This document shows, piece by piece, positions 1-64,000 of a stretch of DNA of 64,000 nt (the first letter of the stretch is position 1; each line of letters begins with the position of its first letter). A program made the translations under genes and the position numbers. The notes below the pieces were generated by a model. The model saw only the letters and a list, made by a program, of their open reading frames with translations, was not told the origin of the DNA and searched no databases. This DNA is from Pyrinomonadaceae bacterium (GTDB lineage Bacteria > Acidobacteriota > Blastocatellia > Pyrinomonadales > Pyrinomonadaceae): positions 1-64,000 of the forward strand of contig JAVEDP010000036.1 in NCBI GenBank assembly GCA_030841085.1, read 5' to 3'.

Positions 1-12
1 TTTCAAGAGGAA

Positions 13-198
13 GAGCGGGGGCAAGCCACCCTTCCCAACCTGCAAATTAATGTTACTTCAATGATCATGTGAACCACCTCTCAGACTTCAGCTTGCTGAA
101 ATTGATGTTACTTGAATGATAAGTTAACCAGCCCTCTTTGGTAATCATTCATGAGTATTCCCAAACTCAGCGGGGGCATGCCTCCTTCCCAACCTGCG
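13..198. repeat. Two copies of a GC-rich dispersed repeat
   Basis: The motif AGCGGGGGCAAGCC followed by CTTCCCAACCTGC occurs near 18-43 and again, slightly changed, near 168-198 in the same orientation. Related copies lie at 28719-28850, near 41650 and near 63275-63312. This is an intergenic palindromic-type repeat family of this genome. No gene is visible between 1 and 201. Confidence 0.7.
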
Positions 199-201
199 AA
201 T

Positions 202-2274
202 TTACTCGAATTCAATTATCAAGTTTCCAGAGGCATCCACTTCAGCATGTGCACCCGCAGGAATCAAAGTAGTTGAAGAATACTCAGTAACGATAGCCGG
301 CGCGCGCAGTTTCATTCCCGGTCGCAGTTCGCTTCGATCATAAATGCCTGCGTTCGATTTCTTGCCGTCTAGATAAGTCGCGACCTGCTTAGCAGGCTTT
401 GCAAACTGCTTTCGCGAAACACTGCCGTGCTTCATAGCCAACTTCTCAACGACACCCGCCGAACGCAGGCGTGCGCTGACCACTTCCACAACGTTCGCCT
501 GCTGCGCATAACCATATCGTTCGAGATGCGCGCGATGAAAGTGTGCAGCGATGTTTCCATTTGTACGTTTAATCTCCAGCTCAAACGATTGGCCTTTGTA
601 ACGCAAGGCGAGCGACCGTTCATGCCGCTGCTTTGCCGGCGGAAATCCTTCCCGACGCAGAACGTCGGCGGCCGTTCGCTCCATTTCACGAAAAGTTTTT
701 TCGAGTTTCTTGTCGATACCGGTCGCGACGTCGAGCATTAACGTTCGGCTCTGGTTTCTAACTACATCCGCGGCCAGCACGCCGATCGCAGAAAGGGCGC
801 CTGCGGAGTTTGGCAAAATCACACGCGGAATGCGCAACGCTCGCGCAAGTTCCACGGCATGCAGGCCGCCGGCGCCCCCAAACGGCAACAGCGCAAAATC
901 GCGCGGGTCGAAACCACGCTCAACAGAAATTCGCCGAAGCGCGCGTTCCATGTTTGTGTTTGCAACCGACAAAATTCCCTGTGCGGCTTCGATCAAATTA
1001 ACTGTACGCCGCGCTGCTTTAGTCATTTGCGCGGCCAACGCGGCGATGGCTTTGTTTGCGCGCGTTTCATCCAGCACAAACTCACCGCCCAACAAACCCG
1101 CGCCGCCGAAATGGCCCAACATAACATGCGCGTCCGTCACTGTCGGCAACAGCGAACGGCCGTAACATGCTGGGCCAGGATCCGAGCCCGCTGATTCCGG
1201 GCCTACGCGCAAGGAACCGCCTTCGTCAACGCGTGCGATTGAGCCGCCGCCGGCGCCGACCGTGTGAATGTCTATCACCGGAACAGCAACCGGCAGGCCG
1301 GCGACAATCGCTTCGTTGGTCATGCGCACGCCATCGCGTTCGCACAGCGCGACGTCGGTCGACGTGCCGCCCATATCAAACGTAATTACTTTTTCGAAGC
1401 CGGCGGCGCGCGCGGTTCGCAAGGCGCCGACAACTCCACCGGCGGGTCCGGACAAAATTGTGCGCACTGGTTCTGCGGCCGCCACCTGCGCCGAGATGCT
1501 GCCGCCAGACGATTGCATAACGCGCAGACGCGGCGTGTTTTTTTCGAGCCGCCGCAGGTAATTGCCCATCAACGGCTGCAGGTACGCGTTGATTGCTACG
1601 GTCGAGGTGCGTTCAAACTCGCGATACTCCGGCAGGATTAGATGTGAAACAGAAACGGGAATCTCAAGAGCAGAAAGCGCGCGCGCGATCTGTTGTTCGT
1701 GGTCGGAATGAATGAACGAAAAGAGCAGGCAGATCGCGATCGATTCGATCTTTTGTTTCTTCAAATGGTTGACAAGTTTAGAAAGCTCCTCTTTATCCAA
1801 CGGCTCCAGCACTTCGCCGTTAGCGCTGATGCGTTCGCGCACTCCAAAACGCAAATTTTCCGGAATCAGTTCTGGGGGCCGCACCGCATTCAGATTGTAG
1901 AGTTCGGGACGCGCCTGTCTGCCGATAGCCAGCACATCTTCAAAACCTTTGGTCGTAATCAACGCCATGCGCGCGCCGCGTCTTTGCAGCAGCGCATTGG
2001 TGCCAACCGTCGTTCCATGAACGACCTCGATGCTAGTGAGTGGAACACCTATTTTTGCGGAAATTCGCAAAAGACCTTCACTAATTGCAACAGAAGGATC
2101 AGCGGGAGTGGACGGAAGTTTGAAAATAGAGACATTACCGTCAGCCTCAAAAACGAAATCAGTAAATGTTCCTCCACTGTCTACGCCAACTCGAATTCGA
2201 GAAGCGGCGGCAGGGCGTGCCTCATTCTGCTGAGCACCTAGCGTTCCCTTTCCAAGTAGTCTATTCTTTGGCAT
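202..2274 (-). CDS. Hydantoinase/oxoprolinase family protein (HyuA-like, N-methylhydantoinase subunit A)
   Basis: The 690-residue protein carries the actin-like ATPase hallmarks of the hydantoinase A/acetone carboxylase beta family: VGVDSGGTFTDF near residues 29-40, HGTTVGTNALL near 85, and SGPAGG plus DMGGTSTDV near 275-310. Enzymes of this family use ATP to open cyclic amides such as hydantoins or 5-oxoproline, usually with a HyuB partner. A HyuB gene would lie beyond the window edge and cannot be seen. The ATG at 2274 has no clear Shine-Dalgarno sequence, and the first ~25 residues look unconserved, so the true start may be further in. Its 5' end abuts the divergent ParA-like gene, which may have disturbed its promoter. 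The exact substrate is unknown. Confidence 0.85.
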   Translation of the reverse strand: MPKNRLLGKGTLGAQQNEARPAAASRIRVGVDSGGTFTDFVFEADGNVSIFKLPSTPADPSVAISEGLLRISAKIGVPLTSIEVVHGTTVGTNALLQRRGARMALITTKGFEDVLAIGRQARPELYNLNAVRPPELIPENLRFGVRERISANGEVLEPLDKEELSKLVNHLKKQKIESIAICLLFSFIHSDHEQQIARALSALEIPVSVSHLILPEYREFERTSTVAINAYLQPLMGNYLRRLEKNTPRLRVMQSSGGSISAQVAAAEPVRTILSGPAGGVVGALRTARAAGFEKVITFDMGGTSTDVALCERDGVRMTNEAIVAGLPVAVPVIDIHTVGAGGGSIARVDEGGSLRVGPESAGSDPGPACYGRSLLPTVTDAHVMLGHFGGAGLLGGEFVLDETRANKAIAALAAQMTKAARRTVNLIEAAQGILSVANTNMERALRRISVERGFDPRDFALLPFGGAGGLHAVELARALRIPRVILPNSAGALSAIGVLAADVVRNQSRTLMLDVATGIDKKLEKTFREMERTAADVLRREGFPPAKQRHERSLALRYKGQSFELEIKRTNGNIAAHFHRAHLERYGYAQQANVVEVVSARLRSAGVVEKLAMKHGSVSRKQFAKPAKQVATYLDGKKSNAGIYDRSELRPGMKLRAPAIVTEYSSTTLIPAGAHAEVDASGNLIIEFE

Positions 2275-2297
2275 ATCAGCCGATGTCGGAGGGGATT

Positions 2298-3152
2298 ATG
2301 GCAGTAGTTGTTAGTCTAATAAACATGAAAGGCGGTGTCGGAAAAACAACACTTGCCGCTCAATTAGCACATGCCGCCGATAAAAAAGGTTTTCGGACGT
2401 TGGCGATTGATCTTGATCCGCAAGCAAACCTTAGCCAGTCGCTATTAACTCCAGAGCAATACGCGAAACATCTGCGAAATAAGAAACCAACCATTGTCCA
2501 AATTTTTGATCAGTATTTTCCTTCTACTGGTGAATATACAAGCCCAAGGCCGCTTGATATTAAGGAAATTACAATTAAAAAAGCTGGATATTGGTCGGGT
2601 AGCAAGCTCGATCTGATTCCGAGCAGGCTTGAGTTATCACGAACACTTAAGAACCCAACTGGTAAAGAACGGCGTTTAGCAAAAGCTCTGTCAAGAGTTG
2701 CGGATGAGTATGAACTGGTAATAATCGACTGTGCGCCCACAGAATCAATTCTTACGGATGCCGCGTATTTTGCGAGCCGGTATATTTTGATACCCGTAAA
2801 GCCTGAATTCTTAGCAACTATCGGCTTGCCTTTACTTGCTCGTTCAATTCAGGAATTCGAGTTTGAAAATTCCGATCATGAATTAGATATATGCGGAATA
2901 ATTTTTGTTCATTCGTCTAAATACTCTGAAGGCCCAGAAGGACGCCAATCAATAAAAGAAGTAAAAGCTGAGGCATCCAAGCATGGATGGCATATTTTTC
3001 AAACTCCGGTGCGTTATTCAGCTTCTTATGCTAAGGCGGCGCGAGAGGGTACTCCATTGGAAAACACGAGTAACGTTCACTATTACGTCACTGCGGAATT
3101 CAACAAATTCGTAGAGGAATTCTTTACAAGAATAAGCTTATCTAAGAGTTAA
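2298..3152 (+). CDS. ParA/Soj-family ATPase (orphan)
   Basis: This 284-residue protein has the deviant Walker A box KGGVGKTT at residues 11-18 with its signature lysine, the IDLDPQANLS switch motif near residue 38, and a Walker B-like VIIDCAPTES near 140. ParA ATPases bind DNA non-specifically as ATP dimers and position plasmids, chromosomes or protein cargo. The ATG at 2298 is chosen over earlier in-frame codons because GGAGGGG lies just upstream at 2288-2294. No ParB and no parS-like sites are seen; instead a small basic protein starts 2 nt downstream. The two genes are clearly AT-richer than their neighbours, which suggests transfer. A role in plasmid-remnant partition or cargo positioning is inferred only. 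Confidence 0.85.
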   Translation: MAVVVSLINMKGGVGKTTLAAQLAHAADKKGFRTLAIDLDPQANLSQSLLTPEQYAKHLRNKKPTIVQIFDQYFPSTGEYTSPRPLDIKEITIKKAGYWSGSKLDLIPSRLELSRTLKNPTGKERRLAKALSRVADEYELVIIDCAPTESILTDAAYFASRYILIPVKPEFLATIGLPLLARSIQEFEFENSDHELDICGIIFVHSSKYSEGPEGRQSIKEVKAEASKHGWHIFQTPVRYSASYAKAAREGTPLENTSNVHYYVTAEFNKFVEEFFTRISLSKS

Positions 3153-3154
3153 TC

Positions 3155-3649
3155 ATGTCAACTGATGAAATCCTAGAGTTAGAATTGTCCTTACTTTTTG
3201 TTAAGTATGGAGAGAGGAAGGTCCTTCGATCTCTAGCCAAGGTAAACGGCCTCGGTGATACTGAGCTAAAAACCAAGCTCAAAAGAACACGTCAATTAGA
3301 AAGGAAACCTTCAACCAAAAAGCGCAAGCAGCTCTCTTCAAAAATAGTTGATGAGACAATTGATGAGATAATTAGCGAAGCCCCGCAAAAATCCCACTTG
3401 CTAAAATTGCTATACTCCAGGTTCCAAAATAAATCATTTCTTCCAGAGCTCCGAGACATCAAGCGGTTATTCAATAGACATTCTTTAGAATCAAAACACT
3501 TAAAGTCGCGCAATGCTTCTGTGCCAAGAATATTCAGGCTATTAGCTACTTTAGATGAAAAGGAACTGGAAGAATTATCTCAAGAGCAAGACAAGAGAAC
3601 CTACTCCTCTCTAGGTATTATTTCAGCAGAAATCATGAGGCGAGACTGA
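3155..3649 (+). CDS. Hypothetical ParA-partner protein
   Basis: This 164-residue protein is not recognised. It is rich in Lys, Arg, Leu and Glu, appears almost entirely helical, has no signal peptide or membrane segment, and carries a strongly basic stretch near residues 40-65. The ATG lies 2 nt after the ParA stop, so the two are almost certainly co-transcribed and translationally coupled. By position it could be the ParA-stimulating or DNA-binding partner, replacing ParB, but no ParB motif is visible. It shares the AT-rich composition of the ParA gene. Confidence 0.65.
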   Translation: MSTDEILELELSLLFVKYGERKVLRSLAKVNGLGDTELKTKLKRTRQLERKPSTKKRKQLSSKIVDETIDEIISEAPQKSHLLKLLYSRFQNKSFLPELRDIKRLFNRHSLESKHLKSRNASVPRIFRLLATLDEKELEELSQEQDKRTYSSLGIISAEIMRRD

Positions 3650-3716
3650 ATTCCATTAACCTTCAGACTTGAAGCTTTGGACTCAGTGACGTCAATCCCC
3701 TTTGGATGCCGAAAGG

Positions 3717-4814
3717 CTATTCTGGTTTAACCCAGCATCTAGTTTCATTCGAGGCTCGTGCCGCGTCGAGCACCAGCTGAATTTTGTAACCATCGGCAAA
3801 CGTCGCGGCGCCTTCGACTTGCGTCGTGCCCGCGCGCAGTGCGTCGACAATCTTGCATGAGAATGCAGTGAAGCCGCGCGACCAACTTCCGTCGCGCATG
3901 CCGGGCGCGATTGGATCCTGATCAACTTTGACCGGTCGCCATGCGCCTGAGCCGGCCGGCGAATGCCAAAGTTCACCGCTCTCCTCGACCATCAGCGCGC
4001 CAGTGCTGCCGAAAACTTCAAAACGATTTTCATACTTTCCGGATTCCACTACGGATAGTGACGCTGTTCCAGTTACGCTCGCGCCCAACGCAGAATCAGA
4101 AAAACGAAGCATCAATTTCGCATCGTCGTCAGAAGTTACGCGACGCGTACCGCCGGTACTTTTATCGGGCCGCTCGGCAACGTGGGTTGAAAGCAGGGCT
4201 GAAACTTCGCTCACTTCCGCCTCCAGCAGCCAACGAAAAGAATCAACCGCATGCGAGCCGATCGCGCCGAGCGTGCCGCCACCCATCTTTTCATCTGACC
4301 ACCAGTCCCAGGCACGATCCAGCACCGCACGATAGTCGGAACGAAAAACGTAATTGCAGTGACGCACCTTGCCGATGGCGCCTTTATGGACCATGGCGCG
4401 CATTGCGTGGCGGTTACTTAGAAACCGCAACTCGTGATCGATCAAAGCCAAAACATTTGCCTGCTGCGCGTGTTCGGTCATCTGCTTCGCTTCGTCAGCA
4501 GTCATAGCCATTGGCTTTTCACACAGGACCGCCTTGCCGTGATCGAGTGCAGCCATTGTGATTTCCATATGCGTCGCCGGCGGAGTCACCACGCTGACGA
4601 GATCCACATCATCGCGTTGGACCAATTCCTGCCAGTCGTTGGCGACATGCTCAATGCCGAATTCCGCGGCGACCTTCTCCGCATTTTCGCGGTGGCCGCT
4701 GGCAATCGAGACGATGCGCGCGTCTTTGCAGTTTTTGAAACCGGGAATCTGCGTCGTGCGCGCAAAGCCCGCGCCGACGATGCCGATGCCAATTGTCTTT
4801 CGATCAAGGTTCAT
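3717..4814 (-). CDS. Gfo/Idh/MocA family NAD(P)-dependent oxidoreductase
   Basis: The 365-residue product starts with a Rossmann fold (IGIVGAGFA, residues 11-19) and carries the family motif EKP at residues 99-101 (CEKPMAMT). The second half holds the alpha/beta dimerisation and substrate domain. Members oxidise or reduce sugars, inositols and related cyclic substrates with NAD(P); the substrate here cannot be told. The length is normal for the family. The gene follows a remnant of panE on the same strand and appears monocistronic. Confidence 0.9.
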   Translation of the reverse strand: MNLDRKTIGIGIVGAGFARTTQIPGFKNCKDARIVSIASGHRENAEKVAAEFGIEHVANDWQELVQRDDVDLVSVVTPPATHMEITMAALDHGKAVLCEKPMAMTADEAKQMTEHAQQANVLALIDHELRFLSNRHAMRAMVHKGAIGKVRHCNYVFRSDYRAVLDRAWDWWSDEKMGGGTLGAIGSHAVDSFRWLLEAEVSEVSALLSTHVAERPDKSTGGTRRVTSDDDAKLMLRFSDSALGASVTGTASLSVVESGKYENRFEVFGSTGALMVEESGELWHSPAGSGAWRPVKVDQDPIAPGMRDGSWSRGFTAFSCKIVDALRAGTTQVEGAATFADGYKIQLVLDAARASNETRCWVKPE

Positions 4815-4879
4815 AAAGGTTCATTGAGCGGCATGCGCGCCGCGCGCTTTCATTTCCAAAGGCTTCAAGACACTGTAGC

Positions 4880-5030
4880 TCAACCTAGGGTAGGCACGCC
4901 GACACCGGATTCACGAGCCATGGATACGACGGCGCCAGTCTGTGCTTCCAGTTCTGAGGGCCGACCGGCAACGATGTCGCGCAGCATGGAGCTAGTTGCT
5001 TCGCTGGGAAGAGTATCGACGCTCCTAAGT
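4880..5030 (-). pseudogene. Remnant of 2-dehydropantoate 2-reductase (C-terminal fragment)
   Basis: Reading the minus strand upstream of the oxidoreductase gives an in-frame peptide containing SSMLRDIVAGRPSELEAQ, then TGAVVSMARESGVGVPT, then a stop at 4880. This matches the C-terminal substrate-binding helix of PanE/ApbA-type ketopantoate reductases (SSMLRDIEAGRPTEIDA in typical members). The Rossmann domain and catalytic lysine region are missing: the frame is closed by a stop near 5087 after unrelated sequence that includes the PadR promoter. The last helix of the family is also missing. This is a decayed fragment, not a working gene. Confidence 0.7.
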
Positions 5031-5065
5031 GAATTTTCAACTGAGTTCAGCACGCGGACTTTAGC

Positions 5066-5119
5066 CCTAGACAGTCTGGGTAGTCCATGCTATGCTGGGC
5101 CCTAGATTGTCTAGGAGGT
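5066..5119 (+). promoter_or_regulatory. PadR promoter with two palindromic operators
   Basis: A -35-like TAGACA (5068-5073) and a -10-like TATGCT (5091-5096) are separated by 17 bp. Two copies of a palindrome overlap this promoter: CCTAGACAGTCTGGG at 5066-5080 covers the -35 box, and the perfect CCTAGATTGTCTAGG at 5101-5115 lies over the transcription start and runs into the AGGAGG ribosome site (5113-5118). The centres are 35 bp apart. The arrangement fits autorepression by the PadR protein encoded just downstream. Confidence 0.7.
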
Positions 5120-5124
5120 ATGCT

Positions 5125-5460
5125 TTGGTAAGTAAAGCGAAGACGGGCTTACTCCAGGGAACGCTGGACATGTTGATTTTGAAGGCCTTGTTCCTAGGTC
5201 CCCTGCACGGCTACGGCATCGGTCAGCGCATTGCTCAAATCTCCGGCGACGAACTGAAGATCGAGGAAGGTTCGCTATATCCGGGACTGTACCGGCTTGA
5301 GCGGCGCGGGTGGATCGAATCGGAGTGGGACGTCTCCGAAAACAATCAGCGCGCGAAGTTCTACAAGCTAACTCGCTCGGGCCGCAAACAACTAATCATC
5401 GAGGAGCAGAATTGGGAGCGACTTGCCGGCGCAACCATGAAGGCCCTCCGCGCGAACTAA
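5125..5460 (+). CDS. PadR family transcriptional regulator
   Basis: This ~111-residue protein has the PadR winged-helix pattern: QGTLDMLILKAL, then GPLHGYGIGQRI, EEGSLYPGLYRLERRGWI and a basic wing ending FYKLTRSGRKQL. PadR repressors bind palindromic operators as dimers and often release on binding a small ligand. The TTG at 5125 is preferred over upstream codons because AGGAGG (5113-5118) precedes it at good spacing; the ATG at 5120 is out of frame. It heads an operon with a permease-prefix protein and an esterase. In acidobacteria this PadR type is typically found next to MacB/FtsX-like orphan permeases. Confidence 0.92.
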   Translation: MVSKAKTGLLQGTLDMLILKALFLGPLHGYGIGQRIAQISGDELKIEEGSLYPGLYRLERRGWIESEWDVSENNQRAKFYKLTRSGRKQLIIEEQNWERLAGATMKALRAN

Positions 5461-5475
5461 GGGGACACAAAACCA

Positions 5476-5874
5476 ATGTCTCGTGTCAAAGCCACAGCCA
5501 GTTTCATTCACGCCTGGCAACATCCCGATGAGATCGCGGCCGAGGTCGAGTCAGAACTGCGCTTCCACGTTGAAATGAGGACACGCGCCAACATTGACGG
5601 CGGGATGACGCCAGCCGAAGCACAACTTGCAGCCCGGCACAGCTTCGGCGACTTCGACCAAGTCAAGGTCAAGTGTTGTGAAATCAAGCGAGGTTTCCCC
5701 TTGAATTTGAAAACCTTAACAATGGTGCTGTACCTCGCCATCGCCTTTATCGCCGGTGGCCTCGCTCTGGTTGCGGTCAACCTGCCGCACCATAACCTGT
5801 TCGGAGTTTTATGGCAGTTAGCCGCGATCGCCCTCTTGCTGTGCTCGTTTCTGGTCGGTCGCAGAAAACAATAG
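5476..5874 (+). CDS. Stand-alone permease-prefix membrane protein
   Basis: This 132-residue protein resembles only the N-terminal prefix of the large PadR-linked acidobacterial permeases: ELRFHVEMRTRANIDGGMTP, AEAQLAARHSFGDFDQVK, then KRG. Two hydrophobic helices follow (about residues 80-100 and 106-124) and the protein ends with a basic RRKQ tail. The MacB core and FtsX domains that normally follow are absent, so it is either a truncated permease or a dedicated small partner. It starts 15 nt after padR and is probably co-expressed. No transport function can be claimed. Confidence 0.75.
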   Translation: MSRVKATASFIHAWQHPDEIAAEVESELRFHVEMRTRANIDGGMTPAEAQLAARHSFGDFDQVKVKCCEIKRGFPLNLKTLTMVLYLAIAFIAGGLALVAVNLPHHNLFGVLWQLAAIALLLCSFLVGRRKQ

Positions 5875-5911
5875 ACAACGCTACTAATTAATTACTGAAG
5901 GAGGACGGACC

Positions 5912-7936
5912 ATGCGCTTACGCATTGCGCCGAAGATCGTAATAAGTGTGTCTACAATCCTGGTATTGAGTGTGAGTTTGGATGTTGCCTTAGCTTATCG
6001 CGAACGTCAGGTTGGCAATCGCGGGAATGTGTTCGTTAATCAGGAAACCGCGCGAAACGTTGACGAGGGGCCCATGAGCCCTCGTCTGGTGGCCCTCCGG
6101 GATCGACTCAAAGCCGGTGACCAGAGTGCGCTTGATAGTTTTTGGAAAGAGATCAAGCAAAACGGCGCGCCAATGATTGAGCCCGTGGCGGAAAGCGATC
6201 GCGATACTTTGGTGACGATCCTCTGGCGAGCCACGGAAGAAACGAGAAGTGTATTCGTTTTTCAAATCTCTAGCACTGACAAGCCGATGGAGCGGCTGCT
6301 CGACACTGACTTGTGGTACAAGACATTTCGCCTTCAGAAGGGCGCGCGCTTTGTTTATCGACTCGCTACGAACCTCCCGGACCCGAAGCAGTGGGTCAGC
6401 CTCGCCCGTTTCCAAAGCTCAATGCGAAGCGACCCGCTTAATCCATTCCAGTTCGCCGAACGCGCTAACGAGCTCAACCCCTATGAAGTGACTTTCTATT
6501 CGGCGGCCGAACTGCCGTCGGCGGAGTCACAATTCTGGAGCGTTGCCAGGCCCAAAGTTCCGACTGGACTAGTGCAGCGCGACAGATTCACAAGCAAAGC
6601 CCTTGGCAATGAACGACCAATCTGGATTTACACTCCGCATAACTTCGCTGCCAATAAGAAGCCTTACGGTTTGCTGGTCCTTTCTGACGGTGGGCTCTAC
6701 GTCAATTCAGCGCGGGTTGCGACTACTCTCGACAATTTGATCGCCGCGGGTCTAATCCCACCACTCGTCGGTGTGATGGTAGATAACCCTGATCGCGGGC
6801 GTGAGTTGTCATGCAGTTCGGAATACGCTGACTTTCTGGCTCAGGAGATCGTTCCCTGGGCGCGCGTTAACTACCATGTCACCGATCGTCCGGAGCAGAC
6901 GATCATCGGCGGAGTAAGCTTAGGTGGGTTGGCGGCCGCTTTCATTGGATTCAAGCACCCCGAGGTTTTCGGTAACGTCCTTTCCCAGTCCGGTTCTTTT
7001 TGGTGGAAGCCGGACAGCGAAAAAGACTGGGAATGGCTAACTCGCCAGTTTGCCGCAAGCGCGCGACTCCCTTTGCGCTTTTCCTTTGAGGCCGGACTGA
7101 TGGAAAACAATACCGGCGGGCCGAGGGGGCGGCCGTTCCCTCCTCCCTTGCTCGTGGCTAATCGCAATTTGAGAGATGCCCTTCAGAGCAAGGGTTACTC
7201 TGTTCATTACACCGAATTCAATGGGAACCACACGCTATTCAATTGGCGTGGAACGCTCGCGAGTCACTTGATAGCGCTCGTTGGCCTCAAACCCGCACCG
7301 AAGATTTCTGCGCGGGAAAGCCAGTCCGTCGCACGGTCCTCGATTCCCAGGAAACCGATCGCGACAGCTCAAGTCAAAGTGTCCCCCGCTCTGCTGCAAC
7401 AGTACGTTGGCAGATATGAATTGGACCCGCAGTTCGCGCATGATTTCGTCCTCTATGTGAGCGTCAAGGAAGGCTCATTGTGGGTGAAGCCTTCATACCT
7501 GAGGGCGCGCCAGGTCAAGGCCGAATCTGAATCCAAATTCTACGACAGCGAGATTCCGGATTTGCGCCTTGCTTTTATCAAAGACGGAAAAGGCAACGTT
7601 ACTGGGCTAACTCTCAATAGTGGGCAGGGGGACACGCTCGTGAAAAAGATGCCCCCGCCACTGCCCGGTCTCACCGGCAATACAACTTTTAAGTTGATGG
7701 GGCACACCGACGCAGAGGCCGTGGCTATCTACGGCTCATTCAACAATTGGATCCAGACTAAAAACTACTGCGCAAAAGAAGTTGACGGATGGGTCTGTCG
7801 AATTGATTTGGCACCCGGCAAGTACACTTACAGGTTCTTGATAGACGGTGTAGGGCTGCTCGATCCGACCAATTCTTCCACGGAAGATGACGAACACGGC
7901 CTTACTGATTCGGTAATCGTCATCAAACCAAAATAA
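5912..7936 (+). CDS. Secreted esterase (Fes/esterase D-like) with C-terminal glycogen-binding-like domain
   Basis: The 674-residue product starts with a signal peptide (residues ~8-28, cut after ALA), preceded by GGAGGA. The central domain (~210-465) is an alpha/beta hydrolase of the enterochelin-esterase/esterase D type, with nucleophile Ser336 in GGVSLGG and probable catalytic His440 in NGNHTLF. The C-terminus (~585-674) resembles an AMPK/CBM48-like early-set domain (AIYGSFNNW, PGKYTYRFLIDG). An N-terminal domain (~30-205) resembles that of other periplasmic Fes-like proteins. The gene lies 37 nt after the permease-prefix gene, in the PadR operon. The substrate could be a siderophore, a peptide or another ester; the sequence does not decide. 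Confidence 0.85.
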   Translation: MRLRIAPKIVISVSTILVLSVSLDVALAYRERQVGNRGNVFVNQETARNVDEGPMSPRLVALRDRLKAGDQSALDSFWKEIKQNGAPMIEPVAESDRDTLVTILWRATEETRSVFVFQISSTDKPMERLLDTDLWYKTFRLQKGARFVYRLATNLPDPKQWVSLARFQSSMRSDPLNPFQFAERANELNPYEVTFYSAAELPSAESQFWSVARPKVPTGLVQRDRFTSKALGNERPIWIYTPHNFAANKKPYGLLVLSDGGLYVNSARVATTLDNLIAAGLIPPLVGVMVDNPDRGRELSCSSEYADFLAQEIVPWARVNYHVTDRPEQTIIGGVSLGGLAAAFIGFKHPEVFGNVLSQSGSFWWKPDSEKDWEWLTRQFAASARLPLRFSFEAGLMENNTGGPRGRPFPPPLLVANRNLRDALQSKGYSVHYTEFNGNHTLFNWRGTLASHLIALVGLKPAPKISARESQSVARSSIPRKPIATAQVKVSPALLQQYVGRYELDPQFAHDFVLYVSVKEGSLWVKPSYLRARQVKAESESKFYDSEIPDLRLAFIKDGKGNVTGLTLNSGQGDTLVKKMPPPLPGLTGNTTFKLMGHTDAEAVAIYGSFNNWIQTKNYCAKEVDGWVCRIDLAPGKYTYRFLIDGVGLLDPTNSSTEDDEHGLTDSVIVIKPK

Positions 7937-8063
7937 ACGCAGTGCCGTCGGCGCGACAAAAGGTAAGCGTCTTGTTAGCTTCAACGCGATTACATTGGGG
8001 GCAGCGTTTCATCGGCCGTGAATCGTAAATAGTAAATCGTGAATGGTAAAGACATGCGAGGCG

Positions 8064-10574
8064 CTACTGCGGCAAACCAATCCGCTTCACTAAGTCATTG
8101 AAGCGCGGATCGTCGCGCAGTGGGTCCATGAATGGATCGACTTTAAGCCGTTGGAAAAACCAATCGTGCGTTTGGTATGCCTTTTCAAGTTCGGCGAACG
8201 CAGCATCTTTCTCTCCCAGCGCCGCATAAGCGATCGCTAACCAATAGTTGCTTATGTATCCCTTCTTCTCCAGTTCCTTCCACCTGTCGATCACTTCCGC
8301 CGCTTCTCGACGTCGGCCCGTTTTCGCGTAGCCATAAACCAGGTCCGCGAGCAGCTCATAATCCGATCCCGATGTCTTTTGGGATAGCGCGAGCGACTCC
8401 GCGTACATGCCCTTTACCTCATAAGCATGGACCAGCCAATTCCTTCCGCCGATAAAACTCGGATCCAGGTCATATGTTTTCCTGGCCTGTTCGAGTGAAT
8501 TGTCGAACTGGCGCGCGTACAGGTAAACCCCAGCGAAATTGGCTCCCTGAATCAACGATAAAGGCTCAAGTTCCATCGCCCGTTTCATCTCCGCAATCGC
8601 CTCTTCGTGACGGCCCATTGGGCTTAAGTAAACCCAGGCGTAACGAAAATGAGTGAGTGCGTTTTTCGGATCGAGCTCAAGCGAACGCTTGAATTCGCGT
8701 TCCGCCTCGGCCCAATTCCAATCATAGGTTGAGAGAATGACTCCGCGGGCCGTGTGAGCTTCGGGCAGATCCGGATCAAGTTCTAGTGCCTTGGTAACTG
8801 CTGCCTTGGCTTTCGGCATTGCTTCCTGCGGCGACTCGTAAGCAAAAGACGGCATCACCATGTAGGCCTCAGAAGATGCAGCATAGGCCAGCGCAAAATT
8901 AGGATCGAGCTTTATAGCCTGCTGGTAAAACTCAATACTTCGCTGAAGATCTGCATAGGTACGCCTGGCGAAATGGAAGCGGCCTTTCAAGTAAAGTTGA
9001 TAAGCCTCGTTGTTGTCGGTGTAATGTTTGGTGATGCCCTTCGTTTCGCTGCCGCCGAGTTTCAATTGCAACTTTTGTGCGATGGCCGCCGCAATCTCGC
9101 GTTGCGTTGCCAGCAGGTCGGACATCTGGCGGTCATACTGTTCGCCCCAAAGCACTTTATTATTGCGTGCGTCAACCAGCTCAACGCTGATCGTCAAATT
9201 TTCTCCGCGTTGCGCAATGCGCCCGGTCAGAACCGCACTGACGCCGAGGTCGGTGGCGATTGCTTTCAAATCCATGCCTTTGCCTTTGTAACGCATGACC
9301 GAACTGGTGGGGCTGACTTTCAGATTCGGAAGCTGGGAAAGTCGATAAATCAGCGACTCTGCCAAACCGTCGGAAAGATACTCGGTGTCGACCGCGTTGC
9401 TCTTGTTCTCGAAAGGCAGAACGGCGATGGAATCGATCGCAGCTACCGCGTTACGAGCACGAACGTAATAGGCTGAAAGAACGACAGCGCTAATCAACAG
9501 GACCACTACAATCGCGGCGGCGAGTTTGTGTTGTTTCAGACCCTGGACCACGTACTCGGCGCTTGAGAGTGCTGGTGGAATAGATGCAGACGCAGGAGCG
9601 GACGATCCGACTGTTAATACACTGTCAGTGCTGTGCGCGGCTTGATTGCTGACTGACGGCGGCGTTGTGGTGTCAAAGTCAGCGCCGGTCTCAAGCTCGC
9701 GCCGCAGGTGTTTTAGTTCAATCGCGACTTCCTTAATTCCCTGGTATCTGTCGTCAACGTCCTTTTCTAAACAGCGACGGACGATGCGTTGCAGCTCGTC
9801 CGGTGCCGATGGATTTAGATTGGCGATGGGCGCCGCCGGTTCGTAGACGACCATGTGCAGCGACTTGATTACTGATTCACCTTCGAAAGGCTTTTTGCCA
9901 GTTGCCACCTCGTACAGAATGCAGCCGAACGAAAAAATGTCGGAACGCTGGTCGATCTCTTTGGTTTTGCCTTGCGCCTGTTCGGGAGACATGTAACCGA
10001 CCGTACCCATCACTGTCCCGGGCGTGGAGTACTGCGGCAGCATCGCTGTCGCAACTTCGCTGGAGTCGTCGACGGGCAAAGGTTGTGGCTCGATCAATTT
10101 CGCCAGGCCAAAGTCGAGTATCTTTGCGTGCCCATCGCGCGTGATCATGATGTTGTCGGGTTTGAGATCGCGGTGCACGATGCCCGCGGCGTGTGCTTTG
10201 GCTAAACCTTCGGCCGCGTGTTGCAGGTAACGCAACAGCTTTCTCAAGTCAGTCCGCTCGCGGTGAATCTTCTCGCGCAGCGTCACGCCATCGATAAATT
10301 CCATCGCGATGAAGTGCGTGCCGTTGTTGTCACCAATCTCAAAAATTTGCGCGATGTTCGGGTGACTAAGCGCCGCCGCTGACTTTGCCTCGCGAATAAA
10401 ACGCTCCATTCGATCACGATTCGAGGCGAGCTCGGCAGGCAGGATTTTCAGCGCGACTTTCCGATCCAGCTTGGTGTCCTGGGCCAGATACACCTCGCCC
10501 ATTCCGCCCGCGCCGATTTTCGAGACGATGCGGTAATGCGACAGCGTGGTGTTGGTTCCCAGTTCTTTACTCAT
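8064..10574 (-). CDS. Membrane Ser/Thr protein kinase with FlgO/TolB-like and TPR domains
   Basis: This 836-residue protein begins with a complete Hanks-type kinase domain (~14-290): glycine loop GAGGMGEVY, Lys43, HRDLKPDN with Asp136, and DFG at 154-156. One membrane helix lies at ~352-372. Outside follow a FlgO-like segment (IAVLPFENKS through LWGEQYDRQ) and at least five TPRs. The kinase probably faces the cytoplasm and the TPRs the periplasm. The ATG at 10574 has GGAAAG upstream and lies 11 nt after the stop of a kinase-less paralogue, so the two form an operon. The signal sensed and the targets are unknown. Confidence 0.92.
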   Translation of the reverse strand: MSKELGTNTTLSHYRIVSKIGAGGMGEVYLAQDTKLDRKVALKILPAELASNRDRMERFIREAKSAAALSHPNIAQIFEIGDNNGTHFIAMEFIDGVTLREKIHRERTDLRKLLRYLQHAAEGLAKAHAAGIVHRDLKPDNIMITRDGHAKILDFGLAKLIEPQPLPVDDSSEVATAMLPQYSTPGTVMGTVGYMSPEQAQGKTKEIDQRSDIFSFGCILYEVATGKKPFEGESVIKSLHMVVYEPAAPIANLNPSAPDELQRIVRRCLEKDVDDRYQGIKEVAIELKHLRRELETGADFDTTTPPSVSNQAAHSTDSVLTVGSSAPASASIPPALSSAEYVVQGLKQHKLAAAIVVVLLISAVVLSAYYVRARNAVAAIDSIAVLPFENKSNAVDTEYLSDGLAESLIYRLSQLPNLKVSPTSSVMRYKGKGMDLKAIATDLGVSAVLTGRIAQRGENLTISVELVDARNNKVLWGEQYDRQMSDLLATQREIAAAIAQKLQLKLGGSETKGITKHYTDNNEAYQLYLKGRFHFARRTYADLQRSIEFYQQAIKLDPNFALAYAASSEAYMVMPSFAYESPQEAMPKAKAAVTKALELDPDLPEAHTARGVILSTYDWNWAEAEREFKRSLELDPKNALTHFRYAWVYLSPMGRHEEAIAEMKRAMELEPLSLIQGANFAGVYLYARQFDNSLEQARKTYDLDPSFIGGRNWLVHAYEVKGMYAESLALSQKTSGSDYELLADLVYGYAKTGRRREAAEVIDRWKELEKKGYISNYWLAIAYAALGEKDAAFAELEKAYQTHDWFFQRLKVDPFMDPLRDDPRFNDLVKRIGLPQ

Positions 10575-10585
10575 TACTTTCCAGC

Positions 10586-12322
10586 TTACTGCGGAAAATT
10601 CATTTTTCGTAATAGCTCGCCAAAGCGCGGGTCTGAACGTAAGGGATCCATCTGTGGCTCAACCTTGAGCCAGCACAAACTGGACAGTCGTTTCTCATAA
10701 GCCTTGTTCAATTCCGCAAACGCCTGATCTTTCTGGCCAAGGTCGACATATGCTTTAGCCACCACCCAGTTATTATTAATGTCCTTCAGCGCAGAGTTCT
10801 CAGCGGTCACCAATCGCAAGAAGCCGACCCAGCCACCTTTGGCAAAAGTAGCTCGAATCAACCCGGCATTCTCACTCTGCCCGATCAGCTCCAAAACTTT
10901 TGCTCTTTCTTCGACAGCGTTCGCATAGTCGCCTTTGACACGATAGACCTCAGCTAGCGTGCGATGCGCTCGCGCAAAAGCGGGATCCAATTCGATCGTC
11001 TTCTTATGCTGAGCGATGGATTCGTCATATCTCCGGCTCATGTAAAGGAATCTGCCGTAGTCCCAGTTGATGGGAAGTGAGAGCGGTTCGATCTCTAAGG
11101 CGCGCCGGTATTCGGCGGAGGCTTCTTCAAACCTGCCGGCATTGAGGAGCATTTCGGCATACCACTGATGCGCAGTCGCATAGTTGGCATTTAGTTCGAG
11201 GGCCCGCTTAAATTCCGGTTCCGACGCGGCAAAATCATAATCATAGGTGAGCGACAGGTATCCGAGCGTCGTGTGAGGTTCTGCCAGACCCGAATCCAGC
11301 GACACGGCTTGACGTGCGTATTCGCGCGCTTTTGGCACGCCTTCGTTGGGCGGCATAAAGCCAAATGTGCCAAGCAATGCATAAGTATCAGCCTGACCTG
11401 CGTAAGCCAGGGCATAGTTGGGGTCCAACGCGATTGCCTGATTGTAGAACTCGACCGCCTTCCGAAAATCCTTCTCTTCGCGTTTGTTCCAGTAGAAGCG
11501 TCCTTGCAGATAAAGCCGGTATGCGTCCGCGTTTGTAGTGTAAGTCTTCGCTAACCTCTGTTCGTCCGCCCCCGAAAGTTTGGTCTTGAGCTTGCTGGAT
11601 ACGTCGCGGGCAATTTCGCTTTGCAGAGTTGTTAGATCGGATTGCCTGCGGTTGTATTGCTCACTCCAAATCACGTTTTCAGTTTGCGCGTCAATCAATT
11701 CCAAACTCAACGTTAACTGGTCGCCGCGCTGGGCCACGCGCCCGTTAAGGATTGCCTGGACGTTCAACTCTTTGCCGATCGTCTGCGGATTGGTTTCCTT
11801 GCCTTTGTAGCGAAAGACTGACGAACGTGCTTTCACGTTCAGATTTGGCAACTGCGACAAGCTGCTGATTAGTGTTTCGGTCATGCCGTCGGAGAGATAG
11901 TCGATGTCAGCATTGCCACTCTCGTTCACAAACGGCATCACGGCGATCGATTGAATCGAGGTTGTTCGACTCCGCGACAGATAGAAATAGCCGACTGCAA
12001 AGATGACAACCAGCGCGATGCCAATCGTCGCGAATACGAATCCGTGTCGCTTTGGCTTAGTAAGATCGCGCGTGGTGCCGGGAAACTCAGCTGCAGAAAG
12101 TGCGATTGTGGGTCCGGTGTTTCGGCTGATCTCGGGAGTCGTTGATGTTTGGGGCAGCAGGCTGGTTTCGATCTCGCTCGAGACCGGGCCGGAACCAAAT
12201 TTTGCGGTATTCAGGTCGCCAGTGAACGAACCGGAAGCGTCGATTAATGCGGCGCCGTCCGCGCGACAAAAGACGAGCGTGTCGTCGGCTTCAACGCGAT
12301 TACATGTGGGGCAGCGTTTCAT
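10586..12322 (-). CDS. Membrane TPR protein with degenerate zinc-ribbon N-terminus
   Basis: This 578-residue protein starts with a zinc-ribbon-like motif, CPTCNRVEADDTLVFC (residues 4-19), but the usual fourth cysteine is replaced: RADGAAL follows. One membrane helix is at ~95-115. The rest aligns along its length with the outer part of the kinase encoded downstream: SIAVMPFVNESG, LSDGMTETLISSLSQL, IWSEQYNRRQSDL, then TPRs. It is thus a kinase-less partner or decoy. The kinase gene starts 11 nt after its stop. Shared sensing or hetero-oligomerisation with the kinase is inferred, not shown. Confidence 0.85.
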   Translation of the reverse strand: MKRCPTCNRVEADDTLVFCRADGAALIDASGSFTGDLNTAKFGSGPVSSEIETSLLPQTSTTPEISRNTGPTIALSAAEFPGTTRDLTKPKRHGFVFATIGIALVVIFAVGYFYLSRSRTTSIQSIAVMPFVNESGNADIDYLSDGMTETLISSLSQLPNLNVKARSSVFRYKGKETNPQTIGKELNVQAILNGRVAQRGDQLTLSLELIDAQTENVIWSEQYNRRQSDLTTLQSEIARDVSSKLKTKLSGADEQRLAKTYTTNADAYRLYLQGRFYWNKREEKDFRKAVEFYNQAIALDPNYALAYAGQADTYALLGTFGFMPPNEGVPKAREYARQAVSLDSGLAEPHTTLGYLSLTYDYDFAASEPEFKRALELNANYATAHQWYAEMLLNAGRFEEASAEYRRALEIEPLSLPINWDYGRFLYMSRRYDESIAQHKKTIELDPAFARAHRTLAEVYRVKGDYANAVEERAKVLELIGQSENAGLIRATFAKGGWVGFLRLVTAENSALKDINNNWVVAKAYVDLGQKDQAFAELNKAYEKRLSSLCWLKVEPQMDPLRSDPRFGELLRKMNFPQ

Positions 12323-12344
12323 GTTTTGGAAGTAACCGTTGCGG

Positions 12345-12563
12345 GCACACCGATTCGACGCCGCAATGCGGAAAGGCTCGGCCTTTTCGGAAGCGCCCGG
12401 TAACCCCTTTTTTCTGAGGCTGAGCCTCAGGACGGTTTCATTAAATTAAACTCAGCGGAAAGCCATAGGCATTCCGCACTGTGCGGCGGCAAGCCGCAAC
12501 CAAACCGCTCATGACTTCTTTGATTCAATACTTCAAGAACTTTTGTGCACAACCGCTCATGAC
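12345..12563. repeat. Intergenic palindromes and a 13-bp direct repeat
   Basis: This gap holds GCGGAAAGGCTCGGCC, a member of the GCGGAAAGG repeat family seen near 56811 and 60020, and the hairpin CTGAGGCTGAGCCTCAG. The 13-mer AACCGCTCATGAC occurs at 12503-12515 and again at 12551-12563, where it covers the stop codon of the VOC gene. No gene is seen. Confidence 0.5.
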
Positions 12564-13126
12564 ATACCGTGCTCGTGCGGGATTGTAGACATCGGCCCTT
12601 CAGGCATCATCAGAAGTTGTTGCTCCGGCACGCCGCTGCGGTACTGCGCAAGCAAACTCTCCGGATTAATCTCTACCCCGGCAGGATTCGCGGCGAAGGC
12701 ATCTGTCTGCATGTAGGCGGTAGCTTCTGCGACTGTACCGCAGTCGACTTGAAACTCCATTCGATTGCCGTCGGGATCCTGGTAGTAAAGCGAAAGTGTG
12801 GTGCCATGATGAATGCGCCAGTATGGATTGACGCCCATCTGTTTGAGACGCTCGTAAGTACCAAGCAAGTCACCCAGGTTGGCGTAGGTGTACGCTACGT
12901 GATTTACACCCGCGTTGTCCCGGGGCCCGCCGGCAACGCTGTCAGGTGTCAGCACTGACAAATTGGCGAATGCGAAACGATGATGTTCGTCGTCGTAGGT
13001 GAGAAACGCGAACGCCGGATTTTGATAAACCACTTTCGCTTCGAAGATTCTTTGATACCAATCGATCATTTCCTCAAAGCGTCGTGTGCTATAGACGACG
13101 TGTGCGAACTTTGAAGGTCTTACCAT
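12557..13126 (-). CDS. VOC-family extradiol dioxygenase-like protein
   Basis: This 189-residue protein has the vicinal-oxygen-chelate fold and keeps a complete 2-His-1-carboxylate metal triad: His9 (FAHVVY), His76 (GVNHVAY) and Glu124 (GNRMEFQVD). It also has the typical DPDGNRMEF strand. Extradiol dioxygenases such as biphenyl-2,3-diol dioxygenase cleave catechols with Fe(II); glyoxalase-like functions are an alternative. AAAGGAAC precedes the ATG. A cupin related to 2,4'-dihydroxyacetophenone dioxygenase lies upstream on the same strand, suggesting a joint role with aromatic compounds. That pathway link is inference. Confidence 0.82.
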   Translation of the reverse strand: MVRPSKFAHVVYSTRRFEEMIDWYQRIFEAKVVYQNPAFAFLTYDDEHHRFAFANLSVLTPDSVAGGPRDNAGVNHVAYTYANLGDLLGTYERLKQMGVNPYWRIHHGTTLSLYYQDPDGNRMEFQVDCGTVAEATAYMQTDAFAANPAGVEINPESLLAQYRSGVPEQQLLMMPEGPMSTIPHEHGMS

Positions 13127-13242
13127 GTCTTAGTTCCTTTCGGGTTAAGTTATAAGCCCTTGGCGCCGCCTGCATTTCTGACGCCGTCGAAGCAATGCCA
13201 GGTTGCGTTGGTAAACAATAGGTACCATGTAAGCGTTAGCGT

Positions 13243-13722
13243 TTATGTCCCGATTACGTCTGGACGCCCCTGCCCGCTGGCTTCACAACGAGCGAAGTAG
13301 ATCTCAAGCACAGCTCCGGCGTCGAGCACGCTTTCGACGTTCCCGGATTCGTCCAGATTGAGATTCGCTCCGCGGATGGCGAACCAGACATCGGTTACTT
13401 CTGAATTCGACGCCGGCACATGCAGCGTATGGACCGAGCCCGCAGGTTCGAACAGATATGAGCCCGCCGTGTTTACCTCGGGATATTCCAGATAGTTCCA
13501 CGAACCCTTGATCGTGAAGGCGAAGACCTCGCCGGTATGTTTGTGGCGCTGAATAGTAACGCCCGGTTGGAAGCGCACTCTGATCACCCAGAGACCCGCC
13601 TCGACATCAGCTTGCAGCAATTGGAAAACCACGCCCTCTTGATACTCGACAAAAGGCAGATCTTTTTCTGCACGGTGCAGTGCTGCGGGAATACTCGGCA
13701 GCGACGCAAAGGCGGTAGCCAT
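13243..13722 (-). CDS. Cupin-domain protein, 2,4'-dihydroxyacetophenone dioxygenase-like
   Basis: This 159-residue single-domain cupin shows motif 1 as H60-K-H62-T-G-E65 followed by G73, and a second metal histidine around His98 (AGSVHTLH). The overall pattern resembles the 2,4'-dihydroxyacetophenone dioxygenase/acetylacetone dioxygenase group, which cleave C-C bonds with a single metal ion. GAGGAG lies 9 nt before the ATG. It is followed 116 nt downstream by the VOC-family gene on the same strand, so they may be co-transcribed. The substrate is unknown. Confidence 0.75.
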   Translation of the reverse strand: MATAFASLPSIPAALHRAEKDLPFVEYQEGVVFQLLQADVEAGLWVIRVRFQPGVTIQRHKHTGEVFAFTIKGSWNYLEYPEVNTAGSYLFEPAGSVHTLHVPASNSEVTDVWFAIRGANLNLDESGNVESVLDAGAVLEIYFARCEASGQGRPDVIGT

Positions 13723-14246
13723 AATAGTTTCTCCTCAAGGTAACGATACGATTCAATTCATCCGATAGGTTTAGAAGTTTCACGGCGCGCCTAACTTTGC
13801 GGATTTCGTGGCGACCGCTACTTGTGCCGGAAGCAATGATCAAGCTGTGGCCAGCGGATGGTGCTATTTAGAAAAGGTAGCTGCGGATGGAAGAGCGACT
13901 CATTCTACGCGTATTAGCTTGAGCGCGCTAGAACACCACGTGTAGTTTCCTTGAAATCCGAATCTGGACCTCAAAACCGAGATTCAAGATTAACGCTCTG
14001 CGACTCAAGATTAGCGGTCTGGCGACGGGATTAACTTCTGCTGAGCCAGGGTGCTATCCGAGTAAGCCTCACAACTCAAGTTCCTCCACTCAAAAGCTAG
14101 AGTTCTTTGGTTTGGCCCAAAGAGAATTCCGGTAAACCGTCGTGCCACGGACCATGAACTGGTCGAGTTTCAAGCGATGCAACTCACAAGGCACAAACGT
14201 GAAGAACAATGAATAGATATTCGGAACTTGGCAATCGGCAATGGAA
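13723..14246. other. Intergenic stretch, no gene recognised
   Basis: These 524 bases between the cupin gene and the island boundary hold no credible coding frame. Two similar ~22-bp segments (GATTCAAGATTAACG and GACTCAAGATTAGCG, near 13980-14025) are the only pattern noticed. This could be the decayed chromosomal flank of the island. Confidence 0.5.
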
Positions 14247-14291
14247 TGGTGCCCCCGCAGGGATTCGAACCCCGAACCAACAGATTATGAG
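14247..14291 (-). repeat. Island attachment repeat: 3' half of the CAT-anticodon tRNA
   Basis: These 45 bp are identical to 23534-23578, the part of the tRNA gene from the first base of the anticodon loop to the encoded CCA. The match stops abruptly at both ends. It has the same orientation as the intact tRNA and sits on the far side of the cargo, as expected for an att site left by tRNA-targeted integration starting in the anticodon loop. Confidence 0.9.
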
Positions 14292-14557
14292 ACGCTTTGA
14301 GGGGCATCAACAAGGCCAGACGAAGTGAGATGAAGCAGTATTTACCGACTCCGCAGCCGTCAAAGTAAGTTAAGGAGCGTTACGTAACAGCACGACCTCG
14401 CGCCATAATCGCGTCATCAGATCTACTCATTCGGCGTCATATCAAGATAAGCTATGAGGTCAGCAGCCACACGTTGATCTTGCTATCCTCGTTCCCGTTC
14501 CGTAATCTGTCGGCGACTTTACCTCGAGGTGATGGAGCGCTTGATTTCCCTTACATA

Positions 14558-16852
14558 ATGCCGGAGACACTGACATTCACAGTCGATAGTGCACTGCTCT
14601 CGGAATTGGGGGAGAAGCTAGTCGAAACGGCTCACATAGCCTTAGTGGAGCTCGTCAAGAATGCTTACGATGCGGATGCCACCGAAACAATAATCAAGAT
14701 GATTCCTAATCCAGATTTGAGGGTCGAAGTTATCAATGACAAGTCTGGAATAGCAACGATTGTTGGCGAGCCCTCCGGCCCTGAAATCCAGATTACTGAC
14801 AACGGTTCAGGCATGACATTCCAGGACGTCAAAGACTACTGGATGCGAATTGCCACCACTCACAAACAGAAACTGGACGTTTCGCCCCGTTATGGCAGAC
14901 CACGAACAGGCTCAAAGGGCATTGGTCGTTTCAGCTGCCGTCGTCTGGGAACCAAGCTAAAACTGGTAACCACGGCTGCCCGAAATGGCGGCTTCGAGCA
15001 GACTGCGGTTACATTCAATTGGCTAGACTTTGAACCGGGTGAAGAAATTAGCACGATCGAGGTTGAAGGTATTCGCAAAAAGCTAAGCGAAGCGTTAACG
15101 GGAACCAGTCTGATTATTAGCGGGCGAGAAGTCGACGAGTGGAATCGACGGGGTTACAACTTTTTGAAGCGTCAACTCGCAGTGTTAACGGCGAATCGAG
15201 GAAGAAGGCGAAGTGGGTTCGAGGAGGATCCAGGTTTCAACGTCCGCCTCGAGGCCCCAGGATTCGATGAAAAGATTGAGAATTTGAGAGATCGATTATT
15301 AACCGCAGGTTGGGGAGACCTAGACATCAGAGTGAAGAACAGCGGTGAGGTTAACTGTACGTTAACCGCGATGAGGGTTGGAGAACGAACAATAGTTCAT
15401 CCAAAGCGTTTCCCGAACTTAGCGAGCGTATCAGCGAAGATCGGTATCCTGCCCCAAGATCGCGATGAGATGCGAAACAAGTCTGTTCTTTCAAAGACTA
15501 ACTTGTCGGAGATCGTTAACAGTTGGGGTGGTGTCTATGTCCGCTATAAAGGATTTAGAGTTTATCCATACGGAGAGCCAGGGAACGATTGGTTGAATAT
15601 CGACTCTGACCGTGGATTCCGCAAAACTGCGTTGTCACCGCTTCTTCAACCTTTTGCGGCAAAGCTCAGGGGTGTAAATCCCAAGAGAGCTTTGCTGTCG
15701 CTCCTTTCCAGTAAGAGCTATGTAGGTGACGTGGAAATCGGTGAGCGGGCGAAAGGGTTTGAGCCCAAGGCTAGTCGCGAAGGATTTGTTGGTGAAGATG
15801 GAGTACGTCCGCTTCGTGATGTAATTCGCTTCGCAATCGACTGGTCGACTATCTACCGTGAGTACGCTCGTGCGATAGCCGCAAAGCAAGATGCTCGTAT
15901 AGCACGAGAAGAACTTGAAGATCAGATCAAGGAAAAAGTGGAACCCAGGGAGATCGTGGGAACCGCACTGCGTGTTGTTGAAAATGAGGTCCGTAACATC
16001 GCAACCCAGTTGCCCACCGCTGAGCGTCAACAGGTATTGCGCTCACTCCGCACAGCGACACAAGCAATTGCGAAACATGATGCGGCGAACAGAGAGGAGT
16101 TGCGTCACCTTCAACTTGTAGCATCCACGTCGACATTGTTGTTGATCTTTTCCCACGAAGTAAAATCACTGTTGAGTTGGTTCGAGCAAGTGAGGATCTC
16201 ATTGAACCGAATTCAGGCTGCGGTGAGCAAATCCGAAGCGACTAAACTTGCTGAAGTTGTTGAAGAGTTCCGCACGACTAAGGAGCGACTCATTGAGTTG
16301 CTTTCAATGACCTCGCTTATTTCGGTCACCCGGAAAACCGAAGAAGTAAAGCTCGCGCTCCGAACCCGGGTCGACAGAGCCATTCGATCATTCGATCTAA
16401 TCCGACGAAATTATGACATCGCAATCGATTCCGATAATGTACCGAAAGGTCTGCAGGTAGGACCGATGCTTGAAGCTGAGCTGTTTGCTGTTCTCCTTAA
16501 CCTTTTATCAAACTCCATCAAATCGGTCATTGCTTCAGGCGGCACAAGGAAAGTTGCACTGAGTGCCAGACGTGAGGGAGCAAGAGTCGTGATGCTAATA
16601 CAGGATACCGGCATTGGACTAAAGGAAGAGTATTTCGACGATGTCTTTGCTCCCTTTTCATCGGATCCGGAAGGTCGCCTCTACACTCGCTTGGACGCAA
16701 AATTGAATCCAGAGGATGAGTACATAGTGGGGACCGGAAGTGGCCTTGGGCTTAGCATTGTACGAGAAATCCTGACTTTCCGAGGTGGTAGCATTCGGTT
16801 CTTAAAACCGTCAACTGGCTGGAAGGCTGAGGTCGAGGTGACCATGCCATGA
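14558..16852 (+). CDS. Dual GHKL-ATPase protein (MORC/Hsp90-like N-terminus, histidine-kinase-like C-terminus)
   Basis: This 764-residue protein has two GHKL modules. The N-terminal one shows ELVKNAYDADAT (31-42), DNGSGM (81-86) and TGSKGIGRFSC (117-127), as in Hsp90/MutL/MORC-type ATPases. The C-terminal one has an H-box-like IFSHEVKS (His ~532), NLLSNSIKS (~649-657), DTGIGL (~683) and GTGSGLGLSI (~725), as in sensor kinases. No membrane helix or PAS domain is seen, so it is a cytoplasmic sensor. The ATG at 14558 is chosen because the conserved domain starts there; an upstream in-frame ATG at 14474 adds 28 unconserved residues. Its TGA overlaps the next ATG (ATGA). A phosphorelay to the receiver protein is inferred. 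Confidence 0.85.
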   Translation: MPETLTFTVDSALLSELGEKLVETAHIALVELVKNAYDADATETIIKMIPNPDLRVEVINDKSGIATIVGEPSGPEIQITDNGSGMTFQDVKDYWMRIATTHKQKLDVSPRYGRPRTGSKGIGRFSCRRLGTKLKLVTTAARNGGFEQTAVTFNWLDFEPGEEISTIEVEGIRKKLSEALTGTSLIISGREVDEWNRRGYNFLKRQLAVLTANRGRRRSGFEEDPGFNVRLEAPGFDEKIENLRDRLLTAGWGDLDIRVKNSGEVNCTLTAMRVGERTIVHPKRFPNLASVSAKIGILPQDRDEMRNKSVLSKTNLSEIVNSWGGVYVRYKGFRVYPYGEPGNDWLNIDSDRGFRKTALSPLLQPFAAKLRGVNPKRALLSLLSSKSYVGDVEIGERAKGFEPKASREGFVGEDGVRPLRDVIRFAIDWSTIYREYARAIAAKQDARIAREELEDQIKEKVEPREIVGTALRVVENEVRNIATQLPTAERQQVLRSLRTATQAIAKHDAANREELRHLQLVASTSTLLLIFSHEVKSLLSWFEQVRISLNRIQAAVSKSEATKLAEVVEEFRTTKERLIELLSMTSLISVTRKTEEVKLALRTRVDRAIRSFDLIRRNYDIAIDSDNVPKGLQVGPMLEAELFAVLLNLLSNSIKSVIASGGTRKVALSARREGARVVMLIQDTGIGLKEEYFDDVFAPFSSDPEGRLYTRLDAKLNPEDEYIVGTGSGLGLSIVREILTFRGGSIRFLKPSTGWKAEVEVTMP

Positions 16853-17814
16853 GCACAGCAAAGAAAAGAATCTGGATCGATGACAATCCAGAACGTGAAC
16901 GGACGGCAAAGGACTTGGGAGCGGAGTTCGTCAACGTGTGGAAAGGTGATGTTCAGACGACGGCTGAAGATCTCCTCAACGGGGAAAAGCCATCGCTCAT
17001 TATCCTCGATCACATCCTTGATAAGACATCCACTACAAATCCCATATTCAAGCGGGGATCCACCATCGCTGAAGCTGTCAAGGAACAATGGCCAGATTGT
17101 CCAGTAATTGGCATCACGAACATGGATCAAATTGATCGCGTAGACCAACGGACTAGGCATACGTATGACGCATTTTTCCCATACGACAAACTTGCCGACT
17201 ATCTGCAAGTCATCGATTCAATAGAGGAGGGATTCGCGGTAATTCAAACGAAGGCACCTTCCAGCGCAGCTGAGATCGTGTCGCTGTTGAGTCCTCCTCG
17301 GGAAGAGGCGGAACGTCTAATTGCAGCGCTTCCACATGAGCTAAAAAGCTCTTCTCTGGATCGAAGTCTAGAATCGCCCGTGCATCGCTGGACTTACCAT
17401 TTGATTATGCGTCCGGGATTTTTGTACGACAGATTGTGGGCCGCAACTCTATTAGGCTTAAGCGACTTGGGATTTTCAGAAGTCGAGAACGAGTTTAATG
17501 AGGGAAGATACTCAGGCATATTTTCCACAATCAGTAACCCTCGATGGTGGTCCGGAAGGTTAAACGAGATCCTCTACGAACGTCATCCGCCAGAGCCAGG
17601 ACAATTCTCGTGGCAGGTTGGCAGACGGCTAACAAGAAATGATCCGGCTTTGTTCAGCCGCTGTTATGTTTGTGACGAGGAATTTCCTGAGACGGTCGCT
17701 TTCCTAGATACCGCGAGCGACGAACGACATGCAATGCACCTCAAACATACGGTCCTCCATCCCAGCTACAAACGTGAATTGTATTTCGAGGACCTTCGAG
17801 TGTTGAAAGACTAG
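16849..17814 (+). CDS. Response-regulator-like receiver protein with uncharacterised Cys/His-rich C-terminal domain
   Basis: Residues 1-125 fit a receiver domain with all key residues present: Asp11-Asp12 (IWIDDNP), phospho-acceptor Asp54 (IILDHIL), Thr90 (IGIT) and Lys114 (FPYDK). The remaining ~190 residues match no DNA-binding output domain I know. They carry a possible metal site: CYVC (Cys272/Cys275) and histidines 294, 297, 300 and 304. Translation is coupled to the dual-GHKL gene through an ATGA overlap, which makes that protein its likely phosphodonor. The next gene starts 2 nt later. The C-terminal part could be an effector; this is inference. Confidence 0.8.
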   Translation: MSTAKKRIWIDDNPERERTAKDLGAEFVNVWKGDVQTTAEDLLNGEKPSLIILDHILDKTSTTNPIFKRGSTIAEAVKEQWPDCPVIGITNMDQIDRVDQRTRHTYDAFFPYDKLADYLQVIDSIEEGFAVIQTKAPSSAAEIVSLLSPPREEAERLIAALPHELKSSSLDRSLESPVHRWTYHLIMRPGFLYDRLWAATLLGLSDLGFSEVENEFNEGRYSGIFSTISNPRWWSGRLNEILYERHPPEPGQFSWQVGRRLTRNDPALFSRCYVCDEEFPETVAFLDTASDERHAMHLKHTVLHPSYKRELYFEDLRVLKD

Positions 17815-17816
17815 TA

Positions 17817-18590
17817 ATGGACCTCTCAGATTTCTACCCTCCACCTCATGACTTGATTCACAATGAACGCAACGCATTAGACTATCTTGTGGGTGATCCC
17901 TACATTGCTGGTGAACATTCAAGATTCCTCAATGACGCGGTGCAATATCGAAGGCAGTACGGCGAAGCTCGTCGAGGATTCCGCTTCTTTTCATACCTTG
18001 ATGTATATCATGGGCAAATGCCATCTTCGCGTCCTCGGCGTGGCACAGGTTGGAAGCGTTCACCAAATATTCGGCTTATCATAGCAGCGTTAATTGACCA
18101 ACAAGACGCTGATTCATACAGTAATATCTCGTACTCCCTTGTTGTGTGTCGAATTCGATCAAGGGTGGATGGTGCCACGGTGGGACATCCTCGACTCTCG
18201 ATACTGCGCAAGCTTCATTTTGATATGGTCGCGAACGCCGCAGCCGTTCGTCAGCAACCACATCCACTTTCACATCTACAATACTGCGGTGAAATGATTC
18301 CGTTGATGCGAAATATTGGTCTCCGAGATGAACAATTACTTACCCTGCATCCGAGTTTGTCAGAGCCGCGACTTTTCTTCTGGCCCATGTCGTTAGCTTT
18401 GTTGATAGATATGGCTTTGCATGAATTTCCTAATGTGGAGTCTGCAAAGTTTCGTGCGAAAACCGAGTGGCGGCGTCGAATCCGCGATAGCGAAGCTCTT
18501 CTCTTGCGACCGTTCCACCAAAAGTGTGTAGACATAATTGCTACGGGACAAGATCGCGATTTGATTTTGGCTGACGAGTTCTACGTTTGA
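17817..18590 (+). CDS. Hypothetical protein of the island operon (possibly DUF2290-like)
   Basis: This 257-residue protein is soluble, rich in Arg and His, and has no signal peptide. The segment HFDM, about 15 residues, then HPLSHLQYCGE recalls the HP..H pattern of DUF2290 proteins, but this is a weak memory-based match. It starts 2 nt after the receiver gene and ends 10 nt before the methyltransferase gene, so it belongs to the same operon. No catalytic motif can be assigned with confidence. A metal-binding or nuclease-like role is possible, not shown. Confidence 0.7.
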   Translation: MDLSDFYPPPHDLIHNERNALDYLVGDPYIAGEHSRFLNDAVQYRRQYGEARRGFRFFSYLDVYHGQMPSSRPRRGTGWKRSPNIRLIIAALIDQQDADSYSNISYSLVVCRIRSRVDGATVGHPRLSILRKLHFDMVANAAAVRQQPHPLSHLQYCGEMIPLMRNIGLRDEQLLTLHPSLSEPRLFFWPMSLALLIDMALHEFPNVESAKFRAKTEWRRRIRDSEALLLRPFHQKCVDIIATGQDRDLILADEFYV

Positions 18591-18600
18591 CCAAGACATT

Positions 18601-20055
18601 ATGAGACTCGCAAAACCACCGACCTCTTGTAAGGTGCCGACGCCTCGAGATTTGGCGCGGGCAATTGTCAATGCGCTTGGCGATGATTCCCGTGCTATGT
18701 GGCTTGAACCCTCACACGGGAGCGGAGTGTTCCTTCGGGCAATTTCTGAATTGGGCGTCCCAAAATCGAGAATCATTGCTGTTGATCTCGACCGAACGTG
18801 TTCTCCATCAGATAGGTTTGCGCAAACTTTCCGAGGTCTTGATTTCTTGCGTTGGGCCGAAAAGACGAACCTTCGTTTTGATCGCATCGTCGGCAATCCG
18901 CCGTTTCTTTCTATAAAATCTTTGCCAATAAGTCTGCGGCAAAAAGCCGAGAACGTTCTTGATATTAATGAGCAGCCGATCGGACGGGGCGCAAATGTTT
19001 GGTATGCATTTGTACTCGCCTCTCTTCGTGTGCTTAAGAAAGGCGGTTCCCTTGCGTTTGTTTTGCCTTCAGCGTCCGAATTCGCAAACTATTCAGTAGC
19101 CATTCGCGATGCCATTGGCGAGACATTTGGCAGCGTGGAGCTGTTTCGTTGTGCGCGACCACTATTTGAAGACGTTCAAGAAGGCACGGTGGTCGCAGTC
19201 GCGCGCGGTTATCAAAAGCCTCCCTGCTTGGTTCGCAAACGCCGATTCAAAACGAAGGAAAGCCTTCTGGTGGGACTCTCAACCAGCGGCAAATTAAACG
19301 GACATAAGTGTCGGGCAAGGACTCCTCAAGCTCTCGGTTCTACGACAACGTTGGGTTCGATTGCCAAGATCCGATTAGGAGGCGTGACAGGCGATGCCGG
19401 TTACTTCTTGATGAACGAGCGCAGACGCCAAGAACTTGCGCTGCCTGAGGAGGCGTTAACCCCTATTGTGTCGAAAGCCAAGCACCTTAGATCTCACTCC
19501 ATTGACCGACAAGTTTGGGCCGACTTGAAGGCGGCAGGCGAACGTATTTGGCTTTTTAGTCCGAGTCCTGAATTAGCAAAGGCCGGAAAGACAAAGGAGT
19601 ATGTGGCTTTGACGCCTGAGGCTGGTGGGTGCAATAAGGAGGCTTACAAGGTTTCCATTCGAGCACCTTGGTATTGCACACCGTTACCGTCGCCCGCCGA
19701 CGCGTTTCTGAGTGGCATGAGTCAAGGCGGTCCTTGGCTTTGCATAAACGAAATGCGCAAGTTGAACGCGACTAATACCCTTTACGTTGTCAGTTTTGAA
19801 ACTCGAACGCGAGAGCTCTGGTACATGTGGGCTCTTGCAATGTTCTCCTCGATCGCTCAAAAGCAGATTCGCCGTATCGGCAGGCGGTATGCAGACGGTC
19901 TTGTTAAATACGAGCCGGGACAACTCGGCGAGGTACGACTACCAAGGCTTCGGGTCGATGAAGACTATCGCTCACTCTATGCGCGGGCGATTCGCGCCTT
20001 TACCACCGGCGATGCGCGCACAGCGAGAGAACTCGCTGATTCGCTTCAGCTATAA
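18601..20055 (+). CDS. N6-adenine DNA methyltransferase (TaqI/Eco57I-like)
   Basis: This 484-residue protein has SAM-binding motif I EPSHGSG (36-42), an acidic AVDLD (60-64), a GLDFLRW strand (~79-85) and the catalytic NPPF tetrad (99-102) of amino-methyltransferases. Residues ~215-484 have no methyltransferase motif and probably recognise the target, as in TaqI-type enzymes. No endonuclease motif (PD-ExK) is seen in it or next to it, so it is not an obvious restriction enzyme fusion. It ends the four-gene operon. It may mark self DNA for the system upstream. A stand-alone methyltransferase is the alternative. Confidence 0.88.
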   Translation: MRLAKPPTSCKVPTPRDLARAIVNALGDDSRAMWLEPSHGSGVFLRAISELGVPKSRIIAVDLDRTCSPSDRFAQTFRGLDFLRWAEKTNLRFDRIVGNPPFLSIKSLPISLRQKAENVLDINEQPIGRGANVWYAFVLASLRVLKKGGSLAFVLPSASEFANYSVAIRDAIGETFGSVELFRCARPLFEDVQEGTVVAVARGYQKPPCLVRKRRFKTKESLLVGLSTSGKLNGHKCRARTPQALGSTTTLGSIAKIRLGGVTGDAGYFLMNERRRQELALPEEALTPIVSKAKHLRSHSIDRQVWADLKAAGERIWLFSPSPELAKAGKTKEYVALTPEAGGCNKEAYKVSIRAPWYCTPLPSPADAFLSGMSQGGPWLCINEMRKLNATNTLYVVSFETRTRELWYMWALAMFSSIAQKQIRRIGRRYADGLVKYEPGQLGEVRLPRLRVDEDYRSLYARAIRAFTTGDARTARELADSLQL

Positions 20056-20224
20056 CAGGTCATAATGTTCGACTCTCAAAAAGCTTCTTATACGTGAGTT
20101 TAACCTCCTCAGTAAGGACATGGTTGCCTTACAGAAAAGCGTTTCTAGGTTCAGATCATCCGGCATGGACACAGGCGGCAGCTGGCCGCCCAGCCACGCC
20201 TAACATTGCCGCGAAGCGAAGATA
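20056..20224. other. Gap between the two island operons
   Basis: These 169 bases separate the methyltransferase from the NDT-like/Nudix gene. They contain a GC-rich hairpin GGCGGCAGCTGGCCGCC near 20173 that could act as a terminator-like structure but lacks a T-run. They must also hold any promoter for the second unit, but no convincing -35/-10 pair was found. Confidence 0.4.
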
Positions 20225-21853
20225 ATGGAGATTACACTTGTAGTAGGCGATGAGTTGCTGCCCAAAAGAGCTTCGGTGGAGTCGGCTATAGCGGCAGCTG
20301 GGATAGATTCTAGCGATGTCGAATTGGTATGTCTTGATGAAGAGCCTTGGTACGAAAACTCAGCCTTGCATGCGAATCCAGACTATTTCGTTAGGACGGC
20401 ACAAGAGAGGCGACTTTGGAAACAGGCGCTAAAAAGTGTTAGAGAATCATCCTGCCATTACGGGGTAATAGTCTGCAGTGCGTATGGGGAGACTTCGGCT
20501 GGCCCAGAATTGAAGCTACCGATCGACATCTTCAAGTCTCTCGCGACGCACACATATGCGGCAGGAGGCTCAATTGAAATCATCTGTTTGATTGATGACG
20601 TATTTGCGATTCGTGGTTCAGAAGCCGATCTCCTCCGCAGCCTTAATCGTCGTCAATTAGAGTGGACTTTCTCGCAGTACATTGCATCACAGCTGCGAGG
20701 GAAATTGCGCCCTCCTGTTTCATGCTTTTCCCTGCATCACCCGCTCACGAACCTATCGCAAAGAATAGCTCGTATGGCAAGTACGAGCGTTTACCTTTGC
20801 CATCCCATTAATTTCTTTCGACGCAATCCAACGCATCACCTTAAGCCAGAATTAGACGCATTTAGATCAGAACTAGGGCGGTCAGGTCTCGTTGTGTACG
20901 ATCCATTAGGAATTGACGAAGAAGTTCTGATATCAGAGACGTTGGGTGAACGTGCCACGAACACGCTTAAGATACATCCGAGGGATCGTTGGACAATCGG
21001 TGACGACAATAGAATTCAGTTTACTGATCCCCAGCTTCGTGCGGATGGCCCGGGGATTGTCTTGTCTCCATTACCAGACGCAAAAGTCTCAAAGCGCGCC
21101 AAGGCGCAAACGCCACAGCGCGACTTCTTTTGGATAGAATGCGCTGATGCTGTAGTAAGCTGGCGACCATTTCTCGCTAACACTCATCACGCCGGAGTGT
21201 TGGCTGAGCTTCAATTTGCTCTTCATAAGAACAAACCGATACTGGCGTTTAGCCCTGAGGAAGATGGACCCGAACTTCCATCTCCGTTCGCCTCGATGAT
21301 CTCAATCATTCCAAACGAACAAATGTTTCGCGACGCAATTTCGGCACTTTCAAAAAGCGCAGTGAACAAAGGGAGACTGGGAATGCTTTCCAAGCAGCCG
21401 CCAAAATATTGTGACCATACAAGTGTGGGTGTCTTGATCTACAACGACAATGATGAACTTCTTTTGATTGAACGAGGAACTTTTCCGTTCGGATTAGCCG
21501 CACCTGCCGGACATGTTGATCAACATGCCTCTTATGAGGAGGCGGCAATTGCTGAAGCAAAAGAAGAGGTCGGCCTTGATATTCGAGAACTTCGGCTAAT
21601 TGCTGAGGGACGCCGAGACAATCCATGTCGCCGGGTTAATGGCACCTGGCACTATTGGAAAATATATGAAGCCCGAGCCAAGGGGACAGTACGCTTAAGC
21701 CCTCGGGAAGTAAAACAAGCCGAGTGGTGCAGTGTTTCCAGATTAGTAGAACTTGGCATGATATCTTCCGAGCGTGCCCAAGCGTCGAGCGGAACGCTTG
21801 AAAGGGTTTGGTTGGACTGGTTACTGGAACTTCGTGTCCTTCCACCAACCTGA
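20225..21853 (+). CDS. Nucleoside 2-deoxyribosyltransferase-like / Nudix fusion protein
   Basis: This 542-residue protein has three parts. Residues 1-180 are not recognised. Residues ~186-345 follow the nucleoside deoxyribosyltransferase/TIR-like pattern: VYLCHPINFF, DAFRSELGRSGLVVYDP, WIECADAVVSWRP and AGVLAELQFALHKNKPI, with Glu329 at the position of the catalytic glutamate. Residues ~398-540 are a Nudix domain: AGHVDQHASYEEA, then IAEAKEEVGL (441-450). The Nudix box keeps the metal-binding EAKEE, but the first conserved Glu and the Arg before it are both Ala. With a SIR2 gene next, a role in NAD+/ADP-ribose or nucleotide turnover is likely; the actual substrate is unknown. Confidence 0.72.
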   Translation: MEITLVVGDELLPKRASVESAIAAAGIDSSDVELVCLDEEPWYENSALHANPDYFVRTAQERRLWKQALKSVRESSCHYGVIVCSAYGETSAGPELKLPIDIFKSLATHTYAAGGSIEIICLIDDVFAIRGSEADLLRSLNRRQLEWTFSQYIASQLRGKLRPPVSCFSLHHPLTNLSQRIARMASTSVYLCHPINFFRRNPTHHLKPELDAFRSELGRSGLVVYDPLGIDEEVLISETLGERATNTLKIHPRDRWTIGDDNRIQFTDPQLRADGPGIVLSPLPDAKVSKRAKAQTPQRDFFWIECADAVVSWRPFLANTHHAGVLAELQFALHKNKPILAFSPEEDGPELPSPFASMISIIPNEQMFRDAISALSKSAVNKGRLGMLSKQPPKYCDHTSVGVLIYNDNDELLLIERGTFPFGLAAPAGHVDQHASYEEAAIAEAKEEVGLDIRELRLIAEGRRDNPCRRVNGTWHYWKIYEARAKGTVRLSPREVKQAEWCSVSRLVELGMISSERAQASSGTLERVWLDWLLELRVLPPT

Positions 21854-21903
21854 CCCTCACCATGCATCGGTGCTTAGAGAAGCGCGACGCATCAGGAGAA
21901 ATC

Positions 21904-23298
21904 ATGGAATTACCAGCTACTCTAATTACGGCTGCTCGAAGTGGAGACATGGTTCCTCTCATTGGGTCCGGTCTTTCGCAGGCCAGTGGGATGGCCTCAT
22001 GGAATGAGATCGTAGAAACCCTAAAGAAGATTCTCCTCGGACAAAATGTTTTGGCTGATTTTGAAATAGATATCTTCGAGACTCCTGACGTGTTCCGCAG
22101 CGAAACAGGGGTACGAGCGCTTATGTCGGTGTTGGAAGAGGCAGTCGTTCGTGGATTCGCTCCAAACTCGCTTCACCGATTGCTTGCAGATATTCCTTTC
22201 CACACGATACTCACAACAAACTGGGACTCGCTAATAGAAGATTCACTAAGAGAAGCACGTACAATAAATGTGATTTTCGACGATGATACAGCCCGTACAT
22301 GGCGCGAATCTCAAGGGACCCAGATCATAAAGGTTCATGGAACTGTACAACATCCTAACTCAGTAGTAATCGGATCCCGCGACTATTCAAGACTCTATCA
22401 ATCACCGTCAGTTCTGATGAGTCTAGTTCGGACATTAATCGCCACGCGCCCAGTACTCTCGTTAGGATTTGGAATGCGCGATCCGTTCATAAAGAGTCTG
22501 TTTCACCCCGTCAGTGGTTACGGGGGACGCCAGCATTTCATCGTTGCCGCCGACCAAAAAATGGACAGCATGCGTAGGCGGTATTGGGAAGACTTGGGAC
22601 TGTCAATTATTGAAGTGAAAAGCACCCCTTCTGACCCATATGGGCTTGAGCAATTCTTGAGAGAATTGTGGAAGCAAACCTACACAGAGGCAAGGAGCCG
22701 AATTGATCGAACGTCGCTTCTGATTAGGGAAACCGCCAAGCTCTTGCTCTATTTGGGCGCCGACAAGACCGTGCGCGCAAGGGCTTCCATGGGTCCGCTT
22801 GCGGTTCCTGAGAAAAACGATACGGATGTTTTTGGAGGCGAGGACATTTTCGCAATCGAAAAGCAACTGCTCGATACTGTTCTTGAATTTGTGGATAAGA
22901 AACACGGGAAACTGAAGCTGATTTGTTGCCCTCTCGATCTCGATCATGCAATGCGCAAAGGCTATTCAAAAGCCGCATATCATGGCAGGCTACATGCATT
23001 TGTAAAATGGGTTGTGCATCTCGGAGAAAGCGTTGAACTCGTAACCACAGCTCGCGCGACAGACATTAACGATTGGATAGTTGCCGATAAATCGCTCATC
23101 GAAAGCCGAAAGTCGATTACGCGTGAAGGAAGGCTATACGAATATGCACGGTTGGACGTCAATCCGAATGCCGTGAGTGCCGCCGTTCGCCGATTCGATG
23201 AAGAGTTTTCCACGCTTGCTGAGTTAGCAGGTGGAGTCAGCAAAAGCCGCGAGCGCTTTTTGGAACTGGCACAAGCGGAGCTTGGAAAACATTGCTGA
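21904..23298 (+). CDS. SIR2-domain protein (putative NAD+-consuming defence effector)
   Basis: The 464-residue protein starts with a SIR2-like NAD-binding domain: PLIGSGLS (18-25), LTTNWDSLIE (103-112, with Asn106 and Asp108) and KVHG (His145), followed by SRDY. The C-terminal ~230 residues are unassigned. SIR2 domains in bacterial defence proteins such as ThsA of Thoeris degrade NAD+ to stop infected cells. The ATG at 21904 is chosen because AGGAGAA (21894-21900) precedes it and the SIR2 domain begins right after; an earlier in-frame ATG at 21808 would overlap the fusion gene. It lies 50 nt after that gene and is probably co-expressed with it. Confidence 0.82.
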   Translation: MELPATLITAARSGDMVPLIGSGLSQASGMASWNEIVETLKKILLGQNVLADFEIDIFETPDVFRSETGVRALMSVLEEAVVRGFAPNSLHRLLADIPFHTILTTNWDSLIEDSLREARTINVIFDDDTARTWRESQGTQIIKVHGTVQHPNSVVIGSRDYSRLYQSPSVLMSLVRTLIATRPVLSLGFGMRDPFIKSLFHPVSGYGGRQHFIVAADQKMDSMRRRYWEDLGLSIIEVKSTPSDPYGLEQFLRELWKQTYTEARSRIDRTSLLIRETAKLLLYLGADKTVRARASMGPLAVPEKNDTDVFGGEDIFAIEKQLLDTVLEFVDKKHGKLKLICCPLDLDHAMRKGYSKAAYHGRLHAFVKWVVHLGESVELVTTARATDINDWIVADKSLIESRKSITREGRLYEYARLDVNPNAVSAAVRRFDEEFSTLAELAGGVSKSRERFLELAQAELGKHC

Positions 23299-23368
23299 CT
23301 GAATTCCACAAATAGGCTGGAATTCGGAACCAGCGATCCAAACGACCAGAACAACTGACAGCCATCCG

Positions 23369-23459
23369 ATAACGGCGCATTATGTCCTGGTTAGACAAGC
23401 GACGCGCTACCTGAGAAGCGGGTGTCACGCCGCCCGCACCGGCACATAATGAACGTTAT
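23369..23459. repeat. Imperfect inverted repeat near the right end of the island
   Basis: ATAACGGCGCATTATGT (23369-23385) faces ACATAATGAACGTTAT (23444-23459), leaving a ~58-nt loop rich in GC. It could be a recombination-protein arm site, a terminator-like hairpin of the SIR2 transcript, or a remnant of an older element. Nothing else is recognised between 23299 and 23533. Confidence 0.5.
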
Positions 23460-23533
23460 CGTACGCCCGGCGTTTGAGGACGCACCTAACAAACCCTCAC
23501 GCGATGTAACTGTAAGAACCCTCGCCAGTTGAT

Positions 23534-23609
23534 TGGTGCCCCCGCAGGGATTCGAACCCCGAACCAACAGATTATGAGTCTGCTGCTCTAACCGTTGAGC
23601 TACAGGGGC
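23534..23609 (-). tRNA. tRNA-Met (CAT anticodon)
   Basis: The 76-nt gene folds fully: acceptor GCCCCTG paired with CGGGGGC, D arm GCTC/GAGC, anticodon stem GCAGA/TCTGT around the loop CTCATAA (anticodon CAT), a 5-nt variable loop, T arm CGGGG/CCCTG with TTCGAAT, discriminator A and encoded CCA. A CAT anticodon may belong to elongator Met or to tRNA-Ile2 with lysidine; Met is favoured but not proven. Its 3' half from the anticodon loop on is duplicated at 14247-14291, marking it as the island's integration target. Confidence 0.92.
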
Positions 23610-23610
23610 A

Positions 23611-23695
23611 CATAGTAGGACAGACTTTCCAGTCTGTCAGAGTAGGACAGACTTTCCAGTCCGTCATGACAGGCAGGAATGCCTGTCCTACGTTT
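23611..23695. repeat. Tandem palindromic repeat
   Basis: The unit AGTAGGACAGACTTTCCAGT is present twice (near 23614 and 23641), and the second copy runs into GACAGGCAGGAATGCCTGTC, itself a hairpin. It lies just 5' of the tRNA gene, outside the island. Confidence 0.6.
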
Positions 23696-23758
23696 TGGGA
23701 ATGCCGGGAGATTCTAGCGGAAAACGCGCGGCCTTTCCACGGCCCGGTCTTTTCGGTT

Positions 23759-23844
23759 GTAAAGCAAACTGTTAGTTTGCGGCGGTTAGGTACCTTCAAG
23801 TGTTAAGGGGGCCCGAGCGACCGCAAACTAACAGTTTGCTTTAC
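23759..23844. repeat. Long perfect inverted repeat (24-bp arms), copy 1
   Basis: The arms at 23759-23782 and 23821-23844 are exact reverse complements around a 38-nt spacer. Each arm contains the inner palindrome GCAAACTGTTAGTTTGC. A second element with nearly the same arms lies at 44669-44751. Such elements resemble REP/BIME-type mobile palindromes. Confidence 0.85.
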
Positions 23845-23908
23845 GATATGCTGAGACATGGCAGCAACTGCGTGGTAAGATTTTTTTGCATTCACGGTTA
23901 CGACTCTC

Positions 23909-24982
23909 ATGGTCACAGCAAGCAACGCTGAACTTCCTCTCGTGCCGCTGGGCGCCGGCGATCTGATTGATCGCGCTGTGCGTCTTTACCGGCGGCACCT
24001 GCTCGTCTTAATTCGCATCGCCGCGCCGCCGGTTTTCATTTCCGCTTGCGGTTCCGTTCTTTGGACCATCAGCTGGCGCGGATTCTTTGCGACTCCCAGC
24101 GATCTCGCTTTCGTGATTTACGTCTTTCTGTCCATCGCTGCTATGACGCTGATAGTTGGCGGGCACATTTTCAGCTTGCTGGTGATGGGCGGCGCGTCGC
24201 GAAACCTGGTAATGCATCTGCTGTCAAACGAGCCGGTGCTGGCGCGCACGACTTACGCGGCAGTGCGCTCGCGTTTCTGGTCGCTGTTGGGCGCCAGTGT
24301 GATCATGATGTTGTGGTTTGGGCTGGCGTTTGGCGTCTCGTTCTCTGGCTGGTATTTCATCGTTATTTTTGTTTCACTGGGCGCCTTTTTTCTGGCTACC
24401 TGGGCGCCGGTGTGGATGAGCGCGATTGTCGGCGTGATTGGTTTCCTGGGGGCCTCAACGCTTGCACTGTGGCTATTTTTCTTCATGGTCGGCCGCATCG
24501 CTTACGTGCCACAGGTCATGCTGGTCGAGGGCAAACGCGTCTTTGAATCGATGGGCCGCAGTTTCACGCTCGCACGCGGAAACATTCGTCGCTTGATGGC
24601 AATGACGCTTTTCATTACGTTCGCCACTTATTCGGCGCTGATGATTCTGGTAATTCCGCTCGGCTTCTATGGCTACCTTAATGGCATCGATCCCTCGCCG
24701 TGGAACGGCAACGAGTGGCCCATCTGGTATGCGATTGGTTACAGCGTGCTCGAACCGTTGAGCTCAATCCTGCTGGCGCCGGTGTGGATGCTGGGCCTTT
24801 CGCTTTTGTATGTGGACGAGCGGGTGCGGCACGAGGGTTATGATATTGAGCTGATGGCGTCGCAGCGATTGGATGCAATGCCAAACATCAATGTGACTTC
24901 GCCTTTCGCGCCTGCAATCTCGACGTTTCCGGCGCCGTTGCCGGCGTTTGCGCCTAAAGGAAGTATGCTCGGACTGAAGTGA
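23909..24982 (+). CDS. Multi-pass membrane protein of the DUF4129/MoxR cluster
   Basis: This 357-residue protein has about six hydrophobic helices between residues 30 and 290, and a Pro/Ala-rich C-terminal tail. The stretch YVPQVMLVEGKRVFESMGRS near residue 195 resembles the membrane domain found in bacterial glycerophosphodiester phosphodiesterase-type membrane proteins. No catalytic residues can be assigned. It precedes the DUF4129, DUF4350, MoxR and DUF58 genes on the same strand, which suggests a role in the same envelope process. No strong ribosome site precedes the ATG. Confidence 0.75.
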   Translation: MVTASNAELPLVPLGAGDLIDRAVRLYRRHLLVLIRIAAPPVFISACGSVLWTISWRGFFATPSDLAFVIYVFLSIAAMTLIVGGHIFSLLVMGGASRNLVMHLLSNEPVLARTTYAAVRSRFWSLLGASVIMMLWFGLAFGVSFSGWYFIVIFVSLGAFFLATWAPVWMSAIVGVIGFLGASTLALWLFFFMVGRIAYVPQVMLVEGKRVFESMGRSFTLARGNIRRLMAMTLFITFATYSALMILVIPLGFYGYLNGIDPSPWNGNEWPIWYAIGYSVLEPLSSILLAPVWMLGLSLLYVDERVRHEGYDIELMASQRLDAMPNINVTSPFAPAISTFPAPLPAFAPKGSMLGLK

Positions 24983-25012
24983 GTGTTTAGGAACCACGCA
25001 TGCTGCCGAAAG

Positions 25013-25070
25013 CAAAAGCGGCGTCGAGCCGCCGCAGTCCAAATAAAACGGCGTCAAGCCGCCGCAGTCC
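25013..25070. repeat. GGCGTCGAGCCGCCGCAG palindromic repeat, two units
   Basis: Two direct copies of a ~31-bp unit containing GCGTCGAGCCGCCGCAGTCC or its GCGTCAAGCCGCC variant lie in front of the DUF4129 gene. The same unit occurs several times at 61340-61492. The open frame running through them at 25000 is judged non-coding. Confidence 0.65.
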
Positions 25071-25074
25071 AAAA

Positions 25075-26142
25075 ATGAAGCTGCGCCGATCAACCATCAA
25101 GAATTTCCAATGCAATTTTTTTACAGCGCTGTTCCTTGGCGCCATGGTGCTGCTGTTTACGCCGACGGCCCAAGCAACACCCGTCAGCGAATATCAGAAA
25201 CATATTAGCCAGGCCATCACCGCACTTGATAGTTTGGCGCAAATAGCGAACGAGAACGAAACCATACCCGCATTTGAAACGCGAACTGCGGAGACTATTG
25301 CGTCTGTGCGACAACTGCTGCCGGCAAGTGAAACAGTTGAGTTAGGCCAACAAGCCTTCACAGTCGATAACTCGTGGCTGCAATCGGAGCTGGAAAAATT
25401 CAAAGCTGCATCAGCAACCGAGCGGCCAGAACTGCGTAGTCAGATGATTGAGCGGCTGCAGGCAATCAGGGAACGCATCAACGAGGTTGAGTCGACCGCG
25501 CCGGAGAACCGTGACAAGGACCAGAAAACGAAGAAGCTGGCGGAGATTTTGCAGCGACCTGAGTATGCACCAAAAGTGAAACAGGAAAGCGCTATCGGTC
25601 GTTTGTGGCGGCAGTTTTGGAAATGGCTTCAGAGTCTAATTCCCAAGCCTAAGCCGATCGCGCCGGGCATTGCCGGAATTTTCAGCAAGATTGCGCAGGT
25701 CTTTGTCCTCGTTCTTGCCCTGGCCGTTTTAGTTTTTGTCGCCAAATTATTTTTGCCGCGCCTGCTTCACAATCGGCGCGCGAAACGAAAAGTAAAAGAA
25801 GCAGCCAGGATTGTTTTGGGCGAACGCCTCGAGGCAGATCAATCGGCCACCGATCTGTTGTCGGAAGCAGAAGCTTTGGCGCGCGCCGGCGATCTACGCG
25901 CCGCCATACGCAAGGCCTATATTGCCTTGTTGCTCGAGTTAGGCGAACGCAAAATCATCACGCTGGAACAGCATAAGACGAACCGCGATTATCTGCGCGC
26001 GGTACGCAGCGTCGAGCGGCTTTATCCAAACGTAAAACAGTTGACTGACAGCTTCGAGTTGCATTGGTACGGGCTGGCAAGGGCCACGGAAACTGACTGG
26101 CAAACTTTTCGTTCCGGTTATAAACAGGCGCTCTCCGCCTGA
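25075..26142 (+). CDS. DUF4129 domain-containing membrane protein
   Basis: From the ATG at 25075 the protein has 355 residues: an N-terminal signal or anchor (FFTALFLGAMVLLFTP), a charged helical stretch, one membrane helix (about 213-232, VFVLVLALAVLVFVAKLFL), and a C-terminal DUF4129 domain (~255-350) with IRKAYIALLLELGE, TNRDYLRAV and ELHWYGLARA. DUF4129 proteins occur with MoxR, DUF58 and DUF4350 proteins and are thought to act at the cell envelope. An upstream ATG at 25000 is rejected because it would translate the palindromic repeat at 25013-25070. The next gene follows within 2-11 nt. Confidence 0.82.
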   Translation: MKLRRSTIKNFQCNFFTALFLGAMVLLFTPTAQATPVSEYQKHISQAITALDSLAQIANENETIPAFETRTAETIASVRQLLPASETVELGQQAFTVDNSWLQSELEKFKAASATERPELRSQMIERLQAIRERINEVESTAPENRDKDQKTKKLAEILQRPEYAPKVKQESAIGRLWRQFWKWLQSLIPKPKPIAPGIAGIFSKIAQVFVLVLALAVLVFVAKLFLPRLLHNRRAKRKVKEAARIVLGERLEADQSATDLLSEAEALARAGDLRAAIRKAYIALLLELGERKIITLEQHKTNRDYLRAVRSVERLYPNVKQLTDSFELHWYGLARATETDWQTFRSGYKQALSA

Positions 26143-26152
26143 TGTGATTCAG

Positions 26153-27538
26153 ATGCGACAACGTCTTCTAATCATTCTGATGTTTGTGCTCGCGGTCGTA
26201 GTTTTGATTGCGATCAATTCTTTCGCTTACGTTCAGAAAGAAGACAGGCAAGAGTCCGAAACAGCGCCGAACCGTTCATCCTACAATGCGGGCGCCACCG
26301 GCATGCGCGCGTTTTACGATCTGCTGAGCGAGTCGGGCTACAAAGTCACGCGCTGGCGCGAGCCGTCCACTAAACTGCTTGGCTCCAGCGGCGAAAAGGT
26401 TGGTACCTTCATCATCGTTGGCCGGCCCGCGCTTTCAATCGATGAAGACGAAGCGAAGGGGTTGTTGCTCTGGGTGGAGCACGGCGGACGTTTGGTATTG
26501 ATCGATCGGCGTCCTAATGAATCACTGTTGCCGCGTTCCGGCAATTGGGAGATAACGACCGAATTCATCGGCTATCCGAATTTCAATATCGATCCGGCAG
26601 ACCAGCAACAGATGACGCAGGACGTTAAGGCGGCCCGGCCCACGCAACCGACGCCGTTGACGCGCGGCATCGAAGCGGTGATGCCGTCGCGATTCTATTC
26701 GGAAATCAAGTTTTCTCGCGTTACCAAAACCGGCGCTAAAGTTGCGAAAAATGCCAACGTGTTTGGTGGCAGCGATGACGAACAATCGTCGTCTAGTTCT
26801 CCCGGGTCCAAATCTGAGCCAGGCGATTCAACGCCGCCGGCGCCGGTGGTCCATTTGAGTGTTGGCGACAAGAACGTCTTGCTGGACTACCCGCATGGCC
26901 GCGGCCGCATTGTCATCCTGAGCGATCCGTTCATTGTGGCAAACGGCGGTATCAATCTTCAGGACAACTTGCAGTTGGGGATAAATGTGGTCACAACCAA
27001 CAATGGGCTGATCGCGTTCGACGAATTTCATCAGGGCCGGGGCAACACGCACAATGCTTTCGTAAACTACTTTTCCGGGACACCGATTTTGGCGATTGGC
27101 GGCCAGCTAGCGTTGCTGCTCATTTTGATTTTGTGGACGCGCGGGCGCAGGTTTGCCCGGTCGTTGCCGTTGGCACGCGTCGATCGCCGGTCGACGCTCG
27201 AGTTTGTCGCTTCAATGGCTGAATTGCAGGAACGCGCGCGGGCGTTCGACCTGGCAATTGAAAATATTTATGGACGCACGCGCCGAGTGCTGGCGCGTTA
27301 CGCGGGCGTTGATTACAACACGCCACGCGCGGAGATTGCGGCGCGGGTGGCGGCGCGCTCTTCGCTCGAGGCACACTCGCTGGAAACATTGATGCGGCAA
27401 TCCGAGGATGCAATCAACGGCGCGCCCATCACTGAACGGCAATCAATTCAACTCGTAAAGCGGCTGCGTGAAGTCGAGAACGCCCTGGGCCTGCGCATAC
27501 GTTCGCGGCAAGCGAAACAAACGGCGCAAAATATCTAA
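26153..27538 (+). CDS. DUF4350 domain-containing membrane protein
   Basis: This protein (~461 residues from ATG 26153; a GTG at 26144 is possible) begins with a membrane helix ([20 protein letters not shown]). DUF4350 follows (~35-120: [39 protein letters not shown]). A Ser-rich insert lies near residue 210, then [19 protein letters not shown], a second helix (~310-325) and a cytoplasmic tail. It is translationally linked to the DUF4129 gene, whose stop lies at 26140. The family is structurally related to class I glutamine amidotransferase-like folds; no enzyme activity can be claimed. Confidence 0.8.
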
Positions 27539-27544
27539 TGGAAA

Positions 27545-27690
27545 ACGGTCTTTGGACTTTGGACTTTGGTCTTTGTGTTTTGAGCCTCGCATGTTGACTC
27601 TGTGGTGGCGCTCTGAGATTAATACTGTTTTCCAAAGACAAAGACCAAAGACCAAAGACCAAAGACCAAAGACCAAAGACCAAGTTCTGA
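27545..27690. repeat. Heptamer tandem repeat with matching complement (hairpin-forming)
   Basis: About six copies of CCAAAGA run from ~27641 to 27682, and a complementary tract (TTTGGACTTTGGACTTTGG) lies at 27551-27569. The two could pair over ~60-70 nt. The repeats lie directly upstream of the MoxR start and keep an open frame with it, which makes the annotated start easy to misplace. Confidence 0.75.
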
Positions 27691-27740
27691 TTTCAAATTC
27701 CAGATTCCAAATTCCAGAATTCAACTTTCAGATCAAAAAA

Positions 27741-28694
27741 ATGATTGATTACGTCTCCTCCACTGTCGAACACATCAGGCGCGAGCTGGGCAAAATCATC
27801 GTGGGCCAGGATGAGCCTATCGAACAGATTCTGGTGGCATTGCTCGCCGAGGGCCATGCGCTGATCGAAGGCGTGCCCGGTACCGCAAAAACGCTGACCG
27901 TCAAGACGCTTTCGCGCATCGTTAATGCAAACTTCGGGCGCATTCAATTCACGCCGGACCTGATGCCGTCCGACATTACCGGTACGAATGTTTTCAACGT
28001 TGCGACCTCGGCTTTCAACTTGCGGCCTGGGCCAATCTTCACCGATATCCTGCTTGCTGACGAAATTAATCGGACGCCACCGAAGACGCAGGCAGCGTTG
28101 CTCGAAGCGATGGAAGAGCGGCAAGTGACGATTGATGGTGAACTGCATCGCCTGTCGCCAATCTTCACCGTGCTGGCAACTGAGAACCCGATTGAGTACG
28201 AGGGCACGTATCCGCTGCCTGAAGCGCAGCTCGATCGGTTCATGTTGAAAATTTTGCTGGACTACCCCGAGGAAGCGCAGGAGCGGCAGGTAGTCGCAAA
28301 CTGGGATGCGGGTTTCAATTCGCGCCGGCTGTCTGACGTTGACATTCAACCGCTCACCGACGCAGACGCGATCGCTCGTTGCCGGCATGAAGTTGCGACT
28401 GCGCGCATGGAACCGGGCGTGCAACATTACGCTGTCGACCTCGTGCGGCGCACGCGCGCGCATCCATTCATCCACTATGGCGCCAGTCCGCGCGCTTCCG
28501 TTGCATTGTTGTTGTGTTCGAAAGCGCTGGCTGCGATTCGCGGTCGCGACTTTGCCACTCCTGACGACGTGCGCGATGTTGCGCGTCCAGTGCTGCGGCA
28601 TCGTTTGAGTTTGCGCGCTGAAGCGGAACTCGATGGCGCAACGCCCGATGCTGTGATCACCGATATTCTTAAGAGCGCGGAAGTCCCGCGATAG
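27741..28694 (+). CDS. MoxR-family AAA+ ATPase
   Basis: From the ATG at 27741 the protein has 317 residues. It shows Walker A GVPGTAKT (44-51), Walker [19 protein letters not shown] (~107-124), sensor 1 [20 protein letters not shown] and the C-terminal lid. MoxR ATPases act as chaperones that load cofactors or remodel proteins, usually with von Willebrand-type or DUF58 partners; the DUF58 gene follows here. The in-frame extension to 27468 is rejected because it consists of the CCAAAGA repeat region and sequence overlapping the DUF4350 gene. Regulation is not visible. Confidence 0.93.
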
Positions 28695-28718
28695 ATCGGA
28701 TCAATGAGAAAGAGAAGA

Positions 28719-28850
28719 GCGGGGGCAAGCCCACCTTCCTGACCTGATACATTTTCCGCGGTGCTCATTGCACTAACCTCGAATGCCGTCCAACCTTGCC
28801 TTGCGGTCAGTTGATTAAGTTGCAGGTCGGGAAGGTGGGCTTGCCCCCGC
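28719..28850. repeat. Inverted pair of GCGGGGGCAAGCCCACC repeat
   Basis: The left arm (28719-28746, GCGGGGGCAAGCCCACC then TTCCTGACCTG) and the right arm (28823-28850) are reverse complements with one mismatch. The family is shared with copies near 18, 168, 41650 and 63275. It sits between the MoxR and DUF58 genes. Confidence 0.8.
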
Positions 28851-28875
28851 GCTTTTTTTAACTATCCAAAATCTT

Positions 28876-30195
28876 ATGGGGTTTGTTTTTAGCAAACTGT
28901 TTTACCTTCTTATCGCGGCCGGCTTTGTTGTGCTCTCGCTCTCGTGGGGGCGGCCCTGGCTGCGCTGGGCGGCGCTCGCTTACGACGTTGCCCTGATAAT
29001 TCTCGCCATCGTTGACGCCCGCCGCAGTCAGCTTCCAAACGAAGTTCAAATCACACGTACGTTCAGTGGCCGCTTTGCAGTGGGCGCCGAAACCGAAGTC
29101 AGTGTGAACATTGGCAACGCGCAGCCGCACGCGATTACGCTCATTATCAAAGACGAGTATCCGCCGCAGATGAAGTTGTCGGGCCTGCGCGAAGCAAAAA
29201 TTCGCATTGACGCGCGCACCTCGGCGGCTCTGGTGTATGGAGTAACACCTTCGCGGCGCGGCCAGTTTGAGTTTGGCCGCATCGCGGTGCGCTTTCTTTC
29301 GCGCTTGAATCTTGTCTGGTGCCAAACAAACGTGGGCGAGCCGACGACGGTGAAGGTTTATCCAAACATGCGACGGGCGCGCGAAGCGGAATTGAAAGCA
29401 CTCGGCGCGCGTTCGTTAGTCGCAACTCATCGCAAGACTTCCTGGCGCGGCGAAGGTCGCGAGTTCGAGTCGCTGCGTGATTACGTTCGTGGCGATGAGC
29501 TGAGGCACATTTCATGGACCGCGACGGCGAGACGGGGAAAGTTAACTACCAGGCAGTACCAAATCGAACGCGACCAGACGATTCTGATCGCTATCGATGG
29601 GGGGCGTTTGATGACGGCGCGCATCGAGCAGGAAACGAAACTTGATTCGGCGGTGCATGCGGCGCTGGCCTTGATGTCGGCCGCGGCGCGCGCCGGCGAT
29701 AATGCCGGGTTGCTTGTTTTTGGGCGCAAAATCAAGAGTTTTCTGCCGCCCAGCCGCGGCCGCGAACACATGGATGCCGCGCTGGAATCGCTTTATGCGG
29801 TCGAGCCGGAAATGATTGAGCCTTCGTATTCGCGCGCGTTCGAGTTCATTGCCGCGAACAGTAAACGGCGTTCGCTGGTTGTGCTGTTGACGGATCTTGT
29901 TGATGAAGAAGGCTCGAAAGAATTGTTGGCTGCGCTGAAATTATTGCGGCCGCGGCATCTGCCGCTGGTCGTTACCATTGCCGATCGCGATCTTAGATCC
30001 GTGGTGAGCGCAGTGCCGTCGACTGTGAATGATCTGTTTACGCAATCAGTGGCGGAAGAAATTATGTACCTGCGAGAAGCGGCCCTGCGGCGAGTTGAAT
30101 CGCAAGGCGGTTTGGCCTTGGATGTTACTGCAGCGGCCCTGGCGCCCGCGTTGTTGGAAAAATATTTGCAGGTTAAAGAAAGAGGACTGCTTTAA
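28876..30195 (+). CDS. DUF58 domain-containing protein
   Basis: This 439-residue protein has two N-terminal membrane helices (~5-50), a beta-rich segment, then the DUF58 signature at ~195-225 (GREFESLRDYVRGDELRHI, WTATARRGKLTTRQYQ) and a von Willebrand A-like fold with LIAIDGGRLM and LVVLLTDLVDE. It works with MoxR ATPases, probably in the envelope. The ATG at 28876 has no strong ribosome site but matches the first membrane helix. It ends the cluster that begins at 23909. Confidence 0.9.
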   Translation: MGFVFSKLFYLLIAAGFVVLSLSWGRPWLRWAALAYDVALIILAIVDARRSQLPNEVQITRTFSGRFAVGAETEVSVNIGNAQPHAITLIIKDEYPPQMKLSGLREAKIRIDARTSAALVYGVTPSRRGQFEFGRIAVRFLSRLNLVWCQTNVGEPTTVKVYPNMRRAREAELKALGARSLVATHRKTSWRGEGREFESLRDYVRGDELRHISWTATARRGKLTTRQYQIERDQTILIAIDGGRLMTARIEQETKLDSAVHAALALMSAAARAGDNAGLLVFGRKIKSFLPPSRGREHMDAALESLYAVEPEMIEPSYSRAFEFIAANSKRRSLVVLLTDLVDEEGSKELLAALKLLRPRHLPLVVTIADRDLRSVVSAVPSTVNDLFTQSVAEEIMYLREAALRRVESQGGLALDVTAAALAPALLEKYLQVKERGLL

Positions 30196-30203
30196 GAGAT
30201 TTC

Positions 30204-30306
30204 GCCGCGGATTAACGCGGAGAGACGCGGATAAGAATGGGTCCTGCTTAAGAACAAACAAAAAGGCTTTTCCTCTGATCCGCGTCCGTCCGCGTTAATC
30301 CGCGGC
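30204..30306. repeat. Inverted repeat GCCGCGGATTAACGCGG
   Basis: The 17-bp arms at 30204-30220 and 30290-30306 are perfect reverse complements. The element fills the gap between the convergent DUF58 and AmrS genes and may serve as a two-way terminator. Confidence 0.75.
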
Positions 30307-30315
30307 TAATTATTC

Positions 30316-31389
30316 TTAAATCCAAATTCCCGGGATACTCGTCGCGCACGATGGACATTTGCCTTCCGGCGTGACGCGCATATTCTTAATCAAATAGCCG
30401 TAACGCTCGACCAGCAATTCATCACACGCCGGACAATAAGTGTTTTCCCAGCGCCCAACTCTTCCCGGCAGATTTCCCGCGTAGATGTAACGCAGTCCAG
30501 CCTCGCGTCCAATCTCGCAGGCTCGGATCAATTGCTCGGCAGTCGTGTTAGCGTTCTCAGTCATGTGGTAGTCCTGATGAAACGCTGTCACATGCCAGGG
30601 AATGTCCGGCGAGACTGAAGCAATGAAATCTGCCGCGCGCGTCAACTCATCTTCTGAATCATTGAAGCCGGGAATTATCAGCGTAACAATCTCTTCCCAA
30701 AAACCACGTTCATGGACCATCTGCACCGTCTCGAGAATATTGTCGACCACGCCGCCTAACTGGCGATAGTTCTTATCGTTCATCGACTTCAAATCGATCT
30801 TGTAGCAATCGGTCCACGGCCGTAGGTAGTCGAGCACCTGCGGCGTGGCGTTGCCATTTGAAATGAATGCGGTGCGAAAACCTTCGGGCCGCGCCTTTTT
30901 GAAAACATCGACCGCCCACTCAGCGGTAATCAGCGGTTCGTTGTAACTGCTGCCGACCATTGAAGCGCCATACGCCTTAGCCATCGCAACCAGACGTTCT
31001 GGCGTGACCAGTTGCGGTGACGTGCCGGCCGAGTCGTCGCGCAGCGCCTGCGAAGTCAGCCAGTTCTGGCAATAGCCGCAATGCAGATCGCAACCCAGCA
31101 TGCCGAAAGTTAAAGTGTCGGAGCCAGGCAGCGCATGGAAAAACGGTTTCTTCTCGGTCGGATCGCAGGCGAGTGCGGCGACATAGTTTGTAGGCACGCG
31201 CAAGTGTCCACCTTCATTAAAGCGAACTTTACAGATGCCACGCTTGCCTTCTTTAATCAGACAGCGATGCCCGCAGGCGAAACACTTCAACGCGCGATCT
31301 TCGAGATGTTCGGTCAATTCCGACGCGCCTTCGGTGGTCAGTGAATCTAATACTTCAGCGAGTGGCGCAGATTTCGTACCTATAGGCAT
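30316..31389 (-). CDS. amrS: AmmeMemoRadiSam system radical SAM enzyme
   Basis: The 357-residue protein has an N-terminal cysteine-rich segment (CFACGHRC, then GICKVR) and the radical-SAM triad C100-x3-C104-x2-C107 (CDLHCGYC), followed by the SAM barrel with NGNATPQVLDYL and WHVTAFHQDY. This organisation is that of AmrS/PflA-like enzymes of the AmmeMemoRadiSam group, whose other members (AmmeMemo-type AmrA and AmrB) are not in the window. It was long annotated as pyruvate formate-lyase activating enzyme, but the exact substrate here is unknown. Confidence 0.88.
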   Translation of the reverse strand: MPIGTKSAPLAEVLDSLTTEGASELTEHLEDRALKCFACGHRCLIKEGKRGICKVRFNEGGHLRVPTNYVAALACDPTEKKPFFHALPGSDTLTFGMLGCDLHCGYCQNWLTSQALRDDSAGTSPQLVTPERLVAMAKAYGASMVGSSYNEPLITAEWAVDVFKKARPEGFRTAFISNGNATPQVLDYLRPWTDCYKIDLKSMNDKNYRQLGGVVDNILETVQMVHERGFWEEIVTLIIPGFNDSEDELTRAADFIASVSPDIPWHVTAFHQDYHMTENANTTAEQLIRACEIGREAGLRYIYAGNLPGRVGRWENTYCPACDELLVERYGYLIKNMRVTPEGKCPSCATSIPGIWI

Positions 31390-31471
31390 AACAAAAATAG
31401 GCTCAATGGCAGTTTTGGAACATGAGAATTATACTGCGTAAGATGAATGTAGTCAGTTATCGGTTGTCAGT

Positions 31472-31527
31472 GGCACGGACTTTAGTCTGTGCCTTGCTAT
31501 CCCACACAGACTAAAAGTCTGTGCTAC
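31472..31527. repeat. Hairpin repeat, GGACTTTAGTCTGTG family, copy 1
   Basis: GGCACGGACTTTAGTCTGTG is followed, in inverted form, by CACAGACTAAAAGTCTGTG. A similar element lies at 63208-63266. It touches the 5' end of the MBL-fold gene. Confidence 0.7.
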
Positions 31528-31529
31528 TT

Positions 31530-32219
31530 ATGATTATCGAAGAAATAACAGTCACAGCATTTCAACAGCACACCCGCATTGTCGGCTGCGAAAGAACGAA
31601 ACGAGCAATCTGCATAGATCCGGGCGATGACTCTGAAGAAATTGTGGCCGCAATAGATAAACACGGGTTTGAGCTGCAGGCGATTGCGGTCACGCACGCG
31701 CACCTCGATCACATCGGCGGGGTATCGGCCTTGAAGAAACTGAAGCCCGCGGCCAACATCATGATTCATCAAGCGGACGAGTTTATTTATGACGCGCTGC
31801 CGACGCAGGCTGCCTGGATCGGCGTGCCGCAGTCTCAGTGGGCTGCTTTGGGGTTCGATTACGAAAAGCCTCCGAAAGCTGATGGCTATTGGGAAGATGG
31901 CCAGACTTACAAAGTTGGAGCGCTTGAGTTTCAGATTATTCATTGTCCCGGTCACACGCCGGGCCACGTAGTCTTGTTCGAACCAAACGAACGCAAAGTT
32001 TTCGTCGGCGATGTGCTGTTTGCCGGCTCGGTTGGCAGGACTGATTTGCCCGGCGGCTCTACCGAACAACTGCTGGATTCGATTAATAACAAACTACTGC
32101 CGCTTGGCGATGACGTGGAAGTCTATTCCGGGCATGGACCAGTGACCACGATTGGTCACGAGCGAAAGACGAATCCGTTTCTCACCGGCGTCTACAAGCT
32201 GGGGGCGGGAAGGTTTTAA
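31530..32219 (+). CDS. MBL-fold metallo-hydrolase (glyoxalase II-like)
   Basis: From the ATG at 31530 the protein has 229 residues with the full metallo-beta-lactamase set: THAHLDH (His56, His58, Asp60, His61), PGHTPGH near 140, FVGDVLF with the bridging Asp near 160, and SGHGP near 205. The length and PGHTPGH/GSVGRTDLPGG motifs are those of small hydroxyacylglutathione hydrolase-like enzymes (GloB/YcbL type). It might hydrolyse lactoylglutathione-type thioesters, but the C-terminal substrate helices of classical glyoxalase II are absent. The GTG at 31521 is the alternative start. Confidence 0.88.
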   Translation: MIIEEITVTAFQQHTRIVGCERTKRAICIDPGDDSEEIVAAIDKHGFELQAIAVTHAHLDHIGGVSALKKLKPAANIMIHQADEFIYDALPTQAAWIGVPQSQWAALGFDYEKPPKADGYWEDGQTYKVGALEFQIIHCPGHTPGHVVLFEPNERKVFVGDVLFAGSVGRTDLPGGSTEQLLDSINNKLLPLGDDVEVYSGHGPVTTIGHERKTNPFLTGVYKLGAGRF

Positions 32220-32233
32220 AGGAATATTTCCAC

Positions 32234-32434
32234 AGTCCGCGGTTAGCGGACGACTGACAATAGCCCAGCAGTTCACTGCTGGGATGAAGGTTGGAGGAAA
32301 TTCAGTCCGTGAAGCGGACGATTGAGCGGAGACGCTGCAATTTCAGTCGTCCGCTTCACGGACTCTGTTGCGAGCCCCTATTTTCCCAGCGATAAATCGC
32401 TGGGCTATTGTCAACCGTCCGCTAAACGCGGACT
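32234..32434. repeat. Large nested inverted repeat
   Basis: AGTCCGCGGTTAGCGGACG and TAGCCCAGCAGTT on the left pair with TCGCTGGGCTA and CGTCCGCTAAACGCGGACT on the right. An inner pair, AGTCCGTGAAGCGGACGA and TCGTCCGCTTCACGGACT, completes the structure. The ~200-bp region could fold into a long cruciform. No gene is seen from 32220 to 32504. Confidence 0.75.
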
Positions 32435-32504
32435 GGAGATCACTTGTTGTGCGAAGCTTCTTGTATCTGTGAAATCTGCGTAATCTGCGGATGAATTGTT
32501 TGAG

Positions 32505-32720
32505 TTATTTCGCGGTTGGTCCACGCAGGCGGCTGGCTTTCAACTCTTCCCACTTATCTTTCAGTTCATCCTTAAGCTGGCTTGGCAACGATTCCACCGG
32601 AACATTATTTTGCGCGCAGAAGTGACGCCAGAGGACGAAGCGCAGATCAAATTGTCCGGTTTCCTCGGAAATCGTGTTATCGACGGGGGGTGGTTGTTTC
32701 GAGGTTTTTCCCTTGTTCAT
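32505..32720 (-). CDS. Small hypothetical protein
   Basis: This 71-residue soluble protein is Lys/Glu-rich (SQLKDELKDKWEELK). It is not recognised. It has no shadowing gene on the other strand and no ribosome site better than weak purine runs. It is kept because it is the only frame of any length in an otherwise long gap. Confidence 0.4.
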   Translation of the reverse strand: MNKGKTSKQPPPVDNTISEETGQFDLRFVLWRHFCAQNNVPVESLPSQLKDELKDKWEELKASRLRGPTAK

Positions 32721-32799
32721 GTTTCAGCTCTAGCGATTGAATTTTTTAGAGTTTAGCAGGAGAGGGCGCTGCGAACCAATTGCACCAAAATAACTCTGT

Positions 32800-32892
32800 G
32801 CCACCTTTGTGTTCTCTGTGTCTCTGTGGTGGATCATTAATGGTGGCTCACCACAAAGTCGCAGAGAACACAAAGGACGCACAGAGATTAGT
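32800..32892. repeat. Inverted repeat with TTTGTGTTCTCTGTG arms
   Basis: CTTTGTGTTCTCTGTGTC (from ~32803) pairs with GCAGAGAACACAAAGGACG (from ~32862), and an inner GTGGTGGATC / GGTGGCTCACCAC also pairs. It lies downstream of the aldolase gene. Confidence 0.6.
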
Positions 32893-32907
32893 TCAAAGAA
32901 GGACCAT

Positions 32908-32944
32908 AATAAAAATAAAAGACGGACTCAAAGGGCCCGTCTTT
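32908..32944 (-). terminator. Rho-independent terminator of the aldolase gene
   Basis: On the minus strand AAAGACGG pairs with CCGTCTTT around an 11-nt loop and is followed by a T-rich tract (TTATTTTTATTAT). It begins 24 nt beyond the aldolase stop. Confidence 0.75.
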
Positions 32945-32967
32945 CATCAAGGCGTTCGCTTTCGCAA

Positions 32968-34071
32968 CTACGCCACGGTGATTTCATCCGATAGGTACAC
33001 ATCCTGAATCGCATTGAGCAACTCGATGCCTTCCGCCATCGGACGTTGAAACGCTTTACGTCCTGAGATTAGCCCGGTGCCGCCGCCGCGTTTATTAATA
33101 ACCGCCGTGCGCACCGCTTCCGCCAGATCGCTGGCGCCTTTCGATTCGCCGCCGGAGTTGATCAAGCCGCAACGGCCCATGTAACAGTTGGCCACCTGAT
33201 AGCGAACCAAATCAATAGGATTATCGGTCGTTAGTTTTTCATAAACGAGTTTGCTTGTCTTGCCATACGACTTGCCCAATTCTTTTTCAACCGCCGGGTA
33301 GCCGCCGTTTCGCTCCGGAAGTTTCTGCTTGATGATGTCGGCCTGAATGGTTACGCCCAGATGATTTGCCTGTCCGGTCAGATCGGCTGCGGCGTGCATG
33401 TCGCCTTCCGGAGTTTTGAATTTTGAGTTGCGCAGGTAGCACCATAGGATGCAAGCCATGCCCAGCTCATGTGCCTGCGCGAAGGCATTGCTGATTTCAG
33501 TTATCTGTCTCGTCGACTCGTCCGATCCAAAATAAATTGTTGCGCCGACGGCGACCGCACCCATGCTGTGCGCTTCTTTCACCGTGCCAAATAGGATCTG
33601 ATCGAATTTGTTCGGCAGAGTTAACAGCTCGTTGTGATTGATCTTCACGATGAAAGGGATCTTGTGTGCATACTTTCGCGCCACCGTGCCCAGCACTCCA
33701 AAGGTCGAAGCAACCGCGTTGCAGCCGCCTTCGATCGCCAGCTTGACGATGTTTTCCGGATCGAAGTATTGCGGGTTGGGAGCGAATGACGCGCCGGCCG
33801 AATGCTCGATGCCCTGATCCACCGGCAGGATCGAAAGATAACCGGTTTTGGCGAGCCGACCATTGTCGAAAAGCGTTTGCAGTGAACGCAAAACCGCGGG
33901 CGACCGATCAGAAGCAGACCAGACCCGATCGATAAAATCCGGGCCGGGCAAATTGAGGGTGTCTTTGGATATCGCGGTCGCCCGGTGATCCAGCAGCTTA
34001 CGCGCGTTGTCGCCGAGCAACTCTTCAATGCGGTCGAGACTGGTAGTCCCTCGTTTCAATTCTGTAGCCAT
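32968..34071 (-). CDS. Class I fructose-bisphosphate aldolase (archaeal/DhnA type)
   Basis: The 367-residue sequence matches the DhnA/FbaB type of Schiff-base aldolase: [48 protein letters not shown] and [11 protein letters not shown]. It cleaves fructose 1,6-bisphosphate to dihydroxyacetone phosphate and glyceraldehyde 3-phosphate in glycolysis, or the reverse in gluconeogenesis. The length is normal for the group (~300-350) with a longer N-terminus typical of the bacterial class IA. It is monocistronic and ends at a clear terminator. The exact Schiff-base lysine was not assigned. Confidence 0.92.
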
Positions 34072-34396
34072 TCCTCCTCCTGATTAAACCAAAGCGAGTG
34101 CAAAACCATAGGATTTCCTAATGAATCGGCAGAATCATAACATATCGGGCCGATTCTCGCTCAGCGAAGCCCAAGAGTGCCGCCAGTTAAAAAAACCTAA
34201 AAGCGATGCAACTAATTTTGTAAGGTATTCGTCCAAGTTGGTTCGTTTTTTGCTTGCAGGACTTTCCTTTTTAGGTCAAAATCCGCTCGCAGTAGTCCTC
34301 AAGGTAGTTCCGCCGCCGCTTGATTTCGCACTCGCGCAAGTCGAATGTCGAGAGTCCTTGCCGAATCAACAAGAATTCTTCTGAAAGGTTCATGTT
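34072..34396. other. Divergent intergenic region between the aldolase and DUF3857 genes
   Basis: These 325 bases separate two divergent genes and must hold both promoters. A T-rich tract (TTTTTTGCTTGC, near 34246) followed by TTTTTAGGTCAAAAT is the only promoter-like area. AAAGG at 34383-34387 precedes the DUF3857 start. No gene or RNA was recognised. Confidence 0.45.
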
Positions 34397-36376
34397 ATGA
34401 GCTTCTTCCCCCGCCTCGCTAACGCTGCGTCGGTGCTTTGCATCGCTTTAGTCTTGCCAATCGCCGTTTTCGCTGACGATTGGAAACCCGTAAACCCAGC
34501 CGATTTGGCGTTGAAGATACCGCTTGTCGAACCAGACGCCGATGCCGAAGCGCTTTCATGGGACGTGCGCATAGACGACAGTTCGCCGACCGAACTATCG
34601 CTGGGCCATTACCTGCGGGTAAAAATCTTTACCGAGCGCGGGAAGGAATCCCAAAGCAAGATAGATATCCCTTACTACAGCACCACCAGAATCAGAGACA
34701 TTGCAGCCCGCGTCACCAAACCAGACGGCAGCGTGGTGGAATTAAAAAAGGACGATGTCTTTGAACGCACCATCGTTAAGGCAAACGGCGTCAAAGTTAA
34801 AGCCAAGTCCTTTGCGTTGCCCGGCGTCGAACTAGGGTCAGTAGTTGAATACCGTTGGCAGGAAGTTTATCCCGGCGGCAGTGTCAACCAGATGCGGCTT
34901 CAATTTCAGCGAGACATCCCGGTCCGAGTCGTCAACTATTATCTCAAGCCTTACCAGGGCTTGCGCTATCAGACTTTCCACATGAATGACATTGAGTTTG
35001 TTAAAGATAAAAATAACTTTTACCGGCTGACTCTAAACAACGTTCCTGCATTTCATGAAGAACCACGCATGCCGCCAGAAGACGAAGTTCGCTCCTGGGT
35101 ATTTCTCTATTACGCGGAGGATCTGAAACGCGAGCCGGAAAAATATTGGAAGGACCAGGGCAAACTTCTTTTTGAAAAAACGAAAGACGCGATGAAGGTT
35201 AGTGACGCGGTCAAGGCCGCGGTTGCCGGCATTATAGGTGATGCGAACACGGACCAGGACAAGCTGCAACGCATTTATGATTTCTGCCGCACTAAAATCA
35301 AGAACACTAGCGACGATGCTTCCGGTCTAACCGCAGAGGAAAAGAGTAAACTCAAAGACAACAAGTCGGCTGCCAATACGCTCAAGAATGGGCGGGGTAC
35401 AGGTGGCGATATTGACATGTTATTTGCTGCCCTGGCGAAAGCGGCTGGTTTCGAAGTCCGGTACGCTGTTTCCGGCAATCGAGACGATCTCTTTTTTCAC
35501 CGCAACTATGCCGAAGCTTCATTCCTGGCATCTTCATTCATCGCTGTGCAGGTAGCTGGCAACTGGCAGTTTTTCAGTCCGGCGGAAATGTATACCTCGT
35601 TTGGCATGCTTGGTTGGACCGAACAGTTCCAGGAGACATTGATCACCGATGCGAAAGAACCTGTCTGGGTAAAGACGGGGCTGTCGGCGCCTGACAAGTC
35701 CCTGGAAAAACGAACTGGCAAGTTTAGCTTGACCGAGGACGGCACGCTGGAAGGCGACGTACGCGTCGAGTTCACGGGCCATCTCGATTTTGATCAAAAG
35801 GAATACAACGACGACGATTCGCCGACCGAACGCGAAGAGACAATAAGGTCTCGAGTTAAAGCGCGGATGAGCACCGCCGAACTTTCCGACATCAAGATCG
35901 AAAATGTCACCGATGCGTTGAAACCATTTGCGTATGCTTATCACATTCGCGTGCCCGGCTACGCGCAACGGACCGGAAAGCGTCTGTTTTTGCAGCCCGC
36001 ATATTTCGAGCATGGCCAGTCAGAGTTGTTTTCGGCCAGCGGTCGCAAGCAGCCAATCTATTTTCACTTTCCCTGGTCTGAAGACGACACGGTCGAGATC
36101 ACTTTGCCGTCGGGTTACGCGCTCGATAGTGCGGACGCACCGGCAGACATCGAACCGGCACTGACTCAACAGATTACTGGCCAGAGCATCAAAATTACCG
36201 TCTCAAAAAATGGCCACACCTTGGTTCTCAAAAGAAAGTTTTTCTTTGGCGGAAACGACGGCATAATCTTTCCTGCGACGAGTTATGCTTCATTGAAAAG
36301 CCTTTTTGAGAGGGTTCACAAGAACGACAACCACACAATCACCTTGAAACAAAATGCTGCGCAGGCGGCAAATTAA
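34397..36376 (+). CDS. DUF3857 secreted protein with degenerate transglutaminase-like domain
   Basis: This 659-residue protein has a signal peptide (residues ~8-26, LCIALVLPIAVFA), DUF3857 (~50-220) and a transglutaminase-like region (~290-400), then a C-terminal beta domain. Aligned with its downstream neighbour, the catalytic Cys (GDCKDKA) has become Ile (GGDIDML), the His (FNHCIIAV) has become Ser (ASSFIAVQV), and the Asp (FDPT) has become Ser (FSPA). It should therefore lack peptidase or transglutaminase activity. It is probably periplasmic and co-transcribed with the active copy 50 nt downstream. Confidence 0.85.
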   Translation: MSFFPRLANAASVLCIALVLPIAVFADDWKPVNPADLALKIPLVEPDADAEALSWDVRIDDSSPTELSLGHYLRVKIFTERGKESQSKIDIPYYSTTRIRDIAARVTKPDGSVVELKKDDVFERTIVKANGVKVKAKSFALPGVELGSVVEYRWQEVYPGGSVNQMRLQFQRDIPVRVVNYYLKPYQGLRYQTFHMNDIEFVKDKNNFYRLTLNNVPAFHEEPRMPPEDEVRSWVFLYYAEDLKREPEKYWKDQGKLLFEKTKDAMKVSDAVKAAVAGIIGDANTDQDKLQRIYDFCRTKIKNTSDDASGLTAEEKSKLKDNKSAANTLKNGRGTGGDIDMLFAALAKAAGFEVRYAVSGNRDDLFFHRNYAEASFLASSFIAVQVAGNWQFFSPAEMYTSFGMLGWTEQFQETLITDAKEPVWVKTGLSAPDKSLEKRTGKFSLTEDGTLEGDVRVEFTGHLDFDQKEYNDDDSPTEREETIRSRVKARMSTAELSDIKIENVTDALKPFAYAYHIRVPGYAQRTGKRLFLQPAYFEHGQSELFSASGRKQPIYFHFPWSEDDTVEITLPSGYALDSADAPADIEPALTQQITGQSIKITVSKNGHTLVLKRKFFFGGNDGIIFPATSYASLKSLFERVHKNDNHTITLKQNAAQAAN

Positions 36377-36426
36377 GGCTGCCACGTTGCGGCCGAAGTA
36401 TCCTCAAAAGTAGTAAGGAAGAAATC

Positions 36427-38394
36427 ATGCTCCCACGTCTAGCCTTATCCATACTTCTTCTGGCATGCGCCGCCGCTCCGGCGTTCGCCGGCGAGCAAGC
36501 GCCTCCATGGCTGCAGCAGGCAGCGCAGCTCAACCTGCCCGCCTACGAAAAAAATATCAGCGCCGTGGTGCTGGTTAATGAATGCACCGCAGTCATCAAC
36601 GAGGCAGGGCGGGTAACCAAAAGCTGTAATTACGCAGTTCGAATTCTGCAACGAGAGGGCCGGGATAATGCCTTCGCCGCGGTTGCCTATACTCCGGACA
36701 CTGCCAAAGTGAAAGAGATGGAGGCTTGGTTGATCCGTGCCAATGGAGTCGTTAAGAGGTATGGAAAAGATGAAACACTCGACGCTTTGGCCGCTCCGAA
36801 CGACGTCTATAACGAACTGCGCATCAGAGCAGTTTCCGCCAAAGACGATGCTGATGCGGGAACAGTCTTTGGTTACAGCTATACCACGGAGGACCGGTCG
36901 GTTTTTAGTCAGGATGAATGGGAATTTCAAAGCGCAAATCCAGTGGTCAGCTCGCGTTACACACTGGTTCTTCCCGCCGGCTGGCGTGCCGAGAGTGTGA
37001 CGTTCAATCATGCGAAAGTAGAACCGAAAGTAAACGGCTCAACTTACACCTGGGAACTGGGGAATCTATCAGCAGTCGCGGATGAACCCATGAGTCCGAG
37101 TTTAAGTAACCTCGTCGCAAGACTGGCGATTGGTTATTACCCTCCTGGCGCGGGTCAAACGCCGGGCGTGAAGACCTTCGCGAACTGGCGTGATGTTGGC
37201 GCCTGGATGGGTGAACTGGAAGATCCGCAGGTCATACTAAGTGAGCCGTTAACCGCCAAGGCTCGCGAACTAACTGCCAACGCGCAGACTGAATATGAAA
37301 AGATTCGCGCCATCGGCAGTTACGTGCAAAAAGTTCAATACATCTCGATCCAGACCCGGCTTGGCCGCGGCGGTGGTTATCGTCCGCATTCGGCTGCGGA
37401 AGTTTTTGCCAAGTCTTACGGCGATTGCAAAGACAAAGCAAATTTAATGCGCGCGATGCTGAAGGCGGTTGGCATAGACGCTCTTCCGGTAAGCATTTAT
37501 TCGGGCGATCCCGATTATGTGCGCGCGGATTGGCCTTCGCCACAACAGTTTAACCACTGCATTATCGCGGTCAGAGTAAGCGACCAAACGCAAGCCGCAA
37601 CGATCATCCAGCATCCCAAGCTGGGCCGATTGCTAATTTTCGATCCGACTGCGGAAGAGACGCCGGTTGGCGATCTGCCGTTTTATTTGCAAGGCAGCCT
37701 GGCGTTGCTTGATTCAAAGGATGTGGATGGTTTGGTGCAAATGCCGATAACCGCTCCGGACCTGAATCAACTCGAGCGCAGTGCGGATTTGCAACTCGAG
37801 GGTAATGGTTCGATGACCGGCGGCATTGAAGAGCGCGCCCGCGGGCAGGTTGCCGCGCGCTTCCGCACTGAATTTCGCCGGCTTTCGCGGCCCGAATACA
37901 ACACGATGGTCGAGCACTGGCTTGTCAGCAGCGCGCCCAGCTCGAAAATATCCAAACTAACGCCCGTGGACGACGTTGCCCAGGGAAGGTTCGCGCTCGA
38001 CATAGCTTTTGCAGCGCCCGGATACGCGCAACTAATGCAAAACCGTTTGCTGGTTTTCAAACCGGCAATCGTGTCGCGGCGCGAGGAGCTGTCACTAACA
38101 AACACCAAACGAAGTCATCCGGTGGTGCTGACCTCGAATTCCTATTCTGAAACTGTGCGAGTGAAACTGCCGGCCGGGTTTGATGTTGATGAATTGCCGG
38201 ATGCGGTAAACCTCGATACTGCGTTTGGGATTTACAACACGAGTTACGACGTAAAAGATGGGCAACTGACTTTCAAACGCTCGCTGGTCCAGCACGCGAT
38301 GACTGTTCCGGTTGAGCAGTATGCAGCCGTGCGAAGCTTCTTTGAAAAGATCCGCGCGGCGGAACAAGCCCCGGTGGTTTTAGCAAGGAAGTAG
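36427..38394 (+). CDS. DUF3857/transglutaminase-like secreted protein (active triad)
   Basis: The 655-residue protein has a signal peptide (SILLLACAAAPAFA), DUF3857 (~45-215) and a transglutaminase-like core with the complete triad: Cys in SYGDCKDKANLM (~336), His in FNHCIIAV (~378) and Asp in IFDPTAEETP (~407). A C-terminal beta-rich domain follows. Enzymes of this fold cut or cross-link peptides; here the protein is probably periplasmic or outer-membrane attached. AAGGAAG precedes the ATG. The upstream paralogue has lost the triad, so the two may form a pseudoenzyme-enzyme pair. Confidence 0.88.
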   Translation: MLPRLALSILLLACAAAPAFAGEQAPPWLQQAAQLNLPAYEKNISAVVLVNECTAVINEAGRVTKSCNYAVRILQREGRDNAFAAVAYTPDTAKVKEMEAWLIRANGVVKRYGKDETLDALAAPNDVYNELRIRAVSAKDDADAGTVFGYSYTTEDRSVFSQDEWEFQSANPVVSSRYTLVLPAGWRAESVTFNHAKVEPKVNGSTYTWELGNLSAVADEPMSPSLSNLVARLAIGYYPPGAGQTPGVKTFANWRDVGAWMGELEDPQVILSEPLTAKARELTANAQTEYEKIRAIGSYVQKVQYISIQTRLGRGGGYRPHSAAEVFAKSYGDCKDKANLMRAMLKAVGIDALPVSIYSGDPDYVRADWPSPQQFNHCIIAVRVSDQTQAATIIQHPKLGRLLIFDPTAEETPVGDLPFYLQGSLALLDSKDVDGLVQMPITAPDLNQLERSADLQLEGNGSMTGGIEERARGQVAARFRTEFRRLSRPEYNTMVEHWLVSSAPSSKISKLTPVDDVAQGRFALDIAFAAPGYAQLMQNRLLVFKPAIVSRREELSLTNTKRSHPVVLTSNSYSETVRVKLPAGFDVDELPDAVNLDTAFGIYNTSYDVKDGQLTFKRSLVQHAMTVPVEQYAAVRSFFEKIRAAEQAPVVLARK

Positions 38395-38417
38395 TAGCTG
38401 GAATACGTATGGTGCGG

Positions 38418-38447
38418 AGCCGCAAGGTGCGAGCCTTGCGGCTTTTT
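38418..38447 (+). terminator. Rho-independent terminator of the DUF3857 operon
   Basis: AGCCGCAAGG and CCTTGCGGCT form a perfect 10-bp stem around a 6-nt loop, followed by TTTTTCG. It lies 24 nt after the stop codon. The remaining gap to 38687 shows nothing recognisable. Confidence 0.85.
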
Positions 38448-38687
38448 CGTTTGCCCGAATTATAACTTAACGATGAACAGCGGCTGCCAGCCCCGGTACG
38501 CAGCTAACCTAAAAGCCGTTTGCACTCCGAGAAACCGACAGCATCACCTTTACGCAGCGCTAAGTGCTTGCGAATCGAATATTCGATAATCTACACTTTT
38601 GCGTCGGCTAACAACGCAGGTCGCGCGCGGCTCATATTCAACCCGTAGCGCGCGTCACAACCCACTCGGTTTCGCAGGTGTAAAATC

Positions 38688-40031
38688 ATGAGCCTCATTC
38701 ATTTTGTTCGACGTTCTCAAATGGTTCTCCTCGTCTTCCAGTCGATAGCAGTGCTTTTATTTGCCGGGGCTCTTTTCAGCGCACTTGGTCAGCAGCTTCC
38801 CAGCAGTTTAGATCGCGATCGCGGTCGCGCTATGCTCCGAGTAATAAAAGATGACCTTAAGAAGAACTACTATGACCCTAATTACCATGGTATGGACCTG
38901 GAAGCCAGATTCAAGATCGCGGATGAAAAGATCAAGGATGCAACTTCGCTCGGTCAGATTTTTGGCATTATCGCTCAGGCCTTACTCGACCTGGAGGATT
39001 CACACACCTTCTTCCTGCCGCCGGGTCGCTCTTATAAGACTGAGTACGGCTGGCAAATGCAGATCATTGGAGACAAATGCTATGTCGTCGCGGTGAAACC
39101 CGGCAGCGATGCTGAGGCAAAAGGCCTTAGGGCAGGCGACCAGATCTATACCATCGATGGGTTTGGCCCAGTGCGAGAAAACTTCTTGAAAATTCAATAT
39201 TCATATCGGGTGCTGCGACCTCAGCCGGGAATGCGACTCGTGGTAATCAAACCAGACGGTAAATCGCAGCAGATGGACGTGATGGCAAAAGTGCAACAGG
39301 GAAAGCGCGTCACGGATCTATCAAGCCCGGATATCTGGGAACTGATAAGAGAGTCTGAGAACGAGGATCGCCTGCATCGCCACCGCTATCTCGACATCGG
39401 TGACGATCTGTTTATTTGGAAGATGCCAGAGTTTGATCTCGCGAAGGAGGGAGTCGACGACTTTGTGGACAAGTTCAGAAAACGAAAAGGTCTCGTTCTC
39501 GACCTTCGCGGAAACGGGGGCGGAGCTGAAGAAACTTTGCTGCGTCTCTTGGGCAGTTTTTTCGATCATGATTTGAAGGTTGGAGATTTGAAGAGACGGA
39601 AAGAAGAAAAAGCAATGACCGCGAAGACTCGAGGAGATCACATCTTTACCGGCAAGCTGGTTGTCATTATTGACAGTGAATCAGGTTCAGCTGCTGAGCT
39701 TTTTGCTCGCGTCGTGCAGCTCGAGAAGCGGGGAACCATTATTGGAGATCGTTCAGCAGGCGCGGTGATGAGATCCAAACAATATAGCCACGAGTTGGGG
39801 GTTGAGACTGTAGTTCCTTACGGCGTCAGCATCACAGATGCCGACGTCGTCATGGGCGATGGAAAGAGTCTGGAACATGTTGGTGTCATACCTGACGAAG
39901 TCAAACTTCCGACGGCCTTGGATATAGCGGCGAAGCGCGATCCCGTTCTGGCATATGCAATCTCGCTTCTGGGAGGAAACATAAGTCCCGAAAAAGCCGG
40001 AACTCTGTTTCCGATCGAATGGAGAAAATGA
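38688..40031 (+). CDS. S41-family (C-terminal processing) peptidase
   Basis: The 447-residue product has a signal or anchor (~12-36), a PDZ domain (~118-205: YVVAVKPGSDAEAKGLRAGD) and an S41 catalytic core with LDLRGNGGG (~271-279) and the nucleophile Ser334 in ESGSAAELFA, as in CtpA/tail-specific proteases. The general base Lys is likely in the GDRSAGAVMRSK segment. It probably degrades or trims envelope proteins. AGGTG lies upstream of the ATG. It has no obvious operon partner. Confidence 0.88.
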   Translation: MSLIHFVRRSQMVLLVFQSIAVLLFAGALFSALGQQLPSSLDRDRGRAMLRVIKDDLKKNYYDPNYHGMDLEARFKIADEKIKDATSLGQIFGIIAQALLDLEDSHTFFLPPGRSYKTEYGWQMQIIGDKCYVVAVKPGSDAEAKGLRAGDQIYTIDGFGPVRENFLKIQYSYRVLRPQPGMRLVVIKPDGKSQQMDVMAKVQQGKRVTDLSSPDIWELIRESENEDRLHRHRYLDIGDDLFIWKMPEFDLAKEGVDDFVDKFRKRKGLVLDLRGNGGGAEETLLRLLGSFFDHDLKVGDLKRRKEEKAMTAKTRGDHIFTGKLVVIIDSESGSAAELFARVVQLEKRGTIIGDRSAGAVMRSKQYSHELGVETVVPYGVSITDADVVMGDGKSLEHVGVIPDEVKLPTALDIAAKRDPVLAYAISLLGGNISPEKAGTLFPIEWRK

Positions 40032-40123
40032 ATCGCCGCCGGTCTTACCGCACGGGCCGAGACAAACTGTTTTTAAGTGGCGCCGCGCTCCCATGAGTTG
40101 AACTTTGCGGCCTTTGGCTTTCC

Positions 40124-40693
40124 TCAGTGCGCTGCGTTTGCCATTGCCGCCAACGACTCCCGGCCGAATCGTTTTTGCAGCCGCCGCGTTAGCGGCAAGC
40201 CTAGTTTCACGATTGTCTTTTGTGGGCGCGAGAACGCATAGATGTCGTACCAAACTGAATTGTCTTCGAGAGATTCAATCATAAAGCGTTCCTCACCGCG
40301 CTCGGCGTGGTCCGGCAAGGTCCCATAAGCAAACCCAAACCTTTTGACGGGCCCATCCTCGTTAATCGTGTAGACAATGCGGCATGCGTTCAGCGACCAG
40401 AAGCCAAACGTGTGCGCCTGAACGGCGACCGTCGTTCCGGTTTCCATCGGACTGCCGTGCGGCATGACGCTGGCCCAACCCAACTCAAAATGCCGCCACT
40501 TGCTTAACGCGTCGCTGGCCCGCATGAAAGTTTCTCGACCTTCACCCAGCCGAATGCGATTGTGATCGATCGTGTAACCCGCCGGCGGCTTGGTTTGGGT
40601 GGCGCCCACTTGTGAATAAGAAAACGGAAGATCTTTTTGTGAAGAAATGAAGCGGCGAACAACTGCTTCGGTGGGCTGGCGCAACAGAAACAT
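40124..40693 (-). CDS. DUF1990 domain-containing protein
   Basis: From the ATG at 40693 the protein has 189 residues and spans the whole DUF1990 family pattern: FSYSQVGATQTKPPAGY, FELGWASVMPHGSPMETGTT and FAYGTLPDHAERGEERF. The function of DUF1990 is unknown; the fold is a small beta-barrel domain. The longer frame (to 40774) is rejected because it would run into the XerC/D gene, whose stop lies at 40698. It starts 4 nt after that stop, so the two are probably co-transcribed. Confidence 0.88.
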   Translation of the reverse strand: MFLLRQPTEAVVRRFISSQKDLPFSYSQVGATQTKPPAGYTIDHNRIRLGEGRETFMRASDALSKWRHFELGWASVMPHGSPMETGTTVAVQAHTFGFWSLNACRIVYTINEDGPVKRFGFAYGTLPDHAERGEERFMIESLEDNSVWYDIYAFSRPQKTIVKLGLPLTRRLQKRFGRESLAAMANAAH

Positions 40694-40697
40694 TTGT

Positions 40698-41630
40698 TTA
40701 GTCGCTCCTGGGTTTGTTGCCGCCGATTCCCGTGGCCGCTCGCGCGCGCGGGTGATGGTTGTCATAGGCAGCACGCAGGTGTTGGTCGGTTATGTGCGTG
40801 TAAATTTGCGTAGTGGAGATGTCGCTATGGCCCAGCAACGCTTGCACCGAGCGCGAGTCGGCGCCGTGTTGCAGCAGGTGGGTGGCAAAACTATGGCGCA
40901 GGGTGTGCGGCGAAACGTTGCTGATGCCTATGCTGTCCGCGTAACTCTTGATCGTGGCCCAGGCAAAGTGGCGCGTCAGTGGCTTGCCGCGATAAAGAAA
41001 AAGATTTGGATAAGGCGACTTGCCATACTCCGCTTTAAGCGCCGCATATTGTTGCAGCCAGTGAATCGCGCTCTTGCCCAACGGCACGCGCCGCTCTTTG
41101 CTTCCTTTGCCATGACAATTAACAATACCGCTATGCAGATCAACGTCTGTTTGTTTCAGCGTAACCATTTCTGAAACGCGCAAACCGGCCGCGTACATTA
41201 ACTCTAGCATGGCGCGATCGCGTATGCCGTCAGGTGTCGAAATATCGGGCGTGGCAAACAGGCGATCAATTTCTTCTTCGGTCAGAAACTTTGGCAGGTA
41301 AGAAAATTTTTGCGGCGTGTCGAGATCTTCCGCCGGATGCTGTTTGATGTGGCCGTCGAGCATCAGAAAACGAAAGAAGCCGCGAGCGGCGCTGACTGAC
41401 CGAGCAACAGAAGAAGGCGCGAGCCCTTCGCGGGAAAGCTGTGCGATCCATTTGCGCAGGTCCGCTCGAGTCAAATCGGAAATCGGCTGCCTGGTCCTGG
41501 CGGCCCACAGCTCAAGCCGGTTTAGATCTCGGCGATAACTCTCAAGCGTGTTGCGCGAGAGGCCCTTCTCAACCTGAATGTAGGTGAGAAACTCTTTGAC
41601 CAGATCGCGTTGTGTGATCGACTTTGGCAT
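40698..41630 (-). CDS. Tyrosine recombinase XerC/XerD
   Basis: From the ATG at 41630 the protein has 310 residues: an N-terminal SAM-like core-binding domain (~8-95) and a catalytic domain with Arg in AGLRVSEMV, HTLRHSFATHLLQ, LGHSDISTTQIYTH and the final Tyr. This is the pattern of chromosomal Xer recombinases that resolve chromosome dimers at dif; XerC and XerD cannot be told apart here. A TTG at 41648 is an alternative start without better support. It is 17 kb from the tRNA island and is not taken as its integrase. Confidence 0.92.
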   Translation of the reverse strand: MPKSITQRDLVKEFLTYIQVEKGLSRNTLESYRRDLNRLELWAARTRQPISDLTRADLRKWIAQLSREGLAPSSVARSVSAARGFFRFLMLDGHIKQHPAEDLDTPQKFSYLPKFLTEEEIDRLFATPDISTPDGIRDRAMLELMYAAGLRVSEMVTLKQTDVDLHSGIVNCHGKGSKERRVPLGKSAIHWLQQYAALKAEYGKSPYPNLFLYRGKPLTRHFAWATIKSYADSIGISNVSPHTLRHSFATHLLQHGADSRSVQALLGHSDISTTQIYTHITDQHLRAAYDNHHPRARAATGIGGNKPRSD

Positions 41631-41713
41631 TAAGGATTTAAAAGTCAAAGAGCGCGGGCATGCCCCCGCTCTTGCGTTCGGGATTATAGTCGAGGTTAGT
41701 TAAGGCAAGGGCT

Positions 41714-42985
41714 TTATTCGTAGCGGAGGCACTCAATTGGATCGAGCCGAGAAGCTTTGCGCGCCGGCCAGACGCCAAAGACCAAACCGACGCCAATCGA
41801 GACAGTGAGTCCGGAGATAACGGCCCAACCGGGTATTGACGCAGGTAAAGAAGGAATGAATAACATCACGAGGCGGCTAATGCCGACAGCGAGTAGGACG
41901 CCAAGAATGCCGCCAAGGAAAGTCAACGTCATCGCCTCAAACAAAAACTGCCGCACAATATCTTTGCGGCGCGCGCCGAGTGCTTTACGCACGCCAATCT
42001 CTTTCGTGCGTTCGGTAACGCTCACCAGCATGATGTTCATTACGCCGATGCCGCCAACCAAAAGGCCCAAGCTGGAGATAGCGATTGCAATCAGACCAAC
42101 CATGGCGGTAATGCTGTCAAACTGTTCAATAAACTTGTCGGCAGTCTTGATATCGAAATTGTTGGGCTCGCCAAACTTCACGTTGCGGCGCCGGCGCAGA
42201 ATCTCTTCTGATTGTTGCAATGCTTCAGTCGTTTGGCCTGAACGAGCTTTGATTACGATCATCGTATAGCCGCGCGCGGGTGCGATTTTTTGCGCCGTGC
42301 GAAAGGGAATCATCACTGCGTTGTCTTCATCATTCTCACCAAAGAAGCCGGCCTTCCTCTTTTCCAACACGCCCACGACTTCGAAGTTGTATCCGCCCAT
42401 GCGGACTTTCGTGCCGGCGATTTGGTTCTGTCCGGGAAACAGTGCGTCGGCTGCATTGACGCCGATGACCATAACGTTCGCTCGCTGCTGCTCATCGTTC
42501 TCAGTTATGAAGCGCCCCTCTTTGATCACGATGTTAGTGATGTCGTCGTAGTTTGCCGAAACGCCCTGCGTGTCTCCCCAACGGTAATTATGTCCCTGGT
42601 AAGTGACGTTGTCGTCGAATGGACCACCGCTGTAACCGATGTTCGGAGCCTGGTAACCAACTTCTTCCACGGCGCTCGCTTGAGACGCGATCGTTTCCGC
42701 GTCATCGACGGTTAGTGGTTTTCGCAGTCGCTCTGCTCGATCCTCGCCGGTGTGTGGTCCGGTGGACAGGTGAAAAGCGTAAATGTTGTTGGTGCCGTAT
42801 TCCTCGATCATCGAGACGATGTTTTGCCGCAAGCCGGTGAGAATCGAAGCAATGGTAATAGCCGTCATAACTCCGATCACGATCCCGAGAACCGTGAGAA
42901 AACTCCTGAACTTGTGAGAACGAACGCTCTCCAGGGCCATCCTGAGCGTTTCTGTCAGCACACTTTTTGGAAGTCTTAGTTTCAT
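41714..42985 (-). CDS. MacB/FtsX-type ABC transporter permease
   Basis: This ~423-residue protein has an N-terminal membrane helix ([21 protein letters not shown]), a large periplasmic MacB-PCD domain, then three C-terminal helices with [21 protein letters not shown], the FtsX signature. It would export or move peptides, lipids or antibiotics together with an ATPase of the MacB/LolD type. No ATPase gene is next to it. The ATG at 42985 is preferred to the TTG at 43000. A second permease follows upstream on the same strand, separated by a MITE. Confidence 0.88.
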
Positions 42986-43046
42986 CTCATCTAACCGCAA
43001 TCAAGCAGCAAAGGAATTATTCAAGAGCCATAGGCTCCCCGAGACT

Positions 43047-43282
43047 GGCACTGGTTCAGTTTCAATTCAGCCGACGCTGCAGGTCCGAAGGACCGAGAGT
43101 TAGTAGCCCCGTCCGTGAGGGCGGGGACGTCATCTTCTGAGATTGCCGAGGCCCGAAGGGCCGGCACCAATATGTCGCACCTTCGGCGCTCCGGCGACTA
43201 ATCAAGCTTCTAACTCCGCCCTCACGGACGGGGCTATTAACTACCGGTCCTTCGGACCTAAAATCCAAATTGAACCAGTACG
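43047..43282. mobile_element. MITE-like element, copy 1
   Basis: The ~236-bp element has ends GGCACTGGTTCA and TGAACCAGTACG, which match the 12-bp terminal repeats of the copy at 59783-60020 with one mismatch at each end. The interior (GGTCCGAAGGACC, GCCCCGTCCGTGAGGGCGGG and their inverses) is the reverse complement of that copy. It is flanked by a short direct CGAGAC repeat. It sits between the two permease genes. Confidence 0.75.
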
Positions 43283-43327
43283 CGAGACGCTCTCACTTGT
43301 GCCATTAACATTCTTCATCTCTGCTTC

Positions 43328-44572
43328 CTAGGTTGCCTGGGTCAGCGCCAGGATCGGATCAAGTCGCGCCGCTTTAAAGGCCGGATAGACGCCGGCAATC
43401 ATTCCGATCAAGGTAGACACAATCAGCGCCAGCAGGATGTAACCAACCGTAATCGTCATGGTGATCGAGGCCAGCGTTGTAATCAACGTCGTCACTCCCC
43501 ATGACAGAAGCAGTCCCAGCACGCCGCCGAGCACGCAAAGAATTGCCGACTCAATTAGAAACTGCAGCAGGATATGCTTCCTCGTCGCGCCCACAGCTTT
43601 GCGCAGCCCCACTTCGAAAGTCCGTTCGGTAACGCTGACCAGCATGATATTCATCACCACGATGCCACCCACGATCAACGTAATCAGCGTAATGGGAACG
43701 ACAACCAGGGCTATACTTCCGGTAAACTGATCGATCTGATTGTTGACATCATCAACGTTCACCAAACCGAAATCGTCTTCCTCATTTCCATTCAACCGGT
43801 GCTTGTTTCTGATGGCGACGCGCGCATCCTCGATCGAGGTTTGAAATGTTTCGCGGTTGCGTCCCTTGCCGTGAATCTGCAAGCCGTTGCGTCCGAAGAT
43901 TTGCAGGTGCGTGGTCACTGGGATGTAGATGTGGCGATCCTGAGAGTCTCCGAAAAAAGAACCGCGCGCTTCCTCAACGCCGACGACACGCATCGGAATT
44001 CCACGGACCTTTAGAATTTTGCCGACCGGATCCGTATTCGGGAAAAACTTTTCCTTGATGTCGTAACCGAGGACTACCACGTACGCTGAACGCTCAACCT
44101 CGCCGGCTGCGATGAAACGCCCGTCCGATATCGTTTTGTCTTCGATGTCGACCATGTTTGCAGTGACGCCGTTGACTATGGCGCCGGGAAACTCAATCGC
44201 ATCCTGTTTCAGATCAGTCATGCCCCGAACGCCGGCGCCGACTTCCGCGCAAGATTTGCAGTGATCACGCACCCACTCAAAGTCGTCCCAGTTAAGTCGC
44301 TTGTTCCGCCGGTTCATGCGTTCAAACTCGTCGTCGGTAAGGCGGCCGGTGGAGGCAATTCGCGCGATCATGAAGTGATTGCTGCCGAGTATCTTCCCCA
44401 CCTTGTCGACAACGTAAGTATTTAAACCGCTAATTGACGCGCCCACAGTCACCACTGAAGCGACGCCGATGATGATGCCGATCAGCGTCAGGAACGCGCG
44501 CAGCTTATGCGCAAAAATCGACTGCAGCGCAATCTTCATGGCGTCGGAAAAAAAAGAAAAAAAGCTTTTCAT
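43328..44572 (-). CDS. MacB/FtsX-type ABC transporter permease
   Basis: The 414-residue protein shares the MacB layout: helix 1 ([19 protein letters not shown]), a periplasmic domain, then C-terminal helices with [19 protein letters not shown]. It is a paralogue of the permease downstream on the same strand, and both genes may form a pair of homologous subunits. No ABC ATPase is present in the neighbourhood, so a partner must be encoded elsewhere. A MITE (43047-43282) separates the two genes and may have disrupted an operon. Confidence 0.88.
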
Positions 44573-44668
44573 GGAATTGATGACCCGAACCAGTCACAGG
44601 CAACAGGCTGTACGACGGGTCACGCGACAAAGTTTGATCGAGATTTTCGGACACACGTTCTGACGGTT

Positions 44669-44751
44669 GTAAAGCAAACTGTTAGTTTGCGGTGGTTGGT
44701 TTTCACGCACTTGAGTGGTAGCCACCAACGCAAACTAACAGTTTGCTTTAC
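44669..44751. repeat. Long inverted repeat, copy 2
   Basis: The 23-bp arms (44669-44691 and 44729-44751) carry GCAAACTGTTAGTTTGC and are nearly identical to those of the element at 23759-23844; the loop differs. The inner parts GGTGGTTGG and CCACCAACG also pair partly. Confidence 0.85.
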
Positions 44752-44806
44752 AAATACAGTCCGATCCCTATTGAGATAGACGCCGGCCGCGAGGCTTTAT
44801 TAACAG

Positions 44807-46063
44807 TCAAGTGAGTTCAGCCGTCGCGTCTTCCGCGGGTGCAAGCGAAAACTTGTTAGCCCAGCGAACGCGTCCGGTCACCTGCATCGCCACAAACAGC
44901 GTGGCGACCGAGCCGATGGTGATGGCCAAGCCGGTGAATCCCTTCAGGAAAAACGCGTAGGAAAACATGATGAGGTAGACAAACTGGGCGATGGCCGCTT
45001 CGCGACTGGCAAAGTGAAGACCAACCACCAGCCGCAAGTAACTAACCACCAAAAAGATGGAAACTGCGGCCGATATCGCAAACGCGGCGTGGATCGAAAC
45101 ATGATCGACGAGATAGGCAAGCAGTAAATGAAAAGAGAAGAAGGCCGCCGCGAGAAAAAAGTAGTTCATCGGATGAAGCTCAATGCCGCGCATGGTAGTG
45201 ATGATCAGCATGATAAAGAAGAAAAAGAAAAGCGAGACGGGGGCGAAGAAACTGATCTTGCCGGCCAACGGTCCGGGCTGAAGTTTTTCCGGCATCACCA
45301 TCGCGATTTGATAACCGGAAACTAAATTCTTGTACGACCAAACCAAATCCCAGCCGCCGCCACTTTCGTGTTTCTCGGAAGGAGACAGAGTGTTATCGGG
45401 AAAATCGATATCTTTGAAGTTCGTCTTCATCTTCAGATTAAAGTTGCGCACCTGCGAAACGTCTTTACTGCCAAAACTGTAACGCCATTCATTGAGACCT
45501 TGTGAACGATAGCCAACCGCGAGCTGCGCGTTTGCGCCGGCGGCAACTTTGAAAGAACCAGTCGCCGCGTTTTCCTCGTTCCTGATAGCCACCGGCGTGC
45601 CATCAACCGTGAAGACCAGATCGTCGTAAATTGCCTTTGCGGTGGGAAAATTTAGTTTGAAGAAAACGGATTCCTCTTTGTCGCTCGGATTGCGAAAGGT
45701 GTAGTTGCCGGCGAAATTAACTTTGTACGTGCTGTACCACAACAGTCCTTTTTGACGGTGCTCGAGGTCGAGTGCGACGTCTATCGCGCTGCTCTCCAAC
45801 GGCAGCGGCGTGGTCACGGCGTCGTCGATAGTCTTGACGATCTTTTTTCCGTTCTCAGTGCTTTCTTCCTTGCGCGGAACAATGTGTGTGAACGACGCGG
45901 TTGGCGGCGCCTGGTCCTGCGGCGCGCCCCAGGTCGAAGTCACGCTGTTGTCTGAAGAGGCCGCGGAATCATAAGTCCGGGAAAAAATGGTGCCGCCGAG
46001 GATTGCCCAGGCGATGGAGGTGCAGATGAAAATGAAAGCAATGGCAATAATTCGTTTAGTCAC
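44807..46063 (-). CDS. CreD-like inner-membrane protein
   Basis: From the GTG at 46063 the protein has 418 residues. It shows an N-terminal membrane helix (IIAIAFIFICTSIAWAILGG), a periplasmic beta domain, and a C-terminal block of about five helices starting after GKISFFAPVSLFFFFF, the CreD family pattern (also called cell envelope integrity protein). The GTG start is chosen because AAGAGGAG lies 7 nt before it; the ATG at 46114 has no such site and adds 17 residues. It ends a four-gene minus-strand operon with a winged-helix regulator. CreD function is tied to envelope stress and beta-lactam response in other bacteria. Confidence 0.8.
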   Translation of the reverse strand: MTKRIIAIAFIFICTSIAWAILGGTIFSRTYDSAASSDNSVTSTWGAPQDQAPPTASFTHIVPRKEESTENGKKIVKTIDDAVTTPLPLESSAIDVALDLEHRQKGLLWYSTYKVNFAGNYTFRNPSDKEESVFFKLNFPTAKAIYDDLVFTVDGTPVAIRNEENAATGSFKVAAGANAQLAVGYRSQGLNEWRYSFGSKDVSQVRNFNLKMKTNFKDIDFPDNTLSPSEKHESGGGWDLVWSYKNLVSGYQIAMVMPEKLQPGPLAGKISFFAPVSLFFFFFIMLIITTMRGIELHPMNYFFLAAAFFSFHLLLAYLVDHVSIHAAFAISAAVSIFLVVSYLRLVVGLHFASREAAIAQFVYLIMFSYAFFLKGFTGLAITIGSVATLFVAMQVTGRVRWANKFSLAPAEDATAELT

Positions 46064-46187
46064 CTTAATACTCCTCTTAACTGTTTCGTCAACGCGATAA
46101 ATTTCTTCAAGCATTCTGAGTTGACCTACTCAAGCGGAGCAATGTGGCCATCCACATCTCAGCCGCAGTGAAGCACCTGCGTGCGTT

Positions 46188-46874
46188 CTAGATCTGAAAT
46201 CTTGTTTTCTTGTGCAGCAGACTGTTCTCGTGGCCGATCACGAAACGCGTTGGGAACTCGCCTTCATGAATCAACAGAGTAGGACTTTGAATGTCTGCGG
46301 GCAGATCGAAAACGACTGTTGTTTGATAAGTTTCGCCGGGCCGGAGCGGTGTGATGAATGGTCTGCCCGCTTGATTCAATCCTCGCAGGAATCTCTCTGC
46401 TTCGATGTCGGGGAAATACTCCTTTCCCTGAGCATCAACCACGATCAGCACGCGCGAGTTGGGATAAAGCAAACTATCGCCGCGAGTGGGGCCGATGGTC
46501 TTCTCGTCAAAGCGCGTCTTAATCGTAAGCACGCGAAACAATCCATTCGCGCTCAGTTGATTAGGCGCCGTGCCCAGGGTTTTTAGAGTTTGAGAATCCA
46601 TAATGGAGTAAGCGAGATGGCAGTCAATCTCACAAAAATATTTTTCCTCCCCGCGCGCCAGCACTTTCTCGGTGCTGGTCCACGAAAAAAGGAACAGCAA
46701 AGAAAGATACAGCGCGACGATTATCGCGAGCGCCGACGCACCGAGTTTTGTTAACGAAAATCTTTTTGTGAGGAACGAGAAAATCAGCAGCAGCACTAAA
46801 CAAACAATCAGAAATGCAGTGCCCAGGAAGAGCAGGGCGCCGATTGGCGCTGACAGGTTTACGTTGGTGTACAT
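46188..46874 (-). CDS. Hypothetical two-helix membrane protein
   Basis: This 228-residue protein has two membrane helices (~12-35 and ~45-65) and a ~150-residue outer domain, predicted to be beta-rich (RVLIVVDAQGKEYFPDIEAE). It is not recognised. AGGGGGAA precedes the ATG. It lies between the winged-helix regulator and the CreD-like gene, with short gaps, and is probably part of that envelope-stress-like unit. A two-cysteine pattern (YFCEIDCHLAY) follows the second helix. Confidence 0.7.
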   Translation of the reverse strand: MYTNVNLSAPIGALLFLGTAFLIVCLVLLLIFSFLTKRFSLTKLGASALAIIVALYLSLLFLFSWTSTEKVLARGEEKYFCEIDCHLAYSIMDSQTLKTLGTAPNQLSANGLFRVLTIKTRFDEKTIGPTRGDSLLYPNSRVLIVVDAQGKEYFPDIEAERFLRGLNQAGRPFITPLRPGETYQTTVVFDLPADIQSPTLLIHEGEFPTRFVIGHENSLLHKKTRFQI

Positions 46875-46946
46875 TCAATTCCCCCTGGCCACAACAGCGG
46901 TTCAAAGCGCTTTACTAAACAAAGCACCGGGCCAAAAAAAATAAAT

Positions 46947-47345
46947 TCAGCGACTGCGCACTTGCTTGATCAGCGTTTCCATATGGCTGACATAGTTTTC
47001 GAGTGCGCGCTTTCCGTTAGCAGTCAATTTGTATTCCGTTTTCGGCAGGCGCCCTTCGAATGACTTGGTGCAGGCAATGTAGCCGCCGTCTTCCAACTTG
47101 CGAGCGTGCACACTAAGGTTCCCATCCGTGGTGTGCATCAGGTTTTTCAGATCGTTGAAGGTCAGCGATTCGTTGGCAGCCAGCGCGCTGATAATGCCTA
47201 GCCGCATGCGTTCGTGAATCAAGCGGTCGAGCGAATGCGCCGGATGGCTCCCTTTGGCTGCCTGCGGTTCTGCGGCAGCCGGCGCGCCGCTTGTTTCGCG
47301 TTTCTTGTGCGTTGAATGTTTTAGTGCTGCGTTTCTAGCCACCAT
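46947..47345 (-). CDS. Winged-helix transcriptional regulator
   Basis: The 132-residue protein has a Lys/Ala-rich N-terminus, then a winged helix (~45-125): RLGIISALAANESLTFNDLK, DGNLSVHARKLEDGGYI, KTEYKLTANGKRALE. It matches small regulators in the HTH_27/MarR-like group that sense via a partner protein. AGGAGA precedes the ATG, which overlaps the end of the upstream membrane gene by 11 nt, showing tight coupling. It probably controls this operon; no operator was identified. Confidence 0.88.
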   Translation of the reverse strand: MVARNAALKHSTHKKRETSGAPAAAEPQAAKGSHPAHSLDRLIHERMRLGIISALAANESLTFNDLKNLMHTTDGNLSVHARKLEDGGYIACTKSFEGRLPKTEYKLTANGKRALENYVSHMETLIKQVRSR

Positions 47346-47949
47346 ATCTCCTTGCGATAATTACTCCGAAAATAATATGCAAGCCGCCGAAACCGGCAGC
47401 CATGAACCAGTCAGCGAATACCGCCGGCGCGAACAATGTCGCCGCGCCCAGGGCCATGAAGCCCAAACCCATGATCGGCACGACACTCACTGAAAACATT
47501 CCACCTGTGATAACTCCGGTTCCGTAAAGCAACAACCAGAGGCCCGGAATCGCATTCGTCGATCCCGAACGATAAAGCACCAGACTCAGAATCGCGCCGG
47601 CGAGCAGCGGCGGTGACAGACTAAATGCGACTTTACGACCGGGTCCGGAAAGCAAAGGCATCTGGGTCGCGCGTGCCTTGCGGTCCATGGACCAGCCGGC
47701 GATTAGCAAAGCGACGACAGCGTCGGCGACCCAAATCGTGAGCCAGTTCCTAAAGCTCTTCTGCTGAGCGGCAATGAAACCTGACGCCACTCCGGTGATG
47801 CCGATTGCCACTAAACCCCAACCGGAAATGGCTGTGAACGCGGTGGCGCGCTCCATGGTTTCGCGAATGTATTGCAGGTTGTCCATCGCCCGCGTGTGCA
47901 GCGCGGGCGGCTCTTCTTGCGGTTGGGTGACCAGGTGGATTGAGCCCAT
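47335..47949 (-). CDS. Hypothetical multi-pass membrane protein
   Basis: From the ATG at 47949 the protein has 204 residues with five or six helices after a charged N-terminus (YIRETMERAT). It is not recognised. The longer frame to 48165 is possible, but no ribosome site supports it. It overlaps the regulator by 11 nt and so forms a membrane-protein/winged-helix pair that may act as a sensor-repressor module. It is the first gene of the CreD-like operon. Confidence 0.7.
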   Translation of the reverse strand: MGSIHLVTQPQEEPPALHTRAMDNLQYIRETMERATAFTAISGWGLVAIGITGVASGFIAAQQKSFRNWLTIWVADAVVALLIAGWSMDRKARATQMPLLSGPGRKVAFSLSPPLLAGAILSLVLYRSGSTNAIPGLWLLLYGTGVITGGMFSVSVVPIMGLGFMALGAATLFAPAVFADWFMAAGFGGLHIIFGVIIARRYGG

Positions 47950-48183
47950 AAGCGAAGAATAAAGCCGCTCGGTCAATACTGTCAAGTACTTTATATTGTA
48001 AAGAGCCAGCGGCTTTCCTGAAAAGTTTTTGTAAAGCATTTGTATCAATCCAGAAGAAGGGTGTCCTGCCATAGGCGATCTTTGCGAGTAATTCGAACGC
48101 GGAGAAATATTGATCAATCTCACGCTTCCATGATAGGTTCCTCGCGAATCTAATCTCAATCTCACTCAAGCTAGAAGATCACT

Positions 48184-50703
48184 ATGGCAAGTCCCCACCT
48201 CATCGAGTTAGATGAAGCCGCCAGTCGAATTAGACAGGCGTGCGACGGTCGCTCGCCAAACCGACCCTCTCCTTTCTTTTTTATGGTCGGTGCAGGTATT
48301 TCCTTTCCGTCAGTACCGCTTGCGTCGGAAATTGTGTCGCAGTGCAGAAACACGGCGAATGAATATGATCGACGGGACGAGCCGAAATCCAAGGAAGCTA
48401 TCGATTCCTATTCTCATTGGTTTGAGATGGCCTATGGTGAGCCAAACCAACGACAGAGATTTCTGCGGGGCCTGATTGAAGGGAAGCAGATCACTCATGC
48501 AAACTTTCGCCTGGCCCATCTGCTACTGAATAACAGAATTTCAAGCATCGTCGTCACTACGAATTTCGATGATTTTCTGGCAAAGGCTCTGGCGCTATTC
48601 GGCAAGCGACACCTGGTCTGTGATCACCCGCTTACCGTAGGTAGAATTAACCCCACTGAAGCTGACCTGCAGATTGTTCATTTGCACGGCACCTACTGGT
48701 TCTATGATTGCTGTAACCTCCGGGCTGAATTGCAAGACCGCGCGCAGCAATCGCAGCAAACGACAGCAACAATGGCCTCACTTCTGGACATGATCTTGTG
48801 GGATCGTTCCCCACTGGTCATCGGCTACAGCGGCTGGGAGGGCGATGTCTTCATGGATGCGTTTAAGCGTAGGCTCGCCCGGCCACTCGGGAGTAATGCT
48901 TATTGGTTCTGCTTTCAAAGAGCTCAGGTGGAGTCGATGCCGGACTGGTTGAAAAACAATCCGAATATTCGGTTCGTCGTTCCCCGGGAGCGACTGGTGC
49001 GCTCGTCAGGGATCGACGCGACTCAGACAATCGAGCTTGGGAAGACCCGTCCCGAAGGTGGACAACAGATCAAGCCTAAGACAACTGGGGAAGATGACGT
49101 TCCCTCGTTACCCGCGGATAAAGTTTTTGACAGACTGATCCGAGCTTTCAATCTGGAGGCCCCCACACTTACCAGGGATCCTTTAGAGTTTCTTGCTACC
49201 CAACTCGATGAGTCATTACCCAAAGATGAAGCCAGCGACAAAGACGCCGACATCTATGCAATTAAGAACGTTATCGAACGCGTGAGAAGAGCGAAGGTAA
49301 GGGAGACTGAAGAAATTAGTGCCGCGGGTGCTGAGTCAGCGGAGTCTTCATTTGAAGAACTAAGAGATGCGTTGCGACGTGCTGATTATCGCAATGCTAT
49401 AAAATTGGCGATTCAAATTCCGTCTGCGGGCCTGTCTGTCGAGGCACTCAAGGAATTGTCAGAAGCGGCGTGGTTGGCGGCTACAAAACTCAATGACAAT
49501 TCCGAGGAAGAGGTTCTTGCCTATGACCTGTTCATTTCCATTTCAGGCAGGCTATCGAAGCTCTCGCCCGCTGCCGGCCCTATAGACCATGAACATGTGG
49601 CGCGGGCGTTATTCAACAAAGGCTTTTCGCTTGATGCGCTGAATCGTCGCGATGAAGCCCTTACGGCATACAACGAAGTGGTACGGCGGTACGGCGGCGC
49701 ATTGGATGTGGGTTTACGTGAGTTAGTAGCGAACGCATTATTAAATAAGGGTTTCTGTCTTGGAGAGCTGAATCGGCCGGAGGAGGAACTCACGGCATAC
49801 GACGAACTGTTTCACCGGTTTGACCGAGCTTCTGAGGGGAAGTTACGTGTATCAATAGCGCAAGCGTTGGTAAACAAGGGACTCACGCTCATGAAGCTAA
49901 ACCGCCATCAGGACGAACTAACGGCCTACGACGAAGTGGTAGAAAGGTACGGTGACTCCCTGGAGACAGAGTTAGTTCGACCGGTAGCGGCCGCATTATT
50001 CAACCGGGCTATCACTCTCGGGGCGCTGGAGCGCAGTGCAGAAGCGCTTGCGGCTTATGACGAAGTGGTGCGGCGCTATGCCGCGATGTCAGAAACGGGA
50101 TTACGTGAGGTGGTCGCACAAGCATTATTAAACAAAGCTTTTACACTGCGTGATTTAGATCGAAGTGAGGAGGCGCTCGCGACGTACGAGGAAGTAGCAC
50201 GCTTGTACGGTGACGCACCGGAAGCCTCGATGGTTGAGCATGTCGCGAGAGCTTTGGCAATCAAAGGCTTCACACTTACAAAGTTGAATCGCATTGAAGA
50301 AGGAATGGCCGTATTCAATCAGTTAATCAACCGGTATAGCAACGCCGGCGAAGTGGGATTACAAGAATTGGTAGGGTCTGCACATAATGCTATTGGATTT
50401 CAATTAATTATTCAGGCGAAGGCCTTGCGGCTGGTTCGTGACGAAAATTCAGCTCAAGAGAAACTAAAACTGGCTCATGAAAATCTAACTGCCGCGCTAA
50501 AACAAGCTCCTGATGATCCAGTGATATTAGGGAACCAGGCATATGCGATGTTCTTGTCGGGTCAAAAAGCTGAGAGCGAGGAAGTACTTCGTCGCGCCAT
50601 TCTCCTCGGTGGGGACAAGACCAGGCGAGAAGAGTTAGAAGACGCTAATATCAATCGGCTCCCCGAGGACGACGAGTTTTCTGAAATGGTGCGTTCCCTC
50701 TAG
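48184..50703 (+). CDS. SIR2-TPR protein (putative defence effector)
   Basis: This 839-residue protein begins with a SIR2-like domain: MVGAGIS (34-40), VTTNFDDFL (124-132, with Asn127 and Asp129), IVHLHGTYWF (His166, His168) and VIGYSGWEGD (~217-226). After a linker (~290-430) come seven or so tetratricopeptide-type repeats with a ~46-residue period (ALFNKGFSL, EALTAYNEVVRRYG and their copies) up to ~730. SIR2 plus a repeat sensor is a known anti-phage design: the repeats sense, and SIR2 removes NAD+. No partner gene is adjacent. The gene is divergent from the CreD-like operon and is not part of the tRNA island. Confidence 0.82.
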   Translation: MASPHLIELDEAASRIRQACDGRSPNRPSPFFFMVGAGISFPSVPLASEIVSQCRNTANEYDRRDEPKSKEAIDSYSHWFEMAYGEPNQRQRFLRGLIEGKQITHANFRLAHLLLNNRISSIVVTTNFDDFLAKALALFGKRHLVCDHPLTVGRINPTEADLQIVHLHGTYWFYDCCNLRAELQDRAQQSQQTTATMASLLDMILWDRSPLVIGYSGWEGDVFMDAFKRRLARPLGSNAYWFCFQRAQVESMPDWLKNNPNIRFVVPRERLVRSSGIDATQTIELGKTRPEGGQQIKPKTTGEDDVPSLPADKVFDRLIRAFNLEAPTLTRDPLEFLATQLDESLPKDEASDKDADIYAIKNVIERVRRAKVRETEEISAAGAESAESSFEELRDALRRADYRNAIKLAIQIPSAGLSVEALKELSEAAWLAATKLNDNSEEEVLAYDLFISISGRLSKLSPAAGPIDHEHVARALFNKGFSLDALNRRDEALTAYNEVVRRYGGALDVGLRELVANALLNKGFCLGELNRPEEELTAYDELFHRFDRASEGKLRVSIAQALVNKGLTLMKLNRHQDELTAYDEVVERYGDSLETELVRPVAAALFNRAITLGALERSAEALAAYDEVVRRYAAMSETGLREVVAQALLNKAFTLRDLDRSEEALATYEEVARLYGDAPEASMVEHVARALAIKGFTLTKLNRIEEGMAVFNQLINRYSNAGEVGLQELVGSAHNAIGFQLIIQAKALRLVRDENSAQEKLKLAHENLTAALKQAPDDPVILGNQAYAMFLSGQKAESEEVLRRAILLGGDKTRREELEDANINRLPEDDEFSEMVRSL

Positions 50704-50879
50704 TCCCCGAAAGTCACCCGAGCGAACAGCCATTCCCACGGTTCTCTGGAACCTCCCAAAGCTTGCATCGGACGATCAGATCTTCCCGCCAAAGTAGTCT
50801 CAATCGAACTCTCGGAACAACTGGATGAATTGCGGCTAGGTGGAGTTGGTTGTTTATTGGATAATCTGACCGCAAAATC

Positions 50880-52463
50880 ATGAGCGTGCAAACGATAGTT
50901 TCCCAGCATGAACAGCAGCGTGAGATTGTTTCTTACGATCCGGGCACCGGCGCCGAGATCGGCCGCGCGCCGCTGTCTTCAGCTGAAGATGTAAAAGCGG
51001 CGGTCGAACGTGCTCGCAACGTGCAACCGGCCTGGGCCAATCTGTCTTTCCGCGAACGGCGTCGAGTGATCCTGCGCGCCCGCGCACTGCTGCTCCAGGA
51101 CGCTGACGAGATTGCCCAACTAATTTCTCGAGAAACGGGAAAGCCGGTGGCGGAAGCTCTGGCGATGGAGATCGTGCCGACGCTTGATGCAATGCACTAC
51201 TTTGCCCACGCCTCAGAAAATCTTTTGCGACCACAAAGAATTGACATTGGGCAATATGGTTTGATGGGCCGCTCGTCGCGTCTCATCTTCAAGCCGCTGG
51301 GTGTGGTTGGAATTATTTCGCCCTGGAACTTTCCGCTGGCGACTCCTGCTCAAGAGGTTGTCATGGCGTTGATGGCAGGGAATGCGGTCGTTCTAAAACC
51401 AAGTGAATTGACGCCGTTGATTGCGCTGAAGATTGGCGACCTCTTCACGCGCGCGGGTCTCACCGCTGGGTTGTTGGAAATTCTGACTGGCGATGGATCA
51501 ACCGGCGCGGCGCTGGTTGATGCGCGGGTCGATAAAATAATGTTCACCGGCAGCGTAGCGACGGGAAAACGCGTGGCTGAAGCAGCCGCGAAGTATCTGA
51601 CGCCGGTGGTGCTCGAACTTGGCGGCAAAGATCCGATGATCGTTTTGGAAGATGCCGATACTAATAATGCAGCGCGCGGCGCGGTCTGGGGTGCGTTTGC
51701 AAATTCCGGCCAGGCATGCGCGTCTGTCGAGCGTTGTTACGTGCAGGAATCGATCGCGCACAAATTCATTGAGCGTGTACTCGCGGAAACTAAAGCCCTG
51801 AAGCAAGGTTTGGGTTCAGACCCGGCGATAGATGTTGGTTCGATGTCGAACGAACGCCAGTTACAAATCGTTTCTGAGCACGTAGACGATGCGAAAGCAC
51901 GCGGTGCGCAAGTGCTGACCGGCGGCCGGCGTGCCACGAATCTTCGCGGATTATTTTACGAGCCGACTGTGCTGACGAACGTCGATCATCGTATGACGAT
52001 AATGCGCGATGAAACGTTTGGCCCGGTGCTGCCGGTGATGACTTTCAAGACTGAAGCCGAAGCAATCGATCTCGCGAACGACAGTCTCTATGGCCTGACG
52101 GCGAGCGTATGGACCAGGAACATCTCCAGGGGAAAACGTATTGCCGCGCTCGTTCACGCCGGCACCGTGATGGTCAACGAAGTTGTCTACACCCACGGCA
52201 TCGCGCAAACGCCTTGGGGCGGCATCAAGGAAAGTGGTTACGGCCGCACGCATGGCCGCATGGGACTGCTGGAGTTAGTGAACACTCAACACGTTCACGT
52301 GAATCGCATCACTTTTCTTCCCGATCTCTGGTGGTTCCGCTACAGCGTCGCCGCGAACAAATTGTTTCACGGCCTGGCAAACAACTTCACCAGCGGTTCT
52401 GTCGTCAGGACGTCGCGCCTGTTGCCGGGCCTGGTTCGCAGACTCTTCGAGAATCGCGAATAA
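50880..52463 (+). CDS. NAD(P)-dependent aldehyde dehydrogenase
   Basis: The 527-residue protein has all hallmarks of the family: GNAVVLKPSELTP, FTGSVATGKRV, general base Glu246 in ELGGKDP and catalytic Cys280 in NSGQACAS. The final ~40 residues (WWFRYSVAANKLFHGL) form a hydrophobic, basic tail as in fatty-aldehyde-like members. It oxidises an aldehyde to a carboxylate with NAD(P)+. The substrate is not clear; succinate semialdehyde or long-chain aldehydes are possible. No clear ribosome site precedes the ATG. Confidence 0.92.
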   Translation: MSVQTIVSQHEQQREIVSYDPGTGAEIGRAPLSSAEDVKAAVERARNVQPAWANLSFRERRRVILRARALLLQDADEIAQLISRETGKPVAEALAMEIVPTLDAMHYFAHASENLLRPQRIDIGQYGLMGRSSRLIFKPLGVVGIISPWNFPLATPAQEVVMALMAGNAVVLKPSELTPLIALKIGDLFTRAGLTAGLLEILTGDGSTGAALVDARVDKIMFTGSVATGKRVAEAAAKYLTPVVLELGGKDPMIVLEDADTNNAARGAVWGAFANSGQACASVERCYVQESIAHKFIERVLAETKALKQGLGSDPAIDVGSMSNERQLQIVSEHVDDAKARGAQVLTGGRRATNLRGLFYEPTVLTNVDHRMTIMRDETFGPVLPVMTFKTEAEAIDLANDSLYGLTASVWTRNISRGKRIAALVHAGTVMVNEVVYTHGIAQTPWGGIKESGYGRTHGRMGLLELVNTQHVHVNRITFLPDLWWFRYSVAANKLFHGLANNFTSGSVVRTSRLLPGLVRRLFENRE

Positions 52464-52617
52464 ATCGAGCCGCGAAGAGCTTTTGCTGCAACCCATCGTC
52501 CTCCCATGCAATAAATCTTGCATAAAAATCCGCTGAATTGTATAGTCGCGCCTCACGAGCAAGGTGGGGAATCCTCAGCTCACAACCCTTAATGTCCGAA
52601 TAAATTCTGGAGGGAAG

Positions 52618-54213
52618 ATGAAGAAAGTTTTTGCGTTATTAATCGTGGGAGCACTCTGTGCAATTGCGGCATTTCCGTTCGTCACTTTTGCCCAAAGCGA
52701 TATTGCGGAACAGCGTCGACCCGAAATCATTCGGCCCGATCACGAAGACGTCTCGCGGCCATTACGAGAAATTGCACCTAACAAACATGTCAGCACTAAT
52801 AAGGATCACGAAGTGAAGCGCTTTCCGGCGCCTGCCGAGAGTGGCCGTGATCAACTTGCTGCGAACGGCGTGACGCCGAGCAGCGTGGTCATAACTCCAG
52901 GCCTTGGCTTTGATGGTCTCGGCGTGGGCGGTGGTTACACTCCTGACGCTGCGCCTCCTGACACAAATGGATCAGCCGGCGCCACCCAGTATGTTCAGTG
53001 GGTAAACGAAGATTTTGCTGTTTATGACAAAGCCACTGGCTCGCGCGTGTATGGTCCAGCCGCTGGTAACACGCTTTGGTCTGGCTTCGGTGGACCATGC
53101 CAGTCATTTAATGACGGCGACCCGATTGCGCAGTATGACAAGGCAGCCAATCGCTGGGTGATGACGCAGTTTGCAGTTTCTGGTACGCCTTACACTCAGT
53201 GCATTGCGGTTTCGGATACTTCGGACGCCACCGGAACCTACCATCGTTATTCGTTCTCTTACGGCAGAAACTTTAACGACTATCCAAAGCTTGGTGTTTG
53301 GCCGGACGGCTATTACGTTACCTATAACATGTTCAAGAATGGCCGCAGCTTTATGGGCTCGCAAGTTTGCGCGATTGATCGCGATGCCATTTTGGGTTTA
53401 GCGGCGCGGCCAGTCACGCAACAATGTGTCCAGTTGAGTTCATCATTCGGCGGCTTATTGCCTTCCGATCTTGATGGCTCAATTGCACCACCGGCGGGCA
53501 CTCCAAATTTGTTGTTGAACTTTGGCACCAATTCACTTCGGCTCTGGAAGTTCAAAGTAAACTGGACGACACCTGCGAGCACTACGCTGACTGGTCCAAC
53601 AACCATCTCGGTAGCTTCATTCTCGACCGCTTGCGCTGGCGGCGCTTGTATTCCGCAGAGCGGCACCACTCAAAAGCTGGATTCACTGGCTGACCGTCTA
53701 ATGTACCGCCTCTCGTACCGGAATTTTGCTGACGGTCATGAAGCGTTGTTAGTGAATCATTCGGTAACTGCCGGCGGCGGCAGCGGCGTGCGTTGGTATG
53801 AACTGCGCAATCCAGCCGGTGGCAACATGTCGACCGGCACTCCGGTTCTTTATCAGCAAGGCACCTACGCTCCTGACACGCTTTATCGTTGGATGGGCAG
53901 CGCGGCAATGGACAAGGTAGGCAATATCGCCGTTGGCTATAGCGTTTCGAGCAGCGGCATGTTCCCGTCGATTCGTTTTACCGGCCGAGCGCCGAGCGAT
54001 CCTTTGGGAACTTTGAATTTGACCGAAACTGCGGTGATGAATGGTGGCGGATCGCAATTGGCAACGCTTAGTCGTTGGGGTGATTACAGCAACCTCAGTG
54101 TGGATCCGGTCGACGACTGCACCATGTGGTACACCACCGAATATCTGAAAGCTAACGGTACTTTCAATTGGAGTACTCGTATCGCAAACTTTAAGCTGGC
54201 TGGTTGTCAGTAA
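52618..54213 (+). CDS. Secreted protein, paralogue 1 (no C-terminal module)
   Basis: From the ATG at 52618 (GGAGG at 52609-52613) the protein has 531 residues with a signal peptide (LLIVGALCAIAAFPFVTFA). The body shows APPDTNGSAGATQYVQWVNE, WVMTQFAVSG, CIAVSDTSDATGTYHRYSF and WMGSAAMDKVGNIAVGY, shared with the next two paralogues. It ends at DCTMWYTTEY...IANFKLAGC without the Pro-Thr linker. It is probably extracellular, with a beta-propeller-like body; function unknown. Confidence 0.85.
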   Translation: MKKVFALLIVGALCAIAAFPFVTFAQSDIAEQRRPEIIRPDHEDVSRPLREIAPNKHVSTNKDHEVKRFPAPAESGRDQLAANGVTPSSVVITPGLGFDGLGVGGGYTPDAAPPDTNGSAGATQYVQWVNEDFAVYDKATGSRVYGPAAGNTLWSGFGGPCQSFNDGDPIAQYDKAANRWVMTQFAVSGTPYTQCIAVSDTSDATGTYHRYSFSYGRNFNDYPKLGVWPDGYYVTYNMFKNGRSFMGSQVCAIDRDAILGLAARPVTQQCVQLSSSFGGLLPSDLDGSIAPPAGTPNLLLNFGTNSLRLWKFKVNWTTPASTTLTGPTTISVASFSTACAGGACIPQSGTTQKLDSLADRLMYRLSYRNFADGHEALLVNHSVTAGGGSGVRWYELRNPAGGNMSTGTPVLYQQGTYAPDTLYRWMGSAAMDKVGNIAVGYSVSSSGMFPSIRFTGRAPSDPLGTLNLTETAVMNGGGSQLATLSRWGDYSNLSVDPVDDCTMWYTTEYLKANGTFNWSTRIANFKLAGCQ

Positions 54214-54236
54214 ACCGCCAGTTCTTAGCTAGCCTG

Positions 54237-54275
54237 AAGGCCGCTCGAGCTTTTTTCTTGAGCGGCCTTTTTGTT
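54237..54275 (+). terminator. Rho-independent terminator after paralogue 1
   Basis: AAGGCCGCTCGAG and CTTGAGCGGCCTT form a stem with one mismatch and a loop, followed by TTTGTTTT. The motif GCCGCTCGA recurs in the terminators of the other two paralogues. Confidence 0.85.
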
Positions 54276-54625
54276 TTCAGTCGCTTCTCTCAAGCAGTTC
54301 AGAGTACAAACTTTAGTTTGATTCTTGCGATGGGTAGCAACCTAAAGGTTGGACTCTGAACCTCTTGAGTGTACCCCAGTGCAATGGAAATACAAGATTT
54401 AGAGGAGCGTTAATCATTACCGGCAACCGAGAAAAGTAATATACTGCCTGGGCTACGTCCCACAAAGAACGCGCGGAGTTTTTTAACAAACATTTCGTTC
54501 ACTAACCCCAATCTTGCGGTCTCGCTATTGGCAGTGTGCATTTGCGGTTTTTACTTCCCGGCCAGCGCCTCACTCCCAAGAGGTTTTGTATCAACCAGCC
54601 CTTCGAATAGGAAAGGATATTTAAG
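54276..54625. other. Gap before paralogue 2
   Basis: These 350 bases contain a hairpin-like pair (CAGAGTACAAACTTTAG and AACCTAAAGGTTGGACTCTG, 54300-54360) and no gene. The CCAGCCCTTCGAATAGGAAAGG segment near 54597-54618 and the similar CCAGCCCTGCGATCAAGAAAAG near 57219 show that the leaders of paralogues 2 and 3 are related. Confidence 0.5.
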
Positions 54626-56698
54626 ATGCGGACAAGATGGCTCATCGTAATCACAGCAACTCTGTTGCTTGGCGTGTTAATGCTGCTTCCCCGAATAAGT
54701 GAGGCCGGTAGATCCGAATGGCTTAGTGGCGAACCCGCTGGGCCGGCGAACCCGGAAGCGAATGTCACTCAGGGCCCGGATCAAAGGGGCGACATCTCAG
54801 TCGTTGCCTCTTACCACAACGACACTTCGAAACCTCTGCGCGATATCAAGCCGCACCCACTGGTTCCCAAAGCCGTCCATGAGAACGAGAATCCTAAGAT
54901 TCCGAACAAACACAAAGACGCGCCCGATCCGGTTGTTCAGAACAGCTTCAGCGCCGTGACCAGTCTCATGACTGTGAGCATGCCCAGTCCGCTGCTGAAC
55001 TTTAACGGCATTGGATTCCCCGGCGTGGCCTGCAACTGCGCGCCTCCCGATACAGATGGCGAAGTGGGCGCGACACAATACGTGCAAATGGTTAACGAAG
55101 GCTTACAGGTTTTTGACAAGACCAGCGGCGCTTCCGTGTTGGGTCCGGTTGGTATTACTACCATCTGGAGTGGCTTTAACGGTCCCTGCGAAACCGCCGG
55201 CGATGGCGATCCGGTAGTGCTTTATGATCAACTTGCCAATCGTTGGGTGATCACGCAGTTTGCAGGTTCGGGAGTGCCAACTGACGAGTGCATCGCGGTA
55301 TCTACCACCAGCGATGCCACCGGCAGTTACAACCGCTACGGCTTTCATCTCGGATCAAACTTTTTTGATTACCCGCACCTCGGTGTCTGGCCCGATGCCT
55401 ATTACATGAGCATGAACGTATTCAACTCGACCGGCACGCTGTTCCTGGGCCCGCAACCGTTCGCGTTCGATCGCGCCAAGATGCTTGCCGGTCAACCCGC
55501 AACTTTCGTTACCACCGGCATTACTGGTGGACCGAACGAGGAAGTTTATCTGCCGGCTGATCTCGACGGGTCAATCTCGCCTCCGGCCGGTGCACCGGCA
55601 TCGTTCGTTGAATTTCCTGGCGGCGGCAGCTTCCGAGTTTTTCACTTCCACGTTGACTTCGCTACTCCGCTTAACTCGACGTTTACTTTGTTCGCCAGTC
55701 CTGCCTCGGCGGCTTTCACCGTGCGAAGCGGAGGCGTACCGCAACTGGGAACAACGTCAACACTGGATCCGATTGGCGATCGACTGATGTTCCGCGTGGC
55801 CACACGGTTCTTCGCCGATGGGCACGAATCGGCTGTCGGCAACTTCACCGTCAATTCCAATAGCGTTGCGTCCCCGCGTTGGTTTGAATTACGCAATGTC
55901 ACATCGGGCCCGGTGACGGTGTTTCAGCAGGGCACTTATCAACCGGACACAACTAATCGCTGGATGGGCAGTGCGGCAATGGACCAGCAGGGAAATATCG
56001 CCCTCGGCTACAGTGCTTCCAGCAGTTCGATCAATCCGCAGATTCGTTACGCCGGCCGACTGTTCGGGGATCCGGTAAATACTTTGCCGCAAGCTGAGGT
56101 GACTTTGTTTGCCGGCACGGGCAGCCAAACCGGAACGAACGGACGCTGGGGCGATTACAGCGATATGACCATTGATCCGGTGGACGACTGTACTTTCTGG
56201 TACACGCAGGAGTATTACGCAACGACAACGAGTTTCGCCTGGCGCACCCGCGTCGGTGCTTTCAAGTTCCCTGGTTGCGGTGGATCGCCGACACCAACGC
56301 CTACTCCGACGCCAACGCCGACGGCAACACCAACGCCGACACCCACAGCGACGCCGACTCCAACGCCTACTCCGACGCCAACGCCTACACCGACGCCAAC
56401 GCCTACACCGACGCCAAACGCTCCGAGTAATTTGACGGCAGCGCCGGCTTCGGCGAGTCAAATAAACCTGTCGTGGACAGATAATTCAGGAAACGAGGAT
56501 GGTTTCCTGATAGAGCGTTGCACTGGAAACAATTGCATCAACTTTGCGCAGATTGCATCGGTAGGGGCAAACGTTACCAGCTACTCGAACACAGGACTGG
56601 CGGGCAACACGTTCTACAATTATCGTGTGCGGGCGTTTAATGCCGCAGGAAACTCTGGTTACTCAAATAGTGCCAAGGCTAAGACTGCTAACCATTAG
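54626..56698 (+). CDS. Secreted protein, paralogue 2, with Pro-Thr linker and fibronectin III domain
   Basis: The 690-residue protein has a signal or anchor (LIVITATLLLGVLMLLP), the shared body (DTDGEVGATQYVQMVNEGL, HLGSNFFDYPHLGVWPDAYY), a PTPT linker (~555-598) and a fibronectin type III domain (~600-688: ASQINLSWTDNSGNEDGF, YNYRVRAFNAAGNSGYS). GGAAAGG precedes the ATG. It is likely exported, with the FnIII module mediating binding. The repeat-coded linker (ACGCCNACN units) is prone to length change. No enzyme motif is visible. Confidence 0.88.
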   Translation: MRTRWLIVITATLLLGVLMLLPRISEAGRSEWLSGEPAGPANPEANVTQGPDQRGDISVVASYHNDTSKPLRDIKPHPLVPKAVHENENPKIPNKHKDAPDPVVQNSFSAVTSLMTVSMPSPLLNFNGIGFPGVACNCAPPDTDGEVGATQYVQMVNEGLQVFDKTSGASVLGPVGITTIWSGFNGPCETAGDGDPVVLYDQLANRWVITQFAGSGVPTDECIAVSTTSDATGSYNRYGFHLGSNFFDYPHLGVWPDAYYMSMNVFNSTGTLFLGPQPFAFDRAKMLAGQPATFVTTGITGGPNEEVYLPADLDGSISPPAGAPASFVEFPGGGSFRVFHFHVDFATPLNSTFTLFASPASAAFTVRSGGVPQLGTTSTLDPIGDRLMFRVATRFFADGHESAVGNFTVNSNSVASPRWFELRNVTSGPVTVFQQGTYQPDTTNRWMGSAAMDQQGNIALGYSASSSSINPQIRYAGRLFGDPVNTLPQAEVTLFAGTGSQTGTNGRWGDYSDMTIDPVDDCTFWYTQEYYATTTSFAWRTRVGAFKFPGCGGSPTPTPTPTPTPTATPTPTPTATPTPTPTPTPTPTPTPTPTPTPNAPSNLTAAPASASQINLSWTDNSGNEDGFLIERCTGNNCINFAQIASVGANVTSYSNTGLAGNTFYNYRVRAFNAAGNSGYSNSAKAKTANH

Positions 56699-56747
56699 CA
56701 CGACAATTGACGTAAGCAGACTCGGCAATGAGTCTGCTGATAAATGA

Positions 56748-56786
56748 ACGGGCCGCTCGATTCAAATTCGGGCGGCCCGTTTCTTT
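56748..56786 (+). terminator. Rho-independent terminator after paralogue 2
   Basis: ACGGGCCGC and GCGGCCCGT form a 9-bp stem around a loop containing TCGATTCAAATTCG, followed by TTCTTT. It lies 50 nt after the stop. Confidence 0.75.
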
Positions 56787-56810
56787 GAGAAATCCTACAG
56801 GTTCAGAATG

Positions 56811-56968
56811 GAGCGGCTTTGCCGCCTTCCGTGCGGAAAGGCTCTGCCTTTCCGCTAAGCTAATGAAAAAAAGGCTATGCCTGTCCAGTCGGTCGAGGCG
56901 TAGCCTCTCACGTCAAAAGGCCAGCCGGAAAGGCAAAGCCTTTCCGCACGGGACGCGGCGAAGCCGCA
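56811..56968. repeat. GCGGAAAGG palindromic element, intact copy
   Basis: The ~158-bp unit begins GCGGCTTTGCCGCC, then TTCCGTGCGGAAAGGC, a middle part with GGCTATGCCTG and GAGGCGTAGCCTC hairpins, and ends with GCCTTTCCGCAC and GCGGCGAAGCCGC. The same unit lies at 59771-60172, interrupted by the MITE. The stretch from 56969 to 57370 has no recognised feature. Confidence 0.75.
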
Positions 56969-57370
56969 GGCAACCTCCCGGTTTACCTGGCCATCTGTTA
57001 CGCCCTCACATCAGGCAGACATGATGTGCGGCGCTTTGCATTCTCTACTATTGCTCTCCGTAGAAAAGTATTATACTGCTGCCGCTCACGCCCCGGCAGT
57101 TAGTTAGTTTTCTCAACAACAAACGTTAACGACCGGACCTTACAGTGCCGCTGTTGAGTATCTGTGTGTTTCATTTTTTACTCCCGACTACGCACCTCGC
57201 GCCCAAGAGGTTTGCATTAACCAGCCCTGCGATCAAGAAAAGTTCGAAATGCGATTAGACACGTTTCTCTAATTCCGTGTGCTGGCCGTAGAGAAGGGCT
57301 TGCCACTTGGAAATCTCATCCGGGTAACCGGTTTCTGTTTTTAACTGCCTCATAGACTGGGAGGTCTAAA

Positions 57371-59587
57371 ATGAACGTGCGGACAAGATCGATCATTTTC
57401 CTTGCAGCAGTTTTACTGCTCATCACAACCGTAGTACTTCTTCCTCGAATTATTGAGGCCAGACGTCTCAAAGATTTGAGTGCCAATAAAAGTTTGGCAG
57501 TCACACCTGTGCTGGCTAACAGCGTCAATCAAGATCAAAAAACAACCGTCATCGTGGGTGCCTCGGTTCGCAACGACACCTCGGTGGCGCTGCGCGATAT
57601 GAAGCAAGCAAAAGTGGGCAAAAAGGTCGAGCACGAAGCTAACGAAAACCCGAAAGTGCCCACCAACCATCAAGACTCTCCGGACCCGGTGGTCCAGGGA
57701 CCTAACTCGCTGCTGGCATTTGCAGGACTCAATGTACCCAGCCCCATTCTTAACTTTGACGGCATCGTCTATCCCGGCGTCAGTTGCAACTGTGCGCCAC
57801 CCGACACCAACGGCGAAGTGGGCGCCACGCAATACGTCCAAATGGTCAACGAAGGCTATCAGGTTTTTAACAAGACGACGGGCGCATCGTTGCTGGGACC
57901 TTCCGGCATTACTACGCTCTGGAGTGGCTTTGGCGGCGTTTGCCAAACCAATGGCAGTGGCGACCCCGTCGTGATCTACGACCAAATCGCCAACCGCTGG
58001 GTCATTACTCAGTTCGCCGGCGTAAGCGTTCCGACAGATGAGTGCATTGCAGTTTCGACGACCAGCGATGCCACGGGCAGCTATTTCCGCTACGACTTTC
58101 ACCTCGGTTCCAACTTCTTCGACTATCCGCACTTGAGCGTGTGGCCCGATGCTTATTACATGAGCATGAACGTATTCAACACGGCCGGCACCGCGTTCCT
58201 CGGCCCGCAACCGTTTGCTTTCGATCGCGCGAAGATGCTTGCCGGTCTTCCGGCCACCTTCGTCAGCACCGGAGTCACCGGTGGGGGCAGCGAGAATGTT
58301 TACCTTCCCTCTGATCTTGACGGCTCAATTTTGCCACCGGCTGGCGCTCCCGCATCGTTCGTCGAATTTCCCGGCGGCGGCGCTTACAGGGTCTTTCATT
58401 TCCACGTCGACTTCACCACGCCGGCGAACTCGACGTTTACACTCTTCGGCAGTCCGGCCGCGGCGGCCTTCACAGAGCTATGCGCCACCACTCGTAGTTG
58501 CGTGCCGCAGCTCAGCACGACCAACAAGCTGGACGGCATTGGCGACCGGTTAATGTTCCGCCTGGCGTATCGCAATTTCGGCGACCACGAAGCAATAGTG
58601 GGAAACTTCAGCGTGAGTTCGGGCGGCGTGGCCGGGATACGTTGGTTCGAACTACGCAACGTGACCTCCGGACCAGTGACCGTCTTCCAGCAGAGCACGT
58701 ATCAGCCGGACGCGACCTGGCGCTGGATGGGCAGCGCGGCGATGGACCAACAGGGAAATCTTGCCGTTGGTTTCAGCGCTTCCAGTGCATCGATTCACCC
58801 GGACATTCGTTACGCTGGCCGGTTGTTTACCGATCCGCTTAACGTGCTGACGCAAGGTGAAACGACGCTCTTCGCAGGCGCTGGCAGTCAGACCGGCACC
58901 CTTAATCGCTGGGGCGACTATAGCGACCTGACCGTGGACCCGGTTGATGACTGTACTTTCTGGTACACGCAGGAATACATTCCCGCGAACGGCAGCAGCA
59001 ATTGGCGCACGCGGATCGGGGCATTCAAATTCCCGGGTTGCGGTGGTTCGCCTACTCCGACTCCGACGCCGACGCCAACGCCAACACCGACACCAACGCC
59101 GACACCAACGCCGCCGCCGCCTTCGCAGTTGCTGTTGAATCCGGGTTTCGAATCAGGCAACGTCAACTGGGTAGCAACTGCCGGGGTAATTACTAATTCA
59201 ACCGGACGCACGCCGCGCACTGGTTCATGGTACGCGTGGCTTGATGGTTACGGCACAACGCACACCGATTCGCTGTACCAGCAGATCACGATTCCCGCGG
59301 GCGCCACTTCGGCGACGCTCAACTTCTATTTGAAGATTGACACCGCCGAGACAACTACTACCACGCCCTTTGACACTTTAAAGGTGCAGATTCGCAACTC
59401 GAGCAATACGGTACTGGCAACGCTGGCAACGTATTCAAATCTGAACAAGGGCACTGTATATGTGCTGAAGTCGTTTGACGTTACTTCCTTCAAGGGGCAG
59501 ACGATTCGGGTCTACTTCCTCGGAGTCGAAGATAGTTCGCTGCAGACATCGTTCCTAATAGATGACACTGCACTGAATGTGCAATAA
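57371..59587 (+). CDS. Secreted protein, paralogue 3, with Pro-Thr linker and jelly-roll-like C-terminal module
   Basis: The 738-residue protein is close to paralogue 2 through the shared body (DTNGEVGATQYVQMVNEGY, FHLGSNFFDYPHLSVWPDAY), then a PTPT linker (~558-580). The C-terminal ~150 residues (LLLNPGFESGNVNWVAT, TLNFYLKIDTAETT, GQTIRVYFLGVEDSS) resemble a carbohydrate-binding-like beta-sandwich and differ from the FnIII end of paralogue 2. It is probably exported after a signal/anchor (FLAAVLLLITTVVLLP). Ligand and function are unknown. Confidence 0.88.
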   Translation: MNVRTRSIIFLAAVLLLITTVVLLPRIIEARRLKDLSANKSLAVTPVLANSVNQDQKTTVIVGASVRNDTSVALRDMKQAKVGKKVEHEANENPKVPTNHQDSPDPVVQGPNSLLAFAGLNVPSPILNFDGIVYPGVSCNCAPPDTNGEVGATQYVQMVNEGYQVFNKTTGASLLGPSGITTLWSGFGGVCQTNGSGDPVVIYDQIANRWVITQFAGVSVPTDECIAVSTTSDATGSYFRYDFHLGSNFFDYPHLSVWPDAYYMSMNVFNTAGTAFLGPQPFAFDRAKMLAGLPATFVSTGVTGGGSENVYLPSDLDGSILPPAGAPASFVEFPGGGAYRVFHFHVDFTTPANSTFTLFGSPAAAAFTELCATTRSCVPQLSTTNKLDGIGDRLMFRLAYRNFGDHEAIVGNFSVSSGGVAGIRWFELRNVTSGPVTVFQQSTYQPDATWRWMGSAAMDQQGNLAVGFSASSASIHPDIRYAGRLFTDPLNVLTQGETTLFAGAGSQTGTLNRWGDYSDLTVDPVDDCTFWYTQEYIPANGSSNWRTRIGAFKFPGCGGSPTPTPTPTPTPTPTPTPTPTPPPPSQLLLNPGFESGNVNWVATAGVITNSTGRTPRTGSWYAWLDGYGTTHTDSLYQQITIPAGATSATLNFYLKIDTAETTTTTPFDTLKVQIRNSSNTVLATLATYSNLNKGTVYVLKSFDVTSFKGQTIRVYFLGVEDSSLQTSFLIDDTALNVQ

Positions 59588-59646
59588 GCACCTAAACCAA
59601 ACTAGTACGGGCTCAAGCAGAAAATGAGTTTCGTGCTAACAATTGA

Positions 59647-59690
59647 ACGAGGCCGCTCGATCTTAATTCGGGCGGCCTCGTCTTATTACT
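59647..59690 (+). terminator. Rho-independent terminator after paralogue 3
   Basis: ACGAGGCCGC and GCGGCCTCGT form a 10-bp stem around a loop with TCGATCTTAATTCG, followed by CTTATTACT. It is closely similar to the terminator of paralogue 2. Confidence 0.7.
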
Positions 59691-59770
59691 GGGACCGCGG
59701 GCGTCCCGCCCGCAATGAGCGCGAAGCGCGAAAATGGATTCGGGAAGTCTCTTCCAAAGGCCCAGGACGG

Positions 59771-60172
59771 AGCGGCTTTGCCGGTACTGGTTCAATTTGG
59801 GTTCCCAGGTCCGAAGGACCGCTAGTTAATAGCCCCGTCCGTGAGGGCGGGGGTTAGAAGCTAATTAGTTGCCGGAGCGCCGAAGGTGCGACAGATTGGT
59901 GCCGGCCCTGCGGGCCTCGGCGATCTCAGAAGATAGCGTCCCCCGCCCTTACGGACGGGGCTATTAACTAGCGGTCCTTCGGACCTGAAGCACCGGCCGG
60001 ATTGAAACTGAACCAGTACCGCTTTGCCGCCTTCCGTGCGGAAAGGCTTTGCCTTTACGTTAAGCTAATGAAAAAAAAGGCTATGCCTGCGCAGCCGGTC
60101 GAGGCGTAGCCTCTCGCTGTAAAAAAGGGCAGCCGGAAAGGCAGAGCCTTTCCGCACGGAAGGCGGCGAAGC
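59771..60172. repeat. GCGGAAAGG palindromic element, interrupted by the MITE
   Basis: The unit of 56811-56968 is present here but split: GCGGCTTTGCC (ending 59782) is followed by the MITE and resumes with GCTTTGCCGCC at 60021. The rest keeps the GGCTATGCCTG, GAGGCGTAGCCTC and GCCTTTCCGCAC parts. Confidence 0.8.
59783..60020. mobile_element. MITE with 12-bp terminal inverted repeats and 8-bp target duplication
   Basis: The 238-bp element starts with GGTACTGGTTCA and ends with its perfect reverse complement TGAACCAGTACC. It is flanked by direct repeats GCTTTGCC (59775-59782 and 60021-60028), a duplication that is single in the intact host repeat at 56811. The interior is a long imperfect palindrome with no reading frame for a transposase. 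A copy in opposite orientation is at 43047-43282. Confidence 0.88.
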
Positions 60173-60306
60173 CAGCCAACCGGGTTACGCGGCCGTGGCG
60201 AGTCAACTCAAGTGCGCCAGTCAAAAATTAGCGCCGCTTGATCTCGTCGGCATGCGCCTTTAGGATTGCGCCTTCATTATGAACAGCAACTGAGGTCAAT
60301 CGAGTT

Positions 60307-61332
60307 TTGTGGAAATCATTCATGCATGCGCGCGAACGCGCCGCCCACGAGCGAGATAACAATCGCCTGGTGCGACCGTTTGATTGGGGACTGCAATTCA
60401 TCATGGACCATGTGAACGGTGCTGACCCGCGCGCGGTGCTCAGTCAATACAGCCGTCAGGCGATGGCCCACAGCGAAGACTTTTACGCGCTGCCTGAAAT
60501 TGCTGACTTTAAACTCGAGCGCGATCAGTTAACCTGGACCAGCGCTATTCATACGCCTGATGCCGAAAACAATCTGGCGCGCGCGCGTTATTTTCCGGTA
60601 AATGAAAAGCGAGCGCGCCAGCCGCGAACGGCCGTTGTAGTGTTGCCCCAGTGGAACGCGCAACCGGAAAGTCATGTCGAAGCTTGCCGCATCTTTAACT
60701 TCATCGGCATGTCGGCGTTGCGTTTGACGCTGCCCTATCATCAGGAACGTCGACCAGCGGATCTGGAACGTGCCGATCATTTGGTTAGCACAAATGTCGG
60801 CCGCACGATCCAATCGATGCGACAGGGCGTGCTCGATACGCGAGCTGCGGTGCGCTGGCTTAAAAGTGAAGGTTATGAACGGATTGGGATTCTCGGTACG
60901 AGTGTGGGATCGTGCATCGCGTTTCTCGCTTTCGCTCACGAACCGGACATCAATGCCGGCACATTTAATCATGTATCGGGGTATGTGGCCGACGTGGCGT
61001 GGCGCGGATTATCTACGCTTCATTTGCGCGATGGATTTGCCGATCATCTGACGCTGGAAGAACTGCGCGAGTACTGGGCGCCGATTAGTCCGGTGCCGTT
61101 TATCGCGCGTTTGCCCGCGATGGGCCAGCGCCCGATGCGGTTCATTGCGGCGCGGTATGACCTGACGTTTCCCATAGACCTGACACAGCAAACGATTGCC
61201 GAAGCGAAGCGGCATAAGTTACCGCTCGACGTGGTTTGGCTATCTTGTGGCCACTACACCATGGCTGACATGCCGTGGAAAGCGATTGATGCCTGGAAGA
61301 TCGCCACGTTCATGCGCAAGCATTTGAAATGA
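60307..61332 (+). CDS. Alpha/beta hydrolase (ABHD18-like)
   Basis: This 341-residue protein has a typical hydrolase fold: a GTSVGS elbow with nucleophile Ser199, a probable acid in ARYDLTFP, and a catalytic His in SCGHYTM near the C-terminus. The N-terminus HARERAAHERDNNRLVRPFDWG is a family feature. The TTG at 60307 (MWKSF...) is kept because a W start fits memory of relatives, although the ATG at 60322 is also possible. It is probably cytoplasmic; the substrate is unknown. It lies alone between repeats. Confidence 0.8.
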   Translation: MWKSFMHARERAAHERDNNRLVRPFDWGLQFIMDHVNGADPRAVLSQYSRQAMAHSEDFYALPEIADFKLERDQLTWTSAIHTPDAENNLARARYFPVNEKRARQPRTAVVVLPQWNAQPESHVEACRIFNFIGMSALRLTLPYHQERRPADLERADHLVSTNVGRTIQSMRQGVLDTRAAVRWLKSEGYERIGILGTSVGSCIAFLAFAHEPDINAGTFNHVSGYVADVAWRGLSTLHLRDGFADHLTLEELREYWAPISPVPFIARLPAMGQRPMRFIAARYDLTFPIDLTQQTIAEAKRHKLPLDVVWLSCGHYTMADMPWKAIDAWKIATFMRKHLK

Positions 61333-61339
61333 TGTGGAG

Positions 61340-61492
61340 TGCGGCGGCTTGACGCCGCTTTTCAGCACGGCGGCTTGACGCCGTTGTACCCTGCGACAGC
61401 AGTCGATCGTTATCTTTAACGAGTTCGCTCGGCTAACTTAAAAGCGGCGTCGAGCCGCCGCGTTCCAAAGCGGCGTCAAGCCGCCGCAGTCC
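61340..61492. repeat. Cluster of GGCGTCAAGCCGCCG palindromic repeats
   Basis: Four units of the family CGGCGGCTTGACGCCG / GCGGCGTCAAGCCGCCG lie here, two in each orientation. The same unit occurs at 25013-25070. They fill the gap between the hydrolase and the following unknown gene. Confidence 0.7.
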
Positions 61493-61502
61493 AAACTTAT
61501 TC

Positions 61503-63200
61503 GTGCCCTCTACCAAAACCAAACCCTTGCTGGATCGCCTTGACGATGCCAGGCGTTTCTTCGGTGGTGGAATGAATAAGCCTACTGAAAAAATCCTGGC
61601 CCGCCTCGCTCAACATAAAATTGGCGACGCCGAATCGTTAATCCGTTTCCATGAGTTGCTTCTCTTCATTTGCGCCTACCCACAAAGCGCACGCGCGCGC
61701 CGACTGGCTGAGTCGCTACTCAAAGGCTTTCCCAAGCGCATCGAATCTTTGCGCGATGCTGAAATCGATCTGGATTCGCTTGAGCATCCGGAAGTTTCAG
61801 GCGTCGCCGGTCTTTCTGTTACCGATACCTTTAGTTTCTTTATCGTTCGCTGGTTGTTAAAAAGACATCCGCGCCAGGTGAGCATCTATTGGGATTGGTT
61901 TGAAGATGAAAACCGTCTGGGCCAGACGTGGCCCCGGTTTATGCCGTTGCTTGAAGATGACGCTGCGGTCGAGGCAAACATTCCTTTTCAAAACTGGCTG
62001 CGAGCGGCCCGGCCACGCGGCGAAAAAGATTTGCAGTGGCTCGTCCGCCAGTTTGATTTGCTAAATAGAACTGAGAAAGAGAAAGCGGAACTTTACGATT
62101 CGCAGCAACTCTACGTGCGTTGGCAGCCGGCGTATAGTGCGACGCGGACCGGCATGCGCCTTCCTGCGCGCAAAGTTTTCTTTCATCGCGAGCCCTTACT
62201 GCGCCGCAAAGATGTATCGCTGCGCGCTGAACTCGAGAAACAGTCGCCACCGTTGCAACTGCTGTCGCCGAAGCAGGGCGAAGCGATTCTGGACATGGCG
62301 CGCGAAGCTTCAACGACGCGCTATCGCGAGCTCTATGGATTTACGCACGGCGATGCCAGGAGAGTTTTTAAGACAAACATCGGCCGCGGCGTAGATATTT
62401 TTGTGACCGGCTTGCCCGCCGAGTGGCGTCTGCCTTTGCGCGCTTATCACGCGGCCCTGATTTTTAAGAATGGGGTGCCGGTTGGATATTTCGAGGGGCT
62501 TTCGCTTTTTGAACGAATGGAAAGCGGCTTCAATCTTTACTACCAATTTCGCGACGGCGAAACGGCCTGGCTTTACGCGCGTCTGCTGAACATCTTTCGG
62601 CATCTGCTGGGCGTGACTGCTTTTTCTCTCGATCCCTACCAGATCGGTCACGAAAACGAAGAAGGCATCGAATCGGGGGCGTTCTGGTTTTATCGCAAGC
62701 TTGGTTTCCGTCCGACAGGACCCGACATCCGAAAACTCGTTGTGCGGGAAGAAGAAAAACTCGCCAGGCGATCCGCGTATCGAACGTCCGCGGCAACACT
62801 GCGCAAGCTCGCCGCAGGCCCAATGATTTTCGAATTGGACCAAGAGCAAAGTGGTGATTGGGATCGGTTCCAGGTTCGCAATGTTGGTTTTGCGGCGCAA
62901 CGACAAATGGCAGTTACGTTCAAAGGGGAGGCAGAAAGAATGCGCGATATTTCGGTCAGATCCCTGGCGGACGCCTTAGAGATTCGCACCAGGAGTTGGC
63001 GAGAGACAGAACTAACGGCGCTGCGCGATTTCGCTGTGCTCTCGACTGTGATTCGCGATCTTGGTAGATGGACCAGGGGAGAGAAACAGCAGCTTGTACA
63101 AATCATTCAGGCGAAGGCCGGCCGCGACGAAGCAAAATATCTAAAGCTAATGCAGAAGCATGAGCGGCTGCGAAAAGAAATCATTCGACTGGGATCTTGA
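61503..63200 (+). CDS. Hypothetical protein with GNAT-like segment
   Basis: This 565-residue protein is not recognised. It is soluble and helical in the first third. The segment ESGAFWFYRKLGFRPTGPDI (~395-414) looks like the C-terminal motif of GNAT acetyltransferases (FYRKLGF), preceded by YHAALIFKNGVPVGYFEG, which resembles strands around the acetyl-CoA site. An acyltransferase role is therefore possible but unproved. The GTG at 61503 is used; an ATG lies at 61572. A C-terminal helical, basic tail ends the protein. Confidence 0.6.
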   Translation: MPSTKTKPLLDRLDDARRFFGGGMNKPTEKILARLAQHKIGDAESLIRFHELLLFICAYPQSARARRLAESLLKGFPKRIESLRDAEIDLDSLEHPEVSGVAGLSVTDTFSFFIVRWLLKRHPRQVSIYWDWFEDENRLGQTWPRFMPLLEDDAAVEANIPFQNWLRAARPRGEKDLQWLVRQFDLLNRTEKEKAELYDSQQLYVRWQPAYSATRTGMRLPARKVFFHREPLLRRKDVSLRAELEKQSPPLQLLSPKQGEAILDMAREASTTRYRELYGFTHGDARRVFKTNIGRGVDIFVTGLPAEWRLPLRAYHAALIFKNGVPVGYFEGLSLFERMESGFNLYYQFRDGETAWLYARLLNIFRHLLGVTAFSLDPYQIGHENEEGIESGAFWFYRKLGFRPTGPDIRKLVVREEEKLARRSAYRTSAATLRKLAAGPMIFELDQEQSGDWDRFQVRNVGFAAQRQMAVTFKGEAERMRDISVRSLADALEIRTRSWRETELTALRDFAVLSTVIRDLGRWTRGEKQQLVQIIQAKAGRDEAKYLKLMQKHERLRKEIIRLGS

Positions 63201-63207
63201 GCTGGGT

Positions 63208-63266
63208 AGTGGCATAGACTTTAGTCTGTGTCCTGTTACGAAAGCACAGACTGAAGTCTATGCTAC
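63208..63266. repeat. Hairpin repeat, GGACTTTAGTCTGTG family, copy 2
   Basis: AGTGGCATAGACTTTAGTC is followed by the inverted GACTGAAGTCTATGCTAC. It matches the element at 31472-31527. The following GCATGCCCCCGCTCTTAC (63296-63313) belongs to the GCGGGGGCAAGCC family. Confidence 0.7.
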
Positions 63267-63272
63267 GTTGAT

Positions 63273-64000
63273 TCAGCTCGAGGTCGGGAAGGTGGGCATG
63301 CCCCCGCTCTTACAGGTGAGCAAGCGATGCTCGAGTATCTTGTTTTCGGAAAAGTTTTCCAGCTTTTGAAAATATTCAGCTGAGCGGTCAAGCGCCTTTT
63401 CCGGTACCAGTCCCACAATCTCCGTGCTGTCGATTTCGACGCCCAAGCGCACGGCTTCGTCGCGAACCGCGTTAAAAGCCGCGGTCATTCCGGTAGTTTC
63501 GTAGTTCACCAAATTCATCGACACCTGGACCAACCCGCGTGTTGAAAGCGTGAAACCCAGCGCCTTAACAAACGGCAGACCGCCGTGCCGCGCGCGAATG
63601 GTGCGCGCTATCAGTCTAGCGACAGCAACATCACGCGTCCTGAGATTCACGTTGAAGGCAATCAAAAAAGGCCGGGCGCCAATCGCAATCGCGCCTGCTG
63701 TCTCATGGACCACGAGTGGACCAACATCAGGTGCGCGCGCCGGCTCGACAGCGATTTGCTCGCGCAACAACTCCAACGCCCCGCGCCGTACGTCTTCCAA
63801 ATTGACGCGGTCAGGTCTTAACGCTGCCTGCTCGTAAAAGAACACTGGAATCGATAACTCGTTCGCAATGCGCTCGCCGGCTTGATGGGCCAGGCACACG
63901 CAATCTTCCATGGTTACGCCGCTGATAGGAATGAACGGGAGGACATCCGTGGCGCCGAGTCGTGGATGCTCGCCCTTATGCGCGCGCATATCGATCAACT
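63273..64000 (-). CDS. Glutamate formimidoyltransferase, 5' end cut by the window
   Basis: The visible ~242 residues are the C-terminal part of a formiminotransferase: HKGEHPRLGATDVLPFIP, DVGPLVVHETAGAIAIGARPFLIAFNVNL, GLPFVKALGF and VQVSMNLVNYETTG, matching FTCD-type N and C subdomains. The enzyme moves a formimino group from formiminoglutamate to tetrahydrofolate in histidine degradation. The protein must continue beyond 64000. The visible C-terminal end reads over the GCATGCCCCCGC repeat family, so its last residues may be repeat-derived. Confidence 0.88.
   Translation of the reverse strand, partial: LIDMRAHKGEHPRLGATDVLPFIPISGVTMEDCVCLAHQAGERIANELSIPVFFYEQAALRPDRVNLEDVRRGALELLREQIAVEPARAPDVGPLVVHETAGAIAIGARPFLIAFNVNLRTRDVAVARLIARTIRARHGGLPFVKALGFTLSTRGLVQVSMNLVNYETTGMTAAFNAVRDEAVRLGVEIDSTEIVGLVPEKALDRSAEYFQKLENFSENKILEHRLLTCKSGGMPTFPTSS

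Follow-up and report, generated by a model that had tools for sequence, protein, structure and literature searches.

What moved a 238-bp element into another repeat at this locus, and what does the element carry? A sequence-only reading of the window (the whole 64,000-nucleotide stretch of Pyrinomonadaceae DNA analysed here) had described a MITE of this length with perfect 12-bp terminal repeats, inserted in another repeat and flanked by an 8-bp target duplication, and each of these points was borne out. The ends of copy 1, GGTACTGGTTCA and TGAACCAGTACC, are inverted and perfect over 12 bp, and a perfect GCTTTGCC stands on both sides of the element (Table 1). When one mismatch was allowed, the 12-mer end occurred four times in the window, compared with 0.09 occurrences expected from shuffles. 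The RNA fold of copy 1 reaches −165.8 kcal/mol (z −16.5), and none of 200 shuffles was as low. No ORF of at least 90 aa overlaps copy 1 or copy 2, as is expected at such a length.

The intact host repeat had also been recognized, although it starts at 56813 and not, as had been given, 2 bp earlier at 56811. When the flanks of copy 1 were joined without the element and one copy of the duplication, they aligned across the junction with this site, at which the intact host motif GCGGCTTTGCCGCC lies. Because it follows a gene that is 71% identical (402/568 aa) to the gene before the MITE, the 56813 site can be regarded as a paralogous empty site, so that the comparison is one within a single genome, between paralogous places. 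The two neighbouring genes lie at window positions 54626–56698 and 57371–59587, and a similar hairpin repeat follows each of them. The second copy had been described as inverted with a partial duplication. It is indeed inverted, with one mismatch at each end, and its flanks CCGAGACT and GCGAGACG agree in register at 6 of 8 positions, assuming that the right-hand terminal base was lost.

Table 1. Features of the two MITE copies in the window, and tRNAs upstream of the transposase in related IS1-like elements (positions in the window unless a locus is named).
Feature	Position	Strand	Remark or basis
MITE copy 1	59783..60020	+	238 bp
Left copy of 8-bp target duplication GCTTTGCC	59775..59782	.	sequence
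Right copy of target duplication GCTTTGCC	60021..60028	.	sequence
Left terminal repeat GGTACTGGTTCA	59783..59794	+	16 bp with ATTT
Right terminal repeat TGAACCAGTACC	60009..60020	-	
REP / Acido-Lenti-1 unit, REP-sense	59807..59852	+	RF01687 reads - strand
Second REP / Acido-Lenti-1 unit, inverted	59941..59986	-	RF01687 reads + strand
Inner hairpin module GAGCGCCGAAGGTGCGACAG	59875..59894	+	also beside RAYT gene of contig C15 (by eye)
Inner hairpin module GGCCCTGCGGGCC	59904..59916	+	sequence
Intact host inverted repeat, 155 bp, 42-nt arms	56813..56967	.	paralogous empty site for copy 1
MITE copy 2, inverted	43047..43281/2	-	one mismatch per end
Left flank of copy 2, CCGAGACT	43039..43046	.	6/8 vs 43282-43289
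Right flank of copy 2, GCGAGACG	43282..43289	.	
REP / Acido-Lenti-1 unit of copy 2	43081..43126	+	
REP / Acido-Lenti-1 unit of copy 2	43214..43259	-	
tRNA upstream of transposase, L055	L055:1376-1462	transposase strand	ARAGORN
tRNA upstream of transposase, L120	L120:3003-3089	transposase strand	ARAGORN
tRNA upstream of transposase, L111	L111:4197-4289	transposase strand	ARAGORN
tRNA upstream of transposase, L143	L143:4697-4786	transposase strand	ARAGORN
tRNA upstream of transposase, L150	L150:4846-4920	transposase strand	ARAGORN
tRNA upstream of transposase, L157	L157:4776-4870	transposase strand	ARAGORN
tRNA upstream of transposase, L192	L192:4751-4848	transposase strand	ARAGORN

Does the 8-bp duplication recur elsewhere in the family? 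When the MITE was used as a DNA query against the genome it comes from (43 contigs, 4.69 Mb), 67 matches were returned, many of which were the two strands of one palindromic place. Thirty loci were fetched, six of them being other-strand duplicates, and 24 places were examined for ends, together with a few weaker ones taken later. Both ends scored at least 11/16 against GGTACTGGTTCARTTT in 18 of the 24 copies, some of which may carry chance ends because 21 of 480 equally sized control windows reach this score too (and 2 of 480 reach 12); the remaining six copies have no recognizable pair of ends. At the 8-bp spacing, the left and right flanks of the 18 copies agree at 85 of 144 positions (59%), compared with 11–39% at duplication lengths of 1–7 and 9–13. 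When the right flanks were shuffled among the copies, a mean of 40.6 positions agreed and none of 20,000 permutations reached 85. The duplication matches at 7–8 of 8 positions in seven of the 18 copies, and copy 2 scored 1/8 in this test because of its lost terminal base. These results indicate that 8-bp duplications do recur in other copies of the MITE.

The claim of recent movement fared less well. Only the intact ends and duplication of copy 1 speak for it, and the family as a whole gives no impression of a recent burst, because the nearest copies are 91–93% identical and the median pair only 69%. A second case of nesting was seen at copy L005 (G000:C35:18120-18373), which lies within another inverted repeat, with AGCACAGACTTTAGTCGGTGCTT and its complement on either side. 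A search with the MITE DNA found no match on plasmids; among relatives, at least 8 of 97 genomes (own included; the best 8 candidates at most scored per genome) gave matches, mostly to the core.

Which transposase might act on these ends? We sought the exact 12-mer ends in 59 genomes, own included, and found them in a same-genus genome (G001:C298 523-2870, locus L055), inverted and 2,348 bp apart. L055 is flanked by a perfect 8-bp duplication (GTATCTCA), and its interior holds a 288-aa ORF that matches IS1/IS240-type DDE domains. The terminal repeats are thus shared by a transposon. The ORF scores 29.4 bits against PF13610 (cut-off 27), 24.0 bits against PF03400 for IS1 (cut-off 24.1) and 50.9 bits against the NCBIfam IS1 model (cut-off 100), and among its four best plasmid relatives (56–59% identity) three carry the annotation "IS1 family transposase" and the fourth that of a helix-turn-helix protein. 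Residues D66, D138 and E201 are invariant in 15 sequences and are presumably catalytic.

Relatives of the L055-type transposase, some of them mere fragments, are present in 22 of the 59 genomes (own included), and 9 of 18 further loci from these relatives could be delimited by GGT- or GGCA-type ends with a perfect 8-bp duplication. A scan of named genomes, from which the best 80 of at least 510 transposase relatives were kept, delimited 58 loci of 2,035–4,779 bp by inverted ends and an 8-bp duplication (exact in 57); the other 22 were left undelimited, some being short of flank at contig ends. The delimiting script itself imposed the GG start (G1, G2) and at most one mismatch in the duplication, and T6, G7 and T14 proved invariant in 116 of 116 ends of the 58 delimited relatives (consensus GGTAGTGGGTCAGTTT). 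The MITE ends satisfy G1, G2, T6, G7 and T14. By eye, among the outputs listed, a recurrent promoter-like palindrome, TTGACA...TGCTTGAGCGCTCAAGCATAATGGTCA, was also seen upstream of the IS1-like transposase in many of the loci L125–L203, from several phyla.

The IS1 family has GGnnnTG ends (ISfinder) and duplications of 8–9 bp. The present elements resemble it in their GGnnnTG ends, 8-bp duplication and a DDE transposase with IS1 similarity, but differ in that the L055 transposase scores below the curated IS1 cut-offs, and in that the 58 delimited parents, at 2.0–4.8 kb, have passenger space, whereas the MITE keeps the ends only. The closest known system to the L055-type parent is the large, single-ORF, ISMhu11-like branch of this family. 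Because of its ends, its 8-bp duplications and the same ends around an IS1-like transposase gene in a same-genus genome, we regard the element as an IS1-type MITE. The link between parent and MITE rests on the ends and the duplication length, since L055 and the MITE have in common (by eye) only the terminal 16–20 bp. In G001 itself, the MITE DNA found no match among the best 8 of 10 candidates. The own genome (98.9% complete, 43 contigs) yielded no intact IS1-like transposase in protein and profile searches and no pair of ends at transposon spacing (12-mer, one mismatch); because only two C-terminal transposase fragments (49 and 36 aa, contig C30, profile search) were found there, the MITEs of this assembly appear to be orphans.

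The larger elements also carry genes of their own. Strict ARAGORN runs gave 10 tRNA matches in 67 delimited elements (the 58 and the 9 from relatives, without L115, whose transposase is truncated), compared with none in the reversed sequences. Seven of the ten lie on the transposase strand, 80–214 bp upstream of the transposase, and Rfam confirms six of these, the exception being that of L157. Only the position is notable, because the flanks of the same loci also contain tRNAs, and tRNA cargo as a general rule was rejected on these grounds. Relaxed thresholds were dropped, the control numbers being similar (15 vs 9, then 170 vs 177). The upstream tRNAs of L055 and L120 are alike over the D-arm (GTGGCGGAACT.GCAGACGCGC), which has the look of a leucine tRNA, but their anticodons are GTA (Tyr) and GTC (Asp), respectively; the two tRNAs are possibly chimeric. 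The passengers of L109, L126, L131, L165, L176 and L196 resemble helix-turn-helix/ImmA-type proteins and HigB-type toxins. When one protein per kind was compared with Pfam, L196 gave HTH_3 over the cut-off and Peptidase_M78 just below it, and L109 gave a HigB-like match over the cut-off. The cargo of L120 includes a Clp-protease-like gene.

What, then, is the core of the MITE? The internal palindrome, which the sequence-only reading had noted and left unexplained, is an inverted pair of Acido-Lenti-1/REP units with two hairpins each. In each of the two window copies, the two arms match the Rfam family RF01687 (Acido-Lenti-1) above the gathering threshold, with scores of 41.5 and 41.2 bits vs 37 given for a pair of arms. 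From 39 distinct RF01687 matches, 30 units were aligned (own genome, G005, G011, G014, G017, G066, G067, G092 and one Bacteroidota plasmid), the nine left out being seven matches of more than 46 nt and two additional L211 units. The resulting 13-pair structure is that of Rfam, with the same 8-bp and 5-bp helices; 98.5% of its cells pair, and 10 of the 13 pairs show changes on both sides, compared with 2.9 on average in control shuffles and 0–3 in slid structures. G–T pairs occupy 14 cells on the REP-sense strand vs 2 on Rfam's strand; 12 of these 14 share a single position, however, and could stem from one event. The presence of RF01687, together with matches to ADOP-type permeases that stay below their cut-off, points to Acidobacteriota as the phylum of the window.

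The core also occurs without IS1-type ends: all 12 RAYT units and doublets tested outside the MITE family have end scores of at most 10/16, compared with 16 and 16 for copy 1. Could it nevertheless have been part of one IS1-like parent, from which the MITE arose by internal deletion? Internal deletion of a parent element is the usual origin of a MITE, and over about 20 bp the left end of the MITE is similar to the right end of L055 (GGTACTGGTTCACTTTGGGA). On the other hand, the interior of L055 holds ORFs and a tRNA, and RF01687 stayed below its gathering score in the eight element loci scanned (L055, L111, L114, L120, L143, L150, L157 and L192). We consider this origin unlikely.

Short forms bear on the order of assembly. 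One of them, 71 bp long and located on C31 of the own genome, has only a short AGGTCC-GGACCT-like hairpin and a duplication matching at 7/8 positions, and a 73-bp form in G005 likewise has a 7/8 duplication. We considered the 71-bp form as an ancestor into which the REP doublet was inserted later, but a deletion between two GGTCC copies accounts for this form equally well. A 30-bp form (G011:C6:24941-24970, L062) consists of two 12-bp ends with 6 bp between them; its 8-bp duplication, GAAAAGTT, is perfect, and a tRNA lies 56 bp away. Across 16 genus genomes, two exact-pattern searches with inner spans of 20–80 bp found only this G011 form, inexact ends such as those of the 71-bp form escaping them, and the pattern AGGTCCTTYGGACCT found the G005 form only.

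Are the core units associated with a transposase of another kind? The own genome has 15 Y1_Tnp matches, 12 of which were scanned with about 1.5 kb per side. RF01687 was found at four of these loci and not at the other eight. Three of the four have the gene between two oppositely oriented units, the arrangement also seen in the MITE; the pair at the remaining locus belongs to a MITE copy that adjoins the gene. The Y1 loci gave 11 RF01687 matches in all (E up to 0.1), four of them under the gathering threshold (32–36 bits vs 37). The genome-wide density of units of this type (39 at two or fewer mismatches in 4.69 Mb) would predict about 0.3 in the 38 kb scanned. One intact Y1 gene lies on contig C15 (161 aa, or 149 counted from its ATG; PF01797, 92 bits), and its 93%-identical counterpart in G011, a genome of the same genus, likewise stands between two units, of 48.5 and 36.2 bits.

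Further away, a 45%-identical Y1 gene in G017 had no RF01687 match over threshold in about 6.8 kb on one side only, the other side being cut off. The Persicobacter plasmid CP012861.1 (Bacteroidota; Y1 identity about 42%) has a sub-threshold RF01687 match (35.7 bits) to one side of its Y1 gene, and three-module hairpins of the same type were seen by eye on both sides. No RF01687 match was found at a Y1 relative on a Bernardetia plasmid (about 42% identity) or in the 1-kb flanks of six distant Y1 transposases (26–30% identity, chosen from 256 records). Databases name such a Y1 protein an IS200/IS605 transposase; we infer the label RAYT from the hairpins that flank the genes. Because Y1 genes are bracketed by this motif in the inverted arrangement that it also has in the MITE, the MITE can be read as a chimera in which IS1-type ends enclose a REP doublet. 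Furthermore, since its hairpins bracket a different kind of transposase gene, the Acido-Lenti-1 family is suggested to be really mobile DNA.

Rfam lists RF01687 as an sRNA gene. Could the core be foremost a functional small RNA, carried by a transposon by chance? In its published description, the motif was scored as a probable RNA without a cis-regulatory role (Weinberg 2010, PMC2864571), and the covariation is strong. However, DNA hairpins read by a Y1 transposase would give covariation too, the G–T pairs favour the strand opposite to Rfam's (with the reservation about their one position given above), inverted pairs of units bracket Y1 genes, and the copies are many and dispersed. This makes a primarily RNA function quite improbable. 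The passages on Acido-Lenti-1 in the literature sampled tie it to no transposase, and PMC2864571 does not contain the word "RAYT"; a 2026 paper states that little is known of Acido-Lenti-1 and proposes a part in gene regulation (PMC13298647). The units of the MITE resemble Acido-Lenti-1 in that both arms exceed the gathering score with the same two helices, but Rfam describes an sRNA of unknown function, whereas here the units appear as the paired ends of Y1 elements and as the cargo of a MITE, with G–T pairs that favour the other strand.

IS200-type or RAYT transposition is not known to produce a target duplication. That the Y1 (RAYT, single-strand) machinery moves the whole unit as a large REPIN, with the 12-bp repeats merely neighbouring, is highly improbable, for although the core is a REP doublet and the genome has its Y1_Tnp genes, three of them bracketed by the core motif, the 8-bp duplications adjoin the 12-bp ends and not the REP units, and none of the 12 tested RAYT units and doublets has the 12-bp ends. 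Because the duplications are at the outer ends, we do not file the whole element as a REPIN; only its core resembles one. REPINs and GTAG-type REPs with RAYT transposases have already been described, and the likeness extends to the inverted hairpin doublet, the tag TTARTAG before the hairpin and units bracketing a Y1_Tnp gene (PMC3116915, PMC3733652). The difference is that the doublet of the MITE is enclosed by 12–16 bp IS1-type ends and 8-bp duplications.

The ends and duplications tell how the MITE moved, and the core tells what it carries. The element is very probably a non-autonomous MITE that was moved in trans by an IS1-like DDE transposase, with the REP doublet as its passenger. In this course of events, a RAYT-type REP doublet would have come to lie between a minimal pair of IS1-type ends, either by being surrounded or by inserting there. 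The IS1-like transposase would then have spread the enclosed doublet, its staggered cuts giving rise to the 8-bp duplications, and the transposase would later have been lost or reduced to fragments in this genome, leaving the family to decay in place. The core would be a passenger throughout, and its very stable hairpins may act on transcription too. Among bacterial MITEs, MITEAba12 reportedly comes from Acinetobacter and is said to be tied to another IS. We know of no REP core in it. The likeness lies in its being a short, non-autonomous, IS-derived bacterial MITE (PMC6382973).

The MITE itself is ordinary, and the point of interest is the identity of its core. On balance, we favour the view that Acido-Lenti-1 is the REP end hairpin of RAYT/IS200-like elements, from Acidobacteriota to Bacteroidota, and not primarily an RNA gene, and that within this genus a doublet of this kind has been taken over by an unrelated IS1-like transposase, so that one small element would combine signals for the single-strand chemistry of Y1 and the double-strand chemistry of DDE enzymes. 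The ends of a DDE transposon around a REP doublet offer a route by which REPs could spread without a RAYT of their own. For an orphan Rfam family, this provides a testable mobile-DNA hypothesis, under which Acido-Lenti-1 predictions may in many cases indicate REP elements rather than regulatory RNAs.
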